Below, piece after piece: positions 1 to 64,000 of a stretch of DNA of 64,000 nucleotides. Under the pieces are notes generated by a model that was not told the origin of the DNA, searched no databases, and saw nothing but the letters and a program-made list of their open reading frames with translations. Each line of letters begins with the position of its first letter. Position 1 is the first letter of the stretch. The translations under genes were made by a program, and so were the position numbers. Source of the stretch: an uncultured Lachnospiraceae bacterium (GTDB lineage Bacteria; Bacillota; Clostridia; Lachnospirales; Lachnospiraceae); contig CAMWFQ010000016.1 in assembly GCA_947173495.1 (NCBI GenBank), forward strand, positions 1 through 64,000, given 5' to 3'.

Positions 1-501
1 GCAATCCACTTTTTCCGCATATTTCCATTCATGATGCGGCGGTAAATTCTCGTTTATCTGCCGGTTTAATTCAATTTTATCATCAAGCGAAGCAAGAATA
101 GATACGATTTTATTTTGCGTTTTCAGTGTGGGCAGCTCAATTTCCTGTTTGGCCAGTGTTTTTACGGAAAGCCCCGGTTGGGCTGACTGTCCGGATAAAC
201 GCCCTAAATTCATAGTAGAAAGCAGATAGGCTAGATAACGAATGCTATTATGCTCATTTGCACAGACTACAACAGCGTGTTCTGTCATATATGCCTTTCC
301 ATAAAAGAACCGAACATTGCCACAAAATGCTCCTTGCCGTCCAATGATCGCGCATTCTCCCTCAAAATTGGAATGGTCTGTATATCCGCGCAGTCCATTT
401 CCACCATAGACAGGGTATTTTCCTGAATCAGAAATTAGATTGGCTGATATTCCTTTTCCGCTGCTTAACCGGGAACACACCTGTCCCAATTCAAATCTCA
501 T
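1..501 (-). CDS. hsdS: Type I restriction-modification specificity subunit HsdS (partial, N-terminal part)
   Basis: The minus strand is open for 167 codons from an ATG at 499-501 to the window edge, so the C-terminus is missing. The ATG lies inside the end of hsdM (11 bp overlap), typical for hsdMS translational coupling. The start reads MRFELGQVCSR. The body looks like one target recognition domain (AIIGRQGAFCGNV, then a QPGLSVKTLA segment), followed by a coiled-coil-like conserved region (KIVSILASLDDKIELNRQIN). The protein would choose the DNA site that the HsdM/HsdR complex methylates or cuts. After INENL the sequence runs PPHHEWKYAEKV instead of the usual EQQAQALFKSW-type continuation, which may mark a recombined or divergent HsdS. 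Confidence 0.85.
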   Translation of the reverse strand, partial: MRFELGQVCSRLSSGKGISANLISDSGKYPVYGGNGLRGYTDHSNFEGECAIIGRQGAFCGNVRFFYGKAYMTEHAVVVCANEHNSIRYLAYLLSTMNLGRLSGQSAQPGLSVKTLAKQEIELPTLKTQNKIVSILASLDDKIELNRQINENLPPHHEWKYAEKVDC

Positions 502-1999
502 ACCCAATCGCCCCCAGTTTTCTTCTGATTTCCTCTTCCAGTTCATGGGACTTTGCGAACATATCGGAAAGTTCCGAGGTCAGTCTTGCCATTTTCTCTT
601 CAAACGGTTCGCCATCTTCCTCTTGCTCCTCAATCCCCACATAGCGTCCCGGAGTCAGGATATAATCCTGCTTTGCGATGTCCTGCAGGGTGGCGACAGA
701 GCAAAAGCCCTTCACATCTTCCAGCGTTCCGTTCTGGAAATACTCAAAGGTATCCGCCAGCTTCTGGATGTCTTCATCTGAAAAATCCCTGTGTTTGCGG
801 TCAACCATGTGTCCCATTTTGCGGGCATCAATGAACAGCGTCTTGCCCTTCTGTTTTTTGTTCTTAGTAATGAACCACAGCGTAACCGGGATAGTGACGC
901 TGTAGAAAAGCTGTGTCGGCATGGCAATGATACCCTCAATCAAATCGTCCTCAATGATTTTCCTGCGGATTTCACCTTCACCGCTGGACTGCGTGGAGAG
1001 TGCGCCATTTGCCAGCACCAGACCGATTTTTCCGTTTGGTGCAAGGTGATGGATCATATGCTGAATCCATGCATAGTTGGCGTTTCCGGCAGGAGGCGTC
1101 CCATACTTCCAACGCACATCTCCCAGTAACTTTTCCTGATTCCATGGATGGTAGTTAAACGGAGGATTCGCAAGAATAAAATCCGCTTTCAGGGTCGGAT
1201 GCAAATCGTTTGTAAAGGTATCTGCCTGATAAGGGCCGAAGTCCGCGTCAATACCGCGAATGGCCATATTCATTTTCGCCATTTTCCAGGTGTCTGCATT
1301 CGCTTCCTGTCCATAAACAGAAATTGCTCCGCGTCTGCCAGAATGTGCCTGAATAAATTTTGCGCTTTGTACGAACATACCGCCGGAGCCACAGCAGCAA
1401 TCGTAAACACGGCAATTGTCAAACGGGCGCAGAATGGCGACCAGCGTTTTGACTACGCTGGAGGGAGTGTAAAATTCGCCGCCGCCCACGCCTTCCTTTT
1501 CCGCAAATTGGGCAATGCAGTATTCGTAGGTGCGCCCCAGAAGGTCTTCGCTCTCTTCCGTGTTACTCATATCGACATTGTTGGTAAAAATATCGACTAC
1601 ATCGCCTAATACCCGCTTATCAAGGTCGGGACTGGCGTAGTTCTTCGGAAGTACATTTTTCAGCGTTTTATTTTCCGATTCAATCGCTCTCATGGCTGTA
1701 TCTATGACAGTGCCAATCTCCGGGGTGTGGGCAGCAGAGGCAATGGTACTCCATCTTGCTTCCTCCGGGACAAAGAACACATTCTCCATGGCATAAGCAT
1801 CGCGATCATCCTCAAAACCATCGCCCTCATCTACAAGTTCCTGATAACGCTTGTCAAAGGCTGCGGAAATGTAACGCAGGAAAATCAGACCGATGATTAC
1901 TTTCCGGTATTCTGCCGCCGGAATATGCCCCCACAAAACACAAGCCGCATCCCAAAGCTGTTTCTCAAAGCCTATGTTGGCATTTGTTTTTTCTGCCAT
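491..1999 (-). CDS. hsdM: Type I restriction-modification DNA methyltransferase subunit HsdM
   Basis: 502 residues, full length for HsdM. It is the N6-adenine methyltransferase of a type I R-M complex, using S-adenosylmethionine. An N-terminal helical HsdM_N region (FEKQLWDAACVLWG) precedes the catalytic domain, which has the AdoMet motif VYDCCCGSGGMF, the FYTPSSVV segment and the catalytic NPPF motif. The ATG at 1997-1999 is preferred over an in-frame ATG 16 codons upstream because GGAGG sits at normal distance before it. A good minus-strand promoter lies about 150 bp upstream. It is followed by overlapping hsdS; hsdR is not in the window, so whether restriction is intact cannot be judged. 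Confidence 0.95.
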   Translation of the reverse strand: MAEKTNANIGFEKQLWDAACVLWGHIPAAEYRKVIIGLIFLRYISAAFDKRYQELVDEGDGFEDDRDAYAMENVFFVPEEARWSTIASAAHTPEIGTVIDTAMRAIESENKTLKNVLPKNYASPDLDKRVLGDVVDIFTNNVDMSNTEESEDLLGRTYEYCIAQFAEKEGVGGGEFYTPSSVVKTLVAILRPFDNCRVYDCCCGSGGMFVQSAKFIQAHSGRRGAISVYGQEANADTWKMAKMNMAIRGIDADFGPYQADTFTNDLHPTLKADFILANPPFNYHPWNQEKLLGDVRWKYGTPPAGNANYAWIQHMIHHLAPNGKIGLVLANGALSTQSSGEGEIRRKIIEDDLIEGIIAMPTQLFYSVTIPVTLWFITKNKKQKGKTLFIDARKMGHMVDRKHRDFSDEDIQKLADTFEYFQNGTLEDVKGFCSVATLQDIAKQDYILTPGRYVGIEEQEEDGEPFEEKMARLTSELSDMFAKSHELEEEIRRKLGAIGYEI

Positions 2000-2142
2000 C
2001 TGATTTATCCTCCGTGTTGTTATGTCTCGGATTAGTCCGGCACTCATTCAATAATCTCATCTAAAGCGCAGTCCGATAAGGCGCATATCCAAACAGCCAT
2101 ATTTGCGCTCCACCTGTATTATCGAGCAAATGTTTCAGGAAC

Positions 2143-2171
2143 AGTATATCACGCGCTCTGTTCCATCACAA
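2143..2171 (-). promoter_or_regulatory. Putative sigma-A promoter for hsdMS
   Basis: Read on the minus strand: TTGTGA (2166-2171), a 17 bp spacer, then TATACT (2143-2148). It points to hsdM and would give a 5' UTR of roughly 135 nt. The rest of the gap between 2000 and 2320 shows no convincing gene. Confidence 0.55.
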
Positions 2172-2323
2172 GATTTCCCAGAGAAAATCAAGGCTATACT
2201 CTGCATGGGATTGGGTTACTGCAGTGTGTCGGGGGAAGCATGATTATGTTTCTCCTGTCCTCTGTATAAAGGAATATATTGCTAAAGCGGTGGAAGGGCA
2301 GAAGCAAAAATTCACATTCAACC

Positions 2324-2352
2324 TTGACAATACACACCACTTTCTGTATGAT
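2324..2352 (+). promoter_or_regulatory. Promoter of the tetR-MFS operon
   Basis: TTGACA (2324-2329), 17 bp spacer, TATGAT (2347-2352). Near-consensus sigma-A promoter directly upstream of the TetR gene. Its -10 box overlaps the palindromic operator at 2349-2381. Confidence 0.8.
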
Positions 2353-2381
2353 AGTTATTGACCGATAGTCAATAACTATCA
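2349..2381. promoter_or_regulatory. Palindromic TetR-type operator
   Basis: A perfect inverted repeat with 14 bp arms (TGATAGTTATTGAC / its complement at 2368-2381) around a 5 bp centre. It covers the end of the -10 box and the probable transcription start of the TetR gene, as expected for autorepression. Assignment to this regulator is inferred from position. Confidence 0.8.
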
Positions 2382-2396
2382 CAGGAGGAAGAACAA

Positions 2397-3050
2397 TTGG
2401 CGAGACCGGTGAAAAAGGCACCCGAACAATGGAAAAAAGAGATTCTGGACGCGGCAAAGGAGTTGTTTGGGTCAAAGGGATATGAGGAGACGTCCATCAC
2501 AGATATTATGGAACTGGCAGGCGGGGCAAAAGGAATGTTTTACCGCTTTTTTCAGAGCAAGGAAGAGGTCATGCATGCATTGGGGGACCAGATGTTCTTC
2601 GAAAAAAATCCCTTTGAGACGGTCAGAGTGCGTTCAGACTTAAACGGCCTACAGAAGATACGGGAATTGCTGGTGCTTGACCGATCCGACAAGGAGCGGG
2701 AAAGGATAAATACCCAGGCCATTTCCATTCTGAAAGATCCCCGCATTCTGGCCGCGGCGATAGAGGCAAACCGGCGGGTGCTGACGCCTCTCTGGCGTGA
2801 GCTGATAGAAGAGGGCAGACGGGACGGCTCTATCCGCACAGAGTACGCCGGAGAGCTTTCGGAATTGCTGCCCCTTGTGAATTTCTGGCTGATGCCCTCG
2901 ATATTTCCGGCCGGTCCGGAAGAGATCCGGCATAGATGCCGTTTCATCGCAGAGGTTTTCGCTGCCATGGGACTTCCCATTATAGAGGATGAGATGTGCG
3001 AGAGAACCGGGAAAATACTGGAAAGCTTCAGAGAAAAAGAGGAGGAATAG
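2397..3050 (+). CDS. TetR/AcrR family transcriptional regulator
   Basis: 217 residues. The N-terminal 50-60 residues form a TetR_N helix-turn-helix: ILDAAKELFGSKGYEETSI, then ITDIMELAGGAKGMFYRFF. The rest is a ligand-binding domain of unknown specificity. The start is TTG at 2397 with AGGAGG 8 bp upstream. The gene ends 2 bp before the ATG of an MFS transporter, so the two are co-transcribed. With the palindrome on its promoter, the likely role is an autorepressor that releases the operon when an effector (drug or metabolite) binds. Effector unknown. Confidence 0.93.
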   Translation: MARPVKKAPEQWKKEILDAAKELFGSKGYEETSITDIMELAGGAKGMFYRFFQSKEEVMHALGDQMFFEKNPFETVRVRSDLNGLQKIRELLVLDRSDKERERINTQAISILKDPRILAAAIEANRRVLTPLWRELIEEGRRDGSIRTEYAGELSELLPLVNFWLMPSIFPAGPEEIRHRCRFIAEVFAAMGLPIIEDEMCERTGKILESFREKEEE

Positions 3051-3052
3051 GC

Positions 3053-4201
3053 ATGGAACAAAAGCTTTTTACCGGAAATTTTACACTGCTGGTGCTGGGG
3101 CAGGTGAGCTCTTTATTCGGTAACTACATACTGAGACTGGCATTGTCCATGTATGTACTGGAGAAAACAGGATCGGCCGCCGTGTTCGCCGGAATTTTGT
3201 CTCTTGCCACAATCCCCACGATTCTTTTATCGCCCTTGGGGGGCATTCTTGCCGACAGGATGAACCGGAGAAATATTATGGTGGCGCTGGATTTCCTGAC
3301 AGGGATATTCGTTCTGTGGGCGGCAGTTTTACTCTCCGGAGACAATATTATCCGGGGAAATGCAGTGGTAAATCAGGTGGCGTCGATATCCTATCTGACC
3401 GCGCCTCTTATGGGAGGGCTTTTGTATGCGGCCGTCGGCTTAAAGCCCGTTATGTATGCCAGCGTGGTCTGCTTCTTTCTTACGGCGGCGTTGGAATGCT
3501 TCATAAAACTGGCCTGCTGTCGGTCGGCAAACGGCCATGGAAGCGTGCTTTCTGTTGTCAGGAACGATTTTGTCAGCAGCATCAGATTTATTATGGAAGA
3601 ACAGACGGATATCCTGAAGCTGCTGCTACTCGCAGCGCTTTCCCGTTTTTTTGTCATGGGAGTGACGCTGGTGGGGCTGCCCTATATTGTGAGGTCCATC
3701 CTTGCGCTGGATGCAAAATATTATGGTGCGGCGGAAAGCGCGCTGGCCATCGCGACGATTCTTGGAAGCATCGCAGCCGGACTTCTCACGGGAAAGCTGA
3801 AATTCCGGAGATTGTCTCGGGTGCTTGCGGCGGTTGGCGTCTGCATGATCCCGGCAGGGGCAGTGTTCCTCATTCCATGCGGCACAACAGCAAGATTCGT
3901 CATTACTGTGGCGTCTTTTGGAGGGATGCAGGCAGCCATCAGTGTTTTTTCTATTTTTGCAGTGTCCATGATCCAGCAGAATACACCGGACCACATGATC
4001 GGAAAGGTGATGGCTTACACCTCCGCCATTACCATGTGTGTCCAGCCTGTGGGACAGATGGTATACGGGCTGTTGCTGGACGAATTCAGAGATACGGTTT
4101 CTCTTGTCCTGATCTTTACAGGGCTTGCGGTGTGCATGATCGGAGTGCTCTCAGACCCGTTTTTCCAGAAAAGAGCGAAGGATAATAGCATCGGCCTTTA
4201 G
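3053..4201 (+). CDS. MFS efflux transporter (macrolide-efflux-like), apparently lacking one transmembrane helix
   Basis: 382 residues, short for the MFS_3/MefA-like group (usually about 405-430). TM1-TM3 are normal, including the loop motif GGILADRMNRRN. TM3 (ending LWAAVLLSG) then runs directly into DNIIRGNAVVNQVASIS, which in relatives follows TM4. Roughly 35 residues, TM4 with its loops, therefore seem missing in frame, leaving an odd number of helices. The rest looks intact to the C-terminus. Start ATG at 3053 has GGAGGA upstream; an in-frame upstream ATG lies inside the TetR gene. It would export a hydrophobic compound under TetR control if still functional. Confidence 0.85.
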   Translation: MEQKLFTGNFTLLVLGQVSSLFGNYILRLALSMYVLEKTGSAAVFAGILSLATIPTILLSPLGGILADRMNRRNIMVALDFLTGIFVLWAAVLLSGDNIIRGNAVVNQVASISYLTAPLMGGLLYAAVGLKPVMYASVVCFFLTAALECFIKLACCRSANGHGSVLSVVRNDFVSSIRFIMEEQTDILKLLLLAALSRFFVMGVTLVGLPYIVRSILALDAKYYGAAESALAIATILGSIAAGLLTGKLKFRRLSRVLAAVGVCMIPAGAVFLIPCGTTARFVITVASFGGMQAAISVFSIFAVSMIQQNTPDHMIGKVMAYTSAITMCVQPVGQMVYGLLLDEFRDTVSLVLIFTGLAVCMIGVLSDPFFQKRAKDNSIGL

Positions 4202-4235
4202 AGAGTGGTTTACGCCAAAAACGCTATGGGGCCAT

Positions 4236-4269
4236 GCAGAGGGCAGGAGAAAGCGTCCCTGCCCTCTGC
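4236..4269. terminator. Hairpin between convergent genes, possible bidirectional terminator
   Basis: Perfect 12 bp stem GCAGAGGGCAGG (4236-4247) and its complement (4258-4269) with a 10 nt loop. It lies between the stops of the MFS gene (+) and the AraC-type gene (-). Neither strand has a clear U-tract, so termination is likely but not certain. Confidence 0.5.
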
Positions 4270-4274
4270 GCGAT

Positions 4275-5804
4275 TCAGGGTTCCGCCTCCGGATTCCCTT
4301 TAAGACGCGTAGTCAGCGCCTTCATTTCCTCTGCAATATACTGAACCGGTGCACCAAAGGCGCCCAGATTCTCAGCCAGCAGAGTCATTTCCTTAGATAG
4401 CTCCCGGAAACCGCTTACCACTTCGGTAAAGTCCTTTTGTGTCCGGGCATGATCTGACAGATAAATCATATTTTTTAACCTGCCGCAAAGGGTGCCGAAG
4501 GCCGCCTTCTGTTCTGCGTCAAGATATCTGCTGCCCAGCTTTTGAACCTCTCCCTTCAGATAAAACAGAAGAATATTTCCCTGGAAGGCCGCATCCCGAA
4601 ACAGCTTATCCGGGCTGGGGACCGGGACAGCAGGATTTCCCACGGTCTCTCTGAGAGCGTCGGATAAATCGGATGAAAGGCTCTGGAAAAAGGCAAGAAC
4701 TTCGCCGAGAGCCTCCTTAAACTTCAAGATCCCTTCAAAAAGAGATTTGTGGGAAGGGGTGCGGAGGGTATCCATATCAGCGGCAAAAAGAATGATATCC
4801 AGTCGGAACAGCATATCTTCCAGGGAAGAGACGGTGGTATCATCTAAGGGGACGGCTGCAAGCTCTCCGGCAATCAGGGTAAGCTCTTCCGCAATATAAG
4901 CATAAGGAAGAGCATCATCCCACAGGGCTGCGGCGGCTGTTTTTCCCTGTTTTTCCGCCCTTTGGAGCTTTTCTGCGGCGCACGCTCTCATGTCCTGGAA
5001 AATCAGCTCTGAGAGTTCGTCGAAGAGGGGGACGATTCTGACGGCACAGATCCGGGCATTCCGGGACAGCTCTTGATACTTTTCGCATATGGGATCAAAG
5101 GCCGCGCGGCAGGCAGGCTGTGCTCTTGCCATCATAAGGCCGGTCTGGAAGGCCGTGACAGAGGACCAAAAGGCAGCGTCTTCTATGGCCTTGATGATCA
5201 GAAAGCGGGAAGAGATCTCATCGGGATGTTGCGCGATGGCGCTGACAGTGTGCAGAGTCGTTTGGATCTTGGCGGCCACCTGCTCCGAGCGTTGGGCGGT
5301 CAGATCCCAGAAAAGGGAATAGGCAGCTCCTTCCGATTCCCGGCTTCTGGCTTTTCTTGTGAATTCGGCTGTTTCCCTGGCCTGGACGATCAGGCTGTTT
5401 AATTCACGGATAATTTCATCGGTGTTTTTTGAATAGCTCATACGATATTCCTCCTTCTGCGTTTCAGAGATACTGACGGAAAGATGATATTTTCGGTACT
5501 CACTGGGAGTCACACCCATATAGCTGTGAAAGGAGCGGGTAAATCCTTCGTGAGAATCATAACCGTATTTCAGGGCAATATAGAGAATGGGGGCATCCGT
5601 TTTGGCAAGATCCTCTGCGGCCAGAGAGAGCCTGCGCCGTGTTACATAGCGCATGACACTCTCTCCCACAACTTCCCGGAACAGACGCTGGTAATGAAAT
5701 CTGGAAAAATGAATACTGTCCGCAAGCGCTTCGACAGTCAGTTTTTCATGGATCCGCTCCTCAATGATGGCGATGGAGCGGAATATGGGTGTTTTATGAT
5801 CCAA
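4275..5804 (-). CDS. AraC-family regulator with a large uncharacterised C-terminal helical domain
   Basis: 509 residues. The N-terminal ~110 residues hold two AraC helix-turn-helix motifs: LTVEALADSIHFSRFHYQR, then ALKYGYDSHEGFTRSFHSY, ending GVTPSEYRKYH. The remaining ~380 residues are mostly helical, rich in Ala/Glu/Leu, with no motif I recognise; they are not the usual GyrI-like or cupin partner. The start is TTG at 5802-5804 with GGAGG just upstream. An ATG further out would run into the neighbouring repeat array and is less likely. It is convergent to the MFS gene and separated from the next gene by the repeats. Target genes unknown. Confidence 0.85.
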   Translation of the reverse strand: MDHKTPIFRSIAIIEERIHEKLTVEALADSIHFSRFHYQRLFREVVGESVMRYVTRRRLSLAAEDLAKTDAPILYIALKYGYDSHEGFTRSFHSYMGVTPSEYRKYHLSVSISETQKEEYRMSYSKNTDEIIRELNSLIVQARETAEFTRKARSRESEGAAYSLFWDLTAQRSEQVAAKIQTTLHTVSAIAQHPDEISSRFLIIKAIEDAAFWSSVTAFQTGLMMARAQPACRAAFDPICEKYQELSRNARICAVRIVPLFDELSELIFQDMRACAAEKLQRAEKQGKTAAAALWDDALPYAYIAEELTLIAGELAAVPLDDTTVSSLEDMLFRLDIILFAADMDTLRTPSHKSLFEGILKFKEALGEVLAFFQSLSSDLSDALRETVGNPAVPVPSPDKLFRDAAFQGNILLFYLKGEVQKLGSRYLDAEQKAAFGTLCGRLKNMIYLSDHARTQKDFTEVVSGFRELSKEMTLLAENLGAFGAPVQYIAEEMKALTTRLKGNPEAEP

Positions 5805-5820
5805 TATAGTTCCTCCTATT

Positions 5821-5916
5821 CCAGTGCCGCATCTGTCTTCAATCCCTTTGATCTGGAACAATTTCACGTCACAGGGTGCCGCAAAATTGTTCCGGCATTT
5901 TCAGACAGATGCTGAT
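5821..5916. repeat. Nested-palindrome tandem repeat, copy 1
   Basis: First of about 3.5 head-to-tail units of ~97 bp (next copies at 5917, 6015 and 6112). Each unit starts CCAGTRCCGCATCTGTC and contains two nested inverted repeats: GCATCTGTC with GACAGATGC outside, and GGAACAATTT with AAATTGTTCC inside. There are no unique spacers, so it is not a CRISPR array. The array fills the gap upstream of the AraC-type gene. Confidence 0.85.
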
Positions 5917-6014
5917 CCAGTACCGCATCTGTCTTCCAATAGCCCCTGATCTGGAACAATTTCACGTCACAGGGTGCCGCAAAATTGTTCCGGCATTTTC
6001 AGACAGATGCTGAT
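5917..6014. repeat. Nested-palindrome tandem repeat, copy 2
   Basis: 98 bp unit, nearly identical to copy 1 apart from a 2 bp length difference near CTTCCAATAGCC. Both nested inverted-repeat pairs are preserved. Confidence 0.85.
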
Positions 6015-6111
6015 CCAGTGCCGCATCTGTCTTCCAATAGCCCCTGATCTGGAACAATTTCCGTCACAGGGTGCCGCAAAATTGTTCCTGCATTTTCAGA
6101 CAGATGCTGTT
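6015..6111. repeat. Nested-palindrome tandem repeat, copy 3
   Basis: 97 bp unit; the loop between the inner arms is shortened (TTCCGTCAC instead of TTCACGTCAC), while the arms GGAACAATTT and AAATTGTTCC remain. Confidence 0.85.
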
Positions 6112-6165
6112 CCAGTACCGCATCTGTCGCCCAATACCTTGATCTGGAACAATTTCCGTCATCTG
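6112..6165. repeat. Nested-palindrome tandem repeat, partial copy 4
   Basis: Truncated unit: CCAGTACCGCATCTGTC and GGAACAATTTCCGTC are present, but the right-hand arms are missing. From 6166 to 6238 I see no gene. The last codons before 6246 read TVDRVRQK-stop in frame, resembling the end of the HEPN gene downstream. Confidence 0.7.
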
Positions 6166-6238
6166 TCAATCACAGAATAGCAGACGCGCAAAAAGATTTC
6201 TTGACGGAAAGTGCTGACAGCAAAAACAGTGGACAGGG

Positions 6239-6336
6239 TCCGCCAAAAGTAGTAAATTATTGATAGCTGAAATCTGAATGCTGTTATCAGTATATAAAAT
6301 AGAGAAAGGAAAATCAAAGATGGCGAATATCATTTC
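6239..6336 (+). repeat. 98 bp direct repeat, left copy (leader and first codons of gatC)
   Basis: Identical over 98 bp to 7043-7140. It carries the codons RQK-stop, an AT-rich promoter-like stretch (TATATAAAAT at 6291-6300), a small imperfect inverted repeat (6261-6267 with 6283-6289), the RBS and the first six codons (MANIIS) of the gene that follows. A further GTGGA five bases outside each copy also matches. It flanks the MNT-HEPN pair. Confidence 0.95.
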
Positions 6337-6658
6337 TGGTGAGATGAGAGAAGAATTGGTACGGGGGCTGACGGATATCTTTCAAAGAAATATATCTATG
6401 ATTATTTTATATGGGTCAGCAGCAAGAAATGAAGCGACAGATGAAAGCGATATTGATATTGCGATTATTGTGAAGAACCGGATAGACGCTCAGACGAAAA
6501 ACCGTTTTATCAGTTGGGCGGCGGACATGGATATTCGATATGAGAGAGTCTTTTCGATTGTGGATATACAGGAAGACAATATAAAGAAATGGGAGAGTGT
6601 TCTTCCATTTTACCAGAATGTGCGGAAGGAGGGGATTATCTTATGGAGGGCAGCCTGA
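6320..6658 (+). CDS. MNT-type minimal nucleotidyltransferase, antitoxin of a HEPN/MNT toxin-antitoxin pair
   Basis: 112 residues. The nucleotidyltransferase signature GS-X10-D-X-D is complete (G32, S33, D44, D46) in YGSAARNEATDESDIDI. In characterised HEPN/MNT systems the MNT protein neutralises the HEPN ribonuclease by adding AMP to its tyrosine. The start codon, RBS and first six residues (MANIIS) come from the left 98 bp repeat and are the same as those of gatC, so the gene seems to use a captured gatC start. It overlaps the HEPN gene by 16 bp, typical for such pairs. Confidence 0.9.
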   Translation: MANIISGEMREELVRGLTDIFQRNISMIILYGSAARNEATDESDIDIAIIVKNRIDAQTKNRFISWAADMDIRYERVFSIVDIQEDNIKKWESVLPFYQNVRKEGIILWRAA

Positions 6659-7056
6659 AGGAACTGGCCGGATATCGTTTGGAGAGGGCCAGAGAAATGC
6701 TGTCAGCGGCGGAAGGTAATTTGGAGATTGGACAATATAAAACCTCTTTAAACAGATCTTATTATGCTATTTTCCACGCAATGCGTGCAGCGAATGCTCT
6801 AAAAAACTACGATTCATCCAAACATTCAGGGGTAATAGCATTTTTTACAAAGGAGTATCTGAAAACAGAGATTTTGGACAGAAGTCTGTCATTTATAATT
6901 AAAGACAGTTCACTTTGCCGGGAAAAATCAGATTATGATGATTTCTATGTTGCAGGACGGGAGGAGGCGGAAGAGCAGCTTAAAAATGCAAAATACTTTG
7001 TTGGGAAAGTAGAAGATTATATCAATCTGCCGGTGGATATAATCCGCCAAAAGTAG
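6643..7056 (+). CDS. HEPN-domain protein, probable toxin of a HEPN/MNT pair
   Basis: 137 residues. The start at ATG 6643 follows GGAAGGAGGG and overlaps the end of the MNT gene. The UPF0332-type HEPN motif is RSYYAIFHAMRA: R38, six residues, H45 (R-X4-6-H), the residues used for RNA cleavage in HEPN ribonucleases, with tyrosines 40 and 41 as possible modification sites. The last codons (RQK-stop) lie inside the right 98 bp repeat, so gene and repeat are fused. The target RNA is unknown; alternatively it could act in phage defence, as some HEPN/MNT pairs do. Confidence 0.88.
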   Translation: MEGSLKELAGYRLERAREMLSAAEGNLEIGQYKTSLNRSYYAIFHAMRAANALKNYDSSKHSGVIAFFTKEYLKTEILDRSLSFIIKDSSLCREKSDYDDFYVAGREEAEEQLKNAKYFVGKVEDYINLPVDIIRQK

Positions 7057-7140
7057 TAAATTATTGATAGCTGAAATCTGAATGCTGTTATCAGTATATA
7101 AAATAGAGAAAGGAAAATCAAAGATGGCGAATATCATTTC
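7043..7140 (+). repeat. 98 bp direct repeat, right copy (leader and start of gatC)
   Basis: Identical to 6239-6336. It ends after the sixth codon of gatC, beyond which the two copies diverge at once (GGATGAG here, TGGTGAG in the left copy). The repeat period is 804 bp and the enclosed DNA codes only for the MNT and HEPN proteins. Confidence 0.95.
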
Positions 7141-7417
7141 GGATGAGACCATTGAATATGTAGGAATTCTGGCCAAGCTTGAGCTCTCCGATGAGGAGAA
7201 GGAGCAGGCCAAGAAGGATATGGGGAGTATGCTGGATTACATTGACAAGCTGGGCGAGCTGGACACGGAGAACGTGGAGCCCATGTCTCACGTGTTTCCG
7301 GTACACAATGTATTTCGTGAGGATGTAGTGACCAACGCAGATATGCGGGACGATATTTTGAAAAATGCTCCCGAAGAAAAAAACGGCATGTTTATGGTGC
7401 CGAGGACATTTGAATAG
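7124..7417 (+). CDS. gatC: Aspartyl/glutamyl-tRNA amidotransferase subunit C
   Basis: 97 residues, normal GatC length. It stabilises the GatCAB complex that converts misacylated Glu-tRNA(Gln) or Asp-tRNA(Asn) to the correct amide form. Family features: [18 protein letters not shown] near the start, [18 protein letters not shown], and the C-terminal [16 protein letters not shown]. Start ATG at 7124 is preceded by AGAAAGGAAAATCAAAG, inside the right 98 bp repeat. First gene of gatCAB; 10 bp gap to gatA. Confidence 0.96.
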
Positions 7418-7427
7418 GAGGCGGCTG

Positions 7428-8936
7428 ATGAGTGCGGCAAATGGTATGGCGGGAAGTACGGCAGGAAGAGAGGCAGACGGTATCCTGAATATGACGGCTC
7501 TGGAACTGGGAGCGGCTATCAGGAATAAGGAAGTGACGGCGCAGCAGGCAGCGGAGGCTGTTTTGTCACAGATCAGGAGCAGCGAGGAGAGGTACCACTG
7601 CTATGTGACGGTAGATGAGGAGGGGGCGCTCATGCAGGCCCGGCAGATACAGGAGAAAATTGACCGGGGAGAGCTGACCCATCCCCTGGCCGGCGTTCCC
7701 GTTGCCATCAAGGATAATATGTGTACGGAGGGGCTTTTAACCACATGTTCCTCTAAAATTCTTTACAACTTTGTTCCCACTTTTTCCTCCGAAGCGGTGC
7801 TGAATCTGCAGAGGGCGGGAGCGGTGATCTTGGGTAAGACGAATATGGACGAGTTTGCCATGGGATCCACTACGGAAACCTCGGCCTTCGGGGTGACAAG
7901 AAATCCCTGGAATCCGGAGTATGTTCCGGGAGGCTCTTCCGGCGGCAGTGCGGCAGCGGTAGCGTCCCGGGAATGTTTTTATGCCCTGGGGTCCGATACC
8001 GGCGGCTCTATCCGGCAGCCCGCATCCTTCTGTGGGGTGGTGGGGCTGAAGCCTACCTACGGCAGAGTGTCCCGCTATGGTCTGGTGGCCTACGGTTCTT
8101 CCCTGGATCAGATCGGGCCCCTGTGTAAGGATGTGGCGGACTGTGCGGCTGTTATGGAGGTCATTGCTTCCTACGATCCCAAGGATTCCACGTCCGTGAA
8201 GCGGCAGGATAATGATTTCACAACGGCCCTGGTGGAGGATGTAAAGGGGATGAGGATCGGAATCCCCGGAGATTATTTTGGCGAGGGGCTGGATCCGGAG
8301 GTAAAGAAGGCAGTTCTGGAAGCGGCAGGGGTGCTTAAGGAAAGAGGCGCTGTGGTGGAGGAATTCGATTTAAGCCTTGTGGAATATGCGATTCCCGCTT
8401 ATTATACCATAGCGGCGGCTGAGGCAAGCTCTAATCTGGAGCGGTTTGACGGAATCAAGTACGGTTATCGGACGCAGGAATATGAAGGGCTTCACAACAT
8501 GTACAAAAAATCCCGTTCCGAGGGATTTGGAGCGGAGGTGAAACGCAGGATCATGCTTGGCAGCTTTGTGCTCAGCTCCGGCTATTATGACGCTTACTAT
8601 CTAAAAGCGCTGCGGGTAAAGGCGCTGATCCGGAAAGCCTTCGATGAAGCATTTGCAAAGTATGATGTGATTCTGGGACCGGTGGCGCCCACTACGGCGC
8701 CGAGGCTGGGAGAGAGCCTCTCTGATCCCATTAAGATGTATCTGGGAGATATTTATACGATTGCAGTTAATCTGGCAGGACTGCCGGGCCTTAGTATGCC
8801 CTGCGGCAGAGACGCAAAAGGACTTCCCATTGGTCTGCAGCTCATAGGAGACTGCTTCGAAGAAAAGAAGCTGATCCGAATGGCTTATACCTATGAAAAG
8901 GCGCGGGGCCCTTTTTCGAGAGAGGAGGCGAGGTAA
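7428..8936 (+). CDS. gatA: Aspartyl/glutamyl-tRNA amidotransferase subunit A (amidase)
   Basis: 502 residues. Catalytic subunit that hydrolyses glutamine and passes ammonia to GatB. The amidase-signature Ser-cisSer-Lys residues are visible: Lys in VAIKDNMCT, the Gly/Ser-rich PGGSSGGSAAAVA, and the nucleophile region GSDTGGSIRQPA. Start ATG at 7428 has AGGAGG 5 bp upstream. There is a ~20-residue extension (MSAANGMAGSTAGREADG) before the usual start of the amidase fold; it could be a false start, with the MTALELG methionine as an alternative. One base separates it from gatB. Confidence 0.97.
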   Translation: MSAANGMAGSTAGREADGILNMTALELGAAIRNKEVTAQQAAEAVLSQIRSSEERYHCYVTVDEEGALMQARQIQEKIDRGELTHPLAGVPVAIKDNMCTEGLLTTCSSKILYNFVPTFSSEAVLNLQRAGAVILGKTNMDEFAMGSTTETSAFGVTRNPWNPEYVPGGSSGGSAAAVASRECFYALGSDTGGSIRQPASFCGVVGLKPTYGRVSRYGLVAYGSSLDQIGPLCKDVADCAAVMEVIASYDPKDSTSVKRQDNDFTTALVEDVKGMRIGIPGDYFGEGLDPEVKKAVLEAAGVLKERGAVVEEFDLSLVEYAIPAYYTIAAAEASSNLERFDGIKYGYRTQEYEGLHNMYKKSRSEGFGAEVKRRIMLGSFVLSSGYYDAYYLKALRVKALIRKAFDEAFAKYDVILGPVAPTTAPRLGESLSDPIKMYLGDIYTIAVNLAGLPGLSMPCGRDAKGLPIGLQLIGDCFEEKKLIRMAYTYEKARGPFSREEAR

Positions 8937-8937
8937 T

Positions 8938-10374
8938 ATGGCGCAGACAAAGCAGTATGAAACCGTGATCGGCCTGGAGGTACATGTGGAACTGGCGACC
9001 AGGACCAAGATTTTCTGCGGATGTTCCACCGCTTTCGGAGGCGAACCCAATACCCATACATGCCCGGTCTGTACCGGAATGCCCGGCTCTCTTCCGGTGC
9101 TGAATAAGCAGGTGCTGAAGTATGCGGTGGCAGTAGGACTTGCCACAGGCTGTGAGATTACCCGCAATTGTAAATTTGACCGTAAGAATTATTTTTATCC
9201 TGATAATCCTCAGAACTATCAGATCTCCCAGCTTTATCTCCCTATCTGCAGGAATGGAAAAGTGGAGATCGAGACGGAAGACGGGAAGAAGTTTATCGGA
9301 ATCCATGAGATCCATATGGAGGAGGATGCGGGGAAGCTGATCCACGACGAGTGGGACGACTGCTCCCTGGTGGACTATAACCGTTCGGGCGTCCCTCTGA
9401 TCGAAATCGTATCGGAGCCGGATATGCGCAGCAGTCAGGAGGTGATTGCCTACCTGGAAAAGCTGCGTATGATCATTCAGTATCTGGGCGCCTCCGATTG
9501 CAAGCTTCAGGAGGGATCCATGCGGGCGGACGTGAATCTGTCTGTCCGGGAAGCAGGAACGGAGCGGTTCGGTACCCGTACGGAGATGAAGAACTTAAAT
9601 TCTTTCAAGGCCATATCCAGAGCTATTGCAGGGGAGGCGGAGCGGCAGATTGATTTGCTTGAAAGTGGAGAAAAGGTGATCCAGGAGACAAGGCGATGGG
9701 ATGATAACAAAGGGGAATCCTACGCTATGAGGAGCAAAGAGGATGCACAGGATTACCGCTACTTTCCTGATCCTGATCTGGTACCTGTGGTGGTGGATGA
9801 AGCATTTCTGGAGGAAATCCGGGCGCAGCAGCCGGAATTCCGGGAAGAAAAAATGATCCGATATAAACAGGAGTTTGAACTTCCCGATTATGATATTGAT
9901 ATTATCACCGCAAGCAAGCGTATGGCGGATCTGTTTGAAGCTACGGTGGCTCTTGGGAGCCATCCCAAAAAGGTATCCAACTGGCTGATGGGAGAAACTC
10001 TGCGGCTTCTGAAGGAAAAAAACATGGATCCGGAGGACATCCGCTTTTCCCCGGAAAATCTTTCCAGGCTTATTGCCCTTACAGACGCAAAGGCCGTCAA
10101 CAATTCCGTGGCAAAGGAAGTGTTCGAGGTGATGTTTGAAAGGGATGTGGATCCGGAAGCCTACGTGGAAGAAAAGGGCCTTAAAACGGTAAACGATGAA
10201 GGGGCACTCAGAAAAACAGTGGAGGAGATCATTGCCGCCAACCCCCAGTCGGTTGCAGACTATCGAAGCGGCAAGCAGAAAGCCATGGGATTTCTGGTGG
10301 GACAGACCATGAAGGCCATGAAAGGAAAAGCAGATCCCGGGATGGTGAATCAGCTTTTAAAAGAACTTCTGTAA
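8938..10374 (+). CDS. gatB: Aspartyl/glutamyl-tRNA amidotransferase subunit B
   Basis: 478 residues, full length. It binds the misacylated tRNA and does the ATP-dependent activation and amidation. Motifs include YETVIGLEVHVEL, the zinc-site region CGCSTAFGGEPNTHTCPVC, and the C-terminal YqeY-like tail (GFLVGQTMKAMKGKADP, then LLKELL). Start ATG 8938 is preceded by AGAGGAGGCGAGG. Last gene of gatCAB; 59 bp precede the serine dehydratase genes. Confidence 0.97.
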   Translation: MAQTKQYETVIGLEVHVELATRTKIFCGCSTAFGGEPNTHTCPVCTGMPGSLPVLNKQVLKYAVAVGLATGCEITRNCKFDRKNYFYPDNPQNYQISQLYLPICRNGKVEIETEDGKKFIGIHEIHMEEDAGKLIHDEWDDCSLVDYNRSGVPLIEIVSEPDMRSSQEVIAYLEKLRMIIQYLGASDCKLQEGSMRADVNLSVREAGTERFGTRTEMKNLNSFKAISRAIAGEAERQIDLLESGEKVIQETRRWDDNKGESYAMRSKEDAQDYRYFPDPDLVPVVVDEAFLEEIRAQQPEFREEKMIRYKQEFELPDYDIDIITASKRMADLFEATVALGSHPKKVSNWLMGETLRLLKEKNMDPEDIRFSPENLSRLIALTDAKAVNNSVAKEVFEVMFERDVDPEAYVEEKGLKTVNDEGALRKTVEEIIAANPQSVADYRSGKQKAMGFLVGQTMKAMKGKADPGMVNQLLKELL

Positions 10375-10433
10375 CAGGAAACTGAAACAGTATTTCCGGA
10401 TATATGCATCAACCGGAACAGGAGATTAGAAAT

Positions 10434-11102
10434 ATGGCATTTATCAGTGTATTTGATGTGATCGGACCGAATATGATCGGCCCTTCCAGTTCCCATACGG
10501 CAGGCGCCTGTGCCATCGCATATCTGGCACAGAAAATGAAAAGCGGGAGCCTGAAAAGGGTGGAATTTACGCTCTACGGATCTTTTGCCAAAACAGGCCA
10601 TGGGCACGGAACGGACCGGGCGCTTCTGGGAGGAATCATGGGATTTGATACGGATGATCCACGGATCCGCGATTCCTTTCAGATCGCAAAGGAGCAGGGA
10701 ATCGAGTTTTCTTTTACGTCGGATGAAAAGGAGACGGAGATCTACCCAAATACCGTGGATATCAGGATGGTCAGCGATAACGGCAGAGAGATGAATGTAA
10801 GAGGAGAATCTCTGGGCGGTGGAAAAATCAGGATAGTCAGAATCAATCATGTGGAAGTGGACTTTACAGGAGAATACAACGCCGTGATCATCATTCAGCA
10901 GGACAGGCCCGGGGTGGCTGCCCATATAACAAGATGTCTGGGCGAGCGGCATGTGAATATTGCCTTTATGAGAATTTTCAGGGAGTCCAAGGGAGAAAAG
11001 GCGTATACGATTGTGGAGTCGGATGAGAAGCTTCCGGCGGATATTACAGAGCAGCTGATGGAGAATCCTCACGTCCAGGATGTGATGATCATACAGAATT
11101 GA
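10434..11102 (+). CDS. sdaAB: L-serine dehydratase, beta subunit
   Basis: 222 residues. Two-subunit iron-sulfur L-serine deaminase, converting serine to pyruvate and ammonia. The N-terminal SDH_beta domain has VFDVIGPNMIGPSSSHTAGA and GSFAKTGHGHGTDRALLGG. The C-terminal ~75 residues form an ACT domain (YNAVIIIQQDRPGVAAHITR), which in this family senses serine. Start ATG 10434 follows CAGGAGATTAGAAAT. The alpha subunit follows after 14 bp. Confidence 0.95.
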   Translation: MAFISVFDVIGPNMIGPSSSHTAGACAIAYLAQKMKSGSLKRVEFTLYGSFAKTGHGHGTDRALLGGIMGFDTDDPRIRDSFQIAKEQGIEFSFTSDEKETEIYPNTVDIRMVSDNGREMNVRGESLGGGKIRIVRINHVEVDFTGEYNAVIIIQQDRPGVAAHITRCLGERHVNIAFMRIFRESKGEKAYTIVESDEKLPADITEQLMENPHVQDVMIIQN

Positions 11103-11116
11103 TCTGGGGGAAGAGA

Positions 11117-11989
11117 ATGACAGATTTTAAAAATGCAGGAGAACTGCTGAATTTATGTAATAAAAAGAATTTGCGGATCTCGGATGTGATGAAGCAGCGA
11201 GAATGTGATCTGGGAGAAACCACCATGGAGGAAATCCACAGCCGGATGAAAAAGACGCTGGAGATCATGAAGCAGTCCGCTCATGAGCCTCTGGAAACTG
11301 CCGTGAAATCCATGGGCGGTCTGATCGGAGGAGAGGCACAGAAGCTGGGAGACCACAGAAAGCAGAAGGAGCACATCTGTGGGGATGTGCTGAGCCGGGG
11401 AATCTCCTATGCCATGGCAGTGCTTGAGGTAAGCGCCTCCATGGGCGTGATCGTGGCGGCGCCAACGGCAGGATCCGCAGGGATTGTGCCCGGTCTGCTT
11501 TTGTCCCTGCAGCAGCAGTATCAGCTCACCGATGAACAGGTGCTGGACGCACTTTTCAATGCGGGAGCCATTGGTTATCTGGCCATGCGCAACGCTACAG
11601 TAGCCGGCGCAGTAGGGGGATGTCAGGCCGAGGTGGGGGTGGCCTCTGCAATGGCCGCATCTGCGGCTGTGGAGCTGATGGGAGGCGGGCCGTCCCAGAG
11701 TCTGGACGCGGCATCTACTGTGCTGGTCAACATGTTGGGACTGGTGTGCGATCCGGTAGGAGGACTGGTGGAGTATCCCTGCCAGAACCGGAATGCATCA
11801 GGGGTGGCCAATGCCCTTGTAGCCGCGGAGATCGCGCTTTCCGGCATCCGGCAGATGATTCCCTTTGACGAAATGCTGGATACCATGTATCAGGTAGGAA
11901 AAAGAATGCCCTATGAGCTTCGAGAAACTGCTCTGGGAGGATGTGCCGCCACACCTTCCGGCTGCGCGGCCTGCGGCATTCACAGATAA
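11117..11989 (+). CDS. sdaAA: L-serine dehydratase, iron-sulfur alpha subunit
   Basis: 290 residues. Partner of the preceding beta subunit. It carries the SDH_alpha fold with conserved GAIGYLAMRNATVAGAVGGC, LVCDPVGGLVEYPCQNRNAS, and a C-terminal GGCAATPSGCAACGI; cysteines in these stretches are the candidate ligands of the oxygen-sensitive 4Fe-4S cluster. Start ATG 11117 has GGGGGAAGAG upstream. It is followed by a gap with the palindromic intergenic element described at 12007-12176. Confidence 0.95.
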   Translation: MTDFKNAGELLNLCNKKNLRISDVMKQRECDLGETTMEEIHSRMKKTLEIMKQSAHEPLETAVKSMGGLIGGEAQKLGDHRKQKEHICGDVLSRGISYAMAVLEVSASMGVIVAAPTAGSAGIVPGLLLSLQQQYQLTDEQVLDALFNAGAIGYLAMRNATVAGAVGGCQAEVGVASAMAASAAVELMGGGPSQSLDAASTVLVNMLGLVCDPVGGLVEYPCQNRNASGVANALVAAEIALSGIRQMIPFDEMLDTMYQVGKRMPYELRETALGGCAATPSGCAACGIHR

Positions 11990-12006
11990 AAACAGGCGGC
12001 GTGGCT

Positions 12007-12073
12007 GTTTGTGCCGGAGCGCTGCCTGCCACAAACTTGAAATGCGCAAAAAGCAGCGCAGAAATGGAGTAAA
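12007..12073 (+). repeat. CAAGTTTGTG-type intergenic element, partial copy
   Basis: Contains the inverted pair GTTTGTG (12007-12013) and CACAAAC (12030-12036), then a second small stem TGCGC/GCGCA and the ending GCAGCGCAGAAATGGAGTAAA. The ending is repeated almost exactly at 12137-12170. Confidence 0.75.
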
Positions 12074-12176
12074 GAGTGAAAGATTTTTCAAATCTTTCCT
12101 CTACAAGTTTGTGTCTGCGCTGCATCCATAAACTTGAAATGCGCAAAAAGCTGCGCAGAAATGGAGTAAAATATGA
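12071..12176 (+). repeat. CAAGTTTGTG-type intergenic element, full copy upstream of the isochorismatase gene
   Basis: About 90% identical to 22013-22119. Three stems in order: GAAAGATTT/AAATCTTTC (12078-12086 with 12090-12098), CAAGTTTGTG/CATAAACTTG (12104-12113 with 12127-12136), and TGCGC/GCGCA. The element ends at the RBS and start codon of the next gene, as does the copy at 22 kb. Confidence 0.85.
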
Positions 12177-12709
12177 AATATTTGATCGTAGTGGACATGC
12201 AGAACGACTTCATCACAGGAAGTCTGGGAACAGAGGAAGCGCAGAAGATTGTAGCGAGGGTGGAAGATAAGATCCGGAACTATGAGGGAAGCGTCATTTT
12301 CACAAAGGATACTCATTCAGGTGATTATTTAAATACTCAGGAGGGCAGAAAACTTCCGGTGGAGCATTGCCTGAAGGGAAAAGAAGGGTGGCAGCTGGAG
12401 AAGAGGCTTGAAGCCCTGGCGGAGAAGGAAGGATGTAAGGTTTATCAAAAACCCACCTTTGGATGCGTGGAACTGGGGGAAGATCTGAGGCGTGAGAACA
12501 GGGAAAATCCTGTGGAGGAGATAGAATTGTGCGGTCTGTGTACAGACATTTGTGTGATCTCCAATGCGTTATTGCTGAAGGCTTTTCTGCCGGAGGTCCC
12601 GGTTTGTGTGGATGCAGCCTGCTGTGCCGGTGTGACGCCGGAAAGTCACAGGAATGCGCTGGAAGCAATGAAAATGTGTCAGATTTTTATAAAAAATGAC
12701 TTGCCATAG
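12173..12709 (+). CDS. Isochorismatase-family cysteine hydrolase (nicotinamidase-like)
   Basis: 178 residues. The catalytic triad of the family is visible: Asp in VVDMQNDF, a Lys in the VYQKPTFG stretch, and the nucleophile Cys in ELCGLCTDICVISNA. Possible metal-binding residues are in TKDTHSGDY and PVEHC. Nicotinamidase (NAD salvage, nicotinamide to nicotinate) is the best guess, but other amides are possible. Start ATG 12173 is preceded by AATGGAGTAAAAT at the edge of the intergenic repeat. The promoter of the next operon lies inside its last codons. Confidence 0.88.
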   Translation: MKYLIVVDMQNDFITGSLGTEEAQKIVARVEDKIRNYEGSVIFTKDTHSGDYLNTQEGRKLPVEHCLKGKEGWQLEKRLEALAEKEGCKVYQKPTFGCVELGEDLRRENRENPVEEIELCGLCTDICVISNALLLKAFLPEVPVCVDAACCAGVTPESHRNALEAMKMCQIFIKNDLP

Positions 12710-12729
12710 AAAGGAGTCTGTGATACAAT
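12701..12729 (+). promoter_or_regulatory. Promoter of the ACT-hom-apgM-lysC cluster
   Basis: TTGCCA (12701-12706), 17 bp spacer, TACAAT (12724-12729). It overlaps the end of the isochorismatase gene. Downstream, at about 12746-12775, is an inverted repeat (CAAATGT ... ACATTTG around TTGTACAA) that could be an operator or leader stem. Confidence 0.65.
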
Positions 12730-12857
12730 ATCCCTCGTTGGCGAACAAATGTCCATTGTACAAGAACATTTGGACGCATTCTTTTTGGCGGTCTGAGGTG
12801 CTGAAAGGTTGCGCTTTTGCTCAAATTTGAGCGTTATTGGAGGTATGGGAGATCATC

Positions 12858-13295
12858 ATGGGCGCGAGATATTTTGTTGTGAAGGAGCAGGCGGTTCCGG
12901 AGGTGCTTTTGAAAGTAGTGGAGGCTAAAAAGCTCCTTGATATGGGTAAAGTGCACACAGTGAATGATGCGGCGGACCAGGTGGGAATCAGCCGCAGCTC
13001 CTTTTATAAATACAGGGATGATATTTTTCAGTTTCATGATCATTCCCAGGGAGTCACCATTACGCTGACATTTCAGATGGAGGATGAACCGGGGCTTTTG
13101 TCGGATGTACTGAAGATCGTGGCGGAATTTGGAGCGAATATCCTGACCATTCACCAGAGCATTCCCATTAACGGAGTTGCTTCCTTAAGCCTGAGCGTTC
13201 AGGTACTTCCTACAACAGGAAATGTCTCGGAGATGCTTGGAACCCTGGAAAAGCACCGGGGAGTCAGAAACGTGAAGATACTGGCCAAAGAGTAA
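12858..13295 (+). CDS. pheB: ACT-domain regulatory protein, PheB-like (UPF0735)
   Basis: 145 residues. An N-terminal helical segment (VNDAADQVGISRSSFYKYRD) resembles a helix-turn-helix, followed by a C-terminal ACT domain (VTITLTFQMEDEPGLLSDVL), which binds amino acids. This matches the PheB group, small proteins next to homoserine dehydrogenase or chorismate-pathway genes. Start ATG 12858 with GGGAG upstream is preferred over an in-frame TTG at 12837. First gene of the aspartate-family cluster, so it may sense a product such as threonine; that is inference. Confidence 0.85.
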   Translation: MGARYFVVKEQAVPEVLLKVVEAKKLLDMGKVHTVNDAADQVGISRSSFYKYRDDIFQFHDHSQGVTITLTFQMEDEPGLLSDVLKIVAEFGANILTIHQSIPINGVASLSLSVQVLPTTGNVSEMLGTLEKHRGVRNVKILAKE

Positions 13296-13332
13296 AGGGT
13301 AAGTGGAAAACTAAAATTTTCAATTGGGTGTG

Positions 13333-13376
13333 CATAGTCTCAGCAGAGCTGAGCCATAGTCTCAGCAGGGCTGAGC
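13333..13376 (+). repeat. Two tandem 22 bp hairpin repeats upstream of hom
   Basis: CATAGTCTCAGCAGRGCTGAGC occurs twice head to tail (13333-13354 and 13355-13376), differing at one base. Each unit folds as CTCAGC-AGR-GCTGAG. The following bases AGCAGCACAGAAATGGAG match the end of the CAAGTTTGTG element. Confidence 0.85.
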
Positions 13377-13405
13377 TATTGAAGCAGCACAGAAATGGAG
13401 AAAAA

Positions 13406-14623
13406 ATGATTCAGGTAGCGGTGCTGGGGTATGGCACAGTAGGCAGCGGTGTTGTAGAGGTAATAGAAAGGAACAGGCAGGAGATTACCAGAAAGTCCGG
13501 AGAGGAGATTCATGTTAAATATATCCTGGATTTAAGGGACTTTCCCGGAGACCCTTATGAGAACAAAGTGGTTCACGATGTGGAGCAGATTCTGAACGAT
13601 CCACAGATACAGATCGTATGTGAGACCATGGGAGGGCTGAAGCCTGCCTATGATTTTACGAAAAGAGCGCTTCTTTCCGGCAAAAGTGTCTGTACTTCCA
13701 ATAAGGAGCTGGTGGCGGCTCATGGATCTGAGCTGATGCGGATCGCCGGTGAAAACAAATGTAATTATTTATTTGAGGCAAGCGTGGGGGGAGGAATCCC
13801 CATTATCCGTCCTATGAAGGAGTCCCTGACGGCAGAAAAGATAGAGGCAGTTACAGGGATCCTGAACGGAACCACAAACTATATTCTCTCCAAGATGGAA
13901 AAGGAAGGGGCTGCGTTTGAAGATGTGTTAAGGCAGGCTCAGGAGAAAGGATATGCGGAGAAAAATCCCCAGGCGGATGTGGAAGGGCATGACGCCTGCC
14001 GCAAAATCGCGATTCTTTCTTCCCTGATGTGTGGGAAATATGTAAATTATCAGGATATTTATACAGAAGGAATTACAGGGATTACGGCGGAGGACTTCGT
14101 ATACGCTCATGCCTGTGGAAAGACCATTAAGCTGTTGGCCTTGAGCAGAACTTTCCAAAGAGAAGGGCGGGAGGAAGGCTTATATGCCATGGTGGCCCCC
14201 TTTATGATCAGCAGATCAAATCCGTTATTTATGGTAGACGATGTATTTAACGCCATTTGTGTTCATAGTGATAGGATGGGAGAATCCATGTATTATGGAA
14301 AAGGGGCAGGCAAGCTTCCTACCGCCAGCGCTGTGGTGTCCGATGTGGCGGACTGCGCAAGGCATGCCGGGAAGGCGCTTATGAGTTCCTGGGATTCTCA
14401 GGAAGCTTCACTTGCAGACATTGATCAGATCAGCCGCCGGTTTTTTGTGCGCGTATCTGAGGATAAAGAGAGCCGTGCGCTTCAGACGTTTGAGAGTGTC
14501 AGTGTGATCGAGGCGGATGTGGCAGGAGAATTTGCGTTCATAACAGACAGCATGACAGAAGAGGATTTTCGGAAAAAGGCTGATGAGGTGGGAATTATCA
14601 GCCGGATCAGAGTAGAGGAATAA
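13406..14623 (+). CDS. hom: Homoserine dehydrogenase
   Basis: 405 residues. NAD(P)-dependent reduction of aspartate semialdehyde to homoserine. The Rossmann motif is VAVLGYGTVGSGVVEV; the catalytic domain has GILNGTTNYILSKME and NPQADVEGHDACRKIAILS. The C-terminal ~60 residues look like a shortened ACT domain (FAFITDSMTEEDF), so the protein is about 25 residues shorter than the B. subtilis type. Start ATG 13406 has GGAG 5-6 bp upstream; an ORF extension upstream runs through the hairpin repeats and is rejected. apgM follows after 31 bp. Confidence 0.96.
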   Translation: MIQVAVLGYGTVGSGVVEVIERNRQEITRKSGEEIHVKYILDLRDFPGDPYENKVVHDVEQILNDPQIQIVCETMGGLKPAYDFTKRALLSGKSVCTSNKELVAAHGSELMRIAGENKCNYLFEASVGGGIPIIRPMKESLTAEKIEAVTGILNGTTNYILSKMEKEGAAFEDVLRQAQEKGYAEKNPQADVEGHDACRKIAILSSLMCGKYVNYQDIYTEGITGITAEDFVYAHACGKTIKLLALSRTFQREGREEGLYAMVAPFMISRSNPLFMVDDVFNAICVHSDRMGESMYYGKGAGKLPTASAVVSDVADCARHAGKALMSSWDSQEASLADIDQISRRFFVRVSEDKESRALQTFESVSVIEADVAGEFAFITDSMTEEDFRKKADEVGIISRIRVEE

Positions 14624-14654
14624 GCCGGAAGAAAGTCGGGCAGGAGAGAAACAG

Positions 14655-15863
14655 ATGTCAGATAGAAAATATATCATTGTTCTGGGAGACGGTATGGCGG
14701 ATGAACCCATTGAAGCGCTGGGAGGGAAAACGCCTCTTGCATATGCAGATACGCCGGCCATGGACCGGCTGAGTAAAAAGGGAGAGATCGGGCTGGTGCA
14801 TACGATTCCCGATGGAATGAAGCCCGGGTCGGATACCGCCAATCTTGCTGTTCTCGGCTATGATCCCAGGATCTATTATTCGGGACGTTCTCCTCTGGAG
14901 GCTCTGAGCATCGGGGTTCCCATGAAAGACACAGACGTAGCGCTGCGGTGCAATATTGTAACCCTGTCGGAGGACGATGTCCCGTTTGAAAAGAGGGTTA
15001 TTATTGATCACAGCTCTGGGGAAATCAGCACAGAGGAGAGTACGGTGCTGCTGGAGGCGGTAAAGCGTCAGCTGGAGAATGAAACCTATCGGTTCTATGC
15101 GGGAACCAGCTACCGGCATTGTCTGATCTGGAGTCAGGGAGAGGTGAAAGAGCTTTCCCAGCCCCATGATGTGCTGGGGCAAGTGATAGAGCCGTATCTC
15201 CCTGAAGATAAAAATCTTCTTTATATGATGAAGAAAAGCTATGAGATTCTGGTAAATCATCCCGTTAACAGGGAGCGGAAGAAAAAAGGATTAAACCCGG
15301 CTAATTGTTGCTGGTTCTGGGGCGCGGGAAAGAAACCGTCTCTTTCTTCCTTTGAAGAGAAGTATCATCTGAAAGGCATGATGGTATCGGCAGTGGATCT
15401 TCTCAAAGGAATCGCGGCAGGAACAGGGATGAGCACAGCCCGGGTGGAAGGGGCGAACGGCGGCCTTGACACGAATTATGAGGGCAAGACTGCGGCGGCT
15501 CTGCATGCCCTGCAGGAGGGGTATGATTTTGTATATATCCATGTGGAAGCGCCGGATGAAATGGGGCACCAGGGCAGTGTGGAAAAGAAAGTAAAAGCCA
15601 TTGAATATCTGGATAAGAGGGTAATAGGGCCACTGACAGAAGCTCTGGATAAACAGAAAATGAATTACCGGCTTTTGGTAATGCCGGATCATCCTACTCC
15701 CATCAGGGTGAGAACCCATACGGCGGAGAGTGTGCCTTATCTTTTGTATGACAGTGCGCATCCACAGAACGAGAATCATCATTATAATGAAAAAGAAGCC
15801 GGAGAAAGCGGAAATTTCATTTCGCAGGGGCATACAATAATAGATAGGCTTTTAAACAGATAA
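14655..15863 (+). CDS. apgM: Cofactor-independent phosphoglycerate mutase of the archaeal type (ApgM); possible homoserine kinase
   Basis: 402 residues, alkaline-phosphatase superfamily. Metal-site motifs: IIVLGDGMADEP near the N-terminus, the probable catalytic serine in MKPGSDTANLAVLGYDP, and C-terminal EAPDEMGHQGSVEKKVKAIE and MPDHPTPIRVRTH. Known relatives interconvert 2- and 3-phosphoglycerate; in Bacteroidetes and some other groups a related protein replaces the GHMP homoserine kinase. Its place between hom and lysC, with no thrB seen, makes that second role plausible. Start ATG 14655 has AGGAGAGAAACAG upstream. Confidence 0.88.
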   Translation: MSDRKYIIVLGDGMADEPIEALGGKTPLAYADTPAMDRLSKKGEIGLVHTIPDGMKPGSDTANLAVLGYDPRIYYSGRSPLEALSIGVPMKDTDVALRCNIVTLSEDDVPFEKRVIIDHSSGEISTEESTVLLEAVKRQLENETYRFYAGTSYRHCLIWSQGEVKELSQPHDVLGQVIEPYLPEDKNLLYMMKKSYEILVNHPVNRERKKKGLNPANCCWFWGAGKKPSLSSFEEKYHLKGMMVSAVDLLKGIAAGTGMSTARVEGANGGLDTNYEGKTAAALHALQEGYDFVYIHVEAPDEMGHQGSVEKKVKAIEYLDKRVIGPLTEALDKQKMNYRLLVMPDHPTPIRVRTHTAESVPYLLYDSAHPQNENHHYNEKEAGESGNFISQGHTIIDRLLNR

Positions 15864-15901
15864 TATGGAGATCAGGCAGCTTTTATGAGGAGACAGGTAG
15901 A

Positions 15902-17221
15902 ATGAAAAAGGTGGTAAAGTTTGGCGGCAGTTCCCTTGCCAGCGCGGAACAGTTTATTAAGGTGAAAGAGATCATCCGCAGAGATGATCAGAGGCGTTTC
16001 GTAGTTCCCTCCGCACCGGGCAAACGGTTCCCGGAGGATGGCAAGGTTACGGATATGCTTTATGCATGTTATGCCCTGGCGGAGGAAGGAAAAGATTTTG
16101 AGAAAGAGCTCTCCCGTATCAGAGCCCGTTATCAGGAAATTATCGATGGCCTTAAGCTGGATCTTTCCCTTGAGGAGGAATTTAAGGTGATTGAGAAGCA
16201 GTTCTCTGAAAAGGCAGGGGAGAACTATGCCGCATCCAGAGGCGAATACTTAAATGGCATTATTATGGCTGCTTATCTTGGCTATGAATTTGTGGATGCC
16301 GCCGATGTGATCCGGTTTGCGCCTGATGGCGTGTTTGATTCTGAGCTTACCAACCGGATACTGGGAGAGCGCCTTGCCGGGACAGAGCACGCGGTGATAC
16401 CGGGATTTTACGGTGCATATGAGGACGGCAGAATCAGGACATTTTCAAGAGGCGGTTCCGACATTACGGGTTCTATTGTTGCGAGGGCAATAAAGGCTGA
16501 TGTGTATGAGAACTGGACAGATGTTTCCGGCTTCCTTATTGCGGATCCGAAGATCATTGACAATCCGGAGGGGATTGATACGATTACCTACAGAGAACTG
16601 CGGGAGCTGTCTTATATGGGAGCGGGTGTGTTTCATGAGGAAGCCATCTTTCCCGTGAGAAGAGAAGGGATCCCCATCAATATCCGCAATACCAATGATC
16701 CGGAGGCGGCCGGAACCTGGATCGTGGAGAGCACCTGCCAGAAGTCCCGGTATGTAATCACAGGAATTGCCGGAAAGAAGGGGTTTTGCTCTGTAAACAT
16801 AGAAAAAGCAATGATGAATACCGAGATCGGATTTGGCAGAAAGGTTTTACAGGCTTTTGAGGATAACGGGATATCTTTTGAGCATGTACCTTCCGGCATT
16901 GACACGATGACGGTATTTGTCCATCAGGATGAATTTATGGACAAAGAGCAGAAGGTGGCTTCTGCGATTCATCGTCTGGCGGACCCGGACAGTATTGAAA
17001 TCGAAGCGGATCTTGCGCTTATTGCAGTAGTGGGCCGTGGAATGAGATCGACAAGAGGAACAGCAGGACGTATTTTTTCAGCGCTGGCACATGCTAATGT
17101 CAATGTAAAGATGATCGATCAGGGATCCAGCGAGCTGAACATAATCATAGGCGTGGCGGATGATGATTTTGAGACGGCTATCCGGGCGATTTATACGATA
17201 TTTGTGATTTCACAGTTATAG
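15902..17221 (+). CDS. lysC: Aspartate kinase
   Basis: 439 residues. First step of the aspartate pathway (lysine, threonine, methionine). The kinase domain has the N-terminal VVKFGGSSLASAEQF and the later FSRGGSDITGSIVARA. The C-terminal part carries two ACT domains (the second has GRGMRSTRGTAGRIFSALAH and NVKMIDQGSSELNIIIGV) for feedback inhibition. This matches the single-chain clostridial aspartate kinase. Start ATG 15902 follows GAGGAGACAGGTAGA. Last gene of the cluster; a gap of 108 bp leads to the chemoreceptor. Confidence 0.96.
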   Translation: MKKVVKFGGSSLASAEQFIKVKEIIRRDDQRRFVVPSAPGKRFPEDGKVTDMLYACYALAEEGKDFEKELSRIRARYQEIIDGLKLDLSLEEEFKVIEKQFSEKAGENYAASRGEYLNGIIMAAYLGYEFVDAADVIRFAPDGVFDSELTNRILGERLAGTEHAVIPGFYGAYEDGRIRTFSRGGSDITGSIVARAIKADVYENWTDVSGFLIADPKIIDNPEGIDTITYRELRELSYMGAGVFHEEAIFPVRREGIPINIRNTNDPEAAGTWIVESTCQKSRYVITGIAGKKGFCSVNIEKAMMNTEIGFGRKVLQAFEDNGISFEHVPSGIDTMTVFVHQDEFMDKEQKVASAIHRLADPDSIEIEADLALIAVVGRGMRSTRGTAGRIFSALAHANVNVKMIDQGSSELNIIIGVADDDFETAIRAIYTIFVISQL

Positions 17222-17329
17222 AAAAGAATAAACGACCCAAATTTGAGTTTCCTATTGCTATTTCTTCCGGCTTTCAGTAAACTGGACATAAGCAGTATGA
17301 GAAAAGCGTTTACTGAAAGGAGAGATCAG

Positions 17330-19012
17330 GTGAAAAAAGCAATCAGTCAATCAGTGTTATCTTTCATTTTAAATGGAGTTTCTATTCTTTCGCTTTTACT
17401 TCTGGCAGTGTCTTTGTCCAGATACACAGAAGTAAATAACCAGTTGGATCTGGCCAATGAGAATCGGTTTGCGCTTACTTATAATGCCAACAGATTCATG
17501 AACGGTTCGGCTTATCTGACCAATGAGGTGCGTGCTTTTGCGGCAACCGGACTGCAGGAGCATTATGATAATTACTGGAATGAAATAAATAATTTGAAAA
17601 ACCGCGATATCGGTGTTGCCGCACTGCAGGAAATCGGCATTACGGAAGAAGAGCAGGCGATGATCGATGCAATGTCAAATCTTTCCAATACGCTGGTACC
17701 TCTGGAAGAGCAGGCAATGGAAAATGTACAGGCCGGGAAAATGCAGGAGGCGGTTAATTATGTGTATGGAGAGGACTACAGTGCTTCCATTGCACAGATC
17801 AATGCCATCAAAGAAGAATTTCTTTCCAGGCTGGACGAAAGGACGTTGAATGAAGTAGATGCCCTGCTGAAGGAAACCCGGGATATCAGACGGAACATGA
17901 ATGTGCTGCTGGCTGTAGTCGGCGTTCTGCAGATCGTCAGTATGGTGGTGACCAGAATAAGCGTGCTCCGGCCGGTGATCAGGGTGAAGGATCAGATGAA
18001 GGAAATTTCCCAGGGAAATCTTTCCGCAGAGTTTCCTATGGAATCCAATACATCAGAAATCGGAATGCTTGTTGAGTCGATTCATGAGACAAAGCGTGAA
18101 CTGAAAAAGTACATAAATGATATAGACTTTGAACTGTCACAGATGGCGGAAGGAAAAATGGATCTGGATATCAGCGGCCAGTACCGGGGAGAATTTGTTC
18201 CGATCCAGGATGCCATGCGCCAGATTCTGGATGCGCTCAATGATGCGCTCTCCCAGATCAATGTGACGGCGGAACAGGTATCGGCAGAATCGAAGAAAAT
18301 GGCGTCTGACGCACAGATTCTTTCGAACGGAGCGGTAGAGCAGGCGGCGGCCGTACAGCAGCTTTCAGCAGGGATTCAGGATCTCTCCACGCAGGTGGAT
18401 CATGCTTCTGCAGATGCGGATGACGCCAGAATCAGCACCTCGGAGGCGGCCAGGCAGCTGGAAGAATGCAGCGTGAAGATGAAAGCGCTGACCGGTGCTA
18501 TGGAGGATATTTCTCAGGCATCCTATCAGATTGGCGGAATCATCAAAACCATTGAAGATATTTCCTTCCAGACCAACATCCTGGCGCTGAATGCGGCAGT
18601 AGAAGCGGCACGGGCCGGCGATGCCGGAAAGGGCTTTGCCGTAGTGGCGGAGGAAGTGAGAAGTCTTGCCAATAAGAGTTCGGAGGCGGCTAAGAATATC
18701 ACGGAGCTGATTGAAAATTCGATGAATCTGGTGAAACAGGGAACGGATCTGTCAGCAGATACCACAGATGTTCTCTTTGAAGGAGTTGCGGGAGCACGCA
18801 AATCAACGGAACTGGTAGTCCAGATTGCAGAATCGGCCCGACAGCAGGCACTGGCGCTTCATCAGCTTACAGAAGGAATGAGTCAGATCTCGGAAGTTGT
18901 GCAGACAAACGCAGCTACAGCGGAGAAATCCGCATCCTCCGCCCAGGAGCTTTACAGCCAGGCGGAAGAACTGAAAGAATCTGTTCACAGGTTCCAGCTT
19001 CGAAAGAAATAG
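17330..19012 (+). CDS. Methyl-accepting chemotaxis protein
   Basis: 560 residues. One N-terminal membrane helix ([15 protein letters not shown]), an extracytoplasmic helical sensor of about 160 residues of the four-helix-bundle type, a second helix ([18 protein letters not shown]), a HAMP-like linker, and a long signalling coiled coil with the hairpin tip region ([20 protein letters not shown], then [20 protein letters not shown]). Start GTG at 17330 with AAAGGAG at good spacing is preferred over upstream ATG codons. It has its own terminator. No chemotaxis genes are next to it, so the ligand cannot be inferred. Confidence 0.95.
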
Positions 19013-19043
19013 GCCAAAAAGAAGAGGCATTTACAGAAGGAGG

Positions 19044-19076
19044 ATGGCGCTTTCGTGAAAACGAAAGTGCCATTTT
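19044..19076 (+). terminator. Rho-independent terminator of the chemoreceptor gene
   Basis: 13 bp stem ATGGCGCTTTCGT (19044-19056) with complement 19061-19073 (one G-T pair), GAAA tetraloop, then TTT. The structured repeat at 19079 starts immediately after. Confidence 0.88.
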
Positions 19077-19078
19077 AG

Positions 19079-19166
19079 TGCGCAGGCCCGCATAAGGAAG
19101 TTTTGCTGCTGACGCAGCATGCGGGCCGCGCGGCGAGCAGGGGGAGAAAACCTTCCCTGCTCGATT
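19079..19166 (+). repeat. Two-hairpin intergenic element (CTCGATT family), copy 1
   Basis: Begins GTGCGCAGG right after the terminator. Hairpin 1: GGCCCGCAT/ATGCGGGCC (19085-19093 with 19119-19127) enclosing GCTGC-TGAC-GCAGC. Spacer GCGCGG. Hairpin 2: CGAGCAGGG/CCCTGCTCG (19134-19142 with 19155-19163), then ATT. Other copies are at 22985, 44137 and 44227. Confidence 0.88.
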
Positions 19167-19220
19167 ACATTTTTATAAGTCGGTTGGCAAAGAAAACAGC
19201 AAAAAGAAAAGGAGAAGGAA

Positions 19221-20444
19221 ATGAGAGCGTATGAGAGATTATTGAAGTATGTTGTGGTCAGAACACCGGGCAATGAGAAAAGCACATCCGTACCCAGTGA
19301 TCCCTGTCAGTTTGAGCTTGCCAGGGCGTTGGCGGAAGAGATGAAGCAACTTGGGATAGCAGATGTGGAAGTAGACGATAAATGCTACGTATATGGGCAT
19401 ATTCCTCCTACAAAAGGATATGAAGACAGACCTTGTATCGGGTTTGTTGCTCATATGGATACCGTATCAGACTTTGTTGACCATCCTATCTGTCCGGTCA
19501 TACATGAAAACTATGACGGCGGAAAGCTTGCACTTGGAGATGGACAGAGAACGCTTGATCCCGGAATGTTCGGCCATCTGCCACAGTTGAAGGGGAGAAC
19601 CCTGATTACCGGTGATGGGACTACGATTCTGGGAGTGGATGACAAGGCGGGAGTGGCGGAAATCCTTACCATGGTGGAGGAAGTGCAGAGAAGACAGATT
19701 CCACATGGAAAAATCAGTATCGGATTTACCCCGGATGAAGAGATTGGCAGGGGAGCGGATCATTTCGACGTGGAAAAATTCGGAGCGGATTTTGCCTATA
19801 CAGTGGACGGAGGAGCGGAAGGGGAGATCGAATTTGAGAATTTTAACGCCTGTTCTGCAGACTTTATTATAAAGGGTGTGAGCGTGCATCCGGGAAGCGC
19901 GAAGGATATTATGATCAATGCGGCGGCAGTGGGGTGTGAGATCCAGTCGATGCTGCCGGAAGCGGAGAGCCCTGCTCACACAGAAGGGTATGAAGGCTTC
20001 TATCATCTGACAAAAATGGAAGGATCCTGTGGAAAAGCATTTCTTTCCTATATTGTGCGGGATCATGACAGAGAAAAGTTTGAGGAAAGGAAGAGATTTC
20101 TCGTATCCGTGGCAGAAACAATTAACCGGAAATACGGGGAAAAGACAGTGAGTCTTGAGCTGGAGGATGAATACCGGAACATGGAAGAAAAAATCCGTCC
20201 CTGTTTTCATCTGATCGAAAATGCCAGAAAAGCCTGCCGCAATGCCGGGGTAGAACCCAAAACTCAGCCCATCAGGGGAGGCACAGATGGCGCGCGTCTG
20301 AGCTTTATGGGACTGCCCTGCCCGAACCTGGGAACCGGCGGATATGCGTTTCATGGTCCCTATGAACATGTCACGGTGGAAGGGATGGACAAGACGGTTG
20401 AGATCTTAGTGTGTCTGGCAGAGCTGTACGGACAGGAAAAGTAA
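19221..20444 (+). CDS. pepT: Peptidase T (tripeptide aminopeptidase, M20 family)
   Basis: 407 residues, standard PepT length. Cytoplasmic zinc aminopeptidase that removes the N-terminal residue from tripeptides. Metal and catalytic motifs: GFVAHMDTVSDF (His and Asp), LGVDDKAGVAEI (bridging Asp), TPDEEIGRGADHFDV (Glu-Glu), YTVDGG, and a late His in GYAFHGPYEHVTVEGM. Start ATG 19221 has AAAAGGAGAAGGAA upstream. cls follows after one base, so the two are likely co-transcribed. Confidence 0.96.
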   Translation: MRAYERLLKYVVVRTPGNEKSTSVPSDPCQFELARALAEEMKQLGIADVEVDDKCYVYGHIPPTKGYEDRPCIGFVAHMDTVSDFVDHPICPVIHENYDGGKLALGDGQRTLDPGMFGHLPQLKGRTLITGDGTTILGVDDKAGVAEILTMVEEVQRRQIPHGKISIGFTPDEEIGRGADHFDVEKFGADFAYTVDGGAEGEIEFENFNACSADFIIKGVSVHPGSAKDIMINAAAVGCEIQSMLPEAESPAHTEGYEGFYHLTKMEGSCGKAFLSYIVRDHDREKFEERKRFLVSVAETINRKYGEKTVSLELEDEYRNMEEKIRPCFHLIENARKACRNAGVEPKTQPIRGGTDGARLSFMGLPCPNLGTGGYAFHGPYEHVTVEGMDKTVEILVCLAELYGQEK

Positions 20445-20445
20445 A

Positions 20446-21993
20446 ATGAGACGATTTCTTAACGGTGTATTTAAAGTAATATTCAGCCGGATGCTGATTA
20501 TATTTCTTATGGTGATCCTGCAGATAGCGGTTCTGCTGCTGAGCTTTATTGAGCTGCGCAGCTATGCGCCGTTTATCTGGGAGTGTATGAGTCTGCTTGG
20601 GGGCGTTCTGATTATATTCATTATTAACAGAGACGAACCCGCGGAATTTAAACTTGGATGGATTATTCCCATCTGCCTTTTTCCGGTGCTGGGCGCCATG
20701 ATCTATGTATTTATTATGGGAAACTTCGGTGGTATCGGATTAAAGGCCAAGCTGGGAAGGCGTATGGAAGAAACCAGGGGCCTGCTTTTTACAGATAAGG
20801 AGACCCGGGAAGCGCTGGAAAAATGTCCTGATGATTTCCGGGGGTTTGCCCGCTACATGCAGGAAACAGCAGGATTCCCGGTTTACCACAATTCTACGGC
20901 AGTGTATTATCCTCTGGGAGAGGACAAATTTGCTGACCTGCTCAGAGAACTGAAGAAAGCGGAGAAGTTTATTTTTCTGGAATATTTTATCATCGGGCGG
21001 GGGGTAATGTGGGACTCTGTACTGGAGATCCTGAAGGAAAAGGTAAAAGAAGGGGTAGAAGTCAGAGTCATGTATGATGGGATGTGCTCGATCGTGCTGC
21101 TCCCTCATAGATATCCCAGAGAACTTCAGCGCTATGGAATCAGGGCCAAGACATTCGCGCCGATTCTGCCTTTTTTATCGACCACTCAGAACAACCGGGA
21201 TCACAGAAAGATTGTGGTAATCGATGGGAAGGTTGCTTTTACAGGAGGCATAAATCTGGCGGACGAATATATTAACCGGGAAAAGCGATTCGGCCACTGG
21301 AAAGATGTGGCGGTGAAAATCACCGGGGATGCGGTACGAAGCTTTACGGTGATGTATCTTCAGATGTGGAATGTTTCCGAGTTCGGCAGGGAGGATTATG
21401 AGGCTTATCTGAAGAATACTCCTGCAGATGAGGTGAAGCTCCATGACGGCTTTGTGATTCCGTATGGAGAAACTCCCACGAGAAGTACGGAGATTGGAAA
21501 AACCGTATATGAGTCCATGATTCACAGGGCGTCCCGGTATGTGCATATTATGACTCCTTACTTTATTGTAGACAGGGAATTTCTGGACAGTATGCGCTAC
21601 GCTGCAAGGCGGGGGGTGGAAGTCTCCATGATCATCCCGCATATTCCTGACAAGAAAGTGGTTTACTATATTGCAAGAACCTTTTATCCTGAGCTTCTCC
21701 AGTCAGGGATCAGAGTATATGAATATACGCCGGGATTCGTACATGCCAAAATGTTTGTTTCTGATGATATCTGTGCGGCAGTGGGGACGATTAACCTGGA
21801 TTACAGGAGCTTTTATCATCATTTTGAGTGCGGGGCATGCTTTTATGAAAGTGCTGTAGTGAAAAAAGCGGAGGAGGATTTCCAGAATACATTGCAGAAG
21901 TGCCAGGAGGTTACGGAAGAGTATTACAGAAAGATCCCCCTCTACCAGAAGCTGACAGGAAGGGTGTGCCGGCTGCTGGCGCCGCTTATGTAG
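20446..21993 (+). CDS. cls: Cardiolipin synthase (phospholipase D superfamily)
   Basis: 515 residues. Two N-terminal membrane helices (LIIFLMVILQIAVLLLSF and a second with LGGVLIIFIIN), a third hydrophobic stretch (WIIPICLFPVLGAMIYVFI), then two HKD motifs: NRDHRKIVVIDGKVAFTGG and FVHAKMFVSDDICAAVGT. It condenses two phosphatidylglycerols to cardiolipin at the membrane. Start ATG 20446 lies two bases after the pepT stop, with CAGGAAAAG as RBS. The 3' gap contains the CAAGTTTGTG element. Confidence 0.95.
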   Translation: MRRFLNGVFKVIFSRMLIIFLMVILQIAVLLLSFIELRSYAPFIWECMSLLGGVLIIFIINRDEPAEFKLGWIIPICLFPVLGAMIYVFIMGNFGGIGLKAKLGRRMEETRGLLFTDKETREALEKCPDDFRGFARYMQETAGFPVYHNSTAVYYPLGEDKFADLLRELKKAEKFIFLEYFIIGRGVMWDSVLEILKEKVKEGVEVRVMYDGMCSIVLLPHRYPRELQRYGIRAKTFAPILPFLSTTQNNRDHRKIVVIDGKVAFTGGINLADEYINREKRFGHWKDVAVKITGDAVRSFTVMYLQMWNVSEFGREDYEAYLKNTPADEVKLHDGFVIPYGETPTRSTEIGKTVYESMIHRASRYVHIMTPYFIVDREFLDSMRYAARRGVEVSMIIPHIPDKKVVYYIARTFYPELLQSGIRVYEYTPGFVHAKMFVSDDICAAVGTINLDYRSFYHHFECGACFYESAVVKKAEEDFQNTLQKCQEVTEEYYRKIPLYQKLTGRVCRLLAPLM

Positions 21994-22012
21994 GCAGAAA
22001 GGAAAAAGATTG

Positions 22013-22119
22013 AAAGAGTGAAAGATTTTTCAAATCTTTCCTCTGCAAGTTTGTGTCTGCGTTGCATCCACAAACTTGGGATGCGCAACAAAACAGCGCA
22101 GAAATGAGGTTAAATATGA
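22013..22119 (+). repeat. CAAGTTTGTG-type intergenic element, second full copy
   Basis: About 90% identical to 12071-12176, keeping the stems GAAAGATTT/AAATCTTTC (22020-22028 with 22032-22040) and CAAGTTTGTG/CACAAACTTG; the second stem is perfect here and has one mismatch in the 12 kb copy. Again it ends at the RBS and ATG of the gene that follows. Confidence 0.85.
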
Positions 22120-22502
22120 AAGGGATTTTATATGACGCTACCAGAGTGAAGGTATGTCAGGCTTTTTATCAGATCTGTGAATATGCGGAGTTGCCGGAGA
22201 AATGGGCAGATGATCTCTGGGGAGAGATTATGTCCCGAAAGGAGCTTTATAATGAGCTGGTTTATTATATAGAACATCATACGTTTCTGGATCAGCTGAA
22301 AGTAAGCGGTTATTCGCTCTGCGATCTGTATGTATGGCAGATGAACCGCTATAATCTTATCCGCGATACGGGGAAAAATCCAAGAACCTGCAACAAAGAA
22401 AAAATGGCGATGCAGGCGTTTAAGACAATGTCAGAGCTTCTGAAAGATCCCGGACAAAATCTGAAGAAGCTGGAGTACGGGCAGGGAACCGACCGGCTGT
22501 AA
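22116..22502 (+). CDS. Conserved-looking hypothetical protein
   Basis: 128 residues, soluble, no signal peptide or membrane helix, no motif I recognise. It is mixed helical with many aromatic residues (ELYNELVYYIEHHTFLDQL; SGYSLCDLYVWQMNRYNL). Start ATG 22116 has GAGGT upstream, at the end of the CAAGTTTGTG element; an upstream extension would translate the element and is rejected. A stem-loop follows the stop. Codon use is like the neighbours, so it is probably a real gene. Function unknown. Confidence 0.7.
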   Translation: MKGILYDATRVKVCQAFYQICEYAELPEKWADDLWGEIMSRKELYNELVYYIEHHTFLDQLKVSGYSLCDLYVWQMNRYNLIRDTGKNPRTCNKEKMAMQAFKTMSELLKDPGQNLKKLEYGQGTDRL

Positions 22503-22508
22503 AAAGTA

Positions 22509-22540
22509 GTAAAAGCCTGTCGGCAAAGACAGACTTTTAC
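22509..22540 (+). terminator. Stem-loop after the 128-residue hypothetical gene
   Basis: Stem GTAAAAGCCTGTC (22509-22521) with 22528-22540, one mismatch, loop of 6. No strong U-tract. A second stem, AAGTAAGAA/TTCTTACTT (22573-22581 with 22592-22600), followed by a U-rich stretch, lies 30 bp further. The remaining gap to 22792 is AT-rich with a short repeated AAAGTACTA and shows no clear gene. Confidence 0.5.
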
Positions 22541-22792
22541 AGGGGAGTACAAATAGTTAATATAAGGGTCGCAAGTAAGAATTGAAGGGTTTTCTTACTT
22601 ACGTTTCTATTATATCTCATAATCATGCGGCAGACAATGTTTAATAGTCCAAAAGTACTAGCATAATAAATGAAAGTGTTGTGCAATTTTAATAAATAAC
22701 TGGTACTAAAGTACTATAAACAAGAAGTATAAAAGGATTTGAAAAGGAAAATACTACTCCTGTAACCTAAAAGAATTCAGGAGGAAACAAAT

Positions 22793-22936
22793 ATGTCTAA
22801 GAATGATTATCAGAACAATCAGAATCAGGAAAACAAATCCAATCAGAACAGCCAGAACAGCCAGAAGAACAGCTCTTCCAATTCTTCTAACTCTTCTAAC
22901 TGCAAGGATAACAACAAAAAGAACAACGAATTCTAA
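22793..22936 (+). CDS. Small Asn/Gln/Ser-rich protein
   Basis: 47 residues beginning MSKNDYQNNQNQ and ending DNNKKNNEF. About two thirds of the residues are Asn, Gln, Ser or Lys, with one Cys. No signal peptide. It is supported as a gene by an excellent RBS (CAGGAGGAAACAA before the ATG), a position between regulatory-looking sequence and a strong terminator, and its own ~290 bp upstream gap. Low complexity with high Asn/Gln suggests a disordered, possibly spore- or stress-associated small protein; that is only a guess. Confidence 0.72.
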   Translation: MSKNDYQNNQNQENKSNQNSQNSQKNSSSNSSNSSNCKDNNKKNNEF

Positions 22937-22949
22937 GTGGATTTGTCAA

Positions 22950-22983
22950 AAACAGGCATCCGGGTTTCCGGGTGCCTGTTTTT
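22950..22983 (+). terminator. Rho-independent terminator of the small Asn-rich gene
   Basis: Stem AACAGGCATCCGG / CCGGGTGCCTGTT with GTTT loop, followed by a run of T. The two-hairpin element copy 2 starts immediately behind it. Confidence 0.9.
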
Positions 22984-22984
22984 A

Positions 22985-23072
22985 GTGCGCAGGGGTGTGT
23001 ATGGAAAATTGCTGCTATGCAGCACACACCCCGCGCGGCGAGCAGGGGAATATAAACCTTCCCTACTCGATT
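22985..23072 (+). repeat. Two-hairpin intergenic element (CTCGATT family), copy 2
   Basis: GTGCGCAG start; hairpin 1 GGGGTGTGT/ACACACCCC (22992-23000 with 23024-23032) enclosing GCTGC/GCAGC; spacer GCGCGG; hairpin 2 CGAGCAGGG/CCCTACTCG (23039-23047 with 23061-23069, one mismatch), then ATTT. The outer stem of hairpin 1 has a different sequence from copy 1 yet pairs fully. Confidence 0.88.
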
Positions 23073-23115
23073 TAACATAAGGGCAGTTCACAAAGCTTGC
23101 TGCGGGGTTTGACCC

Positions 23116-23145
23116 TTGTGTAAAGGAAAACCTTTATGTTATACT
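23116..23145 (+). promoter_or_regulatory. Putative promoter of the THUMP methyltransferase gene
   Basis: TTGTGT (23116-23121), 18 bp spacer containing AAAGGAAAACCTTT, then TATACT (23140-23145). The start codon lies 73 bp downstream. Confidence 0.5.
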
Positions 23146-23217
23146 GAAAAGAAGCATGATTCAAAACAGAAATCAGACTACCTTAAAACACAAAGTAAAG
23201 TGAGGAATCAGAAAAAT

Positions 23218-24360
23218 ATGAGACGATTCGAACTGATCGCCCCCTGCCATTTCGGGCTGGAGTCTGTTTTAAAGCGCGAAATTACAGATCTGGGATATGA
23301 CATCACGAAAGTGGAGGATGGCAGAGTTACCTTTGCGGGCGACGCAGAAGGAATCTGCCGCGCGAATATTCATCTGCGCACTGCGGAGAGAATTCTGATC
23401 AAGACAGGGAGTTTTCAGGCCCGGACATATGAAGAGCTCTTTCAGGGCACAAAAGATATTCCGTGGGAGGAATTTATTCCTTCCGATGGAAAATTCTGGG
23501 TAACAAAGGCGGCCAGTGTCAAGAGTAAACTGTTCAGCCCTTCGGATATTCAGTCTGTTATGAAGAAAGCCATGGTGGAACGGATGAAACAGACCTGCCA
23601 TGTAGAGTGGTTTGCGGAGAGCGGTGCGTCTTTTCCGGTCAGGGTATTTATCATGAAGGATGAAGTGACGGCGGCGCTGGATACCACCGGGGAATCTCTT
23701 CATAAGAGGGGTTACCGGAAGCTGAAGGCCAAAGCGCCTATTGCAGAAAATCTGGCGGCCGCGCTGATTATGCTTACACCCTGGAGGGGAGACCGGATTC
23801 TGGTGGATCCCTTCTGCGGCAGCGGCACCATTCCCATTGAAGCGGCCATGATGGCGGCAAATATTGCCCCGGGAATGAAAAGGAGCTTCACGGCAAAGAG
23901 CTGGGAACATCTTATTCCGGCCAGAGAATGGCGGGAGGTGACAGCGGAAGCCGAAGAGATGATAGACAGGAAGATTGATCCGGATATCCAGGGCTATGAC
24001 ATCGATGACGAAATGGTATCAATATCCAGAGAAAACGCAAGACTGGCCGGAGTGGAGGGGATGATTCATTTCCAGAGGCGCGATGTGAAAGAACTGGGAC
24101 ACCGCAAAAAATATGGTTTTATCATTACGAATCCTCCGTATGGAGAGAGAATAGAGGATGAAAATCTGCCGGAGCTTTATCGTACCATAGGAGACCGATT
24201 CCGGGATCTGGACGCATGGTCATTGTATCTGATCACGGCTTATGAACAGGCGGAGCGCGCGATGGGACTTAAGGCGGCTAAGAACAGAAAGATATATAAC
24301 GGAATGATGAAAACATATTTTTATCAGATTCCCGGGCCGAAACCGCCTAAAAGGAACTGA
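23218..24360 (+). CDS. THUMP-domain RNA methyltransferase (RlmL N-terminal / YpsC-like)
   Basis: 380 residues. N-terminal ferredoxin-like and THUMP region (up to ~160), then a Rossmann methyltransferase with the AdoMet motif VDPFCGSGTIPIEAAM, IQGYDIDDEMV, and the catalytic FIITNPPYGER. It matches the single-function relatives of the N-terminal half of RlmKL, which make m2G in 23S rRNA; the exact target nucleotide is inferred. Start ATG 23218 is preceded by GAGGAATCAG; upstream in-frame codons belong to the leader. The amidase-fold gene follows after 11 bp. Confidence 0.93.
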   Translation: MRRFELIAPCHFGLESVLKREITDLGYDITKVEDGRVTFAGDAEGICRANIHLRTAERILIKTGSFQARTYEELFQGTKDIPWEEFIPSDGKFWVTKAASVKSKLFSPSDIQSVMKKAMVERMKQTCHVEWFAESGASFPVRVFIMKDEVTAALDTTGESLHKRGYRKLKAKAPIAENLAAALIMLTPWRGDRILVDPFCGSGTIPIEAAMMAANIAPGMKRSFTAKSWEHLIPAREWREVTAEAEEMIDRKIDPDIQGYDIDDEMVSISRENARLAGVEGMIHFQRRDVKELGHRKKYGFIITNPPYGERIEDENLPELYRTIGDRFRDLDAWSLYLITAYEQAERAMGLKAAKNRKIYNGMMKTYFYQIPGPKPPKRN

Positions 24361-24371
24361 CAGGAGCGCAA

Positions 24372-25547
24372 ATGGAACATAATCTGATGAAAAGGGCTGT
24401 TGCCGGCAGTATCGGATTCACGTTAACAGCCATGGGACTTATTTTATACCTGTCCGCAGCAAGGACGATGGCATTTTCCGGGTCTGCCCGCAAGGAGACG
24501 CGAATCGACCCGGAAAAAATCCTGCAGGAGGAAATGCAGGGAGATTCAGAGGAATCTTTGCAGAAGAAAACACAGAGTGATCCGGAGACGGCCGGGTGGG
24601 AAGAAATACAGAATCGTCCGGAAAGCGCTTTGCAGGAAGAAATGCAGAGCAGTCCGGAAAGTGCAGCTTCCAATCTCACCTTTGTACAGGGAGAAGCGGA
24701 TACCAGCTATCTGCGTATTCCGCTGCCTCAGGGGTGCGAAACGGAAGATATTATAATAGAAAATTATTATATGGAACAGGAGCTCTGCATACTGATCCGG
24801 ACAGAAGAAGAGGATTTTTATGCAGAAAATGCCATATCAGGTAATCAGACAATGGTCAGGCAGGGCAGCTTTGAGCCGGAAGGGGATCAGGTGGAGCTCA
24901 GGCTGGAGCTGACAGGAATTTTTGAGTGCCGGACGATTCTGGAAGACCATGATCTGTATATCAGCTTTTTAAGCCCCAGGGAGATGTACGATAAGATCGT
25001 GGTGATCGATGCGGCATGCGGAGGGTTTAATACCGGATATGAGGAAGGAGACTTTCAGGAGAAAGAGATTAATCTCCAGATTGTAAAAAAATTAAAAGAA
25101 AAACTTGATGAAACGGACATTAAGGCATATTATACCAGGATGGATGATGTGAACCCGGAGGAGGAAGAGAGGGTAAGACTGGCCAATGAAACGCGGGCGG
25201 ATATGTATATCCGTGTTCAGGCAGGCGCCAGTGAGGACAGGTCTGTATATGGAACCAGCACGCTCTACAATGGGGATTATTTTATTCCGGGTTTTGGCAG
25301 TGTTGAGCTTGCAGATCTGCTGGAAAAAGAAGTGGTGACCAGTATTAAAGGGAAGGCTCTGGGGCTTTTTGAAGCTGAGAACTCGGAGTTTGCCATAAGG
25401 CATGTGACGGTTCCGGCAGCGGCGGTCAAGGTGGGATGCGCTACAAATAAACAGGAGGCCGGACTGCTTGGACGGGAGGAGTATCAGGAAAAAATTGCCG
25501 AAGGGATTTACAATGCGATTCAAAAGGCTTATGAGAATACAGACTGA
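24372..25547 (+). CDS. Amidase_3-fold protein with lost zinc ligands (probable pseudoenzyme)
   Basis: 391 residues. An N-terminal membrane anchor (SIGFTLTAMGLILYLSA) is followed by a charged linker with four imperfect 12-residue repeats (LQEEMQGDSEES-like, residues ~51-98), a beta-rich domain, and a C-terminal N-acetylmuramoyl-L-alanine amidase fold (~208-390). The usual DAGHGG motif is D213-A-A-C216-G-G, so the first zinc His is missing. The SIHAN-type motif reads RVQAG, without its His. The usual catalytic Glu near the end reads VKVGCATN. Only the KEINL Glu is kept. It may bind peptidoglycan or regulate a partner rather than cleave. Confidence 0.82.
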   Translation: MEHNLMKRAVAGSIGFTLTAMGLILYLSAARTMAFSGSARKETRIDPEKILQEEMQGDSEESLQKKTQSDPETAGWEEIQNRPESALQEEMQSSPESAASNLTFVQGEADTSYLRIPLPQGCETEDIIIENYYMEQELCILIRTEEEDFYAENAISGNQTMVRQGSFEPEGDQVELRLELTGIFECRTILEDHDLYISFLSPREMYDKIVVIDAACGGFNTGYEEGDFQEKEINLQIVKKLKEKLDETDIKAYYTRMDDVNPEEEERVRLANETRADMYIRVQAGASEDRSVYGTSTLYNGDYFIPGFGSVELADLLEKEVVTSIKGKALGLFEAENSEFAIRHVTVPAAAVKVGCATNKQEAGLLGREEYQEKIAEGIYNAIQKAYENTD

Positions 25548-25624
25548 CCGGGGAGACAAAAGAGAGAAAAACAGGCCCGGCCGGCTTATTACATACAGGA
25601 ACAGACGGGAAAGGACAGAGGCAG

Positions 25625-26254
25625 ATGCAGAAAATTATTATAGCCACAGGAAATGAAGGAAAAATGAAAGAGATCCGGGATATCCTTGCAGGTATGACAC
25701 TGAAAGGAGAAAGGGTGCCGGTTCTATCCATGAAAGAGGCGGGGATAGAGATCTCCGTGGAGGAAAACGGGCAGAGTTTTGAGGAAAATGCAATGATCAA
25801 AGCCAGAGCCGTTGCGGAACGGGATAAGGATGCGATTGTGCTTGCGGATGACTCAGGGCTTGAGGTGGACTATCTGAACAGGGAGCCGGGAATCTATACG
25901 GCCAGATATCTGGGGGAAAGCGCCACTCAGTATGAAAAAAATATGAGTCTGATCAACCGCCTGGAGGGAGTGCCCAGAGAAAAGCGCACAGCCAGATTTG
26001 TCTGCGCTGTGGCGGCTGTGTTTCCGGGCGGGAAGGAACTTTCTGTGGAAGAGACAGTGGAGGGATGGATCGGTTACGGGGAAAAAGGAGATAACGGCTT
26101 TGGCTATGATCCGATTTTTATGCTGCCGGATTCAGACAGAACCACGGCGGAACTCACAGAAGAGGAGAAAAACCGGATCAGCCACAGAGGAAAGGCTTTC
26201 CGTGCCATGAAGAACCAGATAGAATTCCTGATGAAGGATGTCTGTGAAGGGTAG
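25625..26254 (+). CDS. rdgB: XTP/dITP diphosphatase (Ham1/RdgB family)
   Basis: 209 residues. House-cleaning enzyme that hydrolyses XTP, ITP and dITP to the monophosphates. Motifs: IIIATGNEGKMKEI, EENGQSFEENAMIKARAVAE, VLADDSGLEVDYL, PGIYTARYLG, and NGFGYDPIF, then SHRGKAFRAM. Complete length. Start ATG 25625 follows AAAGGACAGAGGCAG. It forms a small cluster with the following phosphoesterase (24 bp gap). Confidence 0.97.
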   Translation: MQKIIIATGNEGKMKEIRDILAGMTLKGERVPVLSMKEAGIEISVEENGQSFEENAMIKARAVAERDKDAIVLADDSGLEVDYLNREPGIYTARYLGESATQYEKNMSLINRLEGVPREKRTARFVCAVAAVFPGGKELSVEETVEGWIGYGEKGDNGFGYDPIFMLPDSDRTTAELTEEEKNRISHRGKAFRAMKNQIEFLMKDVCEG

Positions 26255-26278
26255 AAGGAGATGGGGAGAAGCGCTTGT

Positions 26279-26758
26279 ATGAAAGTTTTGATCGTCAGTG
26301 ACACCCATCGCAAGAACGATAATTACATAAAGGTCCTGGAGAGAGTAAGCCCGGTGGATATGGTGATCCACTGCGGTGATATTGAGGGCAGTGAATATCT
26401 GATTGCAGAGAGCGCCGGGTGCCCGGTACAGATGGTGGTGGGGAACAATGATTATTTTTCAGATCTTCCGAGAGAAAAGGAATTTACAATAGGAAGATAC
26501 AAGGTCTGGCTGACCCATGGACATAATTATTATGTGTCTATGGGGAATGAAACGATCAAGAAGGAGGCCCGGGCAAGAGGGGTGGATATTGTCATGTATG
26601 GCCATACCCACAAGCCGGTGGTTGACAGGGAGGGAGATCTTACGGCAGTCAATCCGGGAAGCCTGACCTATCCCAGGCAGGAGGGAAGAAGGCCGAGTTA
26701 TATATTAATGGATCTGGACAGAAAGGGCGAGGCCCATTTTACCATTAATTTCCTTTAG
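26279..26758 (+). CDS. Metallophosphoesterase, YfcE/MJ0936 type
   Basis: 159 residues. Calcineurin-like phosphodiesterase with VLIVSDTHRKND, VIHCGDIEG, VVGNND, LTHGHNYYV and YGHTHKPV, which supply the two-metal site. Small proteins of this group hydrolyse phosphodiesters such as bis-pNPP in vitro; the natural substrate is unknown. Start ATG 26279, with GGGGAG 10 bp upstream, is preferred over an ATG at 26261 that would touch the GGAG of the upstream RBS. Often found next to rdgB, as here. Confidence 0.93.
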   Translation: MKVLIVSDTHRKNDNYIKVLERVSPVDMVIHCGDIEGSEYLIAESAGCPVQMVVGNNDYFSDLPREKEFTIGRYKVWLTHGHNYYVSMGNETIKKEARARGVDIVMYGHTHKPVVDREGDLTAVNPGSLTYPRQEGRRPSYILMDLDRKGEAHFTINFL

Positions 26759-26797
26759 AATATTTTGAAATTTTTTTGAAAAAAACAAAAAAAATAC

Positions 26798-26826
26798 TTG
26801 CGCAATCAGGAAATATCATGTATAGT
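26798..26826 (+). promoter_or_regulatory. Promoter of the S10 ribosomal protein superoperon
   Basis: TTGCGC (26798-26803), 17 bp spacer, TATAGT (26821-26826). A very A/T-rich stretch lies just upstream (26760-26797), like an UP element. It would start the ~320 nt leader ahead of rpsJ. Confidence 0.75.
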
Positions 26827-26829
26827 GTT

Positions 26830-27150
26830 AATTGCTGTGGCATGATAGCGATGAAGCGTGAGGTTGCTGCGCTGCCGAGAGGCGACGCAGGTTTTCCGTG
26901 GAGCGAATGTCAAGAGGACCGGCGGCATGCCGGGCCGAAGAACCTGACGGCAAGTCACTGTACAAAATAGGTCTGCCAGAGGCATTGCCTCACGGAAGCA
27001 GAAACACGGGCGTTAAGCGTGCTTACGCAAAGTGTGCGGAGAAATCTGCACATGATTTTGTGAAAAGGCAGGACACGCACGGCAGAGTGTACAGTCACCA
27101 CTTGTCGTACTTACATTTTTCAAAAGTGCGAAAAGGAGGCGGCTTTTTTT
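26830..27150 (+). promoter_or_regulatory. Long structured leader of rpsJ (candidate ribosomal protein leader)
   Basis: About 320 nt without a credible gene. It can fold into several stems: CAGGTT/AACCTG enclosing GGACCGGC-GGCAT-GCCGGGCC (about 26888-26955), GTGCGGA-GAAA-TCTGCAC near 27036-27053, and others. It ends at an AAAAGGAGGCGG RBS with a U-rich stretch before the ATG. Its position and size fit an autoregulatory leader of the S10 operon; the binding protein is not known for this clade. Confidence 0.6.
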
Positions 27151-27468
27151 ATGGCAAGTCAAGTAATGAGAATCACACTCAAGGCTTATGATCATCAGCT
27201 GGTTGATGCATCTGCCAAAAAGATTATCGAAACAGTTAAGAAGAACGGATCGCAGGTAAGCGGACCCGTACCCCTTCCTACCAAGAAGGAAGTTGTTACA
27301 ATTCTGAGAGCTGTTCACAAGTATAAGGATTCCAGAGAACAGTTTGAACAGAGGACGCACAAGAGACTGATCGATATCATCACTCCCACACCCAAGACGG
27401 TAGATGCTCTGCAGAGACTGGAGATGCCTGCCGGTGTGTACATTGATATCAAGATGAAGAACAAATAA
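27151..27468 (+). CDS. rpsJ: Ribosomal protein S10 (NusE)
   Basis: 105 residues, slightly longer than the usual 102. Small-subunit head protein that also serves as transcription antitermination factor NusE. Typical stretches: [38 protein letters not shown] and [20 protein letters not shown]. Start ATG 27151 follows AAAAGGAGGCGG with a T-run between. First gene of the superoperon behind the long leader. Confidence 0.98.
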
Positions 27469-27536
27469 TTGATATCGCCCCTTACACTAGAATGGCCCGA
27501 CAGGGGCCCGCTGTAGAAATGAATGGAGGTAAAGAA

Positions 27537-28220
27537 ATGAAAAAGGCTATATTAGCTACCAAAGTCGGAATGACTCAGATTTTTAATGAGGATGGTGTCC
27601 TGGTTCCCGTAACGGTACTTCTGGCAGGACCCTGCCAGGTGACACAGATTAAAACCGTTGAAAATGACGGTTACAGTGCCGTACAGGTTGGCTATGTTGA
27701 CAAGAAGGAAAGAATTGCCAACAGAGACAAGGGTGGAAAGAAGGAAATTGTCCACAGACATGGTGTTGGCAAGGCTCTGAAAGGCCACTTTGATAAGGCC
27801 GGAGTTTCCAGCAAGAGATATGTGAGAGAATTCAAATTTGATAACGCTGAAGAATATACGCTTGGAAGTGAAATCAAAGTTGATATGTTTGCAGCCGGAG
27901 ATAAGATTGATGCATCCGCCATTTCCAAAGGAAAAGGATTCCAGGGCGCTATCAAGAGACACGGACAGCACAGAGGTCCCATGACTCATGGTTCCAAGTT
28001 CCATCGTCATCAGGGTTCCAATGGTGCCTGTTCTTCACCGAGCCGTGTGTTCAAAGGAAAAGGAATGCCCGGCCATATGGGCTGTGTGAAGGTTACAGTG
28101 CAGAACCTTGAGGTGGTAAGAGTAGATGCCGAGAAGAATCTGCTTCTTGTGAAAGGTGCGGTACCGGGACCGAAGAAGGCGCTGGTCACCATTAAAGAAG
28201 CAGTGAAGTCTGTAGGCTGA
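27537..28220 (+). CDS. rplC: Ribosomal protein L3
   Basis: 227 residues. Early assembly protein of the 50S subunit reaching to the peptidyl transferase centre. Starts [16 protein letters not shown]; the conserved loop is [19 protein letters not shown], where a Gln is a known methylation site in some bacteria. Start ATG 27537 has GGAGG upstream; 15 extra upstream codons are not supported. rplD follows after 27 bp. Confidence 0.98.
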
Positions 28221-28247
28221 GCTGATAGATGAAAGGAGGAACATTCA

Positions 28248-28868
28248 ATGGCAAACGTATCTGTTTTAAATATGGAAGGCAAAGAAGTAGGCACGATTGA
28301 GTTGAACGATGCGGTATTCGGTGTTCAGATCAATGAACACCTGGTGCATATGGCAGTTGTGCAGCATCTTGCAAATAAACGTCAGGGAACACAGAAGGCG
28401 AAGACGCGCTCCGAGGTTTCCGGCGGCGGCAGAAAGCCCTGGAGGCAGAAGGGAACCGGTCATGCAAGACAGGGTTCAACCAGAGCTCCTCAGTGGAAAG
28501 GCGGCGGAGTTGTATTTGCACCCGTACCCAGAGATTATTCATTCAAGTTAAACAAAAAAGAAAAGAGAGCGGCTCTGAAGTCAGTGCTCACAAGCAGGGT
28601 GGAGAGCGGCAAGCTGATCGTTCTGGATGAACTGAAACTTGACGAGATCAAGACAAAGAAGTTCAAAGCGGTTATGGATAATTTAAATGTCAGCAAGGCC
28701 CTTGTGGTTATGGCTGATAACGACCAGAAAGTGTTCATGTCGGCAAGAAATCTTCCCGGCATCAAGACATCACTGGCAGACGCAATCAATGTTTACGATA
28801 TCATGAAAGGCGATACACTGATCCTTACCAGGGATGCTGTGGCCAAGATCGAGGAGGTGTATGCATAA
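28248..28868 (+). CDS. rplD: Ribosomal protein L4
   Basis: 206 residues. Lines the peptide exit tunnel; in gamma-proteobacteria it also represses the S10 operon, but this has not been shown for clostridia. Recognisable by [20 protein letters not shown] and [16 protein letters not shown], the tunnel loop. Start ATG 28248 follows AAAGGAGGAACATTCA. Its stop overlaps the rplW start by one base (TAATG). Confidence 0.98.
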
Positions 28869-29167
28869 TGGCAGCGATTTTATATTATGATGTGATCCTG
28901 AAGCCGGTCATCACAGAGAAGAGTATGGCGGGCATGGGTGAAAAGAAATATACCTTTCTGGTTCATCCCGAAGCCAATAAGACCATGATTAAGGAAGCCG
29001 TTGAAAAAATGTTTGAGGGAACGAAGGTTGCCAGAGTAAATACCATGAACATGGACGGCAAGAAAAAGAGACGCGGAATGAACGTGGGCAGAACAGCAAA
29101 GACCAAAAAGGCAATCGTCTGGCTGACTGAGGACAGCAAGGAGATCGAAATTTTTGCGGGTCTTTAA
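28868..29167 (+). CDS. rplW: Ribosomal protein L23
   Basis: 99 residues. Sits at the tunnel exit and docks trigger factor and SRP. Shows [16 protein letters not shown] and the later [20 protein letters not shown]. The start overlaps the rplD stop (TAATG), so it is translationally coupled. A 125 bp gap without a gene follows before rplB. Confidence 0.98.
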
Positions 29168-29292
29168 TTCCGGCGGATAAGCTGTGAAGAGGCTGCATAA
29201 AGAAATACGGCAGCAAGGGCTGTGCTCGTGAGAACTATGCACATGTAAAGTGCGATATAAAACAATACGAAGACTTGAAAGGAGAATCAGTC

Positions 29293-30135
29293 ATGGGAAT
29301 CAAGACATATAACCCATATACACCTTCCAGAAGAAATATGACCAGTTCCGATCATGCGGAAATTACGAAGCAGACACCGGAAAAGTCTCTGGTGGTGTCC
29401 TTAAAGAAAAATTCCGGACGTAACAATCAGGGTAAGATTACAGTAAGACACCGCGGAGGCGGCGAAAAGAGAAAATACAGAATTGTGGATTTCAGGAGAA
29501 ATAAAGATGGAATCCCCGCAACAGTGATCGGAATCGAATATGATCCCAACAGATCCGCAAATATCGCTCTTATCTGCTATGCAGACGGAGAAAAGGCTTA
29601 TATCCTGGCTCCCGTTGGCCTGACGGACGGTATGAAGGTGATGAACGGACCTGAAGCGGAAGTGAGAATCGGAAACTGCCTGCCTCTGGCATCTATTCCT
29701 GTAGGTACTCAGGTGCACAATGTTGAATTATATCCCGGAAAGGGCGGCCAGCTGGTACGTTCTGCCGGAAACAGCGCACAGTTAATGGCAAAAGAAGGAA
29801 AATATGCAACCTTACGTCTTCCTTCAGGGGAGATGAGAATGGTTCCCATTGTATGCCGCGCAACAGTCGGCGTGGTCGGCAATGCGGATCATAACCTGGT
29901 TAAGATCGGTAAAGCCGGACGTAAGCGCCATATGGGCATCCGTCCCACAGTACGCGGTTCGGTTATGAACCCTAATGACCATCCTCACGGCGGTGGTGAA
30001 GGCAAGACCGGAATCGGACGTCCGGGTCCTTCTACACCCTGGGGCAAACCGGCTCTTGGACTTAAGACCCGCAAGAAGAAAAAAGCTTCTAATAAGCTGA
30101 TCGTAAGAAGAAGAGACGGCAAAGCCATCAAATAG
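29293..30135 (+). CDS. rplB: Ribosomal protein L2
   Basis: 280 residues. Large-subunit core protein needed for subunit joining. Conserved parts: [16 protein letters not shown], the central [20 protein letters not shown], and the C-terminal [20 protein letters not shown] with the functionally important His of the HPHGGGEG loop. Start ATG 29293 has AAAGGAGAATCAGTC; six upstream in-frame codons are not supported. Confidence 0.98.
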
Positions 30136-30154
30136 TTAAGGAGGAGAGAAGAAA

Positions 30155-30436
30155 ATGGCTAGATCATTAAAAAAAGGACCTTTTGCAGATGCAAGTCTGC
30201 TTAAAAAAGTAGATGCACTTAATGCGTCAGGACAAAAACAGGTAATCAAGACCTGGTCCCGTCGTTCTACAATCTTCCCTTCCTTTGTGGGACACACATT
30301 TGCAGTGCATGACGGAAGAAAACATGTGCCTGTATATGTGACGGAAGATATGGTTGGACATAAACTGGGCGAGTTTGTTGCAACCAGAACCTATAGAGGA
30401 CATGGCAAAGACGAAAAGAAATCTAAAGTAAGATAG
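30155..30436 (+). CDS. rpsS: Ribosomal protein S19
   Basis: 93 residues, complete. Head of the 30S subunit, contacting S13 and the A-site t[22 protein letters not shown] and [20 protein letters not shown] are diagnostic. AAGGAGGAGAGAAGAAA precedes ATG 30155. rplV follows after 11 bp. Confidence 0.98.
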
Positions 30437-30447
30437 GAGGTTTTATC

Positions 30448-30852
30448 ATGGCCAAAGGACATAGATCCCAAATTAAAAGAGAGAGAAATGCGCAGAAAGA
30501 TACAAGACCTTCAGCTAAGTTATCTTACGCAAGAGTGTCTGTTCAGAAAGCATGTTTCGTATTAGATGCCATTCGAGGCAAGGATGTGGAAACAGCGCTG
30601 GGTATATTGGCATATAATCCCAGATATGCTTCCGGCCTTATCAAAAAGCTGTTGGAGTCTGCCCGTGCAAATGCTGAATATTTGTACAGCCAGGATCCTG
30701 CAAAATATCCAAATCCGGAGAACCTTTATGTTGCAGAGTGCTATGCAAATAAAGGACCTACTATGAAGAGAATACGACCGAGGGCACAGGGCAGAGCTTA
30801 CAGGATCGAGAAGAGAATGAGCCATATCACCATCGTGCTGGATGAGAGATAA
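30448..30852 (+). CDS. rplV: Ribosomal protein L22
   Basis: 134 residues, with an N-terminal extension of ~15 residues ([18 protein letters not shown]) compared with the E. coli protein. Its beta-hairpin reaches into the exit tunnel (macrolide-binding region): [17 protein letters not shown]. Start ATG 30448 follows TAGGAGGTTTTATC. rpsC follows after 20 bp. Confidence 0.98.
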
Positions 30853-30872
30853 GGAAAGGAGAGGCAAAATAT

Positions 30873-31544
30873 ATGGGACAGAAAGTTAATCCTCACGGCT
30901 TAAGAGTCGGTATTATTAAGGATTGGGATTCTAAATGGTATGCAGATGCTGATTTTTCTGATTTTCTGATAGAGGATCATGAGATCAGAAAGTTCATCAA
31001 AAAGAAATTATACAGTGCCGGAGTATCCAGAATTGAGATCGAAAGAGCTTCCGACAGAGTAAAGGTTGTGATCTATACGGCAAAACCCGGTGTGGTGATC
31101 GGAAAAGGCGGAGCTGAGATCGAAGTGACCAAGAAGGAACTCTGCAAGCTGACAGGAAAGAAAGTACTGGTAGATATCAAGGAGATCAAGAGACCGGATA
31201 AGGATGCACAACTGGTTGCGGAGAACATTGCGCAGCAGCTTGAAAACCGTATTTCCTTCAGACGCGCCATGAAATCCTGCATGGGCAGAACCATGAAAGC
31301 AGGAGCTCTGGGTATCAAGACATCTGTTTCAGGACGTCTTGGTGGTGCAGATATGGCCCGTACCGAGTTTTATAGTGAGGGAACCATTCCTCTTCAGACA
31401 TTGCGTGCAGATATTGACTATGGCTTTGCCGAGGCGGACACCACTTATGGCAAAGTAGGCGTCAAGGTATGGATTTACAAGGGCGAGGTACTTCCTCCCA
31501 AGAAGAATGAAGAAAAGACAGTGCAGGAAGGGAGCGATAAATAA
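30873..31544 (+). CDS. rpsC: Ribosomal protein S3
   Basis: 223 residues. Forms the mRNA entry tunnel of the 30S subunit with S4 and S5. The KH domain has [14 protein letters not shown]; the C-terminal domain has RAMGRT-type [35 protein letters not shown] precedes ATG 30873. Its stop overlaps the rplP start (TAATG). Confidence 0.98.
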
Positions 31545-31981
31545 TGTTAATGCCGAAAAGAGTGAAACGTCGTAAACAGTTCCGCGGCACAATGAAAGGA
31601 AAAGCAACCCGTGGCAACACAATCACTTACGGTGAGTACGGTATTGTTGCGTTAGAGCCTTGCTGGGTCAAGTCAAATCAGATCGAGGCTGCCCGTGTCG
31701 CCATGACCCGTTATGTAAAACGTGGCGGTAAAGTCTGGATTAAGATTTTCCCTGACAAGCCGGTAACAGCAAAACCCGCAGAGACACGTATGGGTTCCGG
31801 TAAAGGTACATTGGAATATTGGGTAGCAGTAGTAAAGCCCGGACGCGTTATGTTTGAAATCGCAGGAGTTCCCGAGGAAACAGCCAAAGAAGCTTTGCGC
31901 CTTGCAACTCATAAGCTTCCTTGCAAATGCAAGATTGTTTCTAAGGCAGACTTGGAAGGTGGTGCATCAAATGAAGACTAA
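31544..31981 (+). CDS. rplP: Ribosomal protein L16
   Basis: 145 residues. Positions A- and P-site tRNA near the peptidyl transferase centre. [19 protein letters not shown] and [19 protein letters not shown] are diagnostic. The start is coupled to the rpsC stop; the end overlaps rpmC by 11 bp. Confidence 0.98.
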
Positions 31982-32174
31982 CAAGTATGTAGAGGAGTTA
32001 CAGGCAAAATCAGTTGCTGCGCTTTCAGAAGATTTAGTGGCAGCCAAAAAAGAGCTTTTCAATTTGAGATTCCAGAATGCAACAAATCAATTGAATAACA
32101 CCGCAAGAATCAAAGAGGTAAGGAAGAATATCGCAAGGATTCAGACTGTGATTACGCAGAAGAAGGAGTCCTGA
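31971..32174 (+). CDS. rpmC: Ribosomal protein L29
   Basis: 67 residues, normal for L29. Two-helix protein at the tunnel exit. [20 protein letters not shown] is the family core. The start (ATG 31971) is inside the rplP 3' end, with GGAAGGTGG upstream, so longer readings starting within rplP are rejected. Confidence 0.96.
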
Positions 32175-32223
32175 GAGGAGAATCCTGTGTTGCAGGAATG
32201 TCAAAGAAAGGAGATTAAGCATC

Positions 32224-32481
32224 GTGGAAGATAGAAATCTGAGAAAAACACGTATCGGTAAAGTTACCAGCGATAAAATGGATAAGACAATTGTTGTTGC
32301 AATTGAAGATCGTGTAGAGCATCCCCTTTACAAGAAGGTTGTAAAGAGCACCTACAAGCTGAAAGCGCATGATGAAAACAATGAGTGCCATATTGGTGAT
32401 ACCGTTAAAGTGATGGAAACAAGACCTTTATCCAGAGAAAAGAGATGGAGACTTGTTGAAATCGTTGAGCGCGCAAAATAA
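32224..32481 (+). CDS. rpsQ: Ribosomal protein S17
   Basis: 85 residues. Primary 16S rRNA binder. Core: [20 protein letters not shown] and [15 protein letters not shown], ending [12 protein letters not shown]. The start is GTG at 32224 with AAAGGAGATTAAGC upstream. Its stop codon lies inside the left arm of a palindromic element (32476-32544). Confidence 0.97.
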
Positions 32482-32544
32482 TATCTGCTATGCAAGCGAA
32501 AGCATTGCTATGCAGGCAAAAGCATTATAATGCAGATATTATTT
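32476..32544. repeat. Palindromic element between rpsQ and rplN
   Basis: Perfect 13 bp inverted repeat (AAATAATATCTGC at 32476-32488 and its complement at 32532-32544). It encloses two near-identical 20 bp direct repeats, GCTATGCARGCRAAAGCATT. It covers the rpsQ stop and reaches to 40 bp before rplN, all inside the operon. Small MITE-like insertion or RNA stem; no coding potential. Confidence 0.85.
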
Positions 32545-32583
32545 GGTTCTGAGAAAGATAAGATAATTGGAAGGAGAATTGGC

Positions 32584-32952
32584 ATGATTCAACAGGAAAG
32601 CAGACTGAAAGTCGCTGACAATACGGGTGCAAAAGAAATCCTCTGCATCAGGGTTGTAGGTGGATCAACGAGAAGATATGCAAACATCGGCGATGTGATT
32701 ATTGCTACGGTTAAAGATGCAACGCCAGGCGGCGTTGTAAAAAAAGGCGATGTGGTTAAGGCCGTAGTAGTCCGCACTGTAAAGGGCGCACGCCGTAAAG
32801 ATGGTTCTTATATAAGATTTGATGAAAATGCTGCTGTTATCATTAAAGATGATAAAACTCCCAGGGGAACCCGTATTTTTGGACCGGTAGCAAGAGAGCT
32901 TCGTGAAAAACAGTTCATGAAAATTGTTTCTCTGGCTCCCGAAGTATTATAG
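32584..32952 (+). CDS. rplN: Ribosomal protein L14
   Basis: 122 residues, exact family length. Binds 23S rRNA at the subunit interface. [19 protein letters not shown] is the canonical start, so ATG 32584 (with GGAGAATTGGC) is chosen over an ATG 18 codons upstream. rplX follows after 12 bp. Confidence 0.98.
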
Positions 32953-32964
32953 GAGGTGCTTGGC

Positions 32965-33276
32965 ATGGCAACTTTAAAGATTAAGAAGGGTGACACCGTT
33001 AAAGTGATCGCCGGTAAGGATAAAGGAACAGAAGGAAAGGTGCTTTCTGTTGACCCCAAAAAGCATAAGGTGGTTGTCGAGGGTGTGGGCATGGTTACAA
33101 AGCATACAAAGCCTTCAGCAGCTAACCAGAATGGCGGAATTATTCAAAAAGAAGCTCCGATTGACTGGTCAAATGTAATGTATGTTCATAAAGGAAAAAC
33201 CACGAGAGTAGGTTTTAAATTTGAAAATGATAAGAAAGTACGTTATGCAAAGTCAACAGGAGAAGTGATTGACTAA
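32965..33276 (+). CDS. rplX: Ribosomal protein L24
   Basis: 103 residues. Assembly-initiating protein with a KOW motif: [20 protein letters not shown], followed by [20 protein letters not shown]. Start ATG 32965 follows AGGAGGTGCTTGGC; an upstream in-frame ATG is rejected. rplE follows after 23 bp. Confidence 0.98.
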
Positions 33277-33299
33277 TTCTGGGAAAGGAGAACTGGAGC

Positions 33300-33839
33300 G
33301 TGAGCAGACTTAAAACAATGTATAAAGACGAGATCATGGATGCCATGATCAAAAAGTTTGGATATAAAAACACAATGGAAGTTCCAAAGCTTGATAAAAT
33401 CGTTGTCAATATGGGTGTCGGCGAGGCAAAGGAAAATGCCAAGGTTTTGGAATCTGCTGTCAGGGATCTGGAAGTTATTACCGGACAGAAGGCAATCATT
33501 ACCAAGGCAAAGAAGTCTATTGCAAACTTCAAGATCAGGGAAGGAATGTCCATCGGATGTAAGGTTACCCTGCGGGGAGAAAAGATGTATGATTTCCTTG
33601 ATCGTCTGGTAAATCTTGCACTGCCCCGTGTACGTGACTTCAGAGGTGTAAACCCTAACTCATTCGACGGAAGAGGAAATTATTCGCTGGGTATCAAGGA
33701 ACAGCTTATTTTCCCCGAAATCGTTTATGATCAGGTGGATAAGGTAAGAGGAATGGATGTTATCGTTGTCACAACGGCAAAGACAGATGAAGAAGCACGT
33801 GAATTGTTAAGATTGTTCAATATGCCGTTTGCAAAATAA
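33300..33839 (+). CDS. rplE: Ribosomal protein L5
   Basis: 179 residues. 5S rRNA binding protein contacting the P-site t[22 protein letters not shown] and [19 protein letters not shown] are conserved. The start is GTG at 33300 with AAAGGAGAACTGGA upstream. Stop followed by AGAGGAGGTAA for rpsN. Confidence 0.98.
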
Positions 33840-33853
33840 GAGGAGGTAAATTC

Positions 33854-34039
33854 ATGGCTAAAACATCAATGAAGATTAAACAGCAGCGTAAACCGAAATT
33901 CTCCACAAGAGCATATACGCGCTGCAGAGTTTGCGGTCGTCCCCATTCTGTTTTGAAAAAATACGGAATTTGCAGAATTTGCTTCCGTGAACTGGCTTAT
34001 AAGGGTCAGATTCCCGGCGTGAAGAAAGCCAGTTGGTAA
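33854..34039 (+). CDS. rpsN: Ribosomal protein S14, zinc-binding (type Z)
   Basis: 61 residues, the short zinc form. Cysteines: C-R-V-C near residue 24-27 and C-R-I-C near 40-43 form the ribbon. 30S head protein. AAGAGGAGGTAAATTC before ATG 33854. It is followed by a 216 bp gap filled with tandem repeats before rpsH, unusual for this operon. Confidence 0.98.
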
Positions 34040-34041
34040 TA

Positions 34042-34184
34042 GATTCGCGAAGCGAATCATAAGAATTTGCTTCGCAAATTCCGAATAGCAGGGAAGATTG
34101 CTGCGCAAATTCTGAATCGCAAGGAAGATTGCTTCGCAAATTCCGAATTGCAGGGAAGTTTGCTTTGCAAATTCCGAACTGCAG
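34042..34184 (+). repeat. Tandem 31 bp palindromic repeats between rpsN and rpsH
   Basis: Four units of 31 bp (34064-34094, 34095-34125, 34126-34156, 34157-34184 partial), consensus AGATTGCTTCGCAAATTC then CGAATTGCAGGGA. Each contains an AATTTGC-TTC-GCAAATT-type hairpin. A separate hairpin GATTCGC-GAA-GCGAATC precedes them. No spacers, so not a CRISPR. The rest of the gap to 34255 holds only the rpsH RBS. Confidence 0.9.
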
Positions 34185-34255
34185 ATGAGCAGGAGAACGT
34201 GAAGAAAATTCCGCATATGAGGATATTGCATTGAAATTGTATAGGAGGAAATGAA

Positions 34256-34657
34256 ATGACAATGAGTGATCCTATTGCAGATATGCTTACAAGAATCCGT
34301 AATGCAAATACTGCAAAACATGATACAGTAGATGTTCCTTCTTCCAAAATGAAACTGGCGATTGCCGATATTCTTCTGGAGGAAGGCTATATTAAGAAAT
34401 ATGATCTGATTGACGAAGGAAATTTCAAGACCATTCGCATCGCACTGAAGTATGGTGCCGACAGAAGCGACAGAGTGATCAGCGGTCTTAAGAGAATTTC
34501 CAAGCCGGGTCTTCGTGTATATGCCGGTAAAGAAGAGCTCCCGAGAGTACTTGGAGGACTGGGAATTGCAATTATCTCCACTAACCAGGGCGTTGTGACG
34601 GATAAGAAGGCAAGAGAGCTTCAGGTAGGCGGCGAAGTGCTCGCATATGTATGGTAA
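34256..34657 (+). CDS. rpsH: Ribosomal protein S8
   Basis: 133 residues. 16S rRNA binder in the 30S body; in E. coli it regulates the spc operon by binding m[20 protein letters not shown] starts the protein and [20 protein letters not shown] is near the end. ATAGGAGGAAATGAA precedes ATG 34256. A 98 bp gap precedes rplF. Confidence 0.98.
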
Positions 34658-34755
34658 CAGAAAACCAGAAACGGTGTAAAATGCAGCAGTGCAAAGCACA
34701 GGCGTTTTCCGGATTTGATGAAAGATGTCAAGAATAATAAATAGGAGGTACGGGC

Positions 34756-35298
34756 ATGTCACGTATAGGAAGAATGCCAATCGCGGTTCCTGCAGGCGTA
34801 ACTGTAGAGATTGCAGAAAATAACAAAGTGACTGTGAAAGGTCCTAAGGGGACATTGGAAAGAGTGCTTCCTGCCGAGATGGAAATTAAGGCAGAGGGAG
34901 CTGAGATCATTGTTTCAAGACCGAATGATTTAAAGAAAATGAAATCATTGCATGGTCTTACAAGGACATTGCTTCACAATATGGTGAAGGGTGTTACTGA
35001 CGGTTATGAAAAGAAGCTGGAAGTAAACGGCGTAGGCTACAGAGCGGCAAAGGCAGGTAATAAACTGACCTTATCTCTGGGCTATTCACACCCTGTCGAG
35101 ATGATTGATCCCGAGGGCATTGAAACCGTTGTGGAAGGTCAGAATGTCATTATTGTGAAGGGAATTGATAAGGAAAAAGTCGGCCAGTTTGCAGCAGAGA
35201 TCAGAGATAAGAGAAGACCGGAGCCTTATAAGGGCAAGGGTATCAAGTATGCTGACGAAGTTATCAGACGTAAAGTTGGTAAGACTGGTAAGAAATAG
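34756..35298 (+). CDS. rplF: Ribosomal protein L6
   Basis: 180 residues. Two-domain protein near the GTPase-associated region. [15 protein letters not shown] and the C-terminal [19 protein letters not shown] are diagnostic. ATAGGAGGTACGGGC precedes ATG 34756. rplR follows after 17 bp. Confidence 0.98.
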
Positions 35299-35315
35299 AT
35301 AAGGAGAGTGTAAAG

Positions 35316-35684
35316 ATGGTTAATAAAAAGTCAAGGCAAGAAGTTCGTGTTAAAAAACACTGGAAAATACGTAACCGTATCAGCGGCACTACCGAAAGAC
35401 CCCGTCTTGCTGTGTTCAGAAGCAATAATCATATGTATGCTCAAATTATTGACGACACAGTCGGAAACACATTAGTTTCTGCCGCAACTGTTGAAAAAGA
35501 GATCAGCGCAGAGCTTGAGAAGACCAACAATGTCGATGCAGCAGCATATCTGGGAACAGTAATTGCAAAGCGGGCAATTGAAAAAGGAATCGATACTGTA
35601 GTCTTTGACAGAGGCGGCTACATCTATCACGGTAAGGTCGCAGCATTAGCTGATGCAGCCAGAGAAGCTGGCTTGAAATTCTAG
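35316..35684 (+). CDS. rplR: Ribosomal protein L18
   Basis: 122 residues. Binds 5S rRNA with L5. [19 protein letters not shown] and [20 protein letters not shown] are typical. AAGGAGAGTGTAAAG precedes ATG 35316. rpsE follows after 17 bp. Confidence 0.98.
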
Positions 35685-35701
35685 GAAGGGAGAAACTTAA
35701 C

Positions 35702-36211
35702 ATGAGACGTACAATCATCGATGTCAGCGGTATGGAATTAACTGAAAAAGTAGTTGCCATCAAGCGTGTTACCAAGGTTGTTAAGGGTGGCCGTAATATG
35801 CGTTTTACAGCTCTGGTTGTGGTTGGAGACATGAATGGTCATGTGGGCGCCGGCCTTGGAAAGGCAACAGAAATTCCGGAAGCGATCCGCAAGGGAAAAG
35901 AGGATGCGATCAAACATCTGGTTTCTGTTGCAAAAGATGAGAACAATAGTATTACACATGATTTTACAGGAAAATATGGTTCTGCTTCCGTTCTTTTGAA
36001 GAAAGCTCCTGAAGGTACTGGTATCATCGCCGGCGGTCCGGCACGTATCGTCTGCGAGCTTGCAGGTATCAAGAATATCCGTACCAAATCGCTGGGGTCC
36101 AATAATAAGCAGAACGTTGTGCTTGCAACCATTGCCGGACTGAGCGAGCTGAAGACTCCTGAAGAAGTAGCTAAGAAGCGCGGAAAATCTGTGGAAGAGA
36201 TCATAGCATAG
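35702..36211 (+). CDS. rpsE: Ribosomal protein S5
   Basis: 169 residues. Decoding-accuracy protein of the 30S body. [33 protein letters not shown] and [19 protein letters not shown] are conserved. GGAAGGGAGAAACTTAAC precedes ATG 35702. rpmD follows after 12 bp. Confidence 0.98.
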
Positions 36212-36223
36212 GAGGGAATGAAG

Positions 36224-36415
36224 ATGGCGGAACAAAAAATGTTAAAAATCACTTTGGTAAAATCTCCCATCGGTGCAGTTCCCAAGCACAAAGCTACTGT
36301 ACAGTCTATGGGATTGAGAAAACTGAACAAGACCATCGTGTTGCCCGATAATGCGGCTACAAGAGGCCAGATTCAGCAGATCAGACATTTGATTAAAGTT
36401 GAAGAAGTTGAATAA
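36224..36415 (+). CDS. rpmD: Ribosomal protein L30
   Basis: 63 residues. [20 protein letters not shown] and [13 protein letters not shown] identify it. The second ATG (36224) is chosen because GGAGGG lies 7 bp upstream; the ATG at 36218 is too close to the RBS. rplO follows after 20 bp. Confidence 0.97.
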
Positions 36416-36435
36416 AGGATAAGGAGGTGTCAGCA

Positions 36436-36885
36436 ATGAGTTTGGAATTATCAAATTTAAGACCCGCCCAGGGTTCTAAGCACAGTGATAATTTTAGAAG
36501 AGGTCGTGGACACGGTTCAGGAAACGGCAAAACTGCCGGTAAGGGACACAAGGGTCAGAAGGCGCGTTCAGGAGCACCCAGACTGGGATTTGAAGGCGGC
36601 CAGATGCCTTTATACAGAAGAATCCCCAAGAGAGGGTTCAGATGCCCGAACACCAAAGAAATCGTGGCAATCAATATAAGTGTACTGAATGACAAATTCG
36701 AAGACGGCGCAGTGGTGGATGTAGATAAGCTTATCGAGTCCGGCATTGTCAAAAATCCCAAAGACGGAGTTAAGATCCTCGGAAACGGAGAAATAACCAA
36801 AAAGCTTACAGTAAAGGCTAATGCTTTCAGTGCATCCGCAAAAGAAAAAATTGAAGCTGCTGGTGGAAGTGCAGAGGTGATGTAA
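36436..36885 (+). CDS. rplO: Ribosomal protein L15
   Basis: 149 residues. Late 50S assembly protein. [20 protein letters not shown] and [20 protein letters not shown] are the conserved basic and glycine-rich parts. Start ATG 36436 follows AAGGAGGTGTCAGCA. Its stop overlaps the secY start by one base (TAATG). Confidence 0.98.
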
Positions 36886-38201
36886 TGTTTTCAACCCTGA
36901 AAAATGCATTTAAAATTAAAGATATAAGGAAGAAACTGATATTTACATTCTGTATGCTGGTTGTGATCCGTTTAGGATCACAGCTTCCCGTACCGGGTGT
37001 AGACAGGCATTATTTTTCCAACTGGTTTGCACAGCAGACAGGGGGAGATGCTTTCAATTTTTTTGATGCCTTTACGGGGGGATCATTTCTTAATATGTCT
37101 GTCCTGGCATTGAACATTACACCTTATATTACCTCTTCCATTATCATGCAGCTTCTTACGATTGCAATTCCCAAGCTTGAGGAGATGCAGAGAGAAGGAG
37201 AGGATGGAAGGAAAAAGATTGCTTCTATTACCCGTTACCTGACGGTAGGGCTTGCATTGATTGAGTCCTCGGCGCTGGCTATTACCTTTGGCAGAAGCGG
37301 GCTTCTGGAGGATTATAATTTCTTTAATGTGATCACGGTAATTGCAGCTCTTACAGCGGGAAGTGCATTCCTCATGTGGATTGGAGAGAGGATCACAGAA
37401 AAAGGAGTAGGAAACGGAATTTCTATTGTACTCGTTATCAATATTATTTCCAGGATCCCTCAGGACATTACCCAGCTTTTCGAACAGTTTGTGTTTGGAA
37501 AGGCAATTGCGGTGGGAGCGCTGGCAGCTGTGATTATCGTAGCAATTATTGTATTAATGGTGGTATTGGTAATCATCTTAAATGACGGTACGCGTAAAAT
37601 TCCCGTACAGTATGCCAAAAAGGTACAGGGCAGAAAAATGGTAGGCGGTCAGACATCTTCTATTCCCCTTAAGGTGAATACGTCGGGTGTTATACCTATT
37701 ATTTTCGCCTCATCACTGATGCAGCTTCCTGTAATTGTGTGCGGATTTTTCGGATACAGCGGAAGCGGAGTGTGGGCGCATATTTTAAGAGGATTAAGTT
37801 CCAGTAACTGGTGCAAGCCGGGTGAACTGGTATATTCCATAGGACTCCTGGTATACGTGGCACTGGTAATTTTCTTTGCCTATTTCTACACCTCTATTAC
37901 CTTTAATCCGATTGAGATTGCCGAAAATATGAAAAAGCAGGGCGGATTTATTCCTGGTATCAGACCGGGCAGACCCACCAGCGAATATCTGACAAGGATT
38001 TTAAACTATATTGTTTTCATCGGAGCAGTGGGGCTCACCATTGTGTGTGTGATTCCCTTTGTGTTTAATGGGGTATTTGGTGCGTCAGTATCCTTTGGAG
38101 GAACCAGTCTTATCATTATTGTCAGTGTTGTGCTTGAAACCATGAAGCAGATCGAATCACAGATGCTGGTACGTAACTACAAAGGTTTTTTAAATGACTG
38201 A
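36885..38201 (+). CDS. secY: Protein translocase subunit SecY
   Basis: 438 residues, ten membrane helices. Channel of the Sec secretion pathway. Conserved parts: RLGSQLPVPGVDR near the N-terminus, NITPYITSSIIMQLLTIAIP, GERITEKGVGNGISI, and the cytoplasmic loop NPIEIAENMKKQGGFIPGIR. Coupled to rplO. The gap to adk (38202-38308) contains an imperfect stem-loop (AGAGG ... CCTCT with inner AAAGGAA/TTCCTTT), perhaps an attenuator. Confidence 0.98.
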   Translation: MFSTLKNAFKIKDIRKKLIFTFCMLVVIRLGSQLPVPGVDRHYFSNWFAQQTGGDAFNFFDAFTGGSFLNMSVLALNITPYITSSIIMQLLTIAIPKLEEMQREGEDGRKKIASITRYLTVGLALIESSALAITFGRSGLLEDYNFFNVITVIAALTAGSAFLMWIGERITEKGVGNGISIVLVINIISRIPQDITQLFEQFVFGKAIAVGALAAVIIVAIIVLMVVLVIILNDGTRKIPVQYAKKVQGRKMVGGQTSSIPLKVNTSGVIPIIFASSLMQLPVIVCGFFGYSGSGVWAHILRGLSSSNWCKPGELVYSIGLLVYVALVIFFAYFYTSITFNPIEIAENMKKQGGFIPGIRPGRPTSEYLTRILNYIVFIGAVGLTIVCVIPFVFNGVFGASVSFGGTSLIIIVSVVLETMKQIESQMLVRNYKGFLND

Positions 38202-38308
38202 CAGGTCAGAAGTTGTATATTTAGAGGTTAAAGGAATGTATTTTCCTTTTGCCTCTATATTTAAATTAGATGCTTTTGAACAGCAGATTTCCACGGGAGG
38301 AAATGGAT

Positions 38309-38950
38309 ATGAAGATTATCATGCTGGGAGCACCCGGCGCAGGAAAAGGGACACAGGCCAAAATGATTGCGGAGCAGTACGCTATACCTCATATTTCCAC
38401 AGGGGATATTTTCAGGGCGAACATCAAAAACGGGACGGATTTGGGCATGGAAGCCAAAAAATACATGGATCAGGGACTTTTGGTCCCGGATGAGCTTACC
38501 GTCAGGATCCTTCTGGATCGAGTGGCGAAGGATGACTGCAGGGACGGATACGTACTGGATGGATTTCCCAGGACCATTCCCCAGGCACAGGTTCTCGACA
38601 AAGCGCTTGAAGAAATAGAGGATAAGATCGATTTTGCCATCGATGTTGATGTGCCGGATGAAAATATCATTAAAAGGATGGGCGGCAGACGCTCCTGTTC
38701 TAAGTGCGGCGCCATCTATCATCTGGAGTATATTCCGCCTGAGACGGAAGGAATCTGCGACGGCTGTCAGGGAGAGCTGGTTCTGAGAGACGATGATAAA
38801 CCTGAGACGGTGAAAAACAGACTGGATGTTTATCATAAGCAGACACAGCCTCTGATCGATTTTTATGAGAAAAAGGGGATCTTAAAGACAGTAGATGGCA
38901 CACAGAATATGAAAGATGTATTTGCAGCAATTGTTGCGATCCTGGGATAA
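38309..38950 (+). CDS. adk: Adenylate kinase
   Basis: 213 residues. Converts AMP and ATP to two ADP. P-loop GAPGAGKGTQAK, AMP site HISTGDIFRANI, and the catalytic DGFPRTIPQA. The LID domain has four cysteines (CSKC and CDGC), so it is the zinc-binding form usual in Gram-positives. The ATG at 38309 is preferred because GGGAGG lies 8 bp upstream; an ATG two codons earlier is too close. Confidence 0.98.
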   Translation: MKIIMLGAPGAGKGTQAKMIAEQYAIPHISTGDIFRANIKNGTDLGMEAKKYMDQGLLVPDELTVRILLDRVAKDDCRDGYVLDGFPRTIPQAQVLDKALEEIEDKIDFAIDVDVPDENIIKRMGGRRSCSKCGAIYHLEYIPPETEGICDGCQGELVLRDDDKPETVKNRLDVYHKQTQPLIDFYEKKGILKTVDGTQNMKDVFAAIVAILG

Positions 38951-38956
38951 CAGACT

Positions 38957-39727
38957 ATGGCGGTGACAATCAAATCAAAAAGAGAAATTGAGTTGATGCG
39001 GGAGTCCTGCAGAATTCTTGCAGAGGTTCATGCACAGCTTGGAGAAGCAATAAAGCCGGGAATATCGACCTGGGATATCAATGCCCTGGGTGATAAGCTG
39101 ATCCGCAGCTATGGATGTGTACCAAATTTTCTGAATTATAATGGTTATCCTGCCTCGATCTGTGTTTCTGTAAATGATGAGGTGGTTCATGGCATTCCTT
39201 CCAGGGAGAGAGTATTAAAGGAGGGGGACATCGTCAGTCTGGATGCAGGGCTCATTTATAAGGGATATCATTCTGACGCGGCACGTACCCATCCGGTAGG
39301 CAGGATAAGCTCGAAAGCGGAAAGACTGATCGCAGTTACCAGACAGAGTTTTTTTGAGGGAATGAAGTATGCGCTGGCCGGAAATCATCTGTATGATATT
39401 TCAAATGCCATTGACGCTTTCTGTACCCGCTATGGATATGGTGTGGTAAGAGACCTGGTGGGGCATGGAATCGGTACGCATCTTCATGAGGAACCGCAGA
39501 TACCGAATTTCAGACAATGGAGAAAAGGAATCCGGCTGCGTCCGGGAATGACGCTGGCCATTGAACCCATGATCAATATGGGCGGTTACAGGGTACGGTG
39601 GCTGGAAGATGAATGGACGGTGGTAACGCAGGATGGCTCTCTTTCGGCACATTATGAAAACACCGTGCTGATCACGGAAGGAAAACCGGAAATCCTCACG
39701 CTGCTGCCGGAGGATAGCGGTACTTGA
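38957..39727 (+). CDS. map: Methionine aminopeptidase, type I
   Basis: 256 residues. Removes the initiator methionine. Metal ligands visible in SLDAGLIYKGYHSDAART (Asp, Asp), GHGIGTHLHEEPQI (His), AIEPMIN (Glu) and SAHYENTVLIT (Glu). ATG 38957 lies 6 bp after adk and has only a weak RBS, suggesting coupling. The stop overlaps a possible TTG start of the next gene. Confidence 0.98.
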   Translation: MAVTIKSKREIELMRESCRILAEVHAQLGEAIKPGISTWDINALGDKLIRSYGCVPNFLNYNGYPASICVSVNDEVVHGIPSRERVLKEGDIVSLDAGLIYKGYHSDAARTHPVGRISSKAERLIAVTRQSFFEGMKYALAGNHLYDISNAIDAFCTRYGYGVVRDLVGHGIGTHLHEEPQIPNFRQWRKGIRLRPGMTLAIEPMINMGGYRVRWLEDEWTVVTQDGSLSAHYENTVLITEGKPEILTLLPEDSGT

Positions 39728-39744
39728 AAGAACAGGTGGAACCT

Positions 39745-40023
39745 ATGACGGGAATGTTTGCCATATCAAAAGCAGGACACGATAAGGGGCAGATGTATCT
39801 TATCATAAAGGAAGAGGGAGATTTTGCCTATCTGGCGGATGGAAAAAGCAGAACTCCTGATCATCCCAAAAAGAAAAGGAAAAAGCATTTGCAGCTTATA
39901 AAATCAGAAGAGAAGGCTCTCACTCAAAAACTGAAAAGCGGAGCAGTCATATATAATGAAGAAATCAGGTTTGCAATTAAAGTAAGGACAAAAAATCAGG
40001 AGGTAGCGAATGTCAAAGGCTGA
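39745..40023 (+). CDS. KOW-domain RNA-binding protein (L14e-like)
   Basis: 92 residues from ATG 39745 (AGGTGG upstream); a TTG at 39724 overlapping the map stop would add 7 residues. It starts [20 protein letters not shown], a KOW-type RNA-binding fold similar to archaeal/eukaryotic L14e, then a Lys-rich stretch ([14 protein letters not shown]). Found at this place, between map and infA, in many Firmicutes; a translation role is likely but not demonstrated. Overlaps infA by 14 bp. Confidence 0.85.
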
Positions 40024-40228
40024 TGTAATAGAAATTGAAGGAACTGTAGTGGAGAAGCTCCCAAATACCATGTTTCAGGTAGAGCTTGAAAATGGGCACA
40101 GGGTGCTCGCGCACATCAGTGGGAAGCTCAGGCAGAATTTTATTCGGATTCTTCCCGGTGACAAGGTGACTCTGGAGTTATCCCCCTATGATTTGAGCAA
40201 GGGCAGAATTATCTGGAGAGATAAATAA
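40010..40228 (+). CDS. infA: Translation initiation factor IF-1
   Basis: 72 residues, exact length. OB-fold protein that blocks the A site during initiation. [36 protein letters not shown] and [20 protein letters not shown] are canonical. CAGGAGGTAGCGA precedes ATG 40010. A new promoter lies just after the stop. Confidence 0.98.
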
Positions 40229-40234
40229 AATCCC

Positions 40235-40263
40235 TTGCATTTAGTAAGGCATCATGCTATAAT
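40235..40263 (+). promoter_or_regulatory. Internal promoter ahead of rpmJ
   Basis: TTGCAT (40235-40240), 17 bp spacer, TATAAT (40258-40263). It allows separate expression of rpmJ-rpsM-rpsK-rpsD-rpoA-rplQ. Confidence 0.8.
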
Positions 40264-40295
40264 GTAAAACGGTCTTTTTTGAAAGGAGGTTTAAC

Positions 40296-40409
40296 ATGAA
40301 GGTTAGATCATCAGTAAAACCGATTTGCGAAAAGTGCAAAATTATCAAGAGAAAAGGACGTATCAGAGTGATCTGTGAGAATCCTAAGCACAAACAGAGA
40401 CAAGGATAA
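40296..40409 (+). CDS. rpmJ: Ribosomal protein L36
   Basis: 37 residues: [19 protein letters not shown] at the start and [11 protein letters not shown] at the end. The zinc ligands (C-X2-C, Cys, His) are present, so it is the C+ form. AAAGGAGGTTTAAC precedes ATG 40296. Followed by a 350 bp non-coding gap. Confidence 0.97.
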
Positions 40410-40759
40410 TCCGTTGCTGAAAGCAGGAGGGTTCTTGTCCAATTATTATGAGCGGCTGCGGCGCAGAAATCTGCGCTGATTAATATAATTGTACGAAGGA
40501 GCCTTGGTGATTACTTCTTGGTTCATGAAATTTTTCGCACGTGAAATATTCGCACGTGAATTTTTCATGTAAGATCGGAAAAATCCGGTTGGGCGCTTGA
40601 TCCCGATAGCATAAAGTGTTTCGCAAAACACGAAACGGTGAACAAAATGCAAAGCGTTTTGTCCCGAAAAATGATTTGCGAAGCAAAACATTTTTCGGTG
40701 CCCCAATCAATTAGTATCAGCGCATGATAAATGCGTGAAAGAAAATGGAGGAAATGTAA
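40410..40759 (+). other. 350 bp gap between rpmJ and rpsM with clustered palindromes
   Basis: No credible gene. Stems seen: GCGCAGA/TCTGCGC (40461-40476), a symmetric block with two TTCGCACGTGAA copies between CATGAAA and TTTCATG (about 40523-40570), ACAAAATGC/GCGTTTTGT (40642-40662), and CCGAAAAATG/CATTTTTCGG (40664-40673 with 40689-40698). The last 20 bp hold the rpsM RBS (ATGGAGGAAATGTAA). An operon gap this long here is unusual. Confidence 0.8.
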
Positions 40760-41128
40760 ATGGCTCGTATTGCAGGTGTTGATTTACCCAGAGAGAAACG
40801 CGTGGAAATTGGTTTGACTTATGTTTATGGAATCGGAAGAACAAGTTCCAACAAGATTCTGGCAGCAGCAAAGGTTAATCCCGATACCCGTGTCAGAGAG
40901 CTGACGGATGATGAAGTGAAGAGAATCAGTGAAGTGATTGAAGCTGATTATATGGTGGAAGGCGATCTCAGAAGAGAAGTTGCCATGAACATCAAGCGTC
41001 TTCAGGAAATCGGATGCTATAGAGGAATCCGTCACAGAAAAGGTCTTCCTGTGCGTGGACAGAACACAAAGACAAACGCAAGAACAAGAAAAGGCCCTAA
41101 GCGTACTGTTGCAAACAAGAAGAAATAA
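40760..41128 (+). CDS. rpsM: Ribosomal protein S13
   Basis: 122 residues. 30S head protein bridging to the 50S subunit. [40 protein letters not shown] and the basic tail are diagnostic. ATGGAGGAAATGTAA precedes ATG 40760. rpsK follows after 58 bp. Confidence 0.98.
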
Positions 41129-41186
41129 TCAGAAAAGTTTTATTCGGAAACAACTCATAACGATTGAAGAAAGTAGGTTAGTTTAA

Positions 41187-41585
41187 ATGGCAGCAAAAAA
41201 AGTTACCAAAAAAGTGACAAAAAAACGTGTCAAGAAAAACGTTGAACGTGGACAGGCACATATTCAGTCTTCCTTTAACAATACAATTGTTACGCTGACA
41301 GACAGCGAAGGAAATGCACTGAGCTGGGCAAGTGCCGGTGGTCTTGGTTTTAGAGGTTCAAGGAAATCTACTCCCTATGCGGCTCAGATGGCTGCAGAAA
41401 CGGCAGCTAAGGCTGCTCAGGTACACGGCTTAAAGACTGTTGATGTAATGGTCAAGGGCCCCGGTTCAGGACGTGAGGCGGCAATCCGCGCACTTTCCGC
41501 ATGCGGACTGGAAGTGACCAGCATCAGGGACGTAACGCCTGTACCTCATAATGGATGCCGCCCGCCCAAGCGCCGTCGTGTATAG
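41187..41585 (+). CDS. rpsK: Ribosomal protein S11
   Basis: 132 residues. Platform protein near the Shine-Dalgarno helix. [34 protein letters not shown] and the C-terminal [16 protein letters not shown] identify it. ATG 41187 has GAAGAAAGTAGG upstream, a weak RBS. A 122 bp gap without gene follows. Confidence 0.98.
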
Positions 41586-41707
41586 TGATGGAAAAGGCTC
41601 TGTGCAGAGCATGTGCAGTGTACTGCATAAAGCAGATTTTTTTAAAATGAATAACAATAGTTGGAAGAAGGCGCACAGCGCTGTAAACAATAGCAGGAGG
41701 TAAAAGA

Positions 41708-42301
41708 ATGGCAGTAAACAGAGTACCGGTATTAAAGAGATGCAGGTCACTTGGTCTTGATCCCGTATTTTTGGGATATGACAAAAAATCAAACAGAACC
41801 AATGCAAGAGCAGGCAAGAAGGTCAGTGAGTATGGGCTTCAGCTGAGAGAAAAGCAGAAAGCAAAATTCATCTACGGTGTGCTTGAAAAGCCTTTCAGAA
41901 ACTATTATGAGAGAGCAGACAGGATGAAGGGAATGACAGGTGAAAACCTGATGATCATGCTTGAGAGCAGACTTGACAGCGTTGTTTTCAGAATGGGATT
42001 TGCGAGAACCAGAAGAGAGGCAAGACAGATCGTAGGTCATCAGCATATCCTGGTTAACGGCAAGCGTGTTCAGATTCCCTCCTATATGATAAAGGCAGGA
42101 GATGTGATTGAAATCAGAGAGAAATCAAAATCTCTGCAGAGATATAAGGATATCTTTGAAGTAACAGCAGGCAGACTTGTTCCCGAATGGCTCGAGGTTG
42201 ACCAGGAGGCATTTAAAGGAACTGTCAAGAACCTTCCCACAAGAGAAATGATCGATGTTCCTGTAAATGAAATGCTTATCGTCGAGTTGTATTCCAAATA
42301 A
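41708..42301 (+). CDS. rpsD: Ribosomal protein S4
   Basis: 197 residues. Primary 16S rRNA binder; its S4 RNA-binding domain is [20 protein letters not shown]. The N-terminal zinc-type cysteines are mostly absent (a single Cys in [11 protein letters not shown]), so it is the C-minus form. GGAGGTAAAAGA precedes ATG 41708. rpoA follows after 60 bp. Confidence 0.97.
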
Positions 42302-42361
42302 TATGCAGATAGGCTATGTGCATAGGCGATATGATATGGTTTGTAAAGGAGGGTATTTGCG

Positions 42362-43321
42362 GTGTTTGATTTTGAAAGACCAAATATTGAGGTGGCAGAG
42401 ATCTCTGAAGATAAGAAATACGGCAGATTTGTCGTAGAACCTTTGGAGAGGGGTTATGGTATCACACTCGGTAATTCACTGAGAAGAATTATGCTCTCTT
42501 CCCTTCCCGGCGCTGCGGTAAGTCAGGTTAAAATCGAAGGTGTTCTTCATGAGTTCAGTTCTATCGAAGGCATCAAAGAAGATGTAACTGAGATTATCAT
42601 GAACATCAAGAGTCTTGCCATCAAAAATGACAGCGATACAAATGAACCAAAGACTGCATATATAGAGTATGAGGGGGAAGGCATTGTCAGAGCTTCAGAT
42701 ATTCAGTGTGACCAGGATATTCAGATCTTAAATCCTGATCTGACGATTGCCACCTTAAACGGTAAGAATACCAAGCTTTACATGGAACTGACTATTACAA
42801 AAGGCAGAGGCTATGTGAGCGCCGATAAGAATAAGAGTGAAGATTTACCCATTGGTGTCATTGCAGTGGATTCTATCTACACACCGGTGGAGAGAGTGAA
42901 TGTGACCGTTGAAAATACCCGTGTAGGTCAGATTACAGACTTTGATAAGCTGATACTGGATGTTTATACAAACGGAACACTGGCCCCTGATGAAGCAGTC
43001 AGTCTGGCTGCGAAGGTACTGAGTGAGCATTTAAATCTTTTTATCGATCTTTCTGAAAATGCCAAGGTGGCGGAAGTCATGGTGGAAAAGGAAGAGGATG
43101 AAAAGGAAAAGGTTCTGGAAATGAGTATTGATGAGCTGGAGCTTTCGGTACGCTCTTATAATTGTTTAAAGCGTGCCGGTATCAATACGGTGGAGGAGCT
43201 GACCAATAAAACTTCTGATGATATGATGAAGGTTCGTAATCTCGGCCGTAAATCATTGGAAGAAGTTCTGGCCAAATTAAAAGAGCTGGGATTACAGTTA
43301 AATCCCAGTGAAGAAGCATAA
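42362..43321 (+). CDS. rpoA: DNA-directed RNA polymerase subunit alpha
   Basis: 319 residues. The N-terminal domain (dimerisation, beta/beta' assembly) has [19 protein letters not shown]; the C-terminal domain (UP-element and activator contact) has [20 protein letters not shown] and [17 protein letters not shown]. Start GTG at 42362 with AAAGGAGGGTATTTGC. A 226 bp gap with small stem-loops leads to rplQ. Confidence 0.98.
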
Positions 43322-43547
43322 AAATAGAAGCGGACCGGGGCAGTAAATCCAAAGAGGGTGTCCCGTGTTCTCGAGAGTGGTCTGTGCATATAGTGAACCG
43401 CTAAAATTTTTGTTTCGGGCGTTCACGGTGCCGATTTTGTGCTGTGTGAAATGCAGCACTTACCTTACAAAGTTGTTGCACTGCATTCGGTAAGTAAGTC
43501 CAAAGAGCGTGGCCGGATGTACCATGGATTGAGAAAGGAGCCTGAAA

Positions 43548-44084
43548 ATGGCAAAATACAGAAAACTTGGCAGGACATCAAGCCAAAGAAAAGCGTTACT
43601 TAGAAATCAGGTGACAGCCCTTATTTATAAAGGGAAGATTGTTACCACCCTGGCGAGAGCAAAAGAAGTTCAGAAGATTGCGGATGGACTGATTGCGCTA
43701 GCTGCAAAAGAAAAAGATAACTACGAAAAGGTTACCGTTTCCGCAAAAGTTCCCTTAAAGGACAAGGACGGAAAGAGAGTAAAAGAAGTAGTGGATGGCA
43801 AGAAGGTTACCAAGTATGAGACAATCCAGAAAGAGATCAAGAAGGATCTCCCTTCCAGACTTCATGCAAGGCACCAGATGCTGAAAGTACTGTACCCGGT
43901 AACAGAAGTTCCTACCAAGAATGCCGGTAAGAAGAGAGGCACAAAGAAAGTAGACTTGGTAGCGAAACTCTTTGATGAGTATGGCCCCAGGTACGCAAGC
44001 CGTAAGGGCGGTTATACAAGAATCGTCAAGATCGGACAGCGTAAGGGCGACGGCGCCATGGAAGTGGTACTGGAGCTGGTATAA
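43548..44084 (+). CDS. rplQ: Ribosomal protein L17 with a lineage-type insertion
   Basis: 178 residues against about 115-130 in most bacteria. The N-terminal [20 protein letters not shown] and the C-terminal [20 protein letters not shown] are normal. The extra ~50 residues lie in the middle (from [20 protein letters not shown] to [16 protein letters not shown]) and are rich in Lys. I believe this insert is common in Lachnospiraceae. AAAGGAGCCTGAAA precedes ATG 43548. Last gene of the superoperon, ending in a terminator. Confidence 0.97.
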
Positions 44085-44104
44085 GAAAAGTGATGTGTAT
44101 AAAA

Positions 44105-44136
44105 AAGGAGCTGCTTTGTAGCAGCTTCTTCTTTTT
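44105..44136 (+). terminator. Rho-independent terminator of the S10-spc-alpha superoperon
   Basis: Stem AAGGAGCTGC (44105-44114) with GCAGCTTCTT (44121-44130), loop TTTGTA, tail CTTTTT. The two-hairpin element copy 3 starts immediately after. Confidence 0.88.
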
Positions 44137-44226
44137 ATGCACACGGGCACCCAGAGGAAAAATGTCAGCAAAAGCTGATGGGTGCCCTGCGCGCGAGTAG
44201 GGAGAAAAAGCCTCCCCTTACTCGAT
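44137..44226 (+). repeat. Two-hairpin intergenic element (CTCGATT family), copy 3
   Basis: Starts ATGCACACGG right after the terminator. Hairpin 1: GGGCACCC/GGGTGCCC (44145-44152 with 44180-44187) enclosing CAGC-AAAA-GCTG. Spacer TGCGCG. Hairpin 2: CGAGTAGGGAG with CTCCCCTTACTCG (44194-44204 with 44212-44224, bulged), then ATT. All stems differ from copies 1 and 2 yet still pair. Confidence 0.82.
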
Positions 44227-44314
44227 TGCACAGGACCGCATAAGGAAATTTGCTGCTAACGCAGCATGCGGGCCGCGCGGCGTGCAGGGGAAGATAACCC
44301 TTCCCTACTCGATT
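44227..44314 (+). repeat. Two-hairpin intergenic element (CTCGATT family), copy 4
   Basis: Directly follows copy 3. Hairpin 1: GGACCGCAT/ATGCGGGCC (44233-44241 with 44266-44274, one mismatch) enclosing GCTGC/GCAGC; spacer GCGCGG; hairpin 2 with GGGAAG/CTTCCC and the ending TACTCGATT. Its last bases encode the end of the minus-strand VanY-like protein (EIE-stop). Confidence 0.82.
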
Positions 44315-45279
44315 TCTACAACCTTCTGAAAATGTTGATAATCCTTGGAGGAATTCCAGTCGCCGCCCCAGGTAAAACCGTGCTCTTTGAACAGCTTATA
44401 ACACAGGTCATTTTCATCGATTTTATAAGGAAAATCTTTGGAACGGTCGGCATAGGGCTCGCTGCCCTGAGGAGAAATATAAGTTTCTCCACTTCCGTTT
44501 TTGTTAAAGACCACGTAGGGATTATAAAAGGGATTGATATCAATAGCACAGCCCAAAGCGTGCCTGGACAGGCTGCTGGTGCCGTCCACGAGCCGGTAAT
44601 TGAAGCAGGATGTATTGTTATCCTCCATGGAGGCGGTGTCATCACCGCCATATTCGTCGATCAATCTGATCTTTTCAATTTGATATTCGTTGCGATACAA
44701 CTCATAAAAAATTTCCAGCAGATCCTGGGCGATTCCTTTATGACAGATTAATTCTCCTGTTTGTACTTCGCCGTTAAAATCATAATACAAAACATTCATA
44801 TAGCGAAGATCCCCATAAGAGACAGCAGGGATTTCCTCATCAGAAATTACATTCACAGCCTTCAGAGCCAAAGTGGGGACAGCTGATTCAAAGACCGGAT
44901 AAGAAAAACCCGTGATACGTGCAATCACTGCGTCTGAAAGTGGCTGATAGAAAAAACCATTCTCATAATGAGTACTTTCAGAGGACTCTTCCTCTACTAA
45001 AAGATCTGACACTGTTTCGGAAGGAAGGTTTGTTCCCGGGCCGGGTGAAGGATGATTTTCTTTTTCCGGAACAGGCGAGGGAGAAGCGCTTCTCTCCTGC
45101 TGTGGAGAAGGGAAAATGTCAGAATCCGCTTCGGCGGAAGGAGTTGCATAGGCAATTTCCGGATTGTGACCCGCATACTCCAGGAGTGTTTCCCCTCTTC
45201 CCATGATCCTTGCAAGAGCAGAACAGATGATAACAATAGCAGTTAACAAAAGTAAAGGTTTTACCCATTTTTGATTCAC
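44305..45279 (-). CDS. D-alanyl-D-alanine carboxypeptidase-like protein (M15, VanY type), membrane-anchored
   Basis: 324 residues. An N-terminal membrane segment (VKPLLLLTAIVIICSALA) is followed by a Ser/Pro/Glu-rich linker (SASPSPVPEKENHPSPGP) and a C-terminal M15 peptidase domain. Zinc motifs: SRHALGCAIDINPF (His and Asp) and WGGDWNSSKDYQHFQK (final His). It would trim peptidoglycan stem peptides outside the membrane. The start is GTG at 45277-45279 with AGGAGG upstream; the ATG 7 codons earlier would put the RBS inside the gene. It sits inverted between rplQ and ecfA1. Confidence 0.88.
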   Translation of the reverse strand: MNQKWVKPLLLLTAIVIICSALARIMGRGETLLEYAGHNPEIAYATPSAEADSDIFPSPQQERSASPSPVPEKENHPSPGPGTNLPSETVSDLLVEEESSESTHYENGFFYQPLSDAVIARITGFSYPVFESAVPTLALKAVNVISDEEIPAVSYGDLRYMNVLYYDFNGEVQTGELICHKGIAQDLLEIFYELYRNEYQIEKIRLIDEYGGDDTASMEDNNTSCFNYRLVDGTSSLSRHALGCAIDINPFYNPYVVFNKNGSGETYISPQGSEPYADRSKDFPYKIDENDLCYKLFKEHGFTWGGDWNSSKDYQHFQKVVEIE

Positions 45280-45369
45280 ATGAACCCTCCTGAAATGCAT
45301 GTCTGAAGTAGCTATTCACAGTCTGAAAACCACTCATAATAACATTATCATACGACAAATCACAATCTA

Positions 45370-45398
45370 TTGCAAATAAAATCAATATCCTGTACAAT
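45370..45398 (+). promoter_or_regulatory. Promoter of the ecfA1-ecfA2-ecfT-truA operon
   Basis: TTGCAA (45370-45375), 17 bp spacer, TACAAT (45393-45398), 58 bp before the ecfA1 start. Confidence 0.7.
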
Positions 45399-45456
45399 AT
45401 AGGACGGGCATTAACCGGGAAGAGAATATTCATGATGCTCCGCATGGAGGATTAGT

Positions 45457-46302
45457 ATGGGAATCATTAAGACCAGAGATCTTATTTATGAATATATACG
45501 CAGAGATGAAGAGGGCAACGTGGAGGGGATCACCCGCGCATTAGACGATATCAATCTGGATGTGAAACAGGGAGATTTTGTTGCGATTTTGGGCCACAAC
45601 GGATCAGGAAAATCGACACTTGCCAAGCATATCAATGCGATCCTTTATCCTACGGAAGGGACGGTCTGGGTAGATGGAATGGATACTGCCAGGGAGGAGC
45701 ACCTCTGGGAGATAAGGCAGAAGGCCGGCATGGTCTTTCAGAATCCTGATAATCAGATCATCGGGCAGGTGGTGGAAGAGGATGTAGGGTTTGGACCGGA
45801 GAATCTGGGAGTCCCCACAAAGGAGATCTGGGAGAGAGTGGAGGAGAGTCTGAAGGCAGTGGGCATGTATGAATTTCGCAAGCACTCGCCCAATAAGCTT
45901 TCCGGCGGACAAAAGCAGAGGGTTTCAATCGCCGGAGTGATCGCCATGCATCCGAAGTGTATTGTTCTGGACGAGCCCACAGCCATGCTGGATCCAAACG
46001 GACGCAAAGAAGTGATCCGTGCTGCGCGTGCGCTGAACGATGTGGAGGAAATTACTATTATTCTCATTACACATTATATGGAAGAGATTATATATGCAAA
46101 TAAGGTTTTTGTTATGGATAAAGGGAGGATTGCCATGGAGGGCGCTCCGAAAGAGATCTTCAGTCATGTGGAGAAGCTGAAAGCGCTAAGACTGGATGTA
46201 CCGCAGGTTACGCTGCTGGCTCATGAGCTGAAAAAAAGCGGTTTATCGGTTCCGGACGGGATTCTGACCTGCGAGGAGCTGATAGAGGCTCTGAAGCTGT
46301 AA
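45457..46302 (+). CDS. ecfA1: ECF transporter ATPase subunit EcfA1
   Basis: 281 residues. ABC ATPase of the shared energy-coupling module for vitamin and metal-ion uptake. Walker [16 protein letters not shown]-loop [14 protein letters not shown], signature [16 protein letters not shown], Walker [14 protein letters not shown], and H-loop ITHYMEE. ATG 45457 has a GGAGGATTAGT upstream. ecfA2 follows after 82 bp. Substrate-binding S units are encoded elsewhere. Confidence 0.96.
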
Positions 46303-46384
46303 ATGATTTGAGAGGAAGAAAAAGGAGCTGTCCGGAATAAATTACTTCCGGAGAGTTTCCGGAAAAGAAAGAAGCGAGGAGAAA

Positions 46385-47248
46385 ATGAGTTTAATCCTGG
46401 ATCATGTCAGTTATTTATATGAAGCAGGAACAGCGATGGAATATACGGCTCTCAGAGATGTGTGTCTCAAAATTTCCAAAGGGGAGTTTATCGGATTGAT
46501 TGGCCATACCGGTTCCGGAAAGTCTACGCTGGTCCAACATCTGAACGGACTGTTAAAGCCGGTCAGCGGTAATGTCTATTTTAATGGCGCGGACATTCAT
46601 GACAGCGATTACAATAAGAAGGAGCTCCGCAGTAAGGTGGGGCTGGTTTTCCAGTATCCGGAGCATCAGCTTTTTGAGGCGGATGTCTTTTCGGATGTAT
46701 GTTTTGGTCCTAAAAATCTGGGGCTGGATAAAAAGGAAACGGAACTTCGAGCCTATGCTGCCTTAAAACAGGTAGGGCTTGAGGACGAATATTTTTATCA
46801 GTCGCCCTTTGATCTTTCCGGCGGGCAGAAGCGAAGGGTGGCGATTGCAGGAGTGCTTGCCATGCAGCCGGAGGTGCTGGTTTTGGATGAGCCTACAGCG
46901 GGACTGGATCCAAAAGGCAGAGATGAAATCCTGGACAGAATCGCAAAGCTGAGAGACGAAACAGGAATGACGGTAATTCTGGTTTCTCATAGTATGGAGG
47001 ATGTGGCCCGGTACGTTGATAGAATCATTGTGATGAATAAAGGTCAGATCATGTTTGATGATAAACCCAGAGAAGTTTTCCGCCATTACAGAGAACTGGA
47101 GGCTGTGGGGCTGGCAGCGCCTCAGATCACATATATCATGCAGGCACTGAAAAAGAAGGGACTTGATGTGGATACGGATATTACATCTGTGGAGGAGGCA
47201 AAGGAAGCAATACTGAAGGCTCTGAAGCGGAATGGAGGAGCAGTCTGA
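46385..47248 (+). CDS. ecfA2: ECF transporter ATPase subunit EcfA2
   Basis: 287 residues. Second ATPase of the module: Walker A IGHTGSGKSTLVQHLNGLL, Q-loop GLVFQYPEHQLFEADVF (the EcfA2-type Q-helix), signature DLSGGQKRRVAIAGVL, Walker B VLVLDEPTAGLDP, and H-loop VSHSMED. ATG 46385 follows GCGAGGAGAAA. ecfT starts 77 bp after the stop. Confidence 0.96.
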   Translation: MSLILDHVSYLYEAGTAMEYTALRDVCLKISKGEFIGLIGHTGSGKSTLVQHLNGLLKPVSGNVYFNGADIHDSDYNKKELRSKVGLVFQYPEHQLFEADVFSDVCFGPKNLGLDKKETELRAYAALKQVGLEDEYFYQSPFDLSGGQKRRVAIAGVLAMQPEVLVLDEPTAGLDPKGRDEILDRIAKLRDETGMTVILVSHSMEDVARYVDRIIVMNKGQIMFDDKPREVFRHYRELEAVGLAAPQITYIMQALKKKGLDVDTDITSVEEAKEAILKALKRNGGAV

Positions 47249-47324
47249 AGAGGCGGACAGCCTGGCGATATGGGCTGGCTGCCGGGTAGGAGCGGGAAGC
47301 GGTCCGGTCGGAAATGAGGAGAAT

Positions 47325-48128
47325 ATGTTAAGAGAAATTACATTGGGACAATATTATCAGACAGATTCTGTGATACACCGGATGGATCCCAGAGTGAAGC
47401 TGGTCACGACTGTCTGTTATATTATTTCCCTTTTTATTGTAGACAATATTGCCGGATATGTGATTGCGGGAGTGTTTCTGGCGCTGGTGATCAGGCTGTC
47501 CAGGGTCCCTGTTAAATACATGATACGGGGAATGAAATCGATTGTGTTTCTGTTGATCATAGCGGCGGGATTTAATTTATTCCTGACCCCGGGAGAGACA
47601 ATTGCCACTTTCTGGAAGCTGAAGATCACCAGAGAAGGGATCAGGCTGGCTCTTTTTATGGCAATCCGGCTGGTATTTCTGCTTATGGGGTCATCGGTGA
47701 TGACCCTGACGACAACGCCCAATAATCTGACGGATGGAATGGAAAAGCTGTTAGGCCCTCTCAAGCATCTGAAGGTCCCGGTACATGAAATTGCAATGAT
47801 GATGTCCATAGCGCTTCGGTTCATTCCGATCTTACTGGAGGAGACAGATAAGATCATGAAGGCTCAAATCGCCAGAGGTGCTGATTTTGAAAGCGGAAAT
47901 CTGATTAAAAAAGCAAAGAGCCTTGTGCCGCTTCTGGTGCCTCTGTTTATATCGGCATTCCGGCGGGCCAATGATCTGGCCATGGCAATGGAGGCAAGAT
48001 GCTACAGAGGAGGCGAACACCGCACGAAAATGAAACCGCTTATTTATAAAAAGCGGGATGGAATTGCCTATGGCGTGGTGCTCATTTATCTGGTTTTATG
48101 TGTGGCAGTGGGAAAAATTCTGTTATGA
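47325..48128 (+). CDS. ecfT: ECF transporter transmembrane subunit EcfT
   Basis: 267 residues, multiple membrane helices. It couples ATP hydrolysis by EcfA1/A2 to substrate-specific S units. Family features: YYQTDSVIHRMDPRVKL at the start and the coupling helix motifs with Ala-Arg-Gly: MKAQIARGADFESGNL and MAMEARCYRGGEHRT. Start ATG 47325 with GAGGAGAAT; a reading from 47232 is rejected. The stop overlaps truA (ATGA). Confidence 0.96.
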   Translation: MLREITLGQYYQTDSVIHRMDPRVKLVTTVCYIISLFIVDNIAGYVIAGVFLALVIRLSRVPVKYMIRGMKSIVFLLIIAAGFNLFLTPGETIATFWKLKITREGIRLALFMAIRLVFLLMGSSVMTLTTTPNNLTDGMEKLLGPLKHLKVPVHEIAMMMSIALRFIPILLEETDKIMKAQIARGADFESGNLIKKAKSLVPLLVPLFISAFRRANDLAMAMEARCYRGGEHRTKMKPLIYKKRDGIAYGVVLIYLVLCVAVGKILL

Positions 48129-48913
48129 AGAGAGTAAAACTGGTGGTGGCTTATGATGGCACGGCCTATCACGGTTGGCAGCTTCAGCCAAATGCCCTTA
48201 CAATAGAAGGAGAATTGAATAAGGCCCTGAGCGCTCTTCTGGGAGAGGAGATTCAGGTGACCGGAGCGAGCAGAACGGATGCCGGCGTGCATGCGCTCTG
48301 TAATATAGCCGTGTTTGACACGGAGAGTCTGATTCCGGCGGAAAAGATTTCCTATGCTCTGAATCAGAGACTGCCGGAAGATATCAGGATTCAAAGTTCG
48401 GAGCAGACGGATGCGGATTTTCATCCAAGGCATTGCAGGAGCCGTAAAACCTATGAATACAGGATTCTGAACGCCCGGTTTCCCCTTCCAACCAGAAGGC
48501 TGTACAGTTATTTTACCTATATACCCCTTGACATTCAAAAAATGAGACAGGGGGCTGACTTCCTGAAGGGAGAGCATGATTTTGCAAGCTTCTGTTCGCC
48601 CGCATCAGCGGTGGAATCCACAGTCAGGACAATCTATGAGCTGAATGTGGAAAAAGTGCAGGAGGAGATTATTCTCCGGGTGTGCGGCAGCGGGTTCCTT
48701 TATAATATGGTCAGGATTATAGCCGGAACCCTTATAGAAGCGGGGCGCGGGCGAATAGAGCCGGAGCAGGTCAGGAGGATTCTGGAGGCAAAAGACCGGC
48801 GCATGGCGGGGCCCACGGCACCGGCATGTGGGCTGACGCTGGTGAAATATGAATTTGATCCTGAATCTGACGGCGGCTGTTATAAAAATACCGGAAATAC
48901 GGCGGAATTATAA
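48125..48913 (+). CDS. truA: tRNA pseudouridine synthase A
   Basis: 262 residues. Makes pseudouridine at positions 38-40 of the tRNA anticodon stem. YDGTAYHGWQLQPN at the start, catalytic Asp in GASRTDAGVHAL, and GSGFLYNMVRIIAGTL near the end. Its start overlaps the ecfT stop (ATGA), so it is coupled. Followed by the promoter and leader of rplM. Confidence 0.97.
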   Translation: MKRVKLVVAYDGTAYHGWQLQPNALTIEGELNKALSALLGEEIQVTGASRTDAGVHALCNIAVFDTESLIPAEKISYALNQRLPEDIRIQSSEQTDADFHPRHCRSRKTYEYRILNARFPLPTRRLYSYFTYIPLDIQKMRQGADFLKGEHDFASFCSPASAVESTVRTIYELNVEKVQEEIILRVCGSGFLYNMVRIIAGTLIEAGRGRIEPEQVRRILEAKDRRMAGPTAPACGLTLVKYEFDPESDGGCYKNTGNTAEL

Positions 48914-48921
48914 AAAATTCC

Positions 48922-48950
48922 GGTTGACACACACGGAAGCGTATAATATA
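48922..48950 (+). promoter_or_regulatory. Promoter of rplM-rpsI
   Basis: TTGACA (48922-48927), 17 bp spacer, TATAAT (48945-48950): perfect sigma-A consensus with ideal spacing, 222 bp before the rplM start. Confidence 0.92.
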
Positions 48951-48956
48951 ATTATC

Positions 48957-49171
48957 CGGTGTGAAGAAGTTTGGTAATGCTTTGCCTGATGAGCCATTAT
49001 TCTGCCAAAGAATAAGGAAATCATCCTATCCCTAGGCTTGCATTATAGATAGAATCTCCGCAGATGACTTAAGCTGCTTTTGACGGCCCGGACATCCGTT
49101 ACCGGCAGAAAGAGACATCAGGAGGAAAGTTATGTGTGTTGCGCATAGAAAAGTTTAATGGAGGTAATATC
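48957..49171 (+). promoter_or_regulatory. rplM leader (candidate L13-type ribosomal protein leader)
   Basis: About 215 nt of transcribed, non-coding sequence between the promoter and rplM. Leaders of L13 genes in Firmicutes are known to contain an autoregulatory stem-loop. I cannot fold this one reliably by eye; a pairing TGCCTGATGAGC ... ATTCTGCC and a CGGCC-GG-type stem near 49083-49110 are suggestive. The RBS GGAGGTAATATC is at the end. Confidence 0.45.
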
Positions 49172-49600
49172 ATGAAGACATTTATGGCCAGTCCTGCTAC
49201 CATTGACAGAAAATGGTATGTTGTGGATGCTGCAGATATGACATTGGGACGCTTAGCTTCAGAAGCAGCTAAGATTTTAAGAGGTAAAAATAAGCCGATT
49301 TTCACTCCACATATGGATACCGGAGATTACGTAATTATCGTAAACGCTGATAAAGTGAAAGTGACAGGCAGAAAATTGGATCAGAAAATATACTATCGCC
49401 ATTCAGAGTATGTTGGCGGCATGAAGGAAACGACTCTTCGCGAAATGCTGGCCAAGAAGCCTGAGAGAGTAGTAGAGCTTGCTGTTAAGGGCATGCTCCC
49501 CAAGGGACCTTTAGGAAGACAGATGTATACAAAGCTTCACGTGTATGCAGGTCCTGAGCATAAACATGCGGCTCAGCAGCCCGAAGTATTAACATTTTAA
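49172..49600 (+). CDS. rplM: Ribosomal protein L13
   Basis: 142 residues. Early 50S assembly protein. [39 protein letters not shown] and [19 protein letters not shown] are diagnostic. Start ATG 49172 with GGAGGTAATATC; 12 upstream codons lie in the leader and are rejected. rpsI follows after 25 bp. Confidence 0.98.
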
Positions 49601-49625
49601 TAGGAACTGAAAGGAGAAGATTAAG

Positions 49626-50021
49626 ATGGCTAAAGCAGCAAGATTCTACGGAACAGGTAGAAGGAAAAAATCAATTGCCAGAGTATATTTAATGCCCGGT
49701 AAAGGTGAGATTACGATCAATAAAAGACCGATTGATGAATATTTTGGACTTGAAACCTTAAAGGTGATCGTTCGTCAGCCCATGGTTGCGACGGATACCG
49801 TTGATAAATACGACGTAATGGTAAATGTTCATGGCGGCGGCTATACTGGCCAGGCCGGTGCGATCAGACATGGAATTTCCAGAGCACTGCTTGAGGTTGA
49901 CGGAGAGTTCAGACCTACCCTCAAAAAGGCAGGCTTCCTCACAAGAGACCCGCGTATGAAAGAGAGAAAGAAATACGGCTTAAAGGCAGCCCGCCGTGCG
50001 CCCCAGTTCTCCAAGAGATAA
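49626..50021 (+). CDS. rpsI: Ribosomal protein S9
   Basis: 131 residues. Its C-terminal tail reaches the P-site t[23 protein letters not shown] and the tail [18 protein letters not shown] are canonical. AAAGGAGAAGATTAAG precedes ATG 49626. Followed by a terminator. Confidence 0.98.
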
Positions 50022-50050
50022 GCAGTTATCTGCGAACAGAAAAGATATGG

Positions 50051-50085
50051 AAAACCCACAGACAGATTTTGTTTGTGGGTTTTTT
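50051..50085 (+). terminator. Rho-independent terminator of rplM-rpsI
   Basis: Stem AACCCACA / TGTGGGTT with loop of about 13 nt and a run of T (TTTTTT). Flanked by AAAA on the left. Confidence 0.9.
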
Positions 50086-50277
50086 GATTTCGTATATTAC
50101 TATTTTCTCCTGCCGGTTGAATTTACGGGATGAACTAACCGACGCGGTTATGGTTTTTCCATTTTTCTATGATAAAATGGAATCAAAAGAAAAGGGGAAC
50201 TGTGAAAAATATATTTTTCACAGACGAATTTGTGCTGACGCCCAAATTTGCAGGTGCCAGTAGCATGGAGGTTCTAT

Positions 50278-51096
50278 ATGAATATCGGATCAGTGATTAT
50301 GAGTAAAAGAAAGGCTTTAGGCTATACCCAGCAGACTCTGGCGGATAAGCTGAATGTCTCTTTTCAGGCAGTATCAAAATGGGAAAATGGAACAAATTAT
50401 CCGGACGTGGAAATGCTTCCCAGGATTGCAGATGTGTTAGGCACAAGTATTGATTCCCTTTTGGGATATAAGTCTTTTGTGGTTTCTGATTATGATAAGC
50501 GATATGACACAGCGGAGTATTACTGGGGAATAACTCCTAACGAATTATGCTATGAAATAATGAAAATGCGGCCGCCGGTGAAACCGTTAAAAGTGCTGGA
50601 CATTGGCTGCGGAGAGGGGAAAGATGCTGTCTTTCTTGCCCGAAACGGTTATATTGTAACAGCTTTTGACCTGTCCGAAGCCGGAATAGAAAAGGGGAAA
50701 AAGCTGGCGGAAAGATGTAATACCTATGTAGATTTTTTCAAAGCAGACATAACTGATTTTCGTGTAACCGAATACTATGACATTGTTTTCAGCAGCGGTG
50801 TATTTCATTTTATCAGGCCGGAAATCCGGAAAGAAATTGCAGCAAATCTGAAAGAACACACAAACAAAAGCGGTATACACGCAATCAATGTATTTGTAGA
50901 TAAACCCTTTGTGGAGGTCCCTCCGGATAAAGAGGTCAATCGGTTTCGCTGGGATTCCGGAGAACTTTTTATGCTTTATCATGATTGGAAACTGCATAAG
51001 ACAGAAGAAATTATTTTTAACTGCAACAGCGGCGGTGTTCCCCATCAGCATTGTATGGATATCATGCTTGCGGAAAGGATAAATCTTTTAAATTGA
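50278..51096 (+). CDS. XRE-family regulator fused to a TehB-like SAM-dependent methyltransferase
   Basis: 272 residues. N-terminal helix-turn-helix domain (~1-65): IMSKRKALGYTQQTLADKLN and VSFQAVSKWENGTNYPD. The C-terminal domain (~95-272) is a class I methyltransferase with AdoMet motif VLDIGCGEGKDAVFLARNG, YIVTAFDLSEAG, then FFKADITDF, DIVFSSGVFHFI, and VFVDKPF, similar to TehB. Such fusions exist in Firmicutes; the substrate is unknown (tellurite or a small toxic molecule is possible). Start ATG 50278 with GGAGGTTCTAT. Confidence 0.9.
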   Translation: MNIGSVIMSKRKALGYTQQTLADKLNVSFQAVSKWENGTNYPDVEMLPRIADVLGTSIDSLLGYKSFVVSDYDKRYDTAEYYWGITPNELCYEIMKMRPPVKPLKVLDIGCGEGKDAVFLARNGYIVTAFDLSEAGIEKGKKLAERCNTYVDFFKADITDFRVTEYYDIVFSSGVFHFIRPEIRKEIAANLKEHTNKSGIHAINVFVDKPFVEVPPDKEVNRFRWDSGELFMLYHDWKLHKTEEIIFNCNSGGVPHQHCMDIMLAERINLLN

Positions 51097-51114
51097 CCGG
51101 GGATCAGGGAGTTC

Positions 51115-51311
51115 GTTACTTTTCAGTGTTTGGCCGGATTACCGCGGGGACAGGTGTAAATTTCTGCGTCGCCCCGCTTTCGCTTAATAAAAAGCGTAGC
51201 AGTACCAGGCTCGAAAGAACCTCGCCAGGAACTGACGCTTTTTAACAGGCTCCTTCAGAAATTTACACCTGTCCCCGCTATATTTCGGCTGGCTAACTTC
51301 TGAAAAGTAAC
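51115..51311. mobile_element. 197 bp inverted-repeat element (REP/MITE-like, no gene)
   Basis: Outer arms GTTACTTTTCAG (51115-51126) and its complement (51300-51311); inner perfect 23 bp arms beginning GCGGGGACAGGTGTAAATTT (51144-51166 with 51256-51278). Inside is another pair, AAAAAGCGT with ACGCTTTTT. The GGGGACAG-type termini resemble sequences found around IS200/RAYT-type transposons. No transposase remains, so it is a non-autonomous element. The rest of the 51097-51426 gap carries only the RBS of the ABC gene. Confidence 0.8.
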
Positions 51312-51426
51312 AGGAGTTCTGAAAAGTCGAAAAAAAGGATTGCAAGTCAGCATTAGAAAGAGTATGATATAAAATGTTTTTATCATAGCGTAAGAAAAGG
51401 CACAGAGAGAAAAGGAGGGGTATGAA

Positions 51427-52428
51427 GTGATCAGTGTAAGAAAACTCACGAAAGAATTCAAAATACCGGTCAAGCCGCCGGGGATGAAAGGGGCCATACG
51501 ACACCTGATCCGGGGCGAATACAAGGTGAAGGTGGCAGTGGAGAGCGTAGATTTTTCCATTGAGCAGGGGGAGGCGGTGGCATATATCGGACCCAACGGA
51601 GCCGGGAAATCCACCACAATCAAGATGCTGACGGGAATCCTAAAGCCCACCTCGGGAGAGATACTCGTAAACGGAATCGACCCCCAGAGACACCGGATAC
51701 AGAACGCAAAAAACATTGGAGTGGTGTTCGGACAGCGCACCCAGCTCTGGTGGGATATACCGGTGGAAGAATCCTTCGCACTGCTGAAAAATATTTACGA
51801 AGTACCGGATGCTGTTTACAACGAGAACTTAAAGCTTTTCAACGAAATTTTTGGATTATCTGAATTTATAGGGCGTTCTGCCCGAAAACTTTCCCTGGGA
51901 CAAAGAATGAGAGCCGACCTGGCGGCGGCACTGTTACACAATCCGTCGACTGTTTTTCTGGATGAACCTACCATCGGACTGGATATCGGGACGAAGGAGG
52001 CGATGAGAGAACTGATCCAGAGAATCAATCGGGAAAAAGGCGTGACCATTATTCTTACAAGTCATGACCTGAAAGATGTGGAGGATATATGCCGCAGAAT
52101 TATTGTGATTGATGGCGGAAGGATTATCTGTGATAAGGAGATCAGTCAGCTGACGAAGGAGTACGCCATGGACCGCGGCCTGCAGATCACCCTTCTTGAT
52201 ATGCAGAAGGAGCTGCCCGCTCGTCTGCTGGGGCAGGAGGGGATCTCCTATGCGGCCATGGAGGATGCTCATACCCTGGAAATTCATTTCAAGCCCGAGA
52301 TGTACACAGCCTTTGAAATTGTGGAGGAGGTAAATAAATATGCCAGGATCCAGGACTTCAGGCTCAGAGAGCCCAGCATTGAGCGCATGATCGAGAAGAT
52401 CTACCGTTCCGGAGAACAGAGCGCTTAA
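51427..52428 (+). CDS. ABC-2 type exporter, ATPase subunit
   Basis: 333 residues. Walker A GPNGAGKSTTIKMLTGIL, a long insertion typical of the daunorubicin-resistance-like group before VVFGQRTQLWWDIP, signature KLSLGQRMRADLAAALL (Gly-Gly replaced by Leu-Gly), Walker B TVFLDEPTIGLDI, and H-loop LTSHDLKDV. A C-terminal ~80-residue domain follows. Start GTG at 51427 with AGGAGGGGTATGAA upstream. Followed by two membrane subunits. Confidence 0.93.
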   Translation: MISVRKLTKEFKIPVKPPGMKGAIRHLIRGEYKVKVAVESVDFSIEQGEAVAYIGPNGAGKSTTIKMLTGILKPTSGEILVNGIDPQRHRIQNAKNIGVVFGQRTQLWWDIPVEESFALLKNIYEVPDAVYNENLKLFNEIFGLSEFIGRSARKLSLGQRMRADLAAALLHNPSTVFLDEPTIGLDIGTKEAMRELIQRINREKGVTIILTSHDLKDVEDICRRIIVIDGGRIICDKEISQLTKEYAMDRGLQITLLDMQKELPARLLGQEGISYAAMEDAHTLEIHFKPEMYTAFEIVEEVNKYARIQDFRLREPSIERMIEKIYRSGEQSA

Positions 52429-52485
52429 AAAGCTTCTGAACAGAAAAAGGGAATATACGGCCAATAAGAAAGGAGGCGGAATATT

Positions 52486-53289
52486 TTGAGGAGATTTATC
52501 AGGCGCTATATAGGTTTTACCAGATGCACCATGGAAGAGCGGATCGCCTACAGAAAGGGATTTCTGGTGAGTGCGGTGCTGAACATGGTGGGGATTTTAG
52601 TATCCGTATTTCTGTGGAGGGTTCTGTTTGCGCAGGAGAGCGTGATTCAGGGGTATGACTGGAACCAGATGATTTTGTATGTGCTGATCGTTGCTCTGCT
52701 GAACGCCACGCTGGGATTTGATACCGAGAGGAAGCTCTCGAAGGGAATTTTGGATGGTTCTATTGCAAGTGATCTGACAAAGCCCATTGATTTTCAGAGC
52801 ATGAGCTTTTTTCAGGCGCTGGGACATTCGCTGGTGGAAGGCGGAACAGCATTGATTTTGGTGGTGTTGCTTGCCGTAACGCTTACGGATCTGTCGCCTT
52901 ATCTGAATCCGGTGAGCATGGCGCTGTTTGCGGTGAGCCTTATGCTGGCATTTATGTTAAAATTCTGTCTGGCCTATTTCGGCGGGCTGATGTGCTTTTT
53001 TACCTCCAACGGATTCGGGGTGGTGTATCTGCGCCAGGTGATTACGGATGTGTTTTCCGGAGCGATGCTTCCTCTTGCTTTTTTCCCGGCATGGTTTCAG
53101 CGCCTGGCCGGCGTGCTGCCTTTCCAGGCATCGGTTTACCTTCCTACCCAGATTTTTCTGGGCAGAATAGAGGGGAGGGGCGCGGTGAGGATCCTGGCGC
53201 TGCAGGCGCTGTGGGTGGTGGTTATGTGGACGCTTTCAGGACTCTTTTTCCGTTTTGCAGTAAAAAAGATCACAATTCAGGGAGGATGA
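52486..53289 (+). CDS. ABC-2 type transporter membrane subunit 1 (PF06182-like)
   Basis: 267 residues, about six membrane helices (for example VSAVLNMVGILVSVFLWRVL and MSMALFAVSLMLAFML-like stretches). TTG start at 52486 with AAAGGAGGCGGAATAT upstream. A conserved GSIASDLTKPIDFQSM segment fits the ABC-2 family 'type 6' permeases that work with DrrA-like ATPases. Four bases separate it from the second permease. Substrate unknown. Confidence 0.88.
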   Translation: MRRFIRRYIGFTRCTMEERIAYRKGFLVSAVLNMVGILVSVFLWRVLFAQESVIQGYDWNQMILYVLIVALLNATLGFDTERKLSKGILDGSIASDLTKPIDFQSMSFFQALGHSLVEGGTALILVVLLAVTLTDLSPYLNPVSMALFAVSLMLAFMLKFCLAYFGGLMCFFTSNGFGVVYLRQVITDVFSGAMLPLAFFPAWFQRLAGVLPFQASVYLPTQIFLGRIEGRGAVRILALQALWVVVMWTLSGLFFRFAVKKITIQGG

Positions 53290-53293
53290 CGCT

Positions 53294-54076
53294 ATGCGGA
53301 CGATTCGGATATTTTTTCAGATGACGGGAGCTAACCTGCGGGGGCTTATGTCCTTTAAGACGGATTTTCTGGTGTCCTTTTTTGCAGGACTCCTGTCCCA
53401 GACCATCGGTCTTTTGTTTTTGAGTGTTTTGTTTCAGAATATACCCGCAATAGCGGGTTGGACAGTGTATGAGGTGGCCATTCTGTACGGCTATATGTTT
53501 TTTGGAGAAGGAATACTGACCCTCTTTTTTCAGGGGACGAACGGACTCTGGCACCAGGTGAGGCTGGGAGATATAGACAGGTACATGACAAGACCCATCT
53601 CTCTGGAACTGCAGATCTGCGGACGGCAGACCAATCTTGCAGGGGCAGGCACAGCGCTTACAGGACTGGCGGTGATGCTCTACTCCTTCGGGAAGCTGCA
53701 GATTTCCTGGAATCTGTGGAAGGCGATACTGTTTGTCGTAAGTCTTATACTGGGCGCAGGTATACGTGTCGATATTAATTTTGCTTCCAGCGCGCTGGCC
53801 ATGCTTCTGGAAGGGGCCGGAGGGATCAAGGGAGCTATTGAGCGGGTGCAGGAGATGGGAAAATATCCGCTGGATATTTATCCGAAGGTATTCCGGATCA
53901 TTCTGCTGACCCTGATTCCCTATGCGGCGATCAGCTATGTGCCGGCGGTGGTGCTTCTGGGAAGGGCGCCGTATCCGTACTTTCTGCTTCTGCCTGCGGC
54001 GACGCTGCTGATCATTGGGCTTAGAAAGTGGATTTTTGCGAAGGCCATGGAAAGATATGAGGGGGCGGGGAATTAG
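53294..54076 (+). CDS. ABC-2 type transporter membrane subunit 2 (PF06182-like)
   Basis: 260 residues, about six membrane helices (SFFAGLLSQTIGLLFLSVLF near the N-terminus, LLLPAATLLIIGL near the end). The GDIDRYMTRPISLELQICGR segment corresponds to the T-K/R-P loop of its partner, so the two permeases form a heterodimer with the upstream ATPase. ATG 53294 with GGAGGATGACGCT. A promoter for the next gene starts right after its stop. Confidence 0.88.
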   Translation: MRTIRIFFQMTGANLRGLMSFKTDFLVSFFAGLLSQTIGLLFLSVLFQNIPAIAGWTVYEVAILYGYMFFGEGILTLFFQGTNGLWHQVRLGDIDRYMTRPISLELQICGRQTNLAGAGTALTGLAVMLYSFGKLQISWNLWKAILFVVSLILGAGIRVDINFASSALAMLLEGAGGIKGAIERVQEMGKYPLDIYPKVFRIILLTLIPYAAISYVPAVVLLGRAPYPYFLLLPAATLLIIGLRKWIFAKAMERYEGAGN

Positions 54077-54095
54077 AAGGGACACAGGTTTTTGC

Positions 54096-54124
54096 TTGAA
54101 AATCCGGGAAGAGAATGATATACT
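54096..54124 (+). promoter_or_regulatory. Promoter of the M60 protease gene
   Basis: TTGAAA (54096-54101), 17 bp spacer, TATACT (54119-54124), giving a ~65 nt AT-rich leader. It separates the protease gene from the ABC operon. Confidence 0.75.
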
Positions 54125-54196
54125 ATCGTCGATTAGTTTGTGCATTTTTTGTAATAAATTGAATTTTTTAAGGAACCAAGGATAAGGAGAAGCTCT

Positions 54197-57100
54197 ATGA
54201 AACGAATGATGGCCGGCCTGTTGGCTCTTGGATTGATCATGACATGTATTTTCCCGGTGCAGGCGGCGGAAACGCTGCCCGGTGCGGACAGGCAGAACGC
54301 TCGGAACGAAATGCAGACAGATCCGGACTCGGAAGATCAGCGAAAGCAGGAGACGCAGACTGGGAATGGAAAGGAAAGAACAGTTACGGACAGTGATGCT
54401 GCAACCCCTTCACCGGTCGGGACTTTTTCTCCGGTCCCCGAAAAATCGGCTTCTCCCTCTCCGGTTCCAACCGCGATCTCTCCCTCTCCTGCAGCTTCTG
54501 CGGGGGTAAATAAGACGCCTGCTTCCGGGGCGTCTGCAGAGACGGATAAGACGCCCGGCTCCGGAGCGGCTGAGGGTTCTCCTCAGATAGAAGGGACGCC
54601 GGTGCCATCAGGCATGCCCGGGGCGGCAGGGGCAGAAGGGGAGAATCTTCCACAGTCATCCCCCACAGCATCTGTTGCGCCGGAAAATGCTTCTTCGGTG
54701 AATACAGAGGATGACATTCAGTATGCCTCATCGGATCCGGCAGGAAGGATTGAAGTCCTGTTAAGGAATGCGATTCCGGTGGAGAAGGTAACGGCTACTG
54801 TGAGGGTGGAAATGGCCGGAGAGGGCAAGAGCGGTTCCGGGACTGTGATTCTGGAGAAGAACGCCCAGATCCACCCGGTTCATTTTGATCAGCTTTTGCC
54901 CGGGTCCTATCATTTGACAGTAGAAGCACCCGGTTTCCTGCCTTATAAACAGGATATCGAGGTGGACGGGAATGTTGTGACCGCAGAAATTCACACCGGC
55001 TTCGTGGATATGGAGGGCTTTTCCTGCGATCAGGACAAGGCCCGTCCGGGGGTTTTGCTGATCGGAGATGTAAACGGAGATGGGATTATTGATGGGAAGG
55101 ATAAGGACGCCATAACAGAAGCGATAAGCCGCGGCGAAAATGGTGTGCTGGCAGGAAATCCGGATGATGCCACCGATCTGAACCGGGATGGCAGGACGGA
55201 TCTTGTGGATCTGCAGTACTATGTCAACAGCCGGGCCAGTCAGTATGATCATGTGGATACCAGCTCCTCTCTGGCAGAGAGCATTGCTCCGGACGCCATC
55301 GCAGTGAATATAGATCAGGATATAACAGTGACAGGAGGATCTCTGGAGGATCTTCTTTTATGGAACCATAATACCGTAAAGCTGGAAAAGAGCCAGCCTA
55401 TCACAGAGGAGGATCCCGCTGCGGTATCCTTTAATCTTCAGAGCCGGGAACAGGCGGAGAATGGGGAATATATTCCGGTTGAGCAGATCGAGATCTCCAT
55501 GGGTGCGGCGGCTATCGAGAGCGGCTTTCTGGAGATCGAGACAGACGAGAGTTCTCAGCCTCAGAAGATTGAGATTGTTGATGGAAAGATTACATCGCGG
55601 TCAGGCGCGAGGGCGGCAGGCTCCGAGGGCGGGAACAACCAGCTGACAGTTTATCTGGGAGATCAGATCGCGGTCAAAAAAGTGACGCTGGTGATCACCA
55701 GAGCCAAGGATGGCGGGAGCCTGGCGGAGATCAGCAGGGTGGAATTCCTGAATGATATGGAAAACCGGATCCCGGAACCTGAGATGAATATTCCGGGAAA
55801 TCTGGAAGTGACACCTGCTGACAAATCTTTTTATCTGGAGTGGGATCAGCAGTGGAATATTACCGGTTATGAGGTGGAGATCAGCCATGGCGGGGAAACA
55901 GAGATCGTACGTGCGGCATCTAACAGTCTCCAGGTGAAATCCTTTAGAGGAGACAAGCTCAAAAACAAGGAAGTTTATGAAGTGCGGGTACGGTCGGTTA
56001 ACGGAAACTGGACCAGCGGCTTCAGCGGGAAAAAGGAGGCGGTTCCTGAAGTATCCAAAAGGCCTGATGCCCCGGATAATGTGAGAGCTGTGGGCGGATA
56101 TCAGAAAGTCCGTATGAGCTGGAAGAAGATGAAGGATACAGATACTTATAATGTCTATTATAAGGAAGCGGGGGAAAGTGCGTTCCGGCAGGTTACAGGT
56201 ATCACGCAAAACCAGTACGAGATTACAGGACTGAAGGATCAGACCAGATACGAGGTATATGTGACGGGTGTAAATGAGATAGGGGAAGGAAATCCTTCTA
56301 TTCATTCGGAAGCCAGGACGATTACCTTAAAGCCTGCACAGATGCCGGAGTATAAGCTGATCAATGAATCCAACGGTAAGGGAAAGGTAAGCGCGCATAT
56401 TACAGGGGCCTGGCATTTTAGAGGGGAAATGACGGCCAGTCCGCTGGATACGGAACCCAAAAGCGCTCTGGGAACGGTAGACAAGGATTTTGCTTCCAGC
56501 TACCAGATCCTGGACTGGGACGACGGCGCCGTCTATGTGTCGCCGGATAAGGGTCTGTTATTTGAACTGGATGATTACTATAAGATGAGTTATATCGCCT
56601 TTGCGGAGACGGAGGATATTGCTTCATACGGCGCTGTGTCTGTTTACTATTATGACCAGGAGCATCCGGAGGGAACTTATGCAGAGAATCCGACAGTAGT
56701 GCAGAGAAGCGATGCAAACGGAAGAAAATATTACCTGATCAAGCTTTCCAAAGCCATTACAGCCAATAAAATCCGGCTTGGTTTTTCACGCGGCTATAAT
56801 TTGCGAAATATGGTGATTGCGGAAGTAAACTTTTATCATTATGACAGCCTGGAGGACGATATTCTGGGGCTGTATGCAGACGACCTGCATACGTCCCTGA
56901 AAGAAGGTGTGACGGAAGAGACCATCAATGAACTTCAGCAGAGGCTGGATACCCGGGATACCAAAAGCGGGGAGTACCATCCGGAGAAGGATGTGCTGCA
57001 GAGAGAGCTGGATAATGCAAAAGGGCTGCTGGCGTCAGGCTTCCAGGATATTATACAGATCAATCCGAAGATCCGCGCGGGAAAAGATTCTCATCTGGGA

Positions 57101-59782
57101 TTCGGAGGCCTGAATTCGTGGCAGCCGCTGGGGATTACGGCTTACGAAGGGGAGCAGATTGTCGTATATGTTGGTCATAATCAATTGAAGACCGGCTCCA
57201 ACTCTGCCCTGAAGCTGATTGCGACTCAGTATCATGCGGAGTCCGGCGCCTTTGCGTCAGAGGTGGCGTCCCTGAAGGTGGGACGTAATGAGATCACGAT
57301 TCCGGCGATTCAGAGCCTGGCCTTTGAGGGGGGAGGCGCCCTTTATGTTCAGTATACCGGAAACAATGACAACGACAGATATGCAGTGAGGGTAAACGGA
57401 GGAGTCAGAGAACCGGTGCTGAATCTGTATGGAGTTTCCGATGCGCAGGAAAGGACGCAGCTTGTCACTTCTTATGTAAAAGAGCTGGAAGAGCATGTGG
57501 CGTCTCAGAAGAGCGTTCATGAGCAGGTGCATGAAGCGGCCGGAGAGAACAGCAGTGTAAACCGCGCCTATGATAAGCAGAATTGTATTCTGGGTGCAAC
57601 AGACATTGTACTGGATCAGATGATGCTCTCTGTATCAGGGGAGCAAATCCTCGCAGGGCTGGGAAGCGGATCTTCTGAGGAGCGTGCAGAAAGACTGGAT
57701 CAGTCGCTGTATGCCATGGACGAAATGCTGGCGCTGTTTTATCAGCACAAAGGTCTGACTCGAGAGGAGTCGGCGCCGGCCACAGACCGTATGCCGGTTC
57801 AGCATTTGAATATCCGTTATATGCGGATGTTTGCGGGAGCCTTTATGTATGCTGCCGGAAATCATATCGGAATCGAGTGGGGCTCTGTTCCGGGGCTGGC
57901 GTCTTCTTCCCCAGTGATCTCGGATGAAAGGGGCAGATATCAGAGCGGAAGATATTTCGGCTGGGGAATTGCCCATGAGATCGGACATAATATCAACCAG
58001 GGAGCTTATGCCATTGCGGAGGTGACCAATAATTATTTTGCCCTTCTTGCGGGCGTAAAAGACAGCAATGATTCTGTCCGTTTCAAATATGAGAACGTGT
58101 ATAAGAAGGTGACGTCGGGGACCGTAGGCAGTGCGTCCAACGTCTTTACACAGCTGGCCATGTACTGGCAGCTTCACCTTGCTTATGACAGGGACTATAA
58201 TTATAAAACCTATGACAGTCACAGTGAACAGCTTGCAAATCTGTTCTATGCGAGGGTGGACTCTTACAGCAGAAATACGGCGCTTGCACCGGGAGGACTC
58301 CGGCTGGGAGGCGGAAGCGATCAGAATATCATGAGACTGGCCTGCGCCGCTGCCGAAAAGGATCTGACAGAGTTTTTCATGCGCTGGGGCATGGTCCCGG
58401 ATGCAGATACCATACGATATGCAGGGCAGTTCCCGAAGGAGGAAAGAGCGCTGTATTATCTGACAGACGATGCCAGAGTATATGAAATGGAGTATGGCGT
58501 ATCCGGTTCTGTGCGGGAGAGCGATGTGATCAGTGCTGCCAGCAGTGTGGCGTTAAGTGAAAAGGTCTCTAATGAAGTGGTGCTTTCTATTCAGAATACA
58601 CTGAGCAACCAGGAAGTAATTCTTGGTTATGAGATCGCCCGGTATCATTACGAAGATGGGAAACCTGTGCGTCAGGTAATTGGATTTACACCGGAAAGCT
58701 CATATGTAGACCATATTTATACAGTGAATAACCGGGTGATCTCTTATGAAGTTACGGCGGTGGATCAATTTGGATACAGATCCAATCCGGTCCGCATCGG
58801 AGATGTAAGGATCAGTCATGACGGCAGTTATGATAAATCCCTCTGGACTGTGAAAACAAATATGACTTCAGAAGCAGACAGTGCCGGTACAGGCCAGGAA
58901 GAGGATCCCTGTGACCCTGGAACGGAATCTGCCATTTACAGCATTGTGGATCATGACTATGGAAATACTTATGAGGGGCAGAATGCAAACGGCGAGGCGG
59001 CAATTCTGATTCATCTGAACCAGGTACTGGGTGTGTGCGGGCTGAAATATACGCTGAAATCGGGAACACCTGTGGGAGATTATGAGATACAGGTGAGTGT
59101 GGATGGCAAAGAATGGACCAGTGTCAGGACAGGAAGATTTGACGATAAAAAAGGAAGCCAGACTGTTTATTTTGAAAATGCTGCAGGGGATCCCTGGATC
59201 TGTACGTATGACGCTGCGTATGTAAAATTAAAAGCGGTTGGTCAAAGCAGCATGCGCATATCAGAGATCGACCTGCTGGGACCTTCGGGCGACAGCATAT
59301 CCTTCGGGGTGAAAGAGAACAGCACGGAAGGCGCTGTGGGAATCCTGAAAGAGGATTATGTATATGAGCATAAAGAAGGAGGAGAGCGGAAGGTAATCCC
59401 GGCAGGTTCTCTGATCTTTACTGGCAGCTATAAGGGAAATCCTGCTTACAATGTGGTAGTACTCTACGATGAGGAAGGCGCTGTTGTGGGAGGTGTGGAC
59501 GAAGAAGGCATACTTAAGGCGGAGCAGATTATTCTGGCAAAAACACCGGAAAACGGGTTGCTGGGAGAAGTGAGCGATGGAATCTGGATCTACTGGATCA
59601 CGCCTGCAGAGGGGCAGAAGCCGGACATCGGCAAAAAGGTGAGAGCGCAGCTCTACCGTGTGGATAATGCATTGACCAATGAAGGACAAAGGCTTGTAAG
59701 CGACGCGCTGCCTCTTCCGATACCGGATGAGCTTCAGGAAATCACGCTTAAAAGCGGTGTGGAAACACAGGACGGCCAGTAG
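54197..59782 (+). CDS. Secreted M60/enhancin-type metalloprotease with dockerin-like and FN3 domains
   Basis: 1861 residues. Signal peptide 1-24 (LLALGLIMTCIFPVQAAE); a Ser/Pro/Thr-rich linker to ~170; a beta domain; a dockerin-like pair of calcium loops (GDVNGDGIIDGKDKD at ~290 and DLNRDGRTDLVD at ~327); two FN3 domains (~530-715); an F5/8C-like beta domain; and an M60 peptidase with HEIGH (H1260, E1261, H1264) and a third ligand candidate E1275. Then FN3- and galactose-binding-like C-terminal domains. M60 proteases cleave mucin-type glycoproteins. There is no sortase motif or C-terminal anchor, so surface attachment would have to be through another protein. Start ATG 54197 with AAGGAGAAGCTCT. 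Confidence 0.9.
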   Translation: MKRMMAGLLALGLIMTCIFPVQAAETLPGADRQNARNEMQTDPDSEDQRKQETQTGNGKERTVTDSDAATPSPVGTFSPVPEKSASPSPVPTAISPSPAASAGVNKTPASGASAETDKTPGSGAAEGSPQIEGTPVPSGMPGAAGAEGENLPQSSPTASVAPENASSVNTEDDIQYASSDPAGRIEVLLRNAIPVEKVTATVRVEMAGEGKSGSGTVILEKNAQIHPVHFDQLLPGSYHLTVEAPGFLPYKQDIEVDGNVVTAEIHTGFVDMEGFSCDQDKARPGVLLIGDVNGDGIIDGKDKDAITEAISRGENGVLAGNPDDATDLNRDGRTDLVDLQYYVNSRASQYDHVDTSSSLAESIAPDAIAVNIDQDITVTGGSLEDLLLWNHNTVKLEKSQPITEEDPAAVSFNLQSREQAENGEYIPVEQIEISMGAAAIESGFLEIETDESSQPQKIEIVDGKITSRSGARAAGSEGGNNQLTVYLGDQIAVKKVTLVITRAKDGGSLAEISRVEFLNDMENRIPEPEMNIPGNLEVTPADKSFYLEWDQQWNITGYEVEISHGGETEIVRAASNSLQVKSFRGDKLKNKEVYEVRVRSVNGNWTSGFSGKKEAVPEVSKRPDAPDNVRAVGGYQKVRMSWKKMKDTDTYNVYYKEAGESAFRQVTGITQNQYEITGLKDQTRYEVYVTGVNEIGEGNPSIHSEARTITLKPAQMPEYKLINESNGKGKVSAHITGAWHFRGEMTASPLDTEPKSALGTVDKDFASSYQILDWDDGAVYVSPDKGLLFELDDYYKMSYIAFAETEDIASYGAVSVYYYDQEHPEGTYAENPTVVQRSDANGRKYYLIKLSKAITANKIRLGFSRGYNLRNMVIAEVNFYHYDSLEDDILGLYADDLHTSLKEGVTEETINELQQRLDTRDTKSGEYHPEKDVLQRELDNAKGLLASGFQDIIQINPKIRAGKDSHLGFGGLNSWQPLGITAYEGEQIVVYVGHNQLKTGSNSALKLIATQYHAESGAFASEVASLKVGRNEITIPAIQSLAFEGGGALYVQYTGNNDNDRYAVRVNGGVREPVLNLYGVSDAQERTQLVTSYVKELEEHVASQKSVHEQVHEAAGENSSVNRAYDKQNCILGATDIVLDQMMLSVSGEQILAGLGSGSSEERAERLDQSLYAMDEMLALFYQHKGLTREESAPATDRMPVQHLNIRYMRMFAGAFMYAAGNHIGIEWGSVPGLASSSPVISDERGRYQSGRYFGWGIAHEIGHNINQGAYAIAEVTNNYFALLAGVKDSNDSVRFKYENVYKKVTSGTVGSASNVFTQLAMYWQLHLAYDRDYNYKTYDSHSEQLANLFYARVDSYSRNTALAPGGLRLGGGSDQNIMRLACAAAEKDLTEFFMRWGMVPDADTIRYAGQFPKEERALYYLTDDARVYEMEYGVSGSVRESDVISAASSVALSEKVSNEVVLSIQNTLSNQEVILGYEIARYHYEDGKPVRQVIGFTPESSYVDHIYTVNNRVISYEVTAVDQFGYRSNPVRIGDVRISHDGSYDKSLWTVKTNMTSEADSAGTGQEEDPCDPGTESAIYSIVDHDYGNTYEGQNANGEAAILIHLNQVLGVCGLKYTLKSGTPVGDYEIQVSVDGKEWTSVRTGRFDDKKGSQTVYFENAAGDPWICTYDAAYVKLKAVGQSSMRISEIDLLGPSGDSISFGVKENSTEGAVGILKEDYVYEHKEGGERKVIPAGSLIFTGSYKGNPAYNVVVLYDEEGAVVGGVDEEGILKAEQIILAKTPENGLLGEVSDGIWIYWITPAEGQKPDIGKKVRAQLYRVDNALTNEGQRLVSDALPLPIPDELQEITLKSGVETQDGQ

Positions 59783-59834
59783 AAAAGGGAAGAACTTGAC
59801 TTAAGCGCGCCAGGCAAGGAGTAAAGAGTGAAAT

Positions 59835-61223
59835 ATGCAGGAAAGAGGTAAAAAGGTGAAAGGGATTTGGACGAAATTAGTTTTGGTATTGGCTGCAGGG
59901 TGGATGTTCTTTCCGCTGCATGCCGCAGCGCAGGAGCAGGATGCGGTAACCTTGAGGCAGGAGGAATCCAGAGTATCAGTATTGCTTGAGGTGAGTAATG
60001 CGGAAAACGAGAGGATCACATCGGTGTCTCTTTCCCTGAAACTGGATTCGGCGAGCAAAGACAAAGTGACCGTAGACTTTGACTTTGCGCCGGGCCTTGC
60101 CGATGCGGCTCAGGGTTTTCATTATAACAGCGGGACAGGCAGGATGGACATATATGCGGCAAGTGCGGAAAATCTGTTTTCCGGCAACGGCGAAAACCTG
60201 CATCTGGGATATGTGCGGGTGATGCCGAAGGACGCGTCGCAGGTTCTGGATATTGAAATCAGCTATTGTGAAAATTCCTTCCAGACGGCGAATGCATCCT
60301 ATGGAGATAAGACACCGATGGTGGAGCAGGAAGTGGATTCTGTCTGCATGAAAATAGGAGCGGGGGTGGTTTACACTGCATCTACGCAGACATTGGAAGA
60401 CTATTTGGCACAGGCATTAAACAGCAGCCGGGAATCTTACTCGGAGGAAGCCTGGGCAGATCTGCAGAGCGCGATTCAGGAAGCGCAGGAGCTTCTGCAG
60501 AAGGGAGGACTTTCCCAGAGTGAGATCGACGATATGGCGGAGAGACTGTACCTGATGATGGCCAACCGGGAGGTGACGCCTCCGGCAGGAGAGAATAACG
60601 CTGCCCCGTCGGGCGGCAATTCCGGAACAGGAAATACTTCCTCCGGAAACGGAGCAGGTAACTCCCAAAAGGGCGATGGAAATCAGAAGGAAGGGTTGTA
60701 TGATGAAAGCACGCGCTTCGTAAATGATCCCGCAAATGCACAGAATATTTCCTCCTCTGTAATCGGAAACAAAGATCTTCATTCGGATCTGGTGGATATG
60801 AGCCAGGGAGCGGCAGCAGTAATCGGCGGCAGGCCAAAGACCGGCGGCAGCACTGACGGAGAAACGAAAACCGCCGGAGAGATCAAGGCAGCTGGCCGGG
60901 TATCCGTGGTGGATCCGGCGGATGGACCGGCCGGTATTCTGGTGGCGGGCAGAGAAGGCTGGAAAATGTCCGGCGGAGAGGGAATTGCGGCGCTGACCCC
61001 TGAGGAGGGGAACGGTTCCGAAGAGATTCTTTTGGATCAGAAAAACGGCGGCGCAGTGGATGAAAATAAAAAGGACGAAAGAAACCTTCCCCTGATCATC
61101 GGCGTCGCAGCGGCAGTGGTCATCGCCGTGGCGGCAATGGTCGCTGTTGCGCTGGCAGCAAAAAGGAAAAGGGCCGGCACGGGTAAAAAGAAAAAGAGGC
61201 GTCCGAAAAAGAAGAAAAAGTAG
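59835..61223 (+). CDS. Membrane-anchored protein with cohesin-like and FIVAR-like domains
   Basis: 462 residues. Signal peptide (LVLVLAAGWMFFPLHAAA); a beta domain ~37-165 with cohesin-like pattern (SVLLEVSNAENERITSVSLS, later LHLGYVRVMPKDASQVLDIE); a helical FIVAR-like repeat ~175-245 (LEDYLAQALNSSRESYSEEA); a Gly/Asn/Ser-rich linker; a membrane helix (PLIIGVAAAVVIAVAAMVA); and a Lys/Arg-rich cytoplasmic tail. Start ATG 59835 (AAGGAG 13 bp upstream) or GTG 59856, both plausible. It follows the dockerin-bearing protease by 52 bp, so it may be its surface anchor; the cohesin assignment is by pattern only. Confidence 0.72.
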   Translation: MQERGKKVKGIWTKLVLVLAAGWMFFPLHAAAQEQDAVTLRQEESRVSVLLEVSNAENERITSVSLSLKLDSASKDKVTVDFDFAPGLADAAQGFHYNSGTGRMDIYAASAENLFSGNGENLHLGYVRVMPKDASQVLDIEISYCENSFQTANASYGDKTPMVEQEVDSVCMKIGAGVVYTASTQTLEDYLAQALNSSRESYSEEAWADLQSAIQEAQELLQKGGLSQSEIDDMAERLYLMMANREVTPPAGENNAAPSGGNSGTGNTSSGNGAGNSQKGDGNQKEGLYDESTRFVNDPANAQNISSSVIGNKDLHSDLVDMSQGAAAVIGGRPKTGGSTDGETKTAGEIKAAGRVSVVDPADGPAGILVAGREGWKMSGGEGIAALTPEEGNGSEEILLDQKNGGAVDENKKDERNLPLIIGVAAAVVIAVAAMVAVALAAKRKRAGTGKKKKRRPKKKKK

Positions 61224-61250
61224 CATGCAGAAAGGAAAGCAGTAACAATC

Positions 61251-61895
61251 ATGAAGGCAAATATTGAAGTGTTGATCCACAGCAGCATCCGCATTGGCGG
61301 TGAGAAGGTTATCTATGCTGATCCCTTCAGGGTAAAGGATAAGCTTCACGATGCGGATCTGATCCTGATCACCCATGACCATTATGATCATTTTTCCAGA
61401 GAGGATATCGACGGGGCGGCGAAAGAGAAAACCATACTTGTTGTTCCGGAAAATATGAAGAAGCAGGCAATAAAAGCGGGATTTGCAGAAGAAAAGCTGG
61501 CCACGGTAAAACCGGGCAGCAGACTGGAAATCGATGGCGTCGGTATCGAGGCGGTGGCGGCTTATAACAAATACAAGCCCTTTCATCCGAAAAGCAAAGG
61601 CTGGACGGGGTATCTTGTAAGTATGGCGGGAGAGACAATCTATATCGCAGGGGATACCGACCTGACAGAGGAGAGTCGGAAGGTGAAATGTGATATTGCC
61701 ATGGTCCCCATCGGCGGTACTTATACGATGGATGCCAGGAAGGCGGCAGAGCTTGTAAACCATATCAGACCCAAAACGGCGGTCCCCACCCATTATGGAA
61801 GCGTGGTGGGCAAGAGAGAGGATGAGGATGTTTTTCGGAAATATGTGGATCCGGAGATCAGGGTAGAAATCAGAATGCGGCAGCAGGAGGGGTAA
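61251..61895 (+). CDS. UlaG-like metallo-beta-lactamase fold hydrolase
   Basis: 214 residues. The metal motif HDHYDH is in LITHDHYDHF; further ligands are in YIAGDTDLTEES and the C-terminal VPTHYGSVVG. This is the group of UlaG (L-ascorbate 6-phosphate lactonase) and related uncharacterised hydrolases; the substrate is not known. ATG 61251 has GAAAGGAAAGCAG upstream. GH42 gene starts 3 bp after its stop, so co-transcribed. Confidence 0.88.
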   Translation: MKANIEVLIHSSIRIGGEKVIYADPFRVKDKLHDADLILITHDHYDHFSREDIDGAAKEKTILVVPENMKKQAIKAGFAEEKLATVKPGSRLEIDGVGIEAVAAYNKYKPFHPKSKGWTGYLVSMAGETIYIAGDTDLTEESRKVKCDIAMVPIGGTYTMDARKAAELVNHIRPKTAVPTHYGSVVGKREDEDVFRKYVDPEIRVEIRMRQQEG

Positions 61896-61898
61896 GGC

Positions 61899-63926
61899 GT
61901 GGAAATGAAGACAGATTATTTGATGCATGGCGGCGACTATAATCCGGAGCAATGGCTTTCAATGCCGGAGGTCCTGGAGACAGACATTGAGCGCTTTGTG
62001 GAAGCAAAGATCAATACGGTGACGCTGGGAGTGTTCTCCTGGTCAAAGCTGGAGCCCCGGGAGGGAGAATTTGATTTCGAATGGCTGGAAAAGATCATTG
62101 ACAGGCTCTATGAGAATGGAATCACGGTGATTCTGGCAACTCCGTCAGGAGCCCGGCCCCACTGGATGGCTGACAAATACCCGGAGGTGCTGAGGGTAAA
62201 TGAGACGCGGCAGCGGATGTTGTTCGGCGGCAGGCACAATCACTGCCTGACCTCCCCTGTCTACAGAGAAAAGGTAAAAAGGATTGATACAGAGCTGGCA
62301 AAGCGTTTTGCCCCGCATCCGGCGGTCAGAATGTGGCATATTTCCAATGAATTCAGCGGACAATGCCACTGCAGCCTTTGCCAGGAAGCCTTCCGGGACT
62401 GGCTGAAAAAGAGATATAAGACGATCGAAGAGCTGAATGACCGGTGGTGCACCACATTCTGGAGCCATATTTATGACAGCTTTGAGCAGGTGGAAAGTCC
62501 TTCTTTGCTGGGAGAAACTTCTATCATGGGGCTGAATCTTGACTGGAGACGATTTGTATCCGATCAGACCATTGACTTTATGGAGCAGGAGATCCTTGCA
62601 CTGAGAGAAGCAGGGATCAGCCAGCCGGTGACCACCAATCTGATGTACCGCTTTGATGGAATTGATTACTTCCGTCTGGCGGAGAAGGTGGATCTGGTTT
62701 CCTGGGACAACTATCCGTTGTGGGGACAGAAAGAGGACTGGGAGAAGGCCCGGGAGACGGCGTTCTGGCATGATGTGATACGCAGCTTAAAGAAACAGCC
62801 GTTTTTGATGATGGAATCTTCGCCGGGTTCTACCAACTGGCAGAAGGTGAGCAAGCTGAAAAAGCCGGGAATGCTGGAAGCAACTTCCTTTCAGAGCATT
62901 GCCCACGGAGCGGATGGCGCCATGTATTTTCAGATGCGTAAGGGACGCGGAGGGGAAGAGAAGCTGCACGGCGCCGTGCTGGATCATTATGACGGAAATG
63001 ATACCAGAACGTTCCGGGATGTGTGCAGGACAGGTGAAATGCTTGCGGCCCTTGGAGAGGCGGCAGGAAGCCGGACACAGGCGGAGGCGGCAGTGCTCTA
63101 TGACTGGGAGAACTGCTGGGCGCTGGAGGAATCAAGGGGACCGCGGAATCAGGATCTGCATGCGAGAGAAAGCATTGAAAAGTCCTACCGGGCATTGCGC
63201 AGGCTTGGCCATAATGTGGATGTGATCGATCAGAGCTGCGATCTTTCCCCCTATCGGTTTGTAGCGGGGCCCATGCAGTACCTGTTCCATGAGGGGTTTG
63301 CCGAAAAGATCAGAGCGTATGTGGAAAGAGGCGGCATTTTTGTGATGACTTACTGGTCCGGAGTGGCGGATGAAAATGACCGCTGCTTTTTGGGAGGAAC
63401 ACCCCATGGACTGATGGATGTGTTCGGTCTGCGCAGCGAGGAAATAGACGGACTCTATGACTGGGAGGAAAACAGGATCTGTCAGGGCGGAGAAAGGCTT
63501 GCCGGGATGAGAGAGAGTTATGTCTGTAAATATCTGTGCCAGCTGGTAAAACCCATGGGCGCACAGACGCTCATGGTGTATGGCAGCGATTTCTATGCGG
63601 GAGAGCCCGCCCTTCTGAAAAACCATTTTGGAGAAGGGGACGCATACTATGTCTGCGCAGATGCAGAGCAGGCATTCTATGATGATCTGTACCGGAAGAT
63701 TCTCGCAGAAGCGGGGATCCGGAGCGCGTTCACAGGAGAAATACCGGATGGCGTGGAAGTGACCGTCAGGAAAGGAGAAGAGGCGGAGTATCTTTTCCTG
63801 CAGAATTTCGGACGGGAAACAGCCATGATCAGCCTTCCCGAGGGCGAAGTCCTTTTCGGAGACAGAGAAGGAAAACTGGAACCCCTGGGAAATATTGTGG
63901 TGAAAATAAAGAAGAAACAGGGATGA
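61899..63926 (+). CDS. Beta-galactosidase, glycoside hydrolase family 42
   Basis: 675 residues, standard GH42 size. TIM-barrel domain with the acid/base Glu in WHISNEFSG (E151) and the nucleophile Glu in LMMESSPGSTNW (E306); Cys residues in HCSLCQ may form the zinc site known in some members. A trimerisation and a C-terminal beta domain follow. No signal peptide, so intracellular; it would release galactose from transported oligosaccharides. Start GTG 61899 with AGGAGG 8 bp upstream. The last 74 bp of the window show nothing recognisable. Confidence 0.95.
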   Translation: MEMKTDYLMHGGDYNPEQWLSMPEVLETDIERFVEAKINTVTLGVFSWSKLEPREGEFDFEWLEKIIDRLYENGITVILATPSGARPHWMADKYPEVLRVNETRQRMLFGGRHNHCLTSPVYREKVKRIDTELAKRFAPHPAVRMWHISNEFSGQCHCSLCQEAFRDWLKKRYKTIEELNDRWCTTFWSHIYDSFEQVESPSLLGETSIMGLNLDWRRFVSDQTIDFMEQEILALREAGISQPVTTNLMYRFDGIDYFRLAEKVDLVSWDNYPLWGQKEDWEKARETAFWHDVIRSLKKQPFLMMESSPGSTNWQKVSKLKKPGMLEATSFQSIAHGADGAMYFQMRKGRGGEEKLHGAVLDHYDGNDTRTFRDVCRTGEMLAALGEAAGSRTQAEAAVLYDWENCWALEESRGPRNQDLHARESIEKSYRALRRLGHNVDVIDQSCDLSPYRFVAGPMQYLFHEGFAEKIRAYVERGGIFVMTYWSGVADENDRCFLGGTPHGLMDVFGLRSEEIDGLYDWEENRICQGGERLAGMRESYVCKYLCQLVKPMGAQTLMVYGSDFYAGEPALLKNHFGEGDAYYVCADAEQAFYDDLYRKILAEAGIRSAFTGEIPDGVEVTVRKGEEAEYLFLQNFGRETAMISLPEGEVLFGDREGKLEPLGNIVVKIKKKQG

Positions 63927-64000
63927 AAAACAAGCGGTGCTACGTGTCACGAGCGGCTTATTCCTGCGGGCAGCGAGCTTTAACGGTAAGAAGAGGGATC

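What the first reader, a model, noticed from the sequence alone, without database searches (positions are those of the whole stretch)
54197..61223. Possible two-gene cohesin-dockerin system anchoring a mucin-type protease
The M60 protease has a signal peptide, a pair of dockerin-like calcium loops and no anchor of its own. The next gene encodes a cohesin-like domain, a FIVAR-like domain, a membrane helix and a basic tail. Together they could form a minimal surface complex in which the protease docks on a membrane-bound scaffold. In known cellulosomes the scaffold carries many cohesins and the dockerin is usually terminal; an internal dockerin-like module with a single-cohesin, membrane-anchored partner would be a new, simpler layout.
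Basis: partly seen in the sequence, partly recalled or inferred. Interest (0 to 1): 0.75.

Follow-up and report, generated by a model that had tools for sequence, protein, structure and literature searches.

The report
Mucin protease with its own socket
A gut bacterium carries a two-gene set in which a secreted mucin-type protease bears a calcium-binding plug and the next gene appears to encode a matching socket fixed to the cell surface; related gut bacteria keep the two genes together while swapping the surface anchor.

Summary
Window 54197-59782 encodes an M60 metalloprotease with an internal dockerin carrying both calcium loops, the only dockerin found in this genome. Window 59835-61223 encodes a signal peptide, a beta-domain, a weak FIVAR, a membrane helix and a K/R tail. 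Related loci show a conserved module. In the genus both genes occur in the same 16 genomes. In a sample of 397 family genomes, all 38 M60 hits have a partner gene downstream (35, one inferred across contigs) or fused (3); all 37 with a complete N-terminus carry the dockerin. The partner's beta-domain is constant; its surface attachment varies: membrane helix, choline-binding repeats or, outside the family, SLH. The beta-domain is probably a divergent cohesin: no Pfam or PDB cohesin hit, but a collinear profile match far above shuffles. Most likely: a dedicated 1:1 dockerin/cohesin pair displaying the protease on the cell. Single-cohesin anchors and internal dockerins are known from cellulosomes, so this is a new variant of a known kind.

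The parts
54096..54124 (+). Promoter-like site TTGAAA-17-TATACT ahead of the protease gene
   Evidence: Consensus scan, (10 of 12 matches); consensus only
54197..59782 (+). M60 protease gene (1861 aa) with internal dockerin
54197..54268 (+). Signal peptide (aa 1-24, approximate end)
   Evidence: Sequence by eye
54734..55012 (+). X-module-like beta domain (aa 180-272) directly before the dockerin
   Evidence: PEGA / CarboxypepD_reg matches; aligned in 22 of 22 loci
55052..55234 (+). Dockerin (aa 286-346)
   Evidence: PF00404; PDB dockerins
55067..55102 (+). Calcium loop 1 (aa 291-302, DVNGDGIIDGKD)
   Evidence: Conservation
55175..55210 (+). Calcium loop 2 (aa 327-338, DLNRDGRTDLVD)
   Evidence: Conservation
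55799..56332 (+). Two fn3 domains (aa 535-712)
   Evidence: Pfam fn3, two stretches; the limits of the first are by eye
57494..58801 (+). M60 catalytic region (aa 1100-1535, approximate)
   Evidence: Pfam M60; PDB ZmpA/B/C relatives
57974..57988 (+). Zinc-binding motif HEIGH (aa 1260-1264)
   Evidence: HE(I/V)GH in all 16 aligned
58940..59182 (+). F5/8 type C-like domain (aa 1582-1662)
   Evidence: Pfam PF00754 E=1.5e-5, below curated cut-off
59835..61223 (+). Partner gene: membrane-anchored, cohesin-like socket protein (462 aa)
59934..60368 (+). Cohesin-like beta domain (aa 34-178)
   Evidence: Constant part of the family; profile similarity to cohesins
60390..60545 (+). FIVAR-like spacer (aa 186-237)
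   Evidence: PF07554 24.4 bits, below cut-off 29.2; 2 of 16 genus partners
61092..61148 (+). Membrane helix (aa 420-438)
   Evidence: Hydropathy 2.98
61149..61220 (+). K/R-rich tail (aa 439-462), presumably cytoplasmic
   Evidence: 15 of 24 residues K/R

Best explanation
The two genes form a minimal plug-and-socket display system. The large protease is secreted without an anchor and carries a calcium-folded dockerin next to an X-module-like domain. The downstream gene makes a single divergent cohesin-like domain on a stalk, held in the membrane by one helix and a basic tail. The dockerin, probably together with the X-module, binds this one socket, so that the protease sits on the cell surface and cuts O-glycosylated (mucin-type) proteins next to the cell. 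Shown here: the domains, the dockerin's conserved calcium ligands, tight conservation of the gene pair, three gene fusions, and swapping of attachment types with a constant socket domain. Inferred: the cohesin fold, the binding itself, its calcium dependence, the mucin substrate and the surface location.
For: (1) The same 16 genus genomes carry both genes (16 of 36 for the partner; 16 of 37 for M60; G691 was searched only and lacked M60). (2) Adjacent, same strand, in 15 of 15 other genus genomes and 22 of 22 named contigs (largely the same organisms). Flanking genes are mostly not conserved. (3) In a sample of 397 family genomes, 38 of 38 M60 hits have a partner, 35 split (one, G101, inferred across two contigs) and 3 fused. 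The iterated profile recognises the beta-domain in 36 (two of them its own genus), marginally in 1 (L148) and not in 1 (L150); it hit nothing else among 885 ORFs. (4) All 37 with a complete N-terminus carry the dockerin; Pfam Dockerin_1 in 37 of 40 segments scanned. (5) Attachments differ while the socket stays: helix with or without basic tail, choline-binding repeats (8.2e-32), SLH x3 (3.8e-33). (6) In this genome the M60 dockerin is the only one and there is no Pfam cohesin. (7) X and Doc have the highest partial distance correlation with the socket of 9 segments (0.447, 0.341; others 0.207-0.284). (8) Cohesin similarity: score 26.7 over 103 collinear columns against at most 12.5 in 100 column shuffles. 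(9) The same layout with mostly Pfam-recognised Doc and cohesin exists in the family for another secreted protein.
Against: 0 of 48 socket domains hit Pfam Cohesin, 0 of 16 full partners, and no PDB cohesin appears at E up to 10. The profile match is modest: hhalign probability 34% against 33 diverse cohesins, 5% against the pooled set, 0.8% against 22 cohesins from five cohesin-rich genomes, 2-29% against an extended set. 24 of 42 M60-bearing genomes have a Pfam cohesin elsewhere at E<=0.001, so in those the dockerin could have another partner; in this genome and G028 none was found. Two of the three fused proteins still keep the internal dockerin although the chains are joined (the third is cut by its contig end), so docking cannot be only a tether. 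L049 has lost calcium loop 2; L144 and L208 appear to have lost loop 1. The co-evolution signal is weak: Doc beats all 7 controls in only 56% of subsamples, and within the genus it does not exceed the best control (0.33 each). Some partners (fn3, Big_2 types) have no recognised anchor. There are no structure, binding or localisation data.
Confidence: 0.75

Rival explanations
1. The partner's beta-domain is a glycan- or mucin-binding adhesin, not a cohesin. The two proteins act on the same substrate but do not bind each other; the dockerin is only a calcium-stabilised structural hinge or binds some other cohesin.
For: No Pfam or PDB cohesin hit. Internal dockerin between two beta domains. Fused forms keep the dockerin. 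24 of 42 M60 genomes have a Pfam cohesin elsewhere.
Against: Profile similarity to cohesins exceeds that to ten other protease profiles (best 16.8 against 26.7). X and Doc track the socket best of nine segments. This genome has no Pfam cohesin. The dockerin's calcium ligands are nearly its only invariant residues.
Confidence: 0.12
2. The two domains bind each other but mainly to shape the protease (closing its N-terminal part onto a domain at its C-terminal end), with anchoring secondary. This would explain why fused proteins keep the dockerin.
For: Three fusions place the socket domain at the protease C-terminus; the two with a readable N-terminus keep the dockerin there, and all three end in a further dockerin-like module. 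Those three genomes have 27, 18 and 37 Pfam dockerins.
Against: In split pairs the socket is on a separate chain with its own, lineage-specific surface attachment in many cases.
Confidence: 0.08
3. The partner is a dedicated secretion or folding helper for the very large protease, and the helix keeps it at the membrane during export.
For: Strict adjacency and order; nearly all genus partners have a helix with a basic tail.
Against: Some relatives attach by choline-binding repeats or SLH, that is to the cell wall or S-layer (the role of these modules is established knowledge), away from the export site; fusions keep the domain permanently.
Confidence: 0.03
4. It is part of an ordinary cellulosome-type complex with many enzymes.
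For: Dockerin-rich genomes exist among relatives (G279 37, G157 27, G314 27).
Against: This genome has one dockerin and no Pfam cohesin.
Confidence: 0.02

Closest known systems
Ruminococcus flavefaciens ScaE anchor with X-dockerin proteins (cellulosome)
   Same: One cohesin on a surface-anchored protein receives an X-dockerin; a cysteine peptidase docking on ScaE is mentioned (PMC12484212, passage); internal dockerins occur in 32 proteins (PMC2930009, passages).
   Different: ScaE is sortase-anchored (LPXTG) and holds a whole multi-enzyme complex; here one enzyme has a neighbour-gene socket held by a membrane helix, in a genome with a single detected dockerin, and the socket is not recognised by Pfam Cohesin.
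Clostridium perfringens single cohesin (X82) / dockerin enzyme complexes
   Same: Non-cellulosomal use of single cohesins with host-glycan enzymes (PMC12997984, section 21).
   Different: There the cohesins sit on glycoside hydrolases, linking enzyme to enzyme; here it sits on a non-catalytic anchor protein.
Limousia mucinolysome
   Same: Dockerin-bearing mucin enzymes, including peptidases, in gut bacteria (PMC12997984; abstract, passages and section 21).
   Different: Multi-cohesin scaffoldins and many dockerin enzymes, against one protease and one socket.
M60 O-glycopeptidases ZmpA/ZmpB/ZmpC
   Same: Closest solved relatives of the catalytic region (the name ZmpB for 5kdj is recalled).
   Different: Dockerin-bearing M60 were rare in an early survey: a table of 415 M60 proteins lists 2 for the dockerin domain (PMC3267712, passage).
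Canonical two-gene Doc / Coh-helix pair noticed in five of the Lachnospiraceae genomes
   Same: Secreted protein ending in a dockerin, next gene starting with one cohesin and carrying a helix.
   Different: C-terminal dockerin, SH3/cadherin-like secreted protein, acidic tail; Pfam Cohesin in 3 of the 4 partners scanned.

Membership tests
Dockerin type I (PF00404) | Significant profile match | tested here: met
   27.1 bits vs cut-off 22.9 in genome search and 25.2 in the excised segment, but 20.6 bits in the full-length scan; 37 of 40 segments at E<=0.01
Dockerin type I (PF00404) | Two calcium loops with D-x-N/D-x-D...D ligands | tested here: met
   Both loops in the window protein; in the genus contigs 21 of 22 by eye, L049 lost loop 2; ligand columns invariant or nearly so
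Dockerin type I (PF00404) | Calcium-dependent binding to a cohesin | not testable with these tools
   Needs protein
Cohesin (PF00963) | Profile match over curated cut-off | tested here: not met
   0 of 48 domains, 0 of 16 full partners; none in own genome at E<=10
Cohesin (PF00963) | Remote profile-profile similarity over the whole domain | tested here: inconclusive
   Collinear 103 columns, P 4e-4, above 100 shuffles and ten other protease profiles; weak against 22 cohesins of five cohesin-rich genomes
Cohesin (PF00963) | Nine-strand cohesin fold | not testable with these tools
   Structure prediction switched off
Peptidase M60 (PF13402) | Profile match and HExxH | tested here: met
   E=5.5e-13, cut-off passed; HEIGH aa 1260
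Peptidase M60 (PF13402) | O-glycopeptidase activity on mucin-type proteins | not testable with these tools
   Inferred from relatedness to solved M60 glycopeptidases
Cellulosome | Scaffoldin with several cohesins and several dockerin enzymes | tested here: not met
   One dockerin, no Pfam cohesin in the genome
X-dockerin dyad | Ig/CnaB-like X-module directly N-terminal to the dockerin, jointly contacting the cohesin | tested here: inconclusive
   PEGA/CarboxypepD_reg-like domain is there; PDB X-dockerin chains match only in the dockerin part; joint contact untested; X-module definition recalled
FIVAR (PF07554) | Profile match over cut-off | tested here: not met
   24.4 vs 29.2 bits

The most novel reading that the evidence does not exclude
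Gut Lachnospiraceae, and some other Clostridia, use a general one-plug/one-socket display strategy: a secreted enzyme with a solo dockerin plus a neighbour gene for a solo, divergent cohesin on an exchangeable surface anchor. The M60 pair defines an unrecognised cohesin type that answers how these mucin proteases are held on the cell. Multi-enzyme systems can absorb the pair by fusing the socket to the enzyme and adding a second dockerin, as seen in dockerin-rich relatives.
Probability: 0.5. Interest if true: 0.75.

Novelty: new variant of a known kind. Interest (0 to 1): 0.62.

Why it matters
An early M60 survey marked the Clostridium and Bacillus members of one figure with a '?-anchor' because no surface-anchoring feature could be seen (PMC3267712, figure-legend passage). 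If this reading is right, the anchor of the Lachnospiraceae M60 proteases examined here is encoded in the next gene and is hard to see because its cohesin-like domain is too divergent for Pfam. It would show cohesin/dockerin pairing as a minimal 1:1 surface-display device for mucin-type proteases in gut commensals, outside cellulosomes. It also offers naturally paired plugs and sockets with at least three kinds of surface attachment.

Tried and rejected
Ordinary cellulosome: rejected for this genome (one dockerin, no Pfam cohesin). FIVAR as a core part: rejected, 2 of 16 genus partners. Window neighbours as part of the system: not conserved in most of 22 loci; in four of them (L051, L054, L056, L066) the contig ends within about 1.7 kb upstream, so absence there says little. 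Rows dropped before counts: G145/L111, a 565-aa Hsp70-like chaperone (by eye); G036, which covers only the FIVAR region (query aa 187-266) and whose region L047 gave no hit; L098 (cut N-terminus) from the dockerin count. Pattern search of genome contigs with the single protein gave no relative; with the alignment it worked. PDB searches with the partner or its profiles found no cohesin. A class-wide search of 245 genomes with the 48-row socket profile gave, besides our own, only five weak hits, E 0.001-0.007, not followed up. In one search the circular-shift controls are not valid negatives (small shifts keep the alignment); they reached 25.8 and are not used. The first hhalign run was in global mode, where one fn3 profile scored 15.4 against 14.0 for cohesins; it was replaced by local mode. 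The null for the enlarged cohesin set crashed. Raw mirror-tree correlations are uninformative because the genes are linked, and label permutations were exceeded by control segments too. Literature: ten searches; several lists were capped (15 of 2,845, 15 of 77, 10 of 32, 10 of 3,946, 12 of 113). None of the listed papers was seen to describe this pair, judged from listings and the passages read; the library holds open-licence PMC papers only. PMC2914790 (passages) says Butyrivibrio proteoclasticus lacks dockerins and cohesins; not used further.
Full report
WHAT IS THERE. The window is on contig 16 of a 4.58-Mb genome in 52 contigs. Gene 1 (54197-59782, 1861 aa) has a signal peptide, an X-module-like beta domain, a dockerin with two calcium loops, two fn3 domains, the M60 catalytic region with HEIGH at aa 1260, a F5/8C-like domain (below its curated cut-off) and a conserved C-terminal region. 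Gene 2 (59835-61223, 462 aa) has a signal peptide, a beta-domain, a weak FIVAR, a membrane helix and a K/R tail. A promoter-like site lies ahead of gene 1 and no plus-strand terminator-like site falls between the genes (consensus scan only).

THE DOCKERIN IS REAL. Pfam Dockerin_1 scores 20.6 bits in the full-length scan (below the 22.9 cut-off), 27.1 in the genome search and 25.2 in the excised segment. As a profile of 23 homologues it hits solved dockerins, best 2ccl_B at 6.3e-5. It matches in 21 of 23 close relatives at E<=1 and 37 of 40 diverse ones at E<=0.01. In that set of 40, with 27% mean identity, the only invariant columns are Gly290, Asp302, Asp327, Asp331 and Asp338 in window numbering; the four Asp are calcium-loop positions and the Gly just precedes loop 1. 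Exceptions: L049 lost loop 2; L144 and L208 appear to have lost loop 1.

THE TWO GENES TRAVEL TOGETHER. The partner is found in 16 of 36 same-genus genomes and the M60 core in 16 of 37. They are the same 16; one genome, G691, was in the second search only and lacked M60. In the 15 other genus genomes the protease lies directly upstream on the same strand in all 15, and likewise in 22 of 22 named contigs; these two sets overlap heavily. Gaps in the 22 run from -35 to 178 nt. The window's other neighbours are mostly not conserved: of six genes tested at E<=1e-20, two ABC membrane genes, the metallo-hydrolase and the regulator/methyltransferase are in 0 of 22, GH42 in 2, and the ABC ATPase matches once at 29%. 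In four of the 22 the contig ends within about 1.7 kb upstream.

FAMILY-WIDE PATTERN. M60 core hits occur in 37 of 397 sampled family genomes, 38 hits. I looked at the neighbourhoods of all 38 (window). Each has a partner gene directly downstream on the same strand (35) or fused at the protease C-terminus (3: L098, L100, L101). In one genome, G101, the pair is inferred from two contigs that each end inside the protease gene. An iterated profile of the socket domain recognises 36 of 38 (34 in other genera, plus the two genus members it was built from), with one marginal (L148, E=0.005) and one missed (L150, same layout by eye); it hit nothing else in 885 ORFs of the other-genus neighbourhoods. 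The internal dockerin is present in 37 of 37 with a complete N-terminus (L098 is cut by its contig end). One of two pairs in genome G339 has HVIGH instead of HEIGH (L097); 39 of 40 proteases checked have HExxH. Outside the family, 6 more genomes of the class have such M60 proteins (7 of 245 including our own). All 6 have the dockerin, and 5 have a downstream gene of the same plan, the sixth being cut by the contig end. The socket profile scores there are weak (E 0.003 to 3): two (L207, L210) score no better than unrelated neighbours. Over 37 split pairs outside the genus, 34 gaps are 27 nt or less.

THE SOCKET IS CONSTANT, THE ANCHOR IS SWAPPED. In the genus 22 of 23 partners have a helix followed by a K/R-rich tail by the hydropathy scan; L063 has a longer ORF and showed none in its last 170 residues. 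Elsewhere the C-terminal part is a helix with a short tail, sometimes with FIVAR (L104, 6e-6), choline-binding repeats (L107 8.2e-32; L153 1.8e-13), or SLH domains (L205 3.8e-33, L208 3.9e-23); some have fn3 or Big_2 matches with no recognised anchor (L103, L147, L106, L150), and L110 gave no match. I gave Pfam 10 of the 38 split partners outside the genus; the other assignments are by eye or hydropathy. A fixed binding domain on a changing surface-attachment module is what an anchor protein should look like (inference).

IS THE SOCKET A COHESIN? Against: none of 48 domains and none of 16 full partners hits Pfam Cohesin at E up to 10, and no cohesin appears in PDB searches. For: hhalign of the 57-row socket profile against 33 diverse true cohesins gives score 26.7 over 103 collinear columns, P 4.3e-4, probability 34%. 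One hundred column shuffles reach at most 12.5 and the reversed profile 12.6. Ten other profiles from the protease (its other domains, catalytic region and dockerin) reach at most 16.8. Against the pooled set of true cohesins the score is 19.8, and against 22 cohesins from five cohesin-rich genomes only 15.7, no better than those controls. With 16 further cohesins the probabilities are 2-29%. Cohesin models also score the 36 non-genus members above reversed sequences (p=0.002), protease chunks (1e-10) and other ORF chunks (6e-21). fn3 models do not exceed the first two; an X-module model exceeds protease chunks (1e-6) but not reversed sequences. Members are related, so these p-values are optimistic. 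I judge a divergent cohesin fold likely, not proven.

DO THEY BIND? No direct test was possible. Indirect: after removing the M60 background over 45 non-redundant pairs, the socket's distances correlate best with X (0.447) and Doc (0.341) out of nine protease segments (rest 0.207-0.284). In 300 subsamples X beats all seven controls in 86% and Doc in 56%; given the mean of the other segments Doc (0.297) barely exceeds one fn3 (0.282); within the genus Doc (0.33) only equals the best control, outside it leads them (0.41 against at most 0.26). This is suggestive only. This genome's sole detected dockerin is the protease's and it has no Pfam cohesin. But 24 of 42 M60-bearing genomes examined have a Pfam cohesin somewhere, so elsewhere another partner is possible.

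THE FUSED FORMS. L100 and L101 keep the internal dockerin, carry the socket domain after the protease and end in a second dockerin-like module (Pfam for L101 at aa 2030-2083; L100's is by eye). L098 also ends in such a module, by eye; its N-terminus is cut. Their genomes have 37 (G279), 27 (G157) and 18 (G217) Pfam dockerins at E<=0.001; of the 39 other genomes examined 26 have 0 or 1, and two (G314 27, G216 19) are dockerin-rich but split. These counts are lower bounds: seven genomes show none although their M60 dockerin is there, and in G342, G357 and G424 the one hit listed is not the M60's. So in dockerin-rich species the pair can be built into a larger complex through a new plug (inference). 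That the old dockerin is kept after fusion argues that Doc/socket contact does more than tether, or that it is made between molecules.

A SECOND, CANONICAL EXAMPLE. While counting cohesins I found neighbouring genes in five M60 genomes (G398, G074, G342, G357, G341) where a secreted protein ends in a dockerin and the next gene starts with a cohesin and carries a helix further on, by eye. Pfam finds the dockerin in the four secreted proteins given to it and Cohesin in 3 of their 4 partners, one of these below its cut-off (the fifth locus, L218, was not scanned there). So the plan 'secreted protein with plug, next gene socket plus anchor' exists with standard modules in this family.

COMPARISON. 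Single-cohesin anchors (ScaE), internal dockerins and a peptidase on ScaE via X-dockerin are known (passages). A multi-enzyme mucinolysome was published in 2026 (PMC12997984; abstract, passages and one section seen). C. perfringens uses single cohesins on enzymes (same paper). What differs here is a dedicated one-enzyme, one-socket pair, exchangeable surface attachment, and a socket family unseen by Pfam. Among the papers listed by ten searches none was seen to describe this pair (several lists capped).

VERDICT. Real, conserved and probably a working dockerin/cohesin-type display pair (0.75). New variant of a known kind.

Noticed in passing
L217:3175-7282, L218:2994-7074, L219:316-4205, L220:3586-7655, L221:3294-8015: A second two-gene Doc/Coh pair in five Lachnospiraceae genomes: a secreted, mostly SH3/cadherin-like protein (glucosaminidase-like by recollection, no catalytic Pfam hit at 0.001) with a C-terminal dockerin, followed by a gene with one N-terminal cohesin, a membrane helix and an acidic tail.
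   Followed up: partly
L097:5946-12239: Genome G339 has two M60/socket pairs; in one the zinc motif reads HVIGH instead of HEIGH, so that copy may be catalytically dead while keeping dockerin and partner.
   Followed up: partly
L098, L100, L101: M60 proteins with the socket domain fused at the C-terminus plus a further C-terminal dockerin-like module, in genomes with 18, 37 and 27 Pfam dockerins.
   Followed up: partly
window 60690-61070: Residues invariant in the 16 aligned genus partners between the socket domain and the helix (around GLYDE, VSVV.P..GP.S and EEI.LD..NGG) have no assigned role.
   Followed up: no
L222:3964-5483: Neighbouring genes for a cohesin protein with a C-terminal helix (266 aa) and a cohesin-plus-dockerin protein (258 aa) in genome G437.
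   Followed up: no
window 51427-54076: ABC transporter trio (an ATPase and two ABC2_membrane_6 proteins) directly upstream of the protease; its two membrane genes were found in none of 22 related loci, so it does not look like part of the module.
   Followed up: yes
L063:10001-11818: Partner ORF is 605 aa, longer than the other genus members listed (394-500 aa), and no helix was found in its last 170 residues.
   Followed up: no
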